Below are positions 1 through 28,054 of a DNA stretch of 28,054 nucleotides, piece after piece. Each line of letters begins with the position of its first letter. Positions within the stretch are counted from its first letter, which is position 1. Below the pieces are notes generated by a model, which saw only the letters and a program-made list of their open reading frames with translations, made no database searches and was not told the DNA's origin. A program made the translations under genes and the position numbers. Source of the stretch: a virus; IMG/VR virus record IMGVR_UViG_3300025168_000493, positions 1 to 28,054 of that record; one strand, 5' to 3'.

Positions 1-3000
1 AATGCGCCGGCGGCATTTATTGCAAATCCACTAGCAGATATAGCACCAGTAGTATCTAATTCTAATTTTGTTACAGTATTAGTTCTTAATTTAACTTTAC
101 CGTCTTTAATTTGAACATTAGATTTATTTGCAGCTACGCGTCCTACAATTGTATCTTGTCCAAATAATGCTACTTGGCTTGACGCTGATACTACTTGCAA
201 ACCTTGATTGAACATAAGTGAATAATTATCTGCATCAAATAATGATTTAACGCCAACTGTATTTAATTGTAATTTTACGTTCTGTGCTGATGTCCCGTCA
301 TAAAATTCAGTAGTAGTACCAAACTTAGCTAATCCAAAATCAGGGGATTGACCCGATGATGATATATGTATTGAATCATTAGAAAGAACTACTTGTTTTA
401 CTATATCATCAATTGCAGTCTGTGCTGATGATGCACTAAAAATAGCTAAGGCTGCACTTGAAGATGCTGCGCCTACCATTACAGTTGCAGCATTAGATGC
501 TGATTGAGCAGTTGCTGCACTGGCAGATGCCGCGGCCGCATCTACTATACCTATGGCTGCACTAGCAGATGCCGCGGCTGCATCTACTATACCTATGGCT
601 GCACTTGCAGATGCTGCACCAGCTTGGACGGCAGCTGAATTAGATGCTGATTGAGCAGTATCAATTCCTAATTGGCCTATGGTACCATCTTTGAAAACTG
701 ATAATCTTCTTAATGATCCGCCATCTCCAATTGGTGAAAACATTTTAATAACATTTGAGCCGGATAGTATTGGAATACGATATTCCCATATGGCATCTGT
801 TTGTTCGCCGGTATTACTTCCACCAGACGTATCTCCAAAATTTGTTATGTTAGCAGATAATGCCCAATTGGATCCTGTATGAAAGTTAAAACCATTGCTA
901 CCACTCTGATTAACAAATACAGGTGCGCTTCTACCATGAGGATTCAATTCAGTAAAATCATCATGCATTATTAATTGAGGTGCTACATAACCAGAACTAG
1001 AATTAACTATTAATCGCGCACCGTTTTCCGCATCATTTGCAATTACTCGAATACTTCCAGATCCTGCCTCAGTGGAAGTAAATGTGAACGTATCACTGTT
1101 AGGTATAGCACTGTAATCAGTTTGACCACTTTGCCAACTATTGAAGATAGGCCCGGTGTCAAATATCTGAACTAATGGTCCATTTGTCCAATATGATGGA
1201 GTAGTAAACATGCCCCTATCATCTGGAACTGTACCTCCGTTTAAATCTCCGGAGATTCTTAACTGCGCTAGCGATGCGGTAGCCCATTGTTTAAATGGAA
1301 TTAATGCATTGACAGATGCACTTGCTGCTGCACCTGCTCCAAAATCAACTTCTGTGGTTGATGCTGCACCAATAGTTATTGTACCGTTAATTGCTAAATT
1401 GGTACCATTCCAAGATAATTTATCTTTTAAACTAAATCGGCCAATTGAATCCATATATATTGGAGTATTTGATGCAGAAAATGTTCCAGTACCAACAAAC
1501 ATTTTATTTGTGCCTAACGTTACAGCTCCTACTTGACCCGCACTTGCAGTTATTCTACCATCCGCAGAAACTTTAAAAGCTGATGATGAAATAAATGATA
1601 CGGGATCAGGTTTATCTTGAGATGATGATATTCTCCAATGAGTACTAGATGTTATATTACCTAACTTGCTTATATGCATATTTCCGCCGTCAAAAGACTC
1701 ATCGCTAAGTCTCCAACCTGCAATTGTTCCGCCAGTAGCAGTTACGTTACCTGATGTATCAACTTCAAATTTAGGACTATTACTACCACCTAATCGAATT
1801 GTCCCGGCATCTAAATCTAATTCTGAACCTACCGATGCTCCAAAATTTGTTGATCGTATTTTACCTGTTGTTACACTACCTCCATCTATTACTGTGGTTT
1901 TTTGTCCTGGTGCTGTTACTTGTATATTACAAATATCTATCACATGTGTATTTTTCAAACAAGTTATACTCACATCTAAATCATCTGGTGTATGAGGTTG
2001 TCCCGCAAATTCAACATCTCCTATAGAACCTGTCAGGTTAGGATATTTGAATACTTGATATCGAGCACTTTTAGATGAATTACCAAATGGTGTTATAATA
2101 CATCTATATTTTTCTCCAACTTCTAAACTATCTGCTGCTACTGTTCCCATACTAGTACCGCCATGATATACAGTTATATCATCGTTTGAAAAATATAAAG
2201 CATGAGCTGTATTTCGAAATGTAGCCGTTGGATGTACAACCGTTGATGCAGACGGCACTGCTCCCCATCCGATCATCATTCTTGGTGCAGACTGATCTCC
2301 TGTTATATCTCTAGGTACAACATCAAAAACTAAACTATGATCACCAGAACGGTGGAAACGTTGCTTACTTCGCAGTTCACCGTTCCAACTGGAATTATTA
2401 GAAGAAGATACCATCAAAATACCATTCTTTACTTGGTGTCTAGTTGTTATAGTTTGGAACCACTGTGATCCAGAAATTTCTCCGTCTGGGACTAATTTAG
2501 TAGAAGGTACACTTGAACCAGAAACTCCTCCAAAGCTCTCTAACATTGAATCGCCTACAGGATCTGTTATTTCTAATTTACCTTTAAAATATCCATTTCC
2601 GGTATATAATCCAAATCCTGTAACTCCATCGCTAAAACTTGAATCTGTAATACCTGATAAATCTCCTAGCTGAGCTTTAAGACTTAAATCGTATACACCA
2701 GAACCAGTACGTTCTACTATTTGCATATATGGAGTAGCTTGGTCATTAGGATTTGCATTTAATCTAATGTACCCAGTTCCTAATTTACCAGTTGATACAA
2801 TTACTTGAGAACCAGTATATGTTTGAGCTACTGATACTAAGTCTCCAAATGAACTAGATTTACGATTGTTTACATATCCTCTGATAACATATATTTTTCC
2901 GGCAAGATCGGTATCACTAGATTTATCATTTCTACTTGCAGAATTTATAAACAAATACTCTGTCGCAAATCCTGTACTACTTACTTTTTTTGCTGTAATT

Positions 3001-6000
3001 ATTTCTCCGACAGAGAATCCAGAAACGTTTTTAACCGACATTGTAGTAGCAGTTGCAGAATAAAATCCACCAGGATTTGCTGCTGAGCCTGTTAATGTAG
3101 TTGAATTAGCAACATATAATTGACCTCCAACTGCATTAACTGTTTCTTTTTCAAATACTGCAGTTGATAAAGTTCCTCTAATTCTAGCATTTTCAACTTC
3201 TAACATTCCACCAGAAGCAGCAGTTAATCGAAATCCTGAACCAGCTAAGTTTGATACAAATCCATCAGATTCAATAGTACCATCTTTTCGAATGATCATA
3301 CTACCGCCAGTTAATTTTTCGTTATCAAATTCCCAACCAGCAATATGATTATTAGGTTCGCCGGTAATTGTATTTGCTCCTAAAGCAAAAGTAACATTAC
3401 CACCTACTTTACCTAAAATACCATAATCATCAGATGCTAGGTATCTAACATTAACTTCATTATTAACATCTTCAAATACTTTTAATCCATAACTTGAACT
3501 TAAATGTACACCAGTAGACGATAAAGCTACTGGTTTAATGTTCCATCCGCCAATTTTTCCGCCATCAAATAATACTTGAGATCCAGTCGTTTTACCACCT
3601 GGTGAGACTTTGAATTGAGATGATGATATAAATCCACCTGGGTCATTAGTATTTACCGAAGATGATATTTTCCAATAAGTACTAGCTGATATAAATCCTT
3701 GTTTATTTATATGCATTGCGCCACCATCAAATGACTTATCACTAAGTTTCCAGCCAGCAAGCTCACCACCTGTAAATTGAACATTAGTTCCTGTTATCTG
3801 GCCGGTTGCCTTTAATCTTAAATTATTATTTGAAGATCGTATTTCTTCTGTGACTACGTTAAATCCTGCAATTGATGCGGAAGCAAATCTTGCAAATCCA
3901 TCTGAATCTATAGATGATGAAGCGTTATTTGTGGTTGAGCCTGCCCCGTTAATAGTAGCCGGTGTTCTTAAACTATTTACAGTTAATCCAGCATTTATTG
4001 TTGCATCAGCTCCAATAATTAATGAATTATTTTGAGGATCTAAATGAAATAATGACGATGATATTTCTATATTTCCACCAGATCCAGAAATAAATTGTGT
4101 TCCTTCCGATCCAATAAAGAATTTTTTTGCTCTAATATCAATACCATCAGATGTATCAAATTTAAAAAAGCTAGACGAATCTTGTACTAATTCAAGACCT
4201 ACACCATTATAATTATCTGGAGATCCTGGTAATACTGATCCGGTATATATCATAAATCCACCGGGTTGATCTGTTCTAGATGCTGACTTAAATCCATTAT
4301 ATCCTATAGATCTAATATATCCTGAATTTACACCTGCTAATTCAATACCAGCACCGGTTGTATTTCCTATAAACAATGAACCGGTTAATAAATTATTAGT
4401 ACCATCAATTAATAAATTATCTCCATAAAATGTTACCGGGTAAACTGTTGTTTCAGCTTGAGCTTTATTATTATGTATATCATAATAAAGAAATTTAAAT
4501 GTTAATGGTGTTTCTAAAAATTCTGATGGAATTCGTGTATTTATTCTGGTAAAGTTTGGTGAAAATCCAGTTTGTTTGTCAGACTTTAAACTAATATTTG
4601 ATAATGTCCATTTACCTCTACGTATTACAAAATATACATCAATATTTTCTTCTTTTAAAGTTCTAAAAGATAAAAATGCGGGATCGGCATCAAATGTATT
4701 TCCTTGAGCTATTTCTATAGTAGCTATACGTGTGCCAAATAAAGTTATATCATCAATTTCAGCGTTAGTATTAGTTAGATACCGATTGAGATATTGAGAA
4801 TCAACTTCTATAGATGAATTACTTCCAGATATATAAATGTCTACACGTGGATGTAAAATATTACTATCAGTCGATGTATGTGTTGAATCATCTGCCACAG
4901 CATTAAACGTTAACATATACCTTGTATTTGCATATACTTTTGGGTGATATACAGATTTTAAATTTATATATCCATATTGATTAAGAGATGCATCAAATGT
5001 ACTGTCAGGTGTCAGTTCAATTCCATCAATTAATATATCTGATTTAAAGGATGGTGTGAGTTGTACTTTGTTGACGCTATCCGCAGGAGTTTCCCAATAT
5101 GCATTAAAGTCATCTAAACTTGTAAAATATCCTATGCGATTATATATCATTCCAATTGATTGTATAGATTCAAATGATGCTACATCTTCTAAAATTTCAA
5201 CTTGTTCAACTTCTACATATCCTGCATCAATAAAATCTCCAAACTGTCCTGCAGGTTTATATAATGTCTGTATTTTATGAACATCACCAGTTGCTGGTTC
5301 AATATTTCCTAAAACAATTTCTGCAAAGGATTGTGATTGTTCTGTACTAGATAATATAAAGGGTTCTACATAGCTGCATGTAAAATTTGATGATGCCTTT
5401 ATATTTTTTATATCATATTCTCCATCTTTACCTATTGTAGTAAAGGAAAATGCTCCAAATGTATTTTCATCTTCATTTTTAAATCCGGTTGATAAAAATA
5501 CATTTGCTTTTGTACTTGATAATATTTTATCAATAACAAATGTATAACTTCCAGAAAGTTGTATAGATGGATCTCCTAGGTCATTACTAGTAACTGCGGC
5601 CTGATCTGTTGTAGTTTGTGACGATGGTATAAGATGTCCATTGCTATCAATTAAACTATTACCTTGAAGTAAATCAACTTGAGGATTAACAATTGTTATA
5701 GATCCACCTTCCATTGACGATGATAATGCAAATCCTGTTGTCTCCAATCTACTAAACGTTGATATTGTAACAATTTCTGCACTTTCAACTTCTAATGGTT
5801 GGTTAGTGGCACTAGTATTTTTAACTACTGGCTTTATTATAGCTTGTTTACCAGCTGACCTCATCGGTGTTCTAGCAGTGGCGCCGCCTTCATAATTTAT
5901 ACGTTGAGATATATTAGAACTAAGTGATTTAATAGATTTTCGTTTTGGAGCAGTGCTAGGAATAGCTTTTATTATAACTACACCAGAACCACTTCTTGCC

Positions 6001-6587
6001 ACTTCTACATCAGATAAATTTATTGGAGTAAAAAACCTATTTACTCGTTCTTGGACAGTTGCTTTAGGATATGGTTGCGTAAAAATAATCTCTGTATTAT
6101 TTTTTGAATTTTCTGGTGCTATTGGTATATCACGCGACCATAATACATTTGGAAGATTAAAATAATTTGGATCGTTATAATCTCGGCTAAATGGAACTTG
6201 TTGATTAGTATTTATATCTATTTTTGTTCGGCTAGCTATATAAACTGTTCCTATACCTGGTGCAGTTTTATCTGGATATATATAAATTGAAATTACTCTA
6301 GTACCGTCATGTTCTAGATAGTTTAATGGTTCATAATATATTGGAGATCCGTTAGAGTCTAATATCTCAATATGAATTTTTGAATTTTTAACTAAAACAT
6401 TGTTATTATTAGCCCGAAGTTTTATTAAATTTTTTCCGGCTGTGAAACGAGTAGGAAATTCTACAATATCAAAAATTCCATCAGATATTAATGATGTATC
6501 ACGAAATTGTATTGTAGGATAATTTTCTAAATCAATTTTTGTAACACGTTTTTCAAGTTCTCCTTGATTCCATGTACCTGCAGCCAT
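1..6587 (-). CDS. Giant tail-fibre-like structural protein, C-terminus beyond the window
   Basis: One minus-strand frame stays open from an ATG at 6587 to the left edge, at least 2195 codons with no stop; in-frame translation was checked near 5039, 2099, 599 and the edge. The start has AAAGG six nucleotides upstream and begins MAAGTWNQGELEKRV. The protein is rich in Gly, Ser, Thr and Asn. Recognisable stretches are an IGSEGTQFISGSGGNIEISSS-type segment split around residues 830-860, four GG-x-I-x-GW blocks (about 940-1000, 1000-1026, 1076-1109, 1620-1680), a block with ATPYMQIVERTGSGVYDL near 1265-1310, and an Ala/Ser-rich heptad-like region near 1975-2060. These resemble segments seen in tail-fibre and central-fibre proteins of marine myoviruses and prophages. 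The likely role is a trimeric fibre for host recognition. The receptor-binding tip and any C-terminal chaperone would be outside the window. Function is inferred from composition, size and position. Confidence 0.85.
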   Translation of the reverse strand, partial: MAAGTWNQGELEKRVTKIDLENYPTIQFRDTSLISDGIFDIVEFPTRFTAGKNLIKLRANNNNVLVKNSKIHIEILDSNGSPIYYEPLNYLEHDGTRVISIYIYPDKTAPGIGTVYIASRTKIDINTNQQVPFSRDYNDPNYFNLPNVLWSRDIPIAPENSKNNTEIIFTQPYPKATVQERVNRFFTPINLSDVEVARSGSGVVIIKAIPSTAPKRKSIKSLSSNISQRINYEGGATARTPMRSAGKQAIIKPVVKNTSATNQPLEVESAEIVTISTFSRLETTGFALSSSMEGGSITIVNPQVDLLQGNSLIDSNGHLIPSSQTTTDQAAVTSNDLGDPSIQLSGSYTFVIDKILSSTKANVFLSTGFKNEDENTFGAFSFTTIGKDGEYDIKNIKASSNFTCSYVEPFILSSTEQSQSFAEIVLGNIEPATGDVHKIQTLYKPAGQFGDFIDAGYVEVEQVEILEDVASFESIQSIGMIYNRIGYFTSLDDFNAYWETPADSVNKVQLTPSFKSDILIDGIELTPDSTFDASLNQYGYINLKSVYHPKVYANTRYMLTFNAVADDSTHTSTDSNILHPRVDIYISGSNSSIEVDSQYLNRYLTNTNAEIDDITLFGTRIATIEIAQGNTFDADPAFLSFRTLKEENIDVYFVIRRGKWTLSNISLKSDKQTGFSPNFTRINTRIPSEFLETPLTFKFLYYDIHNNKAQAETTVYPVTFYGDNLLIDGTNNLLTGSLFIGNTTGAGIELAGVNSGYIRSIGYNGFKSASRTDQPGGFMIYTGSVLPGSPDNYNGVGLELVQDSSSFFKFDTSDGIDIRAKKFFIGSEGTQFISGSGGNIEISSSLFHLDPQNNSLIIGADATINAGLTVNSLRTPATINGAGSTTNNASSSIDSDGFARFASASIAGFNVVTEEIRSSNNNLRLKATGQITGTNVQFTGGELAGWKLSDKSFDGGAMHINKQGFISASTYWKISSSVNTNDPGGFISSSQFKVSPGGKTTGSQVLFDGGKIGGWNIKPVALSSTGVHLSSSYGLKVFEDVNNEVNVRYLASDDYGILGKVGGNVTFALGANTITGEPNNHIAGWEFDNEKLTGGSMIIRKDGTIESDGFVSNLAGSGFRLTAASGGMLEVENARIRGTLSTAVFEKETVNAVGGQLYVANSTTLTGSAANPGGFYSATATTMSVKNVSGFSVGEIITAKKVSSTGFATEYLFINSASRNDKSSDTDLAGKIYVIRGYVNNRKSSSFGDLVSVAQTYTGSQVIVSTGKLGTGYIRLNANPNDQATPYMQIVERTGSGVYDLSLKAQLGDLSGITDSSFSDGVTGFGLYTGNGYFKGKLEITDPVGDSMLESFGGVSGSSVPSTKLVPDGEISGSQWFQTITTRHQVKNGILMVSSSNNSSWNGELRSKQRFHRSGDHSLVFDVVPRDITGDQSAPRMMIGWGAVPSASTVVHPTATFRNTAHALYFSNDDITVYHGGTSMGTVAADSLEVGEKYRCIITPFGNSSKSARYQVFKYPNLTGSIGDVEFAGQPHTPDDLDVSITCLKNTHVIDICNIQVTAPGQKTTVIDGGSVTTGKIRSTNFGASVGSELDLDAGTIRLGGSNSPKFEVDTSGNVTATGGTIAGWRLSDESFDGGNMHISKLGNITSSTHWRISSSQDKPDPVSFISSSAFKVSADGRITASAGQVGAVTLGTNKMFVGTGTFSASNTPIYMDSIGRFSLKDKLSWNGTNLAINGTITIGAASTTEVDFGAGAAASASVNALIPFKQWATASLAQLRISGDLNGGTVPDDRGMFTTPSYWTNGPLVQIFDTGPIFNSWQSGQTDYSAIPNSDTFTFTSTEAGSGSIRVIANDAENGARLIVNSSSGYVAPQLIMHDDFTELNPHGRSAPVFVNQSGSNGFNFHTGSNWALSANITNFGDTSGGSNTGEQTDAIWEYRIPILSGSNVIKMFSPIGDGGSLRRLSVFKDGTIGQLGIDTAQSASNSAAVQAGAASASAAIGIVDAAAASASAAIGIVDAAAASASAATAQSASNAATVMVGAASSSAALAIFSASSAQTAIDDIVKQVVLSNDSIHISSSGQSPDFGLAKFGTTTEFYDGTSAQNVKLQLNTVGVKSLFDADNYSLMFNQGLQVVSASSQVALFGQDTIVGRVAANKSNVQIKDGKVKLRTNTVTKLELDTTGAISASGFAINAAGA
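516..617 (-). repeat. 42-bp tandem repeat inside the fibre gene
   Basis: Two consecutive 42-bp units (516-557 and 558-599) are near identical, and the first 18 bases of a third unit follow at 600-617. Each unit encodes a 14-residue peptide, roughly AIGIVDAAAASASA, so copy-number change keeps the frame. Fourteen residues is two heptads, fitting an alpha-helical coiled-coil stalk. More divergent Ala/Ser-rich copies flank the exact units. Confidence 0.85.
1554..1733 (-). repeat. 60-codon fibre repeat, C-terminal copy
   Basis: This block starts GGTIAGWRLSDESFDGG and ends FKVSADGR. It aligns without gaps to 3591-3770: 38 of 60 residues are identical by eye. The DNA has diverged, so this is an old internal duplication. 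Confidence 0.85.
3591..3770 (-). repeat. 60-codon fibre repeat, N-terminal copy
   Basis: This block starts GGELAGWKLSDKSFDGG and ends FKVSPGGK, exactly 60 codons and colinear with the block at 1554-1733. Two shorter relatives follow in the protein: GGKIGGWNI (around 3511-3590) and HIAGWEFDNEKLTGG (around 3262-3360). Confidence 0.85.
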
Positions 6588-6604
6588 ATGTTACCTTTAT
6601 TTCA

Positions 6605-6613
6605 TATAAATAT
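6605..6613 (-). promoter_or_regulatory. Leader motif ATATTTATA before the fibre gene
   Basis: The sense strand reads ATATTTATA, 17 nt before the fibre start and overlapping the gp47-46 stop codon. It is one of five copies in this window. The opposite strand reads TATAAATAT. Its role is unknown: promoter element, AU-rich translation enhancer or processing site are all possible. Confidence 0.5.
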
Positions 6614-9600
6614 TAGTCATATGCAATTTCAGAATATCCGTTTACTTTTTTGATTTCTACTAATTTATCTACAATGTCACGCATTGCATCAATATGTGAT
6701 ATACATAAGATGAATCCAAATTGTGATTTTAAATAATCAAATAACATATACATGCTATTTAAATTATCAGAATCTAATACTCCAAATCCTTCATCGATGG
6801 CTAAGAAATTAGGTCTAGGTAGATTTGATACATTAATTAATGATGTTCGTATTGCTAATGAAGATATAAATTTCTCCATTCCAGATGTTAATTCTAATGG
6901 CCAGTAATTATCATCATCATAAACAATGTAAGCATTTATATTCTTACCATCTGTATCCATTACCATGGTAAAATCAACTATTTGGTTAAGTATATTATTT
7001 ATTTCTGATTCAATCTGTGGTAAAGCTTTTGATATTAAATGATAAGGAACACCATCTCGATTAACTGCTTTTTGATAATATTCATAAGCTTGATATTGTT
7101 GTTCTAATGTCTTTAATCTGTTAATACCTGTTTCCGCGTCTTCTCGAGACTTTTCAGCCATTTTTAGTTTTCCAGATAAATTTAATAATTTAGAATCTAA
7201 ATTACTTACCTCAGAATTAACAGTTGATATTTCATCACGTATTTCTTCAATTTCAGAATTTTTCTTTTTATTGAATTCAATATTATCTTTTTGATTTTTT
7301 GCTTTAGTTAATTGTTTTTTATAATCAGAAATTTTAACAAATAACGTTTCAATGTCCCATTCACATTTACCAAATTCATGTTCCATGGTAGCTAACAATT
7401 GTTTCCATTTGTTAACATCAGATTTAAATGCATTTAATAAATCTATTTTTTCACGTGGTTGATCTTTTCGTAAATTATCTATTTTATTTCCAATGTCATC
7501 TATATCAAATAATATTTGTTGTTCTTCATCAATTAATTTTGGTAATAAATCTGCAACTTGTTTAGTTTCATGTAGCCATGGATTTGCCATACAAAATTTA
7601 CATTCTGGGTCCCATTCATGTTTGTCTAATTTAGATACCATTTTTTGAGCATGTTGAATTTTAAGTTGTTTAAACTTTAGATCGTTATTTAATTTATCAA
7701 CATTAGATATATATGTTTTTAAATTATCTATTTGAGAATATAATTCATCTTCATTAACTGAATCTATTTGTTTCTGTGTATTATTTATTAAATCTTTTTT
7801 AGATACTATCATACCAGCTTTTTGATCTCTATCTTGTATATGTTCTTGTAACTGTATTTTTGCTTGTTTAATTTTATCTGAAATAGCATCTGGATCTAAT
7901 GTAGTATCAACGTTTTTTAATTCTTTTGTCATGACAAAAATGATATCATTTAAATTTGTTTTCATTTCTTCATGTTCAGTTTTATCTACTTTCATTTGTT
8001 CATATGAACCGGTAAATTGAGATATAGTATCTTTTGCAGATGATAAATCTGTTGAAAAATCTTTTCTTTTGTATTCACGGATTAATGCTGCAGTTTCTCT
8101 AATATCTTCATGTCCAATTAAATATTGTTTTTCAAATATATCTAAATCTAAAAATTGAGATAAAAGATCTTTACGTTCTCTTTGTGTTTTATCAATAAAT
8201 CCAGTATTATTATTTTGTAATGATAATGCAGTTAAAACAAAATCTTCATATGAACCTAAATATTGTCTTATACTTTTATTTGTTGAATCTCGTTGTTCGC
8301 CATTTAAACTTTCATGATTACCAGACTCATCAATACGCCAAAAATCTACATTTAATTTAACATGACCATTACTCTGTTTTTTTGCTTTACGTTCAATAAA
8401 ATATGTATACTTACCTAAATCAAATTCAAATTTACATTCAAAATTTGATTTTTTATTATTTAACACATGTACTGCTTTTTTTGTACGAGAGCATTTATCA
8501 AAACAACAAAATGCTAATGCATCTAATAATGTTGATTTACCAGAAGCATTTGGAGCAAATAATCCATATGTTCCATTCATATTTGAAAAATCTATAGAAT
8601 TATTAGGACCATAACTAAACATGTTAGAAAATTCAAATGTCTTTGGAATCCATGTTATATTTCTAGTTAATGTGCTAGTTGGTAATTTACTATGCACTTG
8701 TCTATTAATATATCTAATAGTATCTAATAATGCATCATCTAATGCATATTCATCTGTAAGATAATCTGTAATAACTTTATTTTGCCATTCAACATCGCGA
8801 ATATTACCAAAATTAATTTTATTTTTTGAATCAGTAGTATTTAATGCATTAACTTTTTGTAATGCAATATCTTGTACTTTATATTGAGATTTAACATCTG
8901 CAATGATACGTTTCAATGTTGCTGAATCGGTATCTTTTACTTTAAATCTTAATCTAGGACGTAATGGAATTTTATTGCTAGGATTTGTTATTTTTCCGGC
9001 ATCAACTTGAAATGTATAATAACCATAATCATTTTTTATTTCAACAAAATTACATTTTTTAGATTCTAAATCCCATATCATTATTCCATGGCCTAAAGCT
9101 TCCCCATGATTTTGTTGGATCAATGAGCCGGCGTAAGCCACTGTTTTATTATCATCTAAAAATTGTGGTTTATGAATATCTCCTAACAAAACTAAATCAT
9201 GTCCTTTAAACATTTCAGTTGTTACATGTGTATTACTTAACACAAATCCTGCATCTGTTGATGCATTATGCACTGAACCATGGTGTAATGCAATTTTATA
9301 ATCACCTTCAAAACTATCGGCTTTTATATAATCAACGGGTTTATCGAACACCGACATTACGTTAAAGTGTACTCCGGCCATACTATATACACCGTTGTCT
9401 TTAAGATAGTGTAAGTTTTGATGATTCAAGGCTTTAACTATAGGAGATAAGGCATCTAAGCGATAGTTGTTATTTAGGTTACAATCATGGTTTCCAGTAA
9501 TTACAATTGTAGGAGCTATATCTGCCAATTGTTTAAAGAAATCAGATACTACAGATACTAATTCTGGAGACATATCTGTTTTTGCATGTACAATATCTCC

Positions 9601-9765
9601 AGCTACATATATTAAAGAATCATCTGTTTTTGTTTTTTCAATATACGAATATAAACGTTTAAATACTAATTTATATTCTTTATGCCGCTTTACGTTTCTG
9701 ACATGTACATCTGCAATATGGTAAATTTTACCAATTTTCTCCATTCCAATATCTATATGCTGCAT
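6613..9765 (-). CDS. 47-46: Fused gp47-gp46 (Mre11/SbcD-Rad50/SbcC) recombination endonuclease
   Basis: This single 1050-residue ORF joins a nuclease and its ATPase, which are separate proteins in T4 (gp47 and gp46). Residues 1-365 are a calcineurin-like nuclease: ADVH (D19, H21), GDIVH (D57), GNHD (N92, H93), HHG (H161-H162) and GDIH (D196, H198). From about 370 a Rad50-type ATPase begins: Walker A APNASGKST (404-412), Q-loop Q517, long coiled coil, zinc hook CKFC (C722, C725), second coil, signature TSGMEKF (960-966), Walker B NFLAIDE (986-992), D-loop LD and H1024. The complex resects DNA ends for recombination-dependent replication and may degrade host DNA. The first Walker glycine is Ala, which the [AG]xxxxGK[ST] pattern allows. 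The start overlaps the primase end by 13 nt. An internal Met8 start is possible. Confidence 0.95.
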   Translation of the reverse strand: MQHIDIGMEKIGKIYHIADVHVRNVKRHKEYKLVFKRLYSYIEKTKTDDSLIYVAGDIVHAKTDMSPELVSVVSDFFKQLADIAPTIVITGNHDCNLNNNYRLDALSPIVKALNHQNLHYLKDNGVYSMAGVHFNVMSVFDKPVDYIKADSFEGDYKIALHHGSVHNASTDAGFVLSNTHVTTEMFKGHDLVLLGDIHKPQFLDDNKTVAYAGSLIQQNHGEALGHGIMIWDLESKKCNFVEIKNDYGYYTFQVDAGKITNPSNKIPLRPRLRFKVKDTDSATLKRIIADVKSQYKVQDIALQKVNALNTTDSKNKINFGNIRDVEWQNKVITDYLTDEYALDDALLDTIRYINRQVHSKLPTSTLTRNITWIPKTFEFSNMFSYGPNNSIDFSNMNGTYGLFAPNASGKSTLLDALAFCCFDKCSRTKKAVHVLNNKKSNFECKFEFDLGKYTYFIERKAKKQSNGHVKLNVDFWRIDESGNHESLNGEQRDSTNKSIRQYLGSYEDFVLTALSLQNNNTGFIDKTQRERKDLLSQFLDLDIFEKQYLIGHEDIRETAALIREYKRKDFSTDLSSAKDTISQFTGSYEQMKVDKTEHEEMKTNLNDIIFVMTKELKNVDTTLDPDAISDKIKQAKIQLQEHIQDRDQKAGMIVSKKDLINNTQKQIDSVNEDELYSQIDNLKTYISNVDKLNNDLKFKQLKIQHAQKMVSKLDKHEWDPECKFCMANPWLHETKQVADLLPKLIDEEQQILFDIDDIGNKIDNLRKDQPREKIDLLNAFKSDVNKWKQLLATMEHEFGKCEWDIETLFVKISDYKKQLTKAKNQKDNIEFNKKKNSEIEEIRDEISTVNSEVSNLDSKLLNLSGKLKMAEKSREDAETGINRLKTLEQQYQAYEYYQKAVNRDGVPYHLISKALPQIESEINNILNQIVDFTMVMDTDGKNINAYIVYDDDNYWPLELTSGMEKFISSLAIRTSLINVSNLPRPNFLAIDEGFGVLDSDNLNSMYMLFDYLKSQFGFILCISHIDAMRDIVDKLVEIKKVNGYSEIAYD

Positions 9766-10676
9766 AATATCTTTTGTTCCATTAATTTTTCTTGAGTCAA
9801 CATTGCTGTATGTTCAATTTCATATTTAATTTGTTTAAATCCTAATTCACTTGGATCTGAATTTGGTAGGTCTACAAAGTAAACATCTAATCCGTTTGCC
9901 ATAAAGTAGTTAGCTGTATCTAATGCCTGTTTACGTGCATCCATATCTAAACAAATATATATTTCTTGTACACCTTTTTCTACGATACGCATTTTTAATG
10001 TATTTGGTATAGTTTTACCAAATAATGGAATTGCATTTCTTTTAATTGCAATTGCATCAAATGCTCCTTCGACTAATATAATAGGCATTTTCCAGTTTAT
10101 ATGCAATTCAAATCCTATAATATCTTTTGATGTATTTGGATTTTTATGTTTATAATCAGTATCATAATATGCCCGGCCAACAAAATAATTTAAACTACCA
10201 TTAGCATCATAACTAGGAATAATTATTTTACCGTTATATAATCCACTAGTGCAATAACCAATACGATATTTAAGTATATCATGTATAGTAATACCTCTAT
10301 TTTTTAAATAATGCACAGCATTACGATATTCAGGTGCTTTAGTATTAATTTTCCATAATGGTGTATATTCTTCAGGTAATTGTATGACCGGTGTATCGGT
10401 TGTAGTTTTAGTAGGCCGATATTCTACATCATCAAGTAATTGTATTAACCGTGATATTTTTTCACGTTGAACATTGAGTTTACGAAATAATACAGTTAAT
10501 TTACGCCCAGCAGCGTTACATACCCAACAATGCCAATGTTGAGAAACTATATTAACTTCCATTTTCTTTTTACTAGTATGGCAGAATGGGCAATGATATG
10601 CAATGTTATCATTTGAATTGATTTTACCTTTACCAAGTATAGAATCTAAAAGTGTAGTGATAGCAAATTTGCTCAT
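9753..10676 (-). CDS. 61: DnaG-type DNA primase (T4 gp61-like)
   Basis: The 307-residue protein has the two-part layout of phage primases. An N-terminal zinc ribbon shows C29-x2-C32 and C50-x2-C53, with nearby H48 as an alternative ligand. A Toprim domain carries the acidic residues: LVEGAFDA (E203, D207), LDMDA (D244, D246) and SDPSE (D274). The family makes short RNA primers for lagging-strand synthesis at the replication fork together with a replicative helicase, which is not in this window. There is no helicase domain in this protein, matching T4 gp61 rather than the fused T7 gp4. The gene follows a strong sigma70-type promoter and leads directly into the gp47-46 fusion. No convincing Shine-Dalgarno site precedes the ATG at 10676. 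The 13-nt overlap with the next gene suggests co-translation. Confidence 0.92.
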   Translation of the reverse strand: MSKFAITTLLDSILGKGKINSNDNIAYHCPFCHTSKKKMEVNIVSQHWHCWVCNAAGRKLTVLFRKLNVQREKISRLIQLLDDVEYRPTKTTTDTPVIQLPEEYTPLWKINTKAPEYRNAVHYLKNRGITIHDILKYRIGYCTSGLYNGKIIIPSYDANGSLNYFVGRAYYDTDYKHKNPNTSKDIIGFELHINWKMPIILVEGAFDAIAIKRNAIPLFGKTIPNTLKMRIVEKGVQEIYICLDMDARKQALDTANYFMANGLDVYFVDLPNSDPSELGFKQIKYEIEHTAMLTQEKLMEQKILCSI

Positions 10677-10703
10677 TAATATTATATATTAGGTATTAGC
10701 ATT

Positions 10704-10732
10704 ATTATATACTACAATAATGTTTTAATCAA
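10704..10732 (-). promoter_or_regulatory. Sigma70-type promoter for primase and gp47-46
   Basis: On the minus strand, TTGATT (10732-10727) is followed after exactly 17 nt by TATAAT (10709-10704), a perfect -10 and a 4/6 -35 with optimal spacing. Transcription would start near 10697, giving a leader of about 20 nt to the primase ATG. It lies in the largest gap of the window and looks like host-polymerase early expression. Confidence 0.75.
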
Positions 10733-10748
10733 GATAAACTTTCTTAAA

Positions 10749-10764
10749 AATTTATTAATAAATT
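10749..10764 (-). terminator. Weak terminator-like palindrome after the resolvase
   Basis: AATTTATTAATAAATT is a perfect 16-nt palindrome 27 nt after the resolvase stop, followed by TTT on the minus strand. It contains no G or C, so any hairpin is weak. Its position between the late resolvase and the early promoter is what makes it worth listing. Confidence 0.25.
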
Positions 10765-10790
10765 GAATATAGTAAAAATAAGTCGTAAGC

Positions 10791-11198
10791 TCAACCTTTT
10801 AACCAACTTTCTGGTATACTTTTTTCTGCCCATGGTATTTCATGTTTATCACAAAAATCACCGTATGTTGTTTTTGAACCTTTACGTATTTTTGTACGAG
10901 CTGATTGAAATACAATACGTATATCTAATTCCGGATGTTGTTTTTTAATTAACAAATGTTTTTTACGATCTTCTAAAACCCATCGACCTTTTGTTTCTAC
11001 TAAAATTCCATTTGGTAAAGTAAAATCAATTGTATATGTATGTTTTGTTTCTGGTTTAATATATTTTATAACCGTATCTTCATAACCATATTTAACTTTT
11101 GCTTCTGTTAATTGATCTGATACACGATGTTCGAATCCACTTCGATAACCATGTTTAATTGCGTTTGCACGTATCTTTGATTTACGTTTCCATGCCAT
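10791..11198 (-). CDS. T7 endonuclease I-like Holliday-junction resolvase
   Basis: This 135-residue protein matches phage T7 gp3, which cleaves branched DNA. The PD-(D/E)xK active site is intact: E23 (GFEHRV), D58 (TIDFTL), E68 and K70 (LVETKG). The spacing equals that of T7 endonuclease I (E20, D55, E65, K67), shifted by three. The N-terminus is basic (MAWKRKSKIRANA) and the C-terminus ends in SWLKG; conserved Trp and basic residues continue after the active site. The likely job is resolving recombination and replication junctions before packaging, the task of endonuclease VII (gp49) in T4. AATAGGAA supplies the ribosome site. The gene sits directly after a virion gene and before the early promoter of the primase, so it is probably expressed late with the tail genes. 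A different PD-(D/E)xK nuclease is unlikely given the spacing. Confidence 0.9.
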   Translation of the reverse strand: MAWKRKSKIRANAIKHGYRSGFEHRVSDQLTEAKVKYGYEDTVIKYIKPETKHTYTIDFTLPNGILVETKGRWVLEDRKKHLLIKKQHPELDIRIVFQSARTKIRKGSKTTYGDFCDKHEIPWAEKSIPESWLKG

Positions 11199-11215
11199 AA
11201 CTTATTCCTATTTAT

Positions 11216-11224
11216 TATAAATAT
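11216..11224 (-). promoter_or_regulatory. Leader motif ATATTTATA before the resolvase
   Basis: The sense strand reads ATATTTATA immediately after the TAG stop of the upstream virion gene and 17 nt before the resolvase start. A second AT-rich element, TAATAAATAGG, follows and merges into the ribosome site. Confidence 0.5.
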
Positions 11225-12916
11225 CTAATAATCCCAACGAACAATAAAATTCATATCAATATCATCACGTTTTTGAATTGGCTGAGCTAATTTAGACACA
11301 GCTAATAATTGTCCAATATTGTTATATAATCCTATAGTAGTTATATACGGAAAAGCAGAACCAGACATAAACATAGTTTTTATATTAGGACCTGGTAATA
11401 CATTGGATTGATCATGTTGAGATAAAGAACTATTTGTGGGTAACTCATATGTCGCTGATGGGTTCATTGTTACATTATATTGATCTTTTGGTACTCTAAC
11501 TAAAACTTCATTTTCGTATATTGTATGAGTACCTTTATACGAAACATTAAATGTATTATCAAATGCTCCTGAACCGGTATTATATTTTGATAATGGAGAT
11601 GTGACTACTATTTGCCCGTTTCGATAAAAAACATTACCAGCTACATTAGTTTGATATAAAGATGCAGATAAATAATGTCGATTTGATAATGAATTAATTT
11701 CAGAATTACTACATGCATAGTCATACATTCTCATTTCAGCTAATGAATTATGTGTTTGTCCAAAATTTTGACTACCAGATTTAAATGCGCCAATTATAAT
11801 ATCATCATTATTTGCAGTTATTCCACCTGGTATTGTACCTGATGTACCTGATTTAGTTCCGTCAATAAATATTTCACATACAGATGCAGAATTTCGTACT
11901 GAAATATGCTTCCATCCTATATCTGAATTTTTATAATCTGCGGCAGAAGATGATATATGTAATTCTCTTGTTCCATTACTGGCATGAAAATGCCATGATC
12001 CGGATCCGGCTCCACCTAATACTTTTTCTACACCTATAACAAATGGAGTACGAGTTTTAGCATATGACTCGGTTACGCTTGGCATTGAATATATTTTATT
12101 AGTAGTTTTTGTTATTTTATCAACTGGGTCATAATAAGATTGTTTACGTATTCCACCTTTTGATATAATTGGATGATTAATGCCTAAACTATTCTTATGT
12201 AAAAATGAAATTGTCCAATCATCAGTACGATTAAATTTATTAAATTTATCTTCATGAGGAATACGTATGTTAGTATTACTACTTGCTTCTAGATAATGAC
12301 CACTAGAAGCTGCAACTCCACCAGTCATATCAACGCCTGAATAAATAACTATATTACTAGTATCGTATTTTGAACTAATTGTTTTTGGTGTACGAAATTC
12401 GTTATTAAATGATACATATAAAATATTACGACTTTCTGATGCAAAGCTAGAAGTTAATATTAACGCATCGCGTAGATTGCCATTACTATCATCATATAAT
12501 GTATATGAATTTCCATTAGTAAATGTACCAGTAACTGATCCAGGTTTAATTCGTTCACCGACTTGTAAATATGGTAAACTTAAAGTAGATGCGGATTGAT
12601 ATAAATGTTTAACTACTTTTGATTGATTTGTCAATTCTGCAGATCTAGCAGGATCATATGGATATTGATAATAACGATGATTTAATGCATGCCAAACAAC
12701 ATGTTTATTTGTATTATCTAAATTATTAACAGGATATATCGATGATGAATCACCTATATTAATATTACCGTGGAAATAAATACCTTGATGGTGAATATAA
12801 CCAGATGATGTTGTAAATAACGTATCTGTTACATTATAATTTTTATATGCCTTAAACGCGCGTTGCTGGAAATCATTTGAGCGTATTGGACGAAAAACTG
12901 TTGGAATAATTGGCAT
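11225..12916 (-). CDS. Virion protein with LamG/concanavalin-like domain
   Basis: This 563-residue protein has no signal peptide or membrane segment. Residues about 205-410 read as a laminin-G/concanavalin-like beta sandwich: a YLEAS...IRIP entry strand, DDWTISFLHK, GWKHISVRN, CEIFIDGTKSG, DDIIIGAF and a closing LAEMRMYDYACS. Such domains bind carbohydrate or act as structural lectin folds in phage appendages. Residues about 522-563 (YITTIGLYN...LLAV.KLAQPI...WDY) form a module shared with the end of the next upstream protein. The N-terminus begins MPIIPTVFRPIRSNDFQQRAF. The most likely role is a baseplate- or fibre-associated structural protein. The start is forced by an upstream in-frame stop, but the ATG lacks a visible Shine-Dalgarno site (TAAATGATATGAT precedes it). 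Confidence 0.8.
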   Translation of the reverse strand: MPIIPTVFRPIRSNDFQQRAFKAYKNYNVTDTLFTTSSGYIHHQGIYFHGNINIGDSSSIYPVNNLDNTNKHVVWHALNHRYYQYPYDPARSAELTNQSKVVKHLYQSASTLSLPYLQVGERIKPGSVTGTFTNGNSYTLYDDSNGNLRDALILTSSFASESRNILYVSFNNEFRTPKTISSKYDTSNIVIYSGVDMTGGVAASSGHYLEASSNTNIRIPHEDKFNKFNRTDDWTISFLHKNSLGINHPIISKGGIRKQSYYDPVDKITKTTNKIYSMPSVTESYAKTRTPFVIGVEKVLGGAGSGSWHFHASNGTRELHISSSAADYKNSDIGWKHISVRNSASVCEIFIDGTKSGTSGTIPGGITANNDDIIIGAFKSGSQNFGQTHNSLAEMRMYDYACSNSEINSLSNRHYLSASLYQTNVAGNVFYRNGQIVVTSPLSKYNTGSGAFDNTFNVSYKGTHTIYENEVLVRVPKDQYNVTMNPSATYELPTNSSLSQHDQSNVLPGPNIKTMFMSGSAFPYITTIGLYNNIGQLLAVSKLAQPIQKRDDIDMNFIVRWDY

Positions 12917-12934
12917 ATCATATCATTTATTTTT

Positions 12935-14236
12935 TTAAAAATCTAATTTTACTTTAATCAATGCTTCTCGTGTAAAGTTTTTCAATATTGGTTGACTTAA
13001 TTTTGCAACTGCTAATAATTCACGACGATCATTATATAAACCAATAGATGTGATATACGTTTGTGGATCGGCAACAAAAGTATTATATGCTAATTGCCCT
13101 AATGATCCAGTCACAAACGTTGGGTTATTTGAATAATTATATTCTGCATTTTTTGCTCTTACAAAATAATAAGTAGATTTTATTTGTTCTGACGACCTAG
13201 CCTGAATTCCGCCATTAACTCCGGTGGCTGTGACTTGATTAGATCCGGATATTGATTTAAATAATTTAACTGCATTATCACCTTGTATAGCAGATCCAGT
13301 TATTGATGCAAAATTAACTCCTACTGGATGAGGTTTATCTAATTTATCTGCATCTAATATAGCAATACCATATTGTGGATATAATAAACCGTAATAAACT
13401 GGATTTGATGCTTGATATACTCCGGCACCATCTAATGAACCAGAAATTAAATTGTATACTTGACCAGATTCGCCTACATCACCAGCTCGTAATGATGAAT
13501 CATCTATAATTTGTAAATATTGACTATCACCTGATGCTTTCACATTTGATCCAGTATGATTATTTGCATTTAATGAAGGTCCTAACGATCCAGATAATTT
13601 AGCCAATGTAATTTCAAAATTTCCAGGATCTAATTTTTCACGTATACGTGCTCGATTAAAATTTAATACATATATTTGATTTGAATCTATGCCATTAAAT
13701 GTAAACTTTTTATCATTTGGTCCTAATAAAGTTTGTGCATATTGTTTATAAATTGCTCGAGTTGGCGTATCATTATTTAAATTACCAGTAAGATCTTTTG
13801 ATCCAGATCCTCCAAAATGTCCATATGCTAGTGCCAATTCGACGGCGGCACTTGTATTAGTACTAGGATCTCCGGTGCTATATATTTCTTGATAATATGT
13901 TTTTTGAGTTGTAGTTAAATTTGATGAAGTAAACATTGATACTAGACTAGCAACATTTCCATGGAATAATCCACGCGTTATTGTTTCTACATTATTTGAT
14001 AATACATCATCAATAGTATCAAATATTGAATATATTTTACCGTTTCGTGATATAGCACGTAATGCATCTCTTTCTGCAATTATCTCATCTGCCAATGCTC
14101 GAGCCTGATTATCTACAGATACTCGTGAAGGTGTAACAGTCGCTGCTGCTCTTCCTGTAGGTGCATTATTAGCTGGTTGGTTTGCTAATGATGTTTGAAA
14201 ATTTGTCTGACTCATGTTTCTATTATATATTGCCAT
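12935..14236 (-). CDS. Virion structural protein with C-terminal GLYN/LLAV module
   Basis: This 433-residue protein has an N-terminal low-complexity region (Asn, Ala, Thr), then a helical segment around residues 45-110 (QARALADEIIAERDALRAI, then SIFDTIDDVLSN), and a Gly/Ser-rich beta-type body. The last 42 residues or so (YITSIGLYNDRRELLAVAKL, QPILKNFTREA, ending KVKLDF) match the C-terminus of the protein at 11225-12916. The module probably docks both proteins onto the same virion partner or is a folding/assembly tag; that is inference. AAAAGG lies six nucleotides before the ATG. It follows the 224-residue protein by 10 nt, in the same tail operon. No enzyme motif was seen. Its place after the baseplate wedge genes suggests a baseplate-periphery component. 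Confidence 0.75.
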   Translation of the reverse strand: MAIYNRNMSQTNFQTSLANQPANNAPTGRAAATVTPSRVSVDNQARALADEIIAERDALRAISRNGKIYSIFDTIDDVLSNNVETITRGLFHGNVASLVSMFTSSNLTTTQKTYYQEIYSTGDPSTNTSAAVELALAYGHFGGSGSKDLTGNLNNDTPTRAIYKQYAQTLLGPNDKKFTFNGIDSNQIYVLNFNRARIREKLDPGNFEITLAKLSGSLGPSLNANNHTGSNVKASGDSQYLQIIDDSSLRAGDVGESGQVYNLISGSLDGAGVYQASNPVYYGLLYPQYGIAILDADKLDKPHPVGVNFASITGSAIQGDNAVKLFKSISGSNQVTATGVNGGIQARSSEQIKSTYYFVRAKNAEYNYSNNPTFVTGSLGQLAYNTFVADPQTYITSIGLYNDRRELLAVAKLSQPILKNFTREALIKVKLDF

Positions 14237-14246
14237 TATCTACCTT

Positions 14247-14921
14247 TTAATATGTACTTCTTGTACTTCCACCAGTGGTAGTTGATACTGCCACTTTATT
14301 AACTGTTAAATTAATTGATACTCTACCTCCAGTTTCATTACCAATAATTAATATAGTTGCTGATTTATTTGCATCTAAATGTTCTTTAGCAATAATTTCA
14401 AATTCTGTACCTTGTATTGTTACACTTTGAGCGGCTTCGGAATCACCAATAAATTGAGCAACGGTTGTTCCGCCGGTTGCCATCCTAGAACCAATTGATC
14501 TAATTTCAGCTACATCCGAATCTGATAAAATTGCAGTATAACCAAATTGTCTATTACCTCCAGAAAAATTAACAGTATCAGGTTTGATATTAGTTGTTTG
14601 GTTTGCTTGTAATGTTATTGATGATTGACCAACAGATACAACTGGTATACGTCCAGAGCCTTTTGGTAATGTTACTAATTTATGTTTTAACATTTGAGTT
14701 TCATCAGGTAAAGCTTCTAATATTGGCATATTTTCAATGGCAGCACCATAAAATGCAGTACCACTAGGATGTTCTGGATTATATAAATCATAATCAATTT
14801 CATCATCTGCTAATGCAAATTGAGTAATTTTAAATTCATCGCGGCCTCGTGCCAATAATTCTCTACCTTTCTTGGTAAGAATTGCATCTACAGTTATTGA
14901 ACTGTTATTTAAATATCCCAT
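14247..14921 (-). CDS. Conserved phage virion protein, MGYLNNS-type
   Basis: This is a 224-residue protein with a distinctive N-terminus (MGYLNNSSITVDAILTKKGR) followed by LLARGRDEFKITQFALADDE and IDYDLYNPEHPSGTA. I recognise this N-terminal pattern as common in tail-region structural proteins of T4-like marine phages, but know no established biochemical role. The C-terminal half alternates polar and hydrophobic residues (beta-rich) and ends in a Gly/Thr/Ser-rich tail. No membrane segment or catalytic motif is visible. It sits between the 1188-residue tail protein and the two GLYN-module proteins. TAGGA lies upstream of the ATG, and the leader motif lies 17 nt upstream. A baseplate or tail-completion protein is the best guess. 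Confidence 0.75.
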   Translation of the reverse strand: MGYLNNSSITVDAILTKKGRELLARGRDEFKITQFALADDEIDYDLYNPEHPSGTAFYGAAIENMPILEALPDETQMLKHKLVTLPKGSGRIPVVSVGQSSITLQANQTTNIKPDTVNFSGGNRQFGYTAILSDSDVAEIRSIGSRMATGGTTVAQFIGDSEAAQSVTIQGTEFEIIAKEHLDANKSATILIIGNETGGRVSINLTVNKVAVSTTTGGSTRSTY

Positions 14922-14938
14922 AATATATCCTACTTTTT

Positions 14939-14947
14939 AATAAATAT
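14939..14947 (-). promoter_or_regulatory. Leader motif ATATTTATT before the MGYLNNS-type gene
   Basis: The sense strand reads ATATTTATT, 17 nt before the start, followed by AAAAAG. The wider string CATATTTATTAAAAAG is identical at 23450's leader, which is notable for two unrelated genes. Confidence 0.5.
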
Positions 14948-14961
14948 GCTTATCAATAAAT

Positions 14962-17900
14962 TTAACGAACTAATAATGAACCTTGTTCATCCGCTGGCGG
15001 ATCTTCATTATAAATTAACTGATTTGGATTGACAGAATATATTTCAACAATAGGTTTTAAATTTAATGCTACTATTGTTGAATTTATATTAACACCTGGT
15101 GCTGATATTTTAGATCCATTATATCGTAAATTTTCAATTGATTCAATGACATCATCTTGATATGTTGCAAATTCTAAAGATCTACTAGAATATAATCCTA
15201 ATGATTGACTATAAGAACTGCTATAATAAAATGTTTGTGTACTAAATATTGAACTAACTCTAGAACTTGTAACAAATCCTTCATTAACTGTTCCTTGATT
15301 TTTACTAGCAGTTAAATAACTACCAGTAGACATTAAACGAATATTAAAATATAAATTACCTGTTTCTGTATATCCACCAGATCCAGAACTATAAACTGAT
15401 ATTCCAGAAATTACATTTTTTATAGTATCAATACTAGCAGAATGTAATATATATTCTGCACTAGCAGATGGTATTAAATCATTAATTGTTACATCATATT
15501 GAGGATTTGTAAATGCCGGACGCTTTGTAATATGTGATTTTGCTCGTTCTAGAGCATGTGGCTCGACCAATAATCCCATTACTTCATCAACACGTTCTGG
15601 TAGTAATTGTTTTATTTGATTAAATAATGCAAAATCAAATTGACTAAATATTCGTATATAAGCATTTATATCATTACGTTTAGTATATTTTTTCCAATAC
15701 TCTTTTGAAAATTTTTCTAGGTCTGTATATGTGGATTCAAATTCTGCATCTGGATCTCCCATGAAATCATCTAATTCTACATCACCAATTTGATTAAATA
15801 TTTCTTTATTAATCTGATCTGCCATTGAATAAAATAATCCTAATCGATTTGTATCTAAAGGAGCTCTATCAAACCTAGAACGTTCAGCACTATTGACAGG
15901 CGATAATTGTCGTATTAATTCATTATCTTCTAATCGAATTTTTTGTGATCTTGGGACATTACCACCTAATGATACTCCTTGTATATAATACGTTTCTTCT
16001 ATAGGAACAAAATTACCACGTTCTAGATTAACTGGTGTAGTAAATCCATAAGCTGCTGATGCCGTTATGAAAAGACTACCAGATTGCGGATGTTTAGATT
16101 GTATTGTAATACCATCAGTTGATATATCAATAGCATCTAAATCAGTACCTAATGGATGATGCCGCTGCAATGTAGTATATGATGCTGTAGGACTCTGACT
16201 AGATACATATGAAGTCGGATTCAATGTATGTAAATCAAATTGGGTGCTTGTAAATACTTCTGCCCATTCTCTATATTCTTGTACAGATCCACTAAATACA
16301 TCAATAATATCATCTGAGAAATGATTAACGTTATTATTTAATTTTACACTACTACCAGTATTTAATCCACCTAAGTATATTACATCACCAACTTGGCCGC
16401 CTAATTTATCGCCTATTACAGGTCCAACACTTGCAGAATGTATAACTTTACCAGAAATATAATCAGATGCTTTTTGTACATGTATTGTATGAAGATTACT
16501 AGTACGACTCCATTGTAAATTCCAAATATCACCATCATATAATGGTAAATAATCTGTACTACTACTCATTGAACCTGAATCTGCTATTATAATCCGCCCA
16601 TATTTTGTACTACCAGAATATGAACCAGTATAACTAACCGCAATATGCATTGATGCTGAATTTTTTGTAGCATCAAACGCTGTCATTAACAACATACTTT
16701 TTTTCTGACTTGGCTTAAATCTAACTTCTCTAGTAAGTGGTTGCCCTGTCCCAGAACCATTTGCTCCTATACTGTTAGGTATCTTAATATATGAACCACT
16801 ATTAATATGCAATGCATATGTAAATCTATCTTCAATCAAAGTAGGAACATCACCAGAAACTTTTGGACCTCCATATTCTCGTATAGAAAGTAAAGTTTGC
16901 GGAATACCATATGTATTCATTAAAGCTTTTACAGATCTCGCAGTACCTTTAGTTTTAAGTAGATACGGTAAATTATTAACTATTCTACGCCAAACTTCTG
17001 TAGTAATTTGTTCATCTGATTTTGAAAATAACGACCCTGTACTAGCGTATACACCAGATCCAGAATCCACTCCTAATTTATATTGCCATAACGATGATGC
17101 CTGATTACCTTCAGTTAACGACCAACCTAATGATTTTGCAATTCCATATAACGTATCTTTACTTTGACCTAACTCAGGATGTTCTTCTGTATGATAAATT
17201 TTTGATAAATTATCTATATATGAATAAATGATATCATAATGGTGGCCTATCATGTTAACAAATAATTCATATTGTGAATTATTTTCATCTCGGCGTATAT
17301 GTTCTGGAATAGTTTTTACTAACGCAGATTCATTTTCTATATCATATAATGATGCGGTAGCATATGTTCCATTATACCATGACAATGCTATTGAAGATGT
17401 CGAATGGTGTAAATAATGCTTACTACCAGATAAATATTTTGGAAATGATTTAATTTGATATAATTGAGATCCAATTCGACCACCTTCAATTTCATAGTCT
17501 TCTACATTATATAATGCTTGATGTGTAAATAAACTAGATGTTGGATTATTATATAACCAACGTTCAAATCCATCAAAAGAACCTACTACATCATTTTTAC
17601 GACTAGTATTTACAGTTATATTATTTTGTAATGATGTTCCATCTGATCCATTTGCAGAATTTAACGTTTTTATACGTCCAGAATAATATTCTATAAGCTC
17701 TAATTTATATTTAAAATTTGCAATTCGTTCTGCCGCAGAGGAAAATTGTATAAAATTATTAAATCCAGAATAATCAATACCTAATTTTGTACCCGATAAT
17801 GATCCAGAAAACATATTATCAATAATATTTTGAGAAGTCGATGTATTTGCATCTAATAACGTATTCCATGATTTGAAATCAGTTTCTGTTACTGTACCAT

Positions 17901-18528
17901 ACGTTGTTTCAATTTCAAAATTAGGACCTCGTAGTTCTGTAAGACTATCTTCAACATTAGTAGTTTCTATAAAAATATTATCATTATATGAATCTGATAA
18001 TTCATCAATTATCCATGCTGTAGATTCTTCTTCAATATCATTTGGTAATGGATCTAATAAACGTACAACTAAATCATGATCTTCAAATATTTTTTGATTA
18101 ATAATTTTAAAAAGTTGATTTCGTCCAAAATTTAACGCAAGTTCTTGATTTACAGATACATTATTAACAAATTCACGTAACATTCCTTCATGTTCAGAAT
18201 GTTCATTATCAGGCACGGCTACATGTTCAAATCGTAATTCACGACGGTCTGGAGAAATTTCTTTAAGAAAGATCATTGGATAATCTGCAGATCCTAATAC
18301 TGAGTCATAAACATTTATTACAGCATCAAATTCTCCGCGACGTATATTGAATGAATCTAAAACTTCAGTATGATTAATTAAAATTTTATCAACATCAAAT
18401 TCATATCCTTGTGATAACGTTCCTCCTACAATATATCTAAGATTATCTCCCGGAGTAAAGTAATGTACTTCTATTGTACCATCTTTTGCTGATACCTGTT
18501 CTATATTTAATATTGTATTTGCTGCCAT
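14962..18528 (-). CDS. 1188-residue baseplate/tail protein with internal LamG-like domain
   Basis: This is the largest complete tail gene in the window. Around residues 505-555 it contains EVWRRIVNNLPYLLKTKG, then an Ala/Arg-rich turn, MNTYGIPQTLLSIREYGG, a segment characteristic of phage tail/baseplate wedge proteins. A LamG/concanavalin-like domain follows at about 565-775, opening FTYALHINSGSYIKIPNS. Near residues 973-992 is LLPERVDEVMGLLVEPHALE, conserved in related phage proteins. The C-terminus is rich in Ser/Gly/Tyr. No coiled coil or membrane segment is evident. By size and position (after gp6-like, before the small virion proteins) it takes the place of T4 gp7/gp10-type wedge periphery proteins, but homology to these is not asserted. 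Its start overlaps the upstream gene by 22 nt; GAG lies 9 nt before the ATG, a weak ribosome site, so coupling is likely. Confidence 0.8.
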   Translation of the reverse strand: MAANTILNIEQVSAKDGTIEVHYFTPGDNLRYIVGGTLSQGYEFDVDKILINHTEVLDSFNIRRGEFDAVINVYDSVLGSADYPMIFLKEISPDRRELRFEHVAVPDNEHSEHEGMLREFVNNVSVNQELALNFGRNQLFKIINQKIFEDHDLVVRLLDPLPNDIEEESTAWIIDELSDSYNDNIFIETTNVEDSLTELRGPNFEIETTYGTVTETDFKSWNTLLDANTSTSQNIIDNMFSGSLSGTKLGIDYSGFNNFIQFSSAAERIANFKYKLELIEYYSGRIKTLNSANGSDGTSLQNNITVNTSRKNDVVGSFDGFERWLYNNPTSSLFTHQALYNVEDYEIEGGRIGSQLYQIKSFPKYLSGSKHYLHHSTSSIALSWYNGTYATASLYDIENESALVKTIPEHIRRDENNSQYELFVNMIGHHYDIIYSYIDNLSKIYHTEEHPELGQSKDTLYGIAKSLGWSLTEGNQASSLWQYKLGVDSGSGVYASTGSLFSKSDEQITTEVWRRIVNNLPYLLKTKGTARSVKALMNTYGIPQTLLSIREYGGPKVSGDVPTLIEDRFTYALHINSGSYIKIPNSIGANGSGTGQPLTREVRFKPSQKKSMLLMTAFDATKNSASMHIAVSYTGSYSGSTKYGRIIIADSGSMSSSTDYLPLYDGDIWNLQWSRTSNLHTIHVQKASDYISGKVIHSASVGPVIGDKLGGQVGDVIYLGGLNTGSSVKLNNNVNHFSDDIIDVFSGSVQEYREWAEVFTSTQFDLHTLNPTSYVSSQSPTASYTTLQRHHPLGTDLDAIDISTDGITIQSKHPQSGSLFITASAAYGFTTPVNLERGNFVPIEETYYIQGVSLGGNVPRSQKIRLEDNELIRQLSPVNSAERSRFDRAPLDTNRLGLFYSMADQINKEIFNQIGDVELDDFMGDPDAEFESTYTDLEKFSKEYWKKYTKRNDINAYIRIFSQFDFALFNQIKQLLPERVDEVMGLLVEPHALERAKSHITKRPAFTNPQYDVTINDLIPSASAEYILHSASIDTIKNVISGISVYSSGSGGYTETGNLYFNIRLMSTGSYLTASKNQGTVNEGFVTSSRVSSIFSTQTFYYSSSYSQSLGLYSSRSLEFATYQDDVIESIENLRYNGSKISAPGVNINSTIVALNLKPIVEIYSVNPNQLIYNEDPPADEQGSLLVR

Positions 18529-19484
18529 CCACCATACTCATTATAATACAACTCTGAACCAGCTGGTTCATATGGTTGCATATATTCTAAATTAAACACT
18601 TCATTATTTGTTGTATTAATATATCGTTCATATCTACCGTTATCTAAACGTAATGGTGATTCATCAAATCCACGATGATTAAAATCATTCCATACTGGTG
18701 AACTTTGACCATTATCTAGTAAATTAGTAATACCACCAGCTTCTATTAATGTTGCAACTGTTGAATCGCTTTGTACATAACGTCTACCTTTATCATATTC
18801 AGCTCCAAATCCATTCACAATATTATAATAATCTAAAATATCCCAACTAGCCCAAAATCCGCCGTCATCATTTTGATATCCAATAGATCTCCATTCTCCA
18901 TAAATCATAATTTTTAATTGGTTCCAGAATTGATAATCTCCTTGATCTCCGCCCATAGAATATCTCAATGTTATAAATCTACCTTCAAACTGTTCACGAA
19001 GTTTTTCTGTCAACGTCTGTTTCTGATATACTTGTTCATCATAGTCATTACCATCTATATAATCACCAGGATCTCTTACAAATGGAAAAGCTGGTCTATA
19101 ACCACTTTCAAATCTAATAACATTACTATATTCTTCTGACCTATCATCTAATGAATATAAATTATTATATATAAAATCATCTATATTTGTTTGAACACGT
19201 ATTGCATCATAAGTTAATCCACGTTCAACTAACATGACTTCCAATGTTTCATAATTAGGAATTATTACTAGTTCATTTTCTGCAGATTGAAATGCAATTT
19301 CTATATCTTCCTTTAACATCATATCATGATAATCACCAGATATTTTGACATTAGAAATAAATTCATCTTCAATTACTTCTACATCTATATCAGTATTAAT
19401 AAAGTAATCAAACTCTGTATTGATATTACCTTGTATACGAGTTTGTTCTAATTTGTATTCACGATATTTTTTGCGATCTATCAT
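18507..19484 (-). CDS. Unknown tail-region protein, rich in Tyr and acidic residues
   Basis: I do not recognise this 325-residue protein. It starts with a basic helix (MIDRKKYREYKLEQTR) and is then unusually rich in Asp, Glu, Tyr and Asn, for example FRYSMGG-like and GEWRSIGYQNDDGGFWASW stretches in the middle. There is no signal peptide, membrane segment or catalytic motif. It is translationally coupled on both sides: its ATG shares one base with the stop of the DNRLRE-like gene (TAATG), and its last 22 nt overlap the 1188-residue gene. AAGG lies about 12 nt before the start. The tight coupling inside a baseplate gene series suggests a wedge or wedge-adaptor subunit needed in fixed ratio with its neighbours. 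Function is inferred from position only. Confidence 0.65.
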   Translation of the reverse strand: MIDRKKYREYKLEQTRIQGNINTEFDYFINTDIDVEVIEDEFISNVKISGDYHDMMLKEDIEIAFQSAENELVIIPNYETLEVMLVERGLTYDAIRVQTNIDDFIYNNLYSLDDRSEEYSNVIRFESGYRPAFPFVRDPGDYIDGNDYDEQVYQKQTLTEKLREQFEGRFITLRYSMGGDQGDYQFWNQLKIMIYGEWRSIGYQNDDGGFWASWDILDYYNIVNGFGAEYDKGRRYVQSDSTVATLIEAGGITNLLDNGQSSPVWNDFNHRGFDESPLRLDNGRYERYINTTNNEVFNLEYMQPYEPAGSELYYNEYGGWQQIQY

Positions 19485-20617
19485 TAGTTAACAACCTTAA
19501 AATAAAAATCATCAAATGTTTGTATATCATCACCACCATCTCTTTCTATTTTTAATTGTATTTTATAATACCGTTCCGGCATAAATGAATCCATTCGCAG
19601 TTTAAAGAAACTACCATTTACGTCACAGTCAATTTGTGTACCTAGAGTATCGTTAGCAATAATTATTTCATTTGTTATAGAATCAATTATACTGTAATAT
19701 GATGAAGTTGGAAGCCGATTATTTGTTAAATAAAAAGAAGAAGTGGCATATGTTTTAGTAGGAAATTCAGATCGCACCCCAATCCTAAATTTTGTAATTT
19801 CAGATGTACGGTATTCTGATTTTATATTTTTAAAATAAGGTACATATGAGTTAGTAGAAATTTCTGCAGAGCCTGTATCTGCAAAGGTAGTATTATTCCA
19901 AACCACTTCTAATTTTGGTACAAATATTGTATGAGATTCACGACTAAAGAATTTTATAGAACCTAGTATAGCTCCGGAATTTTCATCGGTATGAGAACGT
20001 TTAATAATAAATCCATTATTATCAATATCTCCTTTAACCCAATGATCTACAATATCAGTAACATCTATTCGAATATCTGGTACCTGATTTTCAAAAGATT
20101 GTGATGCTTCATATGTTGAACCTGTGATCCATGTACCACCACCTGATGTAATTGTTGCACTCATATCTCCGGAGCTACCAGCAGAACCTGTATCCCATTT
20201 TGTTGCATAAATATTATCGCGATAATTCCACGATGCGCCTAATGTTGTTTTTGGATTATCATTTGCATTTCCTTGTCCATGAGACCATGATTGTGAAACA
20301 GGAAACGCGTATAATATATATTTTTGAAGTAAATCAGTAGCATCTGATGACCGTATAGATAAATAAACTGATGCAGAATTAGCAGTACGACCTATAGGTG
20401 GTATTTTATTACTATTAACACTAGATATTAATTTATCAACTTCAGTACCAAAATCTATTAAAAATCTAGTATTATATGTATCTGAATGATATCGACCGTT
20501 TATTACTGAACCTGATGCATGTTTTGTTAATTCCAATATCTGATCTATTCCAGTATTTTGATCTGGAAAGCGTTCATATAAGGTAGTGTCTCTTTCTGGG
20601 TAAAATATTCTATACAT
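19484..20617 (-). CDS. Baseplate-region protein with DNRLRE-like beta-sandwich
   Basis: The 377-residue protein opens FYPERDTTLYE, then QNTGIDQILEL, and continues with a strand NTRFLIDFG. Further on are ASVYLSIRS, LGASWNYRD and, near residues 180-205, IDVTDIVDHWVKGDIDNNGF. This order is the signature of DNRLRE (CBM96-type) domains, which are carbohydrate-binding-like beta sandwiches in bacterial surface proteins. The C-terminal third (from about 255) is a second beta-rich region ending FDDFYFKVVN. No catalytic residues are apparent. The gene follows gp6-like by 8 nt with AAGGA before the ATG and is coupled to the next gene through TAATG. It probably forms part of the baseplate wedge or its outer rim. 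The domain match is by eye and needs a profile search. Confidence 0.7.
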   Translation of the reverse strand: MYRIFYPERDTTLYERFPDQNTGIDQILELTKHASGSVINGRYHSDTYNTRFLIDFGTEVDKLISSVNSNKIPPIGRTANSASVYLSIRSSDATDLLQKYILYAFPVSQSWSHGQGNANDNPKTTLGASWNYRDNIYATKWDTGSAGSSGDMSATITSGGGTWITGSTYEASQSFENQVPDIRIDVTDIVDHWVKGDIDNNGFIIKRSHTDENSGAILGSIKFFSRESHTIFVPKLEVVWNNTTFADTGSAEISTNSYVPYFKNIKSEYRTSEITKFRIGVRSEFPTKTYATSSFYLTNNRLPTSSYYSIIDSITNEIIIANDTLGTQIDCDVNGSFFKLRMDSFMPERYYKIQLKIERDGGDDIQTFDDFYFKVVN

Positions 20618-20625
20618 TTAATTCC

Positions 20626-22479
20626 TTATGGTTTAATAACTTTTCCTCTTATATCATTATTTGGATATTTTATTTCAAAAATACATGGATCTAATGACGG
20701 ATATAATATATTATTTTTAATTGCTGATTTTATATCATATTTATTTGATGAATAATTACCACCAGTTTTACATTCAAATTCAAAATTTACAACACTTTGT
20801 ACTCCTTCTATTTTATCTAAAGTAGATGTTAATGCGGAAATATCTACAGGACCATTTATTTGCATTCGTTGATTTGATAATGACGTTTTTAAAGCATCAA
20901 TACATCTTAATAACACTTCATTGCTATTGTAACTTGGACGTGTTATAATTTCAAATTCAATACCTAAATTAATTATAAAGGCAGATTTTATATTTATTGC
21001 ATCTGTTAACATACGATATTGAGATATATAAGTTCTTATATTTTCTTTTAAAGCTTGATTACAGCTAGTAAACTGTCCTTTACTATTATACGCTAATACA
21101 TATAAATTTAACGCATATGGATTTGATACAATTTCTGATGGATATGATATATCAGATGTATTTATTTGTGTATCGCCAATAATATATGCTTTGGCTATAG
21201 AACCAAATTTAGACGGCATTGCATATACTCGTGATATATAATCTTCTTTTGTAATTGCCCTATTTTGCGCAGCAAATGCAGCCATAGCGTTTTGTCGTAT
21301 ACTTTCAATATGTTGTTTAGATTTCCCACCAGTAGCAGCTTCTGCATTAGTAACAGCTACAGATGATTTGGAATCTGATAAATCAACTAAAGAAATATCA
21401 TTAACATATGATATTGAATTTATTTTTGTTATTGAATTTATACTTACATTATCTAACACTGAACCTCCTACAGAATATTTTATTGTCAATGCTGTATTTG
21501 ACGGAGCAATGCCATATGTATTAGTATAAAGAAAATTAGAAGGATCAATTGAATCAGCTGTTGTTCGATTGAGATAATCTAAACCACTACCAACATTTTT
21601 TGGATTTGGAATAATTTCTTCATCAGCATCAGAAGATATACCTGATCCAAATTGTATTTCTAATCGATTATCTTCACGTAATCTAGTAATAAATCTCCTA
21701 GGAGATTTTCGTAATTTTAAAATATACGGAACAGATGACCGAAATTTGGATAGTTCTGGATCATTAAATGGTATATTTGCTATATTTTCAATTACAGTAT
21801 CTTGTGCTAAATAATCAACATGATTCCATATATTTCCGCTTGAATCAGTTACACTAATTATATCAATAATATTTTCATCTGGTAAAACAATTTTATCATA
21901 CGGTTTTGGTTCTGAGAACGTAAACGATAATTCTTTTATTTCTCCAGATTCAATATTAATTTGTTTTTTAAGTAAATACCGAGCAACATTATTTGATGAG
22001 TCAATTTCATATACGGATATATCTGGATTGTTATTAAAATCTATAGGTTGTGTACTATGAAACTTAATACCTTCTTCGCTCTCAAATTCTATATTAGAAT
22101 CAATTGATAAGGCATATCTCATATCAGGCGCTGCATTATCACCACTTCCGGATGCAACTACTAATTGAAATACATCTAATACACATGTAGATGGAGAATT
22201 TAATTTAGGCTGGTATCCAAATAAATGAGATAATGCTAATACATTTGCCGGTTCATTAGCTGAAGACAATAACGTTTCCTTAAAGGAATTATCTGTATAA
22301 TATGATAATACATCACCAACATATGATGCCATTTCAATAAACATCATACCAGGAGATGATTCATTGAAATCATGGTATGTATCCGGATAATAATTTTTTG
22401 CAAAATTAATTAAATTTTGTCTAAATTGAGCAAAATCTTTATTTAAATATTTTACATCTTTTTTAATTAAATCTGACAT
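20626..22479 (-). CDS. 6: Baseplate wedge protein, gp6/Baseplate_J-like
   Basis: This 617-residue protein matches the gp6 family of T4-like phages (T4 gp6 is 660 residues). The N-terminus has the typical region around residues 1-70: YLNKDFAQFRQNLINFAKNY, a short acidic turn, SSPGMMFIEMASYVGDVLSY and YTDNSFKETLL. Later come QIEFGSGIS-like strands, TKEDYISRVYAMPSKFGSIA near 415-435, and a C-terminal domain ending in PCIFEIKYPNNDIRGKVIKP, where gp6/J-type proteins form the wedge ring. Gp6 dimers build the inner baseplate ring and change shape on sheath contraction. The gene follows gp25-like by 12 nt, the same pairing as in other contractile systems (gp25 and gp6 form the wedge core with gp53). 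AGG lies six nucleotides before the ATG. Confidence 0.9.
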   Translation of the reverse strand: MSDLIKKDVKYLNKDFAQFRQNLINFAKNYYPDTYHDFNESSPGMMFIEMASYVGDVLSYYTDNSFKETLLSSANEPANVLALSHLFGYQPKLNSPSTCVLDVFQLVVASGSGDNAAPDMRYALSIDSNIEFESEEGIKFHSTQPIDFNNNPDISVYEIDSSNNVARYLLKKQINIESGEIKELSFTFSEPKPYDKIVLPDENIIDIISVTDSSGNIWNHVDYLAQDTVIENIANIPFNDPELSKFRSSVPYILKLRKSPRRFITRLREDNRLEIQFGSGISSDADEEIIPNPKNVGSGLDYLNRTTADSIDPSNFLYTNTYGIAPSNTALTIKYSVGGSVLDNVSINSITKINSISYVNDISLVDLSDSKSSVAVTNAEAATGGKSKQHIESIRQNAMAAFAAQNRAITKEDYISRVYAMPSKFGSIAKAYIIGDTQINTSDISYPSEIVSNPYALNLYVLAYNSKGQFTSCNQALKENIRTYISQYRMLTDAINIKSAFIINLGIEFEIITRPSYNSNEVLLRCIDALKTSLSNQRMQINGPVDISALTSTLDKIEGVQSVVNFEFECKTGGNYSSNKYDIKSAIKNNILYPSLDPCIFEIKYPNNDIRGKVIKP

Positions 22480-22491
22480 CCTTTACCTATT

Positions 22492-23013
22492 TTAATAATT
22501 AGTTACCTGTAAACTAGTATCTACAGGACCTTCTTCAACTATAAGACTATTTTCAGATGCTATAACATTAATTACTAAATTTGCACCAATATTAGTTATT
22601 TGAAAATTTATACCAATTGTAATAGTATTTAATGCGGTATTACTTAATATTTTAACATCATTTATTGTTATATATGGTAACCAATAATTTAAATCTTTTG
22701 TTAAAGATGTTTTTATTGAAGTTTTTATATCTGCTGTATTGTTTTCAAATAATAATGAATAAATATTACTACCAAAATTTGGTTGCATAATACGTTCACC
22801 TTTACGTGTCATAAGAAAATTCTTAAGATTTGATACAGATTGATCTATTGTAGTATATGATTGTGCAAATACACTAGCACCAGCAGAACTACCAGATGCG
22901 TAGTTTGCAGAAACAGATTTAGCTTTTGATGATTTATTAAATGGTAATAATAATCCAATTGCTACATCTGGTGTTTCATTTATTGGTTGATATTTATAAA
23001 TTGGTCTAGCCAT
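22492..23013 (-). CDS. 25: Baseplate wedge protein, gp25/GPW-like
   Basis: The 173-residue protein carries the gp25-like domain at about residues 55-165. The hallmark run is LKNFLMTRKGERIMQPNFGS (64-83, one residue shorter at each end as read) followed by NIYSLLFEN, where the Glu/Arg pair and the P-x-F-G-S loop correspond to the conserved core of T4 gp25 and P2 gpW. The residues before it (to 50) are Ser/Ala/Gly-rich and longer than in T4 gp25 (132 residues). The protein anchors the first sheath ring to the baseplate wedge. Its ATG overlaps the stop of the previous gene (TAATG), and gp6-like follows within 12 nt. The conserved pairing with gp6-like makes this one of the firmest calls in the window. 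Confidence 0.93.
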   Translation of the reverse strand: MARPIYKYQPINETPDVAIGLLLPFNKSSKAKSVSANYASGSSAGASVFAQSYTTIDQSVSNLKNFLMTRKGERIMQPNFGSNIYSLLFENNTADIKTSIKTSLTKDLNYWLPYITINDVKILSNTALNTITIGINFQITNIGANLVINVIASENSLIVEEGPVDTSLQVTNY

Positions 23014-23450
23014 TATCTATTCATTTTCTTTTTGTCAATTGCTTTCATTAATTTAGAATAATCTTTTGTCATTGCATTAACTGTAGCTGCAACTTCTGAG
23101 TCTTGCATATTAACGGCTTCGCCATTAATACCTGTTGTTGCTAATGAGTTGACAGGTCCGCTAGCCACACCAAATGCATCATCCATCTGAGATTTATAAT
23201 TTGATGTATTCCATTGTGCCATCTCTGGCGCTATTGGTGTTGCTGCAGTTTCATTTAACAAATCATTCAACATTGAATTTTTTGTAAATTGTTTCTTTGG
23301 CCGCGTTTCTGTAGCCTCGTACATCTGCATTCCATGTTCAATAACTTGTTTGTGATTAGTTTTTTGTTCAGTTAATACTTGACGGACTGCGCCCTGAACT
23401 TCTTCTCTAATAATTTTTCGTAATAACTTTACAAATGATTTTGAGCTCAT
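23013..23450 (-). CDS. Unknown small virion-region protein
   Basis: I do not recognise this 145-residue protein. Residues 1-30 form a strongly amphipathic basic helix (SFVKLLRKIIREEVQGAVRQ), followed by a flexible Gln/Thr/Ala-rich middle with a short NSMLNDLLNETA helix and a Lys-rich C-terminus (DKKKMNR). There is no membrane segment or enzyme motif. AAAGG lies before the ATG and the recurrent leader motif lies 15 nt upstream, so it may begin a transcription or translation unit that includes gp25-like and gp6-like. It is coupled to gp25-like by TAATG. A baseplate assembly factor or minor virion component is plausible from position alone. Confidence 0.65.
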   Translation of the reverse strand: MSSKSFVKLLRKIIREEVQGAVRQVLTEQKTNHKQVIEHGMQMYEATETRPKKQFTKNSMLNDLLNETAATPIAPEMAQWNTSNYKSQMDDAFGVASGPVNSLATTGINGEAVNMQDSEVAATVNAMTKDYSKLMKAIDKKKMNR

Positions 23451-23465
23451 AGTAATATCCTTTTT

Positions 23466-23474
23466 AATAAATAT
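23466..23474 (-). promoter_or_regulatory. Leader motif ATATTTATT ahead of the gp25/gp6 unit
   Basis: The sense strand reads ATATTTATT 15 nt before the start at 23450 and 14 nt after the upstream stop, followed by AAAAAGGATA. It shares a 16-nt identical string with the leader at 14939-14947. Confidence 0.5.
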
Positions 23475-23488
23475 GTTACATTAATGAA

Positions 23489-24106
23489 TTAGCCAGATTG
23501 ACTAATACGTTTTTGGTACTCTTCTACATCATACGATGTAATCTCACGGCCAGCTTTTATTATTGCATTTTGTGACCTTAATTTAACTGCTGATTGGATC
23601 TGTGCTATATCCACACCTCTATCCTTTGCTTCATTAGTAATACGACTTGAAAGAAAAGGAATATTCCATGTTGGTATAGTAGTACCAAATGGCGTAAAAA
23701 TTGATTTACCTAAAGTCCAATTTATATATATAGCCTTTGCTAATGCATCGCATAAAAATTTTTTGTCTTTTTTTAAAATCATAGTGGCAGTATATAATGG
23801 CTGAGTACCTCTAAGGGGAGGAGGTGCGATGCCAGTAAACAATCCTGCAGATATAAGTGACATGCCATTTGCGTTTTGTTTAGCAAATGTATTCACTGCA
23901 TCTTCAATGCCTTTAACTTTACCATATCGGTGTGCTGAGTTATACGCGCGCATCGCAGGAATAATTCCAGTAGCAGCTCCTAATGTGGGAGGAATAATGG
24001 TTAATGAAAATTTTGCTAATGCAATACCTAATTTTAGACCATTTAATGGACTATTATTATCTAGTATATCTTGTAGCTCGGCAGATAACCATGATGGTTT
24101 ATTCAT
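23489..24106 (-). CDS. Unknown tail-region protein with hydrophobic N-terminal third
   Basis: This 205-residue protein is not recognised. Residues about 24-50 are hydrophobic and Gly/Pro/Ala-rich (LKLGIALAKFSLTIIPPTLG), and a second apolar stretch lies near 82-97. These look more like buried virion segments than clean membrane helices, though a membrane association cannot be excluded. The C-terminal 45 residues are helical and charged, ending EVEEYQKR-like with ISQSG. It follows the gp5-like gene directly, sharing one base of stop and start (TAATG), with only a weak ribosome site, so translation is probably coupled. Placement between the hub/spike gene and the wedge genes suggests a baseplate hub or tube-junction protein. 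That role is inference. Confidence 0.6.
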   Translation of the reverse strand: MNKPSWLSAELQDILDNNSPLNGLKLGIALAKFSLTIIPPTLGAATGIIPAMRAYNSAHRYGKVKGIEDAVNTFAKQNANGMSLISAGLFTGIAPPPLRGTQPLYTATMILKKDKKFLCDALAKAIYINWTLGKSIFTPFGTTIPTWNIPFLSSRITNEAKDRGVDIAQIQSAVKLRSQNAIIKAGREITSYDVEEYQKRISQSG

Positions 24107-25107
24107 TATTGTTTCATCCGTTTTATTTCTGTCAATATTTTTGCAAATTCTCCAATGTTTATTGGTGGCCCTGATGGACCTACACCAGTAGGATGTGTCA
24201 TTTTAGTTATAGCAGTAACTAAGGCTTCTAATTGAGTTATCAGATTATCAACATCTACAGACCAATTAGGAGTAGCTAATTTAATATCTTTTTTAGATAC
24301 TAATACTAACTCATCTGATTTAGCGTTAAAAATTAATCTGTCAGAACTTATAACAACTTGTGGATTTGTATACGATGTTAATGGTTTAGTTTGTTGCCCT
24401 ATTTTACGCTGTGCTAATTTTAAATTATTTATTTTTTGAGTTGATGATAAATAAATTAAACTAGAATCTTTATCTGGATTTTCAATTGTAAAATATCCAG
24501 ATTTTTGTGCACCATCTAATCCACATGTTAATGCAACAAATGGATCGCCAGTAGCTGTACCTTGCCATATAGGTTTTTGAGAATATGCAGATAAATTACG
24601 ATGTGTACTCGAAAATCGTAATACAGATCCAAATCGATCTTGTAAAATTGTATCTCCTTGATACGGTTGTATTGTGACAATATTACGTGGTTCAAATGAT
24701 AATTGACTTGGTTCTTTATTTTTTGTTGCTGATGATATTGCAGTAATTGCATAATTTTTTGTATTAACACGAGTGTCATGAATAAATGGCATTATATTAT
24801 TATTTACTTGACCATGTACATTAATTGCAGACATGTAATAATATTGTCCTGTTTTTGTATTTTCTGTACGACCTGATACGGCATTAAATACAATTACTTG
24901 TTCTCCATATAATGGTACATTTAAATAACTTACATTTGCAGGTATTGCAATAATCTCAGTTGCTATAGATGTTGGCGTAGATCTTAGTCGTACACGTATT
25001 GCCCCTGGTTGTAATTCTATGTTACGATTATCAGTAAATTTATCAAACTGAATTGGATTGGAGGTCTGTATTACCTGGCCTATCTGTAGATTGAGGTTGC
25101 TCGCCAT
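24106..25107 (-). CDS. 5: Baseplate hub/central-spike protein, gp5-like without lysozyme
   Basis: This 333-residue protein has a likely OB-fold region at about 30-120 (PGAIRVRL, LNVPLYGEQVIVF, YYYMSAIN), then IQPYQGDTILQDRFGSVLRF (147-166), a segment typical of gp5/VgrG-like hub proteins of marine T4-like phages. The following beta-rich part has VISSDRLIFNAKSDELVLVS, and the C-terminus carries THPTGVGPSGPPI before a short helix. T4 gp5 has a lysozyme domain between the OB fold and the triple-stranded needle; no lysozyme-like stretch is present here, so this version would pierce rather than digest. AAGGAG lies five nucleotides before the ATG at 25107, supporting a start inside the upstream gene (65-nt overlap). 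The next gene begins in its stop codon. Confidence 0.8.
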   Translation of the reverse strand: MASNLNLQIGQVIQTSNPIQFDKFTDNRNIELQPGAIRVRLRSTPTSIATEIIAIPANVSYLNVPLYGEQVIVFNAVSGRTENTKTGQYYYMSAINVHGQVNNNIMPFIHDTRVNTKNYAITAISSATKNKEPSQLSFEPRNIVTIQPYQGDTILQDRFGSVLRFSSTHRNLSAYSQKPIWQGTATGDPFVALTCGLDGAQKSGYFTIENPDKDSSLIYLSSTQKINNLKLAQRKIGQQTKPLTSYTNPQVVISSDRLIFNAKSDELVLVSKKDIKLATPNWSVDVDNLITQLEALVTAITKMTHPTGVGPSGPPINIGEFAKILTEIKRMKQ

Positions 25108-25468
25108 CAGTCTCCTTGCTATTTGATTGCAGTTTTTTAACTTCTGATTCTGCTTCTTCTAATAACTGACGACGTTCATCATCAGATAAACCAAATTCGC
25201 CATCATCAGATTCTTTTATTGAAGCCGAAACTAATCGTTGAACGACTGCTGCTAATTTTACTAAAGCATCATCATTTTTTACAGAAATTTCTAGATAATC
25301 TTTAATCATGGGAACTAATACGGTAGCATCGCCGGTGTTTTTTATTAATGGCTGTAATTCCTTAATAAGACCTTGAATTTGCCGATCTTTCTTTTTTGAA
25401 TTATGATAAATATCACGCATTAAATCTGAAAAATTTGTTCCTTGAAATAATTCGAATTCTGCACTCAT
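25043..25468 (-). CDS. Unknown acidic helical protein upstream of the hub gene
   Basis: I do not recognise this 141-residue protein. It starts MSAEFELFQGTNFSDLMRDI, continues with a basic helical patch (NSKKKDRQIQGLIKEL) and a helix-rich middle, and ends in a Glu/Asp/Gln/Ser-rich, probably disordered tail (about 100-141). It has no membrane segment, cysteine cluster or enzyme motif. AAAGGA gives a good ribosome site and the leader motif lies 13 nt before the start, so it opens the tail block after the sigma-factor gene. Its last 65 nt overlap the start of the gp5-like gene. A tail-assembly chaperone or small virion protein are both possible. Confidence 0.65.
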   Translation of the reverse strand: MSAEFELFQGTNFSDLMRDIYHNSKKKDRQIQGLIKELQPLIKNTGDATVLVPMIKDYLEISVKNDDALVKLAAVVQRLVSASIKESDDGEFGLSDDERRQLLEEAESEVKKLQSNSKETDGEQPQSTDRPGNTDLQSNSV

Positions 25469-25481
25469 GGTAATCCTTTTA

Positions 25482-25490
25482 TATAAATAT
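25482..25490 (-). promoter_or_regulatory. Leader motif ATATTTATA at the head of the tail block
   Basis: The sense strand reads ATATTTATA, 13 nt before the start at 25468 and 5 nt after the sigma-factor stop. It is the first of the five copies in transcription order. Confidence 0.5.
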
Positions 25491-25495
25491 AAGAA

Positions 25496-26281
25496 TTAAC
25501 GATTTGTTCCAATTATATGTCCTGACTTGCGGTATACTGCATACATTTTCATATAATCATGTTTCATGATATTAAGTACTTTAGTAATATTTTGAGTCTT
25601 TAATCCAGTACGTTCTCTTATAAGAATATATAACGCTTTTTTGTTAAAATTTTCTATATTTTCACGTATTCGGAATAATTCTAGAATTGTATCAGCTACA
25701 ATTATATCGCGTTTATTAATAAATACAGTATTAATATGAGCATCATACCATGATACCCATAAATTAGTAAAATCTTTTAAAGATTCTTGATGATCTGATA
25801 ATGATACTTCTGCAGAAATATTTCGTTCATCATCAATTACCGATGTTTCAGTACGTAATTTTAATTTGGCATAATTTGCGTTATTTTGTATAATTAAATA
25901 ATTTTTAGCAACAATTGAAAAATAAGAAAAAGCTTTCCCCTTTCCTTCTTGGTATTTTCCAATTTTTTCAGTTAAAAATGCAACTACTTCCGCTTTAACA
26001 TCTTCATATGGTACATCGAAATATGAAAATCTAAACGTATGATAAATATTTTCTACTAATTTATTAAAAGGATAATTAATATGTTCACGAAACACTTTAT
26101 TTCGTTTATAATAATCAAGTTCACTGTTATATGCTACAATTGCTTTATCTTGTATATATGTAAAATACATATTTTTTGTTGGCTTTCGGCCTCTACGTTT
26201 TTTAGGACCATTTTGATGTAAATCATCCATTTCTGCATCATACCATTTATAAAATTGATCTACAGGACTAAGTTTTTCCAT
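25496..26281 (-). CDS. 55: Late-transcription sigma factor, T4 gp55-like
   Basis: This 261-residue protein has a sigma region-2-like core at about 68-135: INYPFNKLVENIYHTFRF, then DVKAEVVAFLTEKIGKYQEG and AFSYFSIVAKNYLIIQNN, which matches the gp55 late sigma family (T4 gp55 is 185 residues). In T4 this factor directs host RNA polymerase to TATAAATA late promoters with gp33 and the sliding clamp. Residues 216-248 (LYILIRERTG, ITKVLNIMKHDYMKM) resemble a C-terminal helix-turn-helix that would make it longer than T4 gp55. A basic KKRRGRKPTK at 27-36 is AT-hook-like. The C-terminus (GHIIGTNR) lacks the acidic-hydrophobic clamp-binding tail of T4 gp55. Its ATG sits in the stop of the membrane-protein gene (TAATG) with AAAGGA upstream. 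Confidence 0.88.
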   Translation of the reverse strand: MEKLSPVDQFYKWYDAEMDDLHQNGPKKRRGRKPTKNMYFTYIQDKAIVAYNSELDYYKRNKVFREHINYPFNKLVENIYHTFRFSYFDVPYEDVKAEVVAFLTEKIGKYQEGKGKAFSYFSIVAKNYLIIQNNANYAKLKLRTETSVIDDERNISAEVSLSDHQESLKDFTNLWVSWYDAHINTVFINKRDIIVADTILELFRIRENIENFNKKALYILIRERTGLKTQNITKVLNIMKHDYMKMYAVYRKSGHIIGTNR

Positions 26282-26565
26282 TAAAATCCTTTATTAAGTT
26301 CATCTATTATATCACGTAATTCATTAAATATAAATCCTGTTTCATCATCTGCTTCGAAAGATCCCATTCGATCAATTTGTTTCAATTTAGAATTAGATTC
26401 GTTCATCCTAGCTTTTAAAGTTGTAAAAAAATCATAAAATCTTGCATTCGAAGATTCTAAATCATCAATATACTCTGCATCTGATTCTTGCTTACGTAAT
26501 TGATTAATATTTACAAATACTGAAATTGTTAAAACTATCGATAATATTATAATTGCTGTCATCAT
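26281..26565 (-). CDS. Small membrane-anchored coiled-coil protein
   Basis: The 94-residue protein has one N-terminal hydrophobic segment (residues about 2-20, TAIIILSIVLTISVFVNI), then a charged helical region that could form a coiled coil (about 20-65) and an acidic end with FEADDETGFIFNELRDII. Topology is probably N-out or N-anchored with the long helix in the cytoplasm. I recognise no family with a known function. It begins in the stop of the HD gene (TAATG, with GGAG just upstream) and its own stop overlaps the sigma-factor start, so all three should be made together. Possible roles include anchoring a partner to the host membrane or working as a lysis-related or spanin-like factor; the lack of a lipobox argues against an o-spanin. 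None is supported beyond topology. Confidence 0.7.
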   Translation of the reverse strand: MMTAIIILSIVLTISVFVNINQLRKQESDAEYIDDLESSNARFYDFFTTLKARMNESNSKLKQIDRMGSFEADDETGFIFNELRDIIDELNKGF

Positions 26566-27311
26566 TATTTATCTCCAAATAAATCATCAAACATTTTAGT
26601 TGCATTAATCTGCGTTTGAGGACTAGTTATTTTTCTTTTAGGTGCTTGCGTAGTAATAGGTTTATTATTATTCCAACGCTCATATTCAATTCTTGCTGCC
26701 ATAGCATCTGCTTGATGCATTACATAACCTAAGTTTGTTTTAAGTTTAGCATCTGCAGATCTAGATATAAAGTAAGGTTTATTTGATTCATCATATAACC
26801 CATCTGTTAATTTAATACCTAACATTTCATTCCATGATATTTCTATACCATAATGTTGTAATAACCAAATAGATAAATCATTAACTAATGTAAATGGATT
26901 ATTAGGATTAATTTTATATTCTTTACCTTGATTCTTTCTATGCCATTCTGAATCATTTATTTGATATATTTCATTACCATCACCTGGAAATCCCATTTTA
27001 CCAATATCATGATTTAATGCAGTAAACATTAATTCTTCTCTTGTATATCCTGACATATCTCCTTCCATACGAGTCCATAATGCATGCACTTCTTGAGCAC
27101 ATTTAATTACTCTTAAAACATGCTCTACATATCCTCCAGGAAACGCATTATGATAATGATTGAAAGATGACGCCGGAGACATTGCCATGCGATCTTCTAA
27201 ATCAGTATACATTGCTAATAATTTAGCTTTACGGTCTCCGGTAAATTCTGTTTTGATGATGTTTAGTAACTCATCCCAATTTTGTGCTATTTGGTCAGCT
27301 GTTAATTTCAT
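26565..27311 (-). CDS. HD-domain phosphohydrolase, YhaM-like
   Basis: The 248-residue protein has the metal-binding HD pattern: H64 in GGYVEHVLRV, H101-D102 in LNHDIGKMG, and D202 in MHQADAMAAR. The spacing, the preceding NHYHNAFPGG and the HDIGK pattern resemble the HD domain of YhaM-type 3'-5' exoribonucleases, but the OB-fold that YhaM carries in front is absent. The family also includes nucleotide phosphohydrolases, so the substrate is open: RNA or nucleotide. The C-terminal 30 residues are disordered and end in ATKMFDDLFGDK, an acidic-aromatic tail resembling sliding-clamp-binding peptides. The gene overlaps clpP by 4 nt (ATGA) and the membrane-protein gene by 1 nt. Nucleotide salvage or RNA turnover during late infection are reasonable roles; this is inference. 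Confidence 0.8.
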   Translation of the reverse strand: MKLTADQIAQNWDELLNIIKTEFTGDRKAKLLAMYTDLEDRMAMSPASSFNHYHNAFPGGYVEHVLRVIKCAQEVHALWTRMEGDMSGYTREELMFTALNHDIGKMGFPGDGNEIYQINDSEWHRKNQGKEYKINPNNPFTLVNDLSIWLLQHYGIEISWNEMLGIKLTDGLYDESNKPYFISRSADAKLKTNLGYVMHQADAMAARIEYERWNNNKPITTQAPKRKITSPQTQINATKMFDDLFGDK

Positions 27312-27922
27312 ATTATTGTATCAATTACGTTATATTCTTTTAATTGTTCGGCAGTTAAATATAAATCTGTTTTCATATTATCTTTCCACCATGCCTGATC
27401 TTTATTTGTTTTTTCTGCTAAAATATCATATATAGATTTTTCTAAATTCTTTACATTATCTAAGTATGCGGTTATATCACTCATCTTACCTCCTAAGAAA
27501 CTAGATGATTGATGAAACATTACAGTAGATCGTTTACTCATCATTCTTGAACCAGTACCACATGCTAATATAATTGCTGCGGCTGAGAAAGCTCTACCTC
27601 TACATATGGTATTTACTTTAACCTCTAGAGATTCTATATAATCAATAATACCTAACATTTCATGCACATCACCTCCTGGTGAATTGATCATTAAATTGAC
27701 AGGAGCTGTTTTATTTTCACGATTCTGTAATAAACTTCTCATACGTATAATTAAATCTGTCAATGTATGGTCATTTATTTCATCGTTAAGAAATATTATT
27801 GAATCATTATAATCAACTAATGTTGCTAATTGATTATGCAAAGCCTCATATAATGAACCATTACTCTTTTCTTCTTCTACTTCTTTCATCACTTCTTTTG
27901 ATTTTTCATCGTAAATGCTCAT
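27308..27922 (-). CDS. clpP: ClpP-family serine protease
   Basis: This 204-residue protein matches ClpP in length and fold signatures: SPGG at 81-84 (oxyanion region), the nucleophile S113 in RGRAFSAAA, H137 in VMFHQSS, and D186 in KTDLYLTAEQ, aligning with S97, H122 and D171 of mature E. coli ClpP. The C-terminal LKEYNVIDTI is the usual ClpP ending. ClpP-type proteins in phages can serve as prohead maturation proteases or as true ATP-dependent ClpP subunits. No capsid gene or Clp ATPase is present in the window, so the role is open. The N-terminal 30 residues are charged and replace the axial-loop region. AGGAAAAG lies before the ATG, with a T4-late-type TATAAATA just upstream. It leads the HD, membrane and sigma cluster. 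Confidence 0.9.
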   Translation of the reverse strand: MSIYDEKSKEVMKEVEEEKSNGSLYEALHNQLATLVDYNDSIIFLNDEINDHTLTDLIIRMRSLLQNRENKTAPVNLMINSPGGDVHEMLGIIDYIESLEVKVNTICRGRAFSAAAIILACGTGSRMMSKRSTVMFHQSSSFLGGKMSDITAYLDNVKNLEKSIYDILAEKTNKDQAWWKDNMKTDLYLTAEQLKEYNVIDTII

Positions 27923-27936
27923 TGGCTTTTCCTATT

Positions 27937-27944
27937 TATTTATA
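27937..27944 (-). promoter_or_regulatory. Candidate T4-type late promoter before clpP
   Basis: The minus strand reads TATAAATA exactly (27944-27937), the T4 late consensus recognised by gp55, 14 nt before the clpP ATG. A start 5-7 nt downstream would leave a leader of only about 9 nt beginning near AGGAAAAG. The sequence is AT-rich, so a chance match is possible. Confidence 0.45.
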
Positions 27945-27972
27945 CTAATATAATAAAAATTTTTCGTAGATC

Positions 27973-27992
27973 AAAAGATTATCGAATCTTTT
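27973..27992 (-). terminator. Hairpin at the end of the upstream gene
   Basis: AAAAGATT and AATCTTTT form a perfect 8-bp stem around a 4-nt loop, spanning the TAA stop of the partial upstream gene. The right arm ends in TTTT, but no longer U-run follows directly, so termination would be weak. It could also protect the 3' end of an upstream transcript. Confidence 0.35.
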
Positions 27993-28054
27993 TCAATTGG
28001 CGTTCTAATTTCTTTAATTGTGATTGCCCCGATTTGATATCCTTTTTAAATCGA
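27979..28054 (-). CDS. C-terminal end of an unknown upstream gene
   Basis: On the minus strand a frame enters from the right edge at 28053 and ends at TAA (27981-27979), encoding 24 residues: RFKKDIKSGQSQ then LKKLERQLKKIR. The peptide is basic with a leucine heptad-like spacing, so it is probably the end of a coiled coil. The other two frames contain early stops or lack coding character. The spacing to clpP (56 nt, with a hairpin and late-type promoter) is what would be expected at the end of a transcription unit. The parent protein cannot be identified. Confidence 0.6.
   Translation of the reverse strand, partial: RFKKDIKSGQSQLKKLERQLKKIR

Follow-up and report, generated by a model that had tools for sequence, protein, structure and literature searches.

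The window, by which we mean the whole 28,054-base stretch of virus DNA analysed here (a virus record that is probably a fragment), carries on its minus strand a single gene at 6613-9765 in which the nuclease Mre11 (SbcD) is joined to the ATPase Rad50 (SbcC). We consider it very probable that the product is an R555-like fused Mre11/Rad50 end processor encoded in the replication cassette (endonuclease I, primase, fusion) of a marine contractile-tailed phage. The earlier note on this DNA had treated such a fusion as implicitly new; however, such fusions were already reported by Yoshida, Claverie and Ogata (Virol J 2011), who listed Mimivirus R555 together with twelve further fused Mre11/Rad50 proteins from bacteria, plasmids, eukaryotes and one Bacillus phage (0305phi8-36), noted homologues on marine virus-like scaffolds as well, and argued for several fusion events (PMC3175470). 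According to the same report, the predicted fusion linker has 9-12 residues and is able to span about 28 Å, in R555 the third Asp of GDxxD is replaced by His, and His206 by Asp, R555 homologues are very abundant in marine viral metagenomes, and on GOS marine scaffolds they lie beside phage primases and T7 gp3-like endonucleases (PMC3175470). Because the window's protein shares the linker length, both substitutions and the primase and T7 gp3-like neighbours, it adds to this family, on record since 2011, a full-length member together with its genomic context. What makes the present analysis of interest is chiefly that the linker is fixed, that the fusion is widespread and that it has re-partitioned relatives.

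Domain architecture of the fused protein

The reading frame is uninterrupted for 1050 codons from an ATG at 9765 to a stop at 6613, and the ORF listing and translation confirmed the exact coordinates given earlier while placing the gene on the minus strand. A Pfam search of the fused protein matched Metallophos (PF00149) over residues 13-200 (8.6e-10) and AAA_23 over residues 380-608 (2.3e-4; 22.3 bits, which is below the Pfam gathering score of 27), and a PHROG search matched SbcC phrog_77 over residues 290-1049 (5e-43). The frame and both searches confirmed the proposal that nuclease and ATPase lie in one chain, and the enforced 1:1 stoichiometry proposed with it therefore follows. The features of the gene and its upstream neighbours, in window coordinates and all on the minus strand, are as follows.

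6613..9765, minus strand: fused Mre11/SbcD-Rad50/SbcC gene, 1050 aa (ORF, Pfam, PHROG, relatives, model)
9001..9729, minus strand: calcineurin-type nuclease domain, residues 13-255 (PF00149, invariance, VIA-align)
8854..9000, minus strand: capping domain, strand-helix-strand, residues 256-304 (predicted structure, VIA-align)
8689..8793, minus strand: helix-loop-helix, putative Rad50-docking element of Mre11, residues 325-359 (position and predicted fold)
8656..8688, minus strand: linker, residues 360-370 (predicted structure and aligned relatives)
8131..8655, minus strand: Rad50 ATPase head, N-terminal lobe, residues 371-545, including Q-loop Q517 (motifs, model, VIA-align)
8530-8556, minus strand: Walker A, residues 404-412 (aligned relatives)
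7066..8130, minus strand: antiparallel coiled coil, residues 546-900 (predicted structure)
7591-7602, minus strand: CxxC zinc hook, residues 722-725 (invariance)
6616..7065, minus strand: Rad50 ATPase head, C-terminal lobe, residues 901-1050, including the signature TSGMEKF (960-966), Walker B (986-992) and H1024 (motifs, VIA-align)
9753..10676, minus strand: DNA primase-like gene (Zn-ribbon and Toprim), directly upstream (Pfam, PHROG)
10791..11198, minus strand: T7 gp3-like endonuclease I (PF05367, 9e-54)

An AlphaFold2 single-chain model was built from 78 family members (mean pLDDT 83.7, pTM 0.45). Comparison with VIA-align matched residues 11-304 to S. aureus SbcD (7dog; Z 24.8, 272 residues, rmsd 3.3), residues 9-304 to E. 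coli SbcD (4m0v; Z 23.4) and residues 372-1050 to E. coli SbcC (7yzo; Z 31.5, 350 residues, rmsd 2.9). In the model the capping domain ends at residue 304 and is followed by a poorly ordered loop (residues 305-324) and by two helices (325-340 and 344-359) located at the place of the Mre11 helix-loop-helix, whose role as a Rad50-docking element is taken from Mre11-Rad50 structures cited in PMC3175470. The linker had been put around residues 345-375; most of that interval is not linker, as residues 344-359 form the predicted second helix of the helix-loop-helix and the first Rad50 strand begins at 371. A Foldseek comparison returned giant-virus proteins of 969-1389 aa at BFVD ranks 1-5 (E 1.8e-75 to 1.7e-57), the best matches coming from Tupanvirus, Harvfovirus, Yasminevirus, Terrestrivirus and Catovirus; these five are full-length fused proteins with 20-26% identity over about 1100-1370 columns.

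Among the aligned relatives, all of the catalytic and ATPase residues named in the earlier note proved invariant or almost invariant, although its H161 (39 of 41 sequences) should be replaced by H162 (invariant in 41 of 41). Across these 41 sequences the metal ligands of the nuclease are D19, H21, D57, N92, H93, H162, D196 and H198; the earlier list of Mre11 ligands omitted N92 and included D196, which is not the canonical residue. This position is His206 in P. furiosus Mre11, and Mimivirus R555 has the same Asp substitution (PMC3175470). Both R555-type substitutions are present, namely H60, a His for the third Asp of GDxxD (40/41), and D196 (41/41), and either type is also found singly in some unfused phage proteins. 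The Rad50/SbcC features are all present (Walker A, Q-loop, signature, Walker B, D-loop, H-loop and a coiled coil with the CxxC hook), with hook cysteines C722 and C725 invariant in 78 sequences.

The junction among relatives

The fusion is common and widespread in aquatic phages. Scans of IMG/VR, first with the protein itself and later with an alignment, gave 124 distinct contigs (129 locus identifiers, five being repeated contigs), and the junction is crossed by one ORF in 121 of them, the other three being cut by contig ends. Single-ORF fusions also occur in Microcystis phage Mel-JY01 and in the huge phage LR756501. The linker is 11 residues long in 77 of 78 aligned relatives, and its length stays constant over 42-97% identity. 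When codons 360-371 of 12 close relatives were compared with those of the window, changes at codon positions 1, 2 and 3 numbered 2, 0 and 47, corresponding to 46 synonymous changes versus 1 nonsynonymous. Because only about 8% of the 12-codon stretches in the gene (85 of 1039 windows, many of them at catalytic and ATPase motifs) are equally constrained, the linker is under about as strong a constraint among close relatives as the motif regions. Judged by alignment of the whole family, linker length is kept more than linker sequence.

These observations bear on two ways in which the single chain could be misleading. Overlapping or adjacent gene pairs are common in phages (in Vibrio phage D146, for example, SbcD and SbcC overlap by 4 bases), and a stop or frameshift missed in the linker of such an ordinary two-gene operon would produce a fusion by assembly or annotation artefact. 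The single frame in 121 of 124 independent contigs, the preserved codon periodicity and the constant linker length all speak against this; they bear out the open frame across the linker that the earlier note had reported, make an assembly slip very unlikely and leave the artefact explanation with a practically negligible probability. It is likewise very improbable that one chain is translated as a polyprotein and then cut in the linker into ordinary separate subunits. Nothing direct favours such processing, though a head-maturation-protease-like gene is present in the window at 27308-27922, and the linker sequence varies across the family (LPTSTLTRNITW, LPAVESIRHTTW, LQSADIPKNITY), unlike a conserved cleavage site. 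As for a free Rad50 made from an internal start, no Shine-Dalgarno-linked in-frame ATG, GTG or TTG was found in codons 251-410 of 13 sequences (the window and its close relatives), and starts lacking a Shine-Dalgarno sequence would still be possible.

Several other candidates were set aside. The plasmid collection contained no fused relative, only partial ATPase matches. At locus L160, continuation of the nuclease into the Rad50 half through a recoded stop (TAG as Gln) was rejected, as the frame is not open. The 1009-aa BFVD entry of Listeria phage LMTA-57 was not counted as an independent fusion, since its relatives, Listeria phages LMTA-148 and LP-125, have separate genes; the SbcC-type gene is one ORF in LP-125 and is annotated as two in LMTA-148 (locus L170, 3648-4475 and 4622-5530). 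A fused gene 75% identical to that of the window lies on an 11-kb contig (CALBOT010000005.1) in a Candidatus Nitrosopelagicus MAG bin; it is most likely a phage contig in that bin and is possibly a hint of the host.

Genomic context and proposed role

The window contains contractile-tail (T4-like) baseplate genes and a head-maturation-protease-like gene, and the carrier is therefore a tailed phage. Among the 111 loci that have 1.5 kb or more of upstream sequence, 110 contain a homologue of the primase, and in 109 its distance from the fused gene is at most 300 nt; a T7 gp3-like endonuclease I was detected in 86 of the 97 loci with at least 2.5 kb upstream (a few loci in these counts are repeated contigs). 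Elsewhere in the window, a Clp-protease-like gene at 27308-27922 (PF00574, 5e-36) also matches phage head-maturation-protease families, and a tail-fibre-like ORF containing repeated motifs occupies 3-6587 on the minus strand; it is 2195 aa or longer and runs off the window end.

Two larger genomes allowed the complement of related genes to be surveyed. In the complete 190-kb genome of Microcystis phage Mel-JY01, no Metallophos protein and no full-length phrog_77-type ATPase occurs apart from the fusion; two other phrog_77-type matches are weak and partial (at most 21 bits). In G001 (197 kb) it is the only SbcC-type match, with three other small phosphoesterases present. Both genomes encode RecA, and because the G001 RecA gene is split across the two ends of the record, a circular map is suggested for G001. 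Since the fusion is the sole full SbcC-type gene in these RecA-encoding genomes and has primase and endonuclease I neighbours, the fused protein most likely, by homology and context, carries out end processing that feeds RecA-dependent recombination, as gp46/gp47 do in T4. Alternatively, recombination could be served by a separate gp46/gp47 pair, leaving the fusion a different task, for example anti-defence or host-DNA degradation. Most cellular organisms with a fusion also keep a separate pair, which suggests a different role for the fusion there (PMC3175470), and T4 gp46/47 also degrade host DNA according to the T4 annotation. Against this, neither Mel-JY01 nor G001 has a full SbcC-type gene other than the fusion, which also accounts for Mel-JY01's only Metallophos match, and primase and endonuclease I adjoin it, so that a separate job is very unlikely.

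Under the end-processing reading, the chain would dimerise via nuclease, heads and hook in the same manner as separate Mre11-Rad50, and the helix-loop-helix would dock at the base of its own chain's coiled coil. Docking in cis is proposed since the linker has just the length needed to bridge the gap of roughly 28 Å described in the T. maritima complex. ATP-gated opening and closing would expose the nuclease to DNA ends and hairpins, and the resulting resected ends would serve RecA-dependent recombination and replication, by analogy with the job of gp46/gp47 in T4. Fusion would ensure 1:1 synthesis and assembly, with the pair inherited as one gene; the function is assigned by homology, and a new biochemical activity need not be assumed. 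Having a universal DNA-end-processing machine in a single gene would simplify Mre11-Rad50 reconstitution and would allow a test for cis action between the nuclease and the ATPase of a single chain.

Split relatives, known systems and origin

Two huge phages carry the pair in two pieces, and because they work in this way full fusion is not indispensable. The first pair, at locus L168 (1582-3960 and 15743-16576), is on a 286-kb contig from the bin of a Bacteroidales MAG; the second (L172, 9983-12361, and L173) is on a 363-kb IMG/VR contig. At L168 a 277-aa ORF comprises the nuclease core only and a 792-aa Rad50 ORF lies about 12 kb away, in which some 120 residues before Rad50 align with the cap and helix-loop-helix of fused proteins (matches start at fused residues 266-331). 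The L172/L173 arrangement is as in L168, to which it is 49% identical in the nuclease and 52% in the ATPase. The free nuclease core in these phages is 277-282 aa and is encoded far from the ATPase. A model of the L172/L173 ATPase (mean pLDDT 78.6; the input alignment included fused homologues) showed a strand at 13-19, a helix at 26-40, a strand at 47-53, helices at 74-87 and 95-108, and the head from residue 119. By comparison, the separate Rad50/gp46 proteins in the alignment begin with the head itself. We know of no cellular complex with a subunit boundary after the nuclease core. No published split with cap and helix-loop-helix on the ATPase was found in the open-licence literature, and within that literature these split pairs go beyond PMC3175470.

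The earlier note held that relatives encoding the same region as two proteins would speak against the fusion. Such relatives do occur, and the window's fusion nevertheless stands because in both split pairs the cut lies inside the Mre11 part and not at the domain junction, and in the huge phage LR756508 an inserted endonuclease ORF interrupts the gene. We suggest, tentatively and as somewhat less likely than not, that what matters in the fusion may be the covalent tie of the Mre11 docking element (cap plus helix-loop-helix) to the Rad50 head rather than that of the nuclease core to the ATPase, and that the two huge phages have split the fused protein behind its nuclease core. If true, huge phages would hold a naturally re-partitioned Mre11-Rad50 machine, and this form offers a route to asking which Mre11-Rad50 contact must be permanent. 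The simplest reading of the split pairs is fission of a fused gene. They may also represent an intermediate stage, as the trees disagree: the ATPase and combined trees place the split pairs inside the fused ones (87% and 97%), and a second nuclease-only tree places them outside (97% for the fused proteins without the split ones).

A different interruption was observed in the 484-kb huge phage LR756508 (3607-4676 of its locus), where the fused gene is broken at the catalytic GDIHK by about 1 kb. The insert holds a 305-aa ORF matching HNH endonuclease (phrog_1271) and TnsA-like N-terminal (PF08722) models, and a search for group I or II introns gave no Rfam match at the gathering threshold. The interruption may be an intron with a homing endonuclease or a simple gene break.

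Among known systems, Mimivirus R555 and its GOS homologues resemble the window's protein in order (nuclease, cap, helix-loop-helix, short linker, Rad50), in the H-for-D and D-for-H206 substitutions and in their occurrence in aquatic viruses, a likeness drawn from related giant-virus proteins and the description in PMC3175470. The window's protein is 1050 aa and belongs to a tailed phage with T4-like baseplate genes, whereas R555 has 1351 aa and belongs to a giant virus. The Tenacibaculum phage proteins pT24 gp019 (1310 aa; L166, 5995-9927) and PTm1 gp075 (1318 aa; L167, 5992-9948), members of PHROG 35725, also join nuclease and Rad50 in a single chain with an SGME-type signature, but these longer proteins are only distantly related to the window's (22-28% in the nuclease). 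E. coli SbcD/SbcC and cellular Mre11/Rad50 have all of the domains and catalytic motifs (structural Z 23-31) but are two proteins, and the sequence similarity of the window's protein to them is at subfamily level only, far below NCBIfam cut-offs. T4 gp47/gp46 are the same two enzymes, with the nuclease gene first and a replication/recombination context, but they are two proteins, have the canonical His in GHxH and lie far away in the trees.

Trees were calculated from the nuclease, the ATPase and both combined (24-25 sequences). The fused proteins, and with them both split huge-phage pairs, stand apart from the T4-like, SPO1-like, T5-like, Moorella-phage and E. coli pairs with 100% support in the ATPase and combined trees; support in the second nuclease tree is only 44%. 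T4 and S-SCSM2R cluster with Grass, outside the fused group (100%, ATPase and combined trees). The proposal that loss of a stop between T4-type genes 47 and 46 gave rise to the fusion does not hold, as two small genes, 46.1 and 46.2, intervene in T4 and the fused group is separate in the trees; an origin by operon fusion is likely, though not from a T4-type pair. Deep nodes inside the fused group are weak in places (43% in the combined tree), and the number of fusion events is therefore not readable from the trees.

Database names obscure the family. The Mel-JY01 fusion is recorded as 'AAA domain containing protein' and the Tenacibaculum fusions as 'metallo-phosphoesterase', and because fusions are catalogued under such names, surveys of SbcC and SbcD in phages will miscount them. 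In the parts of a jumbo-phage review at hand, SbcC and SbcD are described as practically universal and fused forms go unmentioned (PMC7824862).
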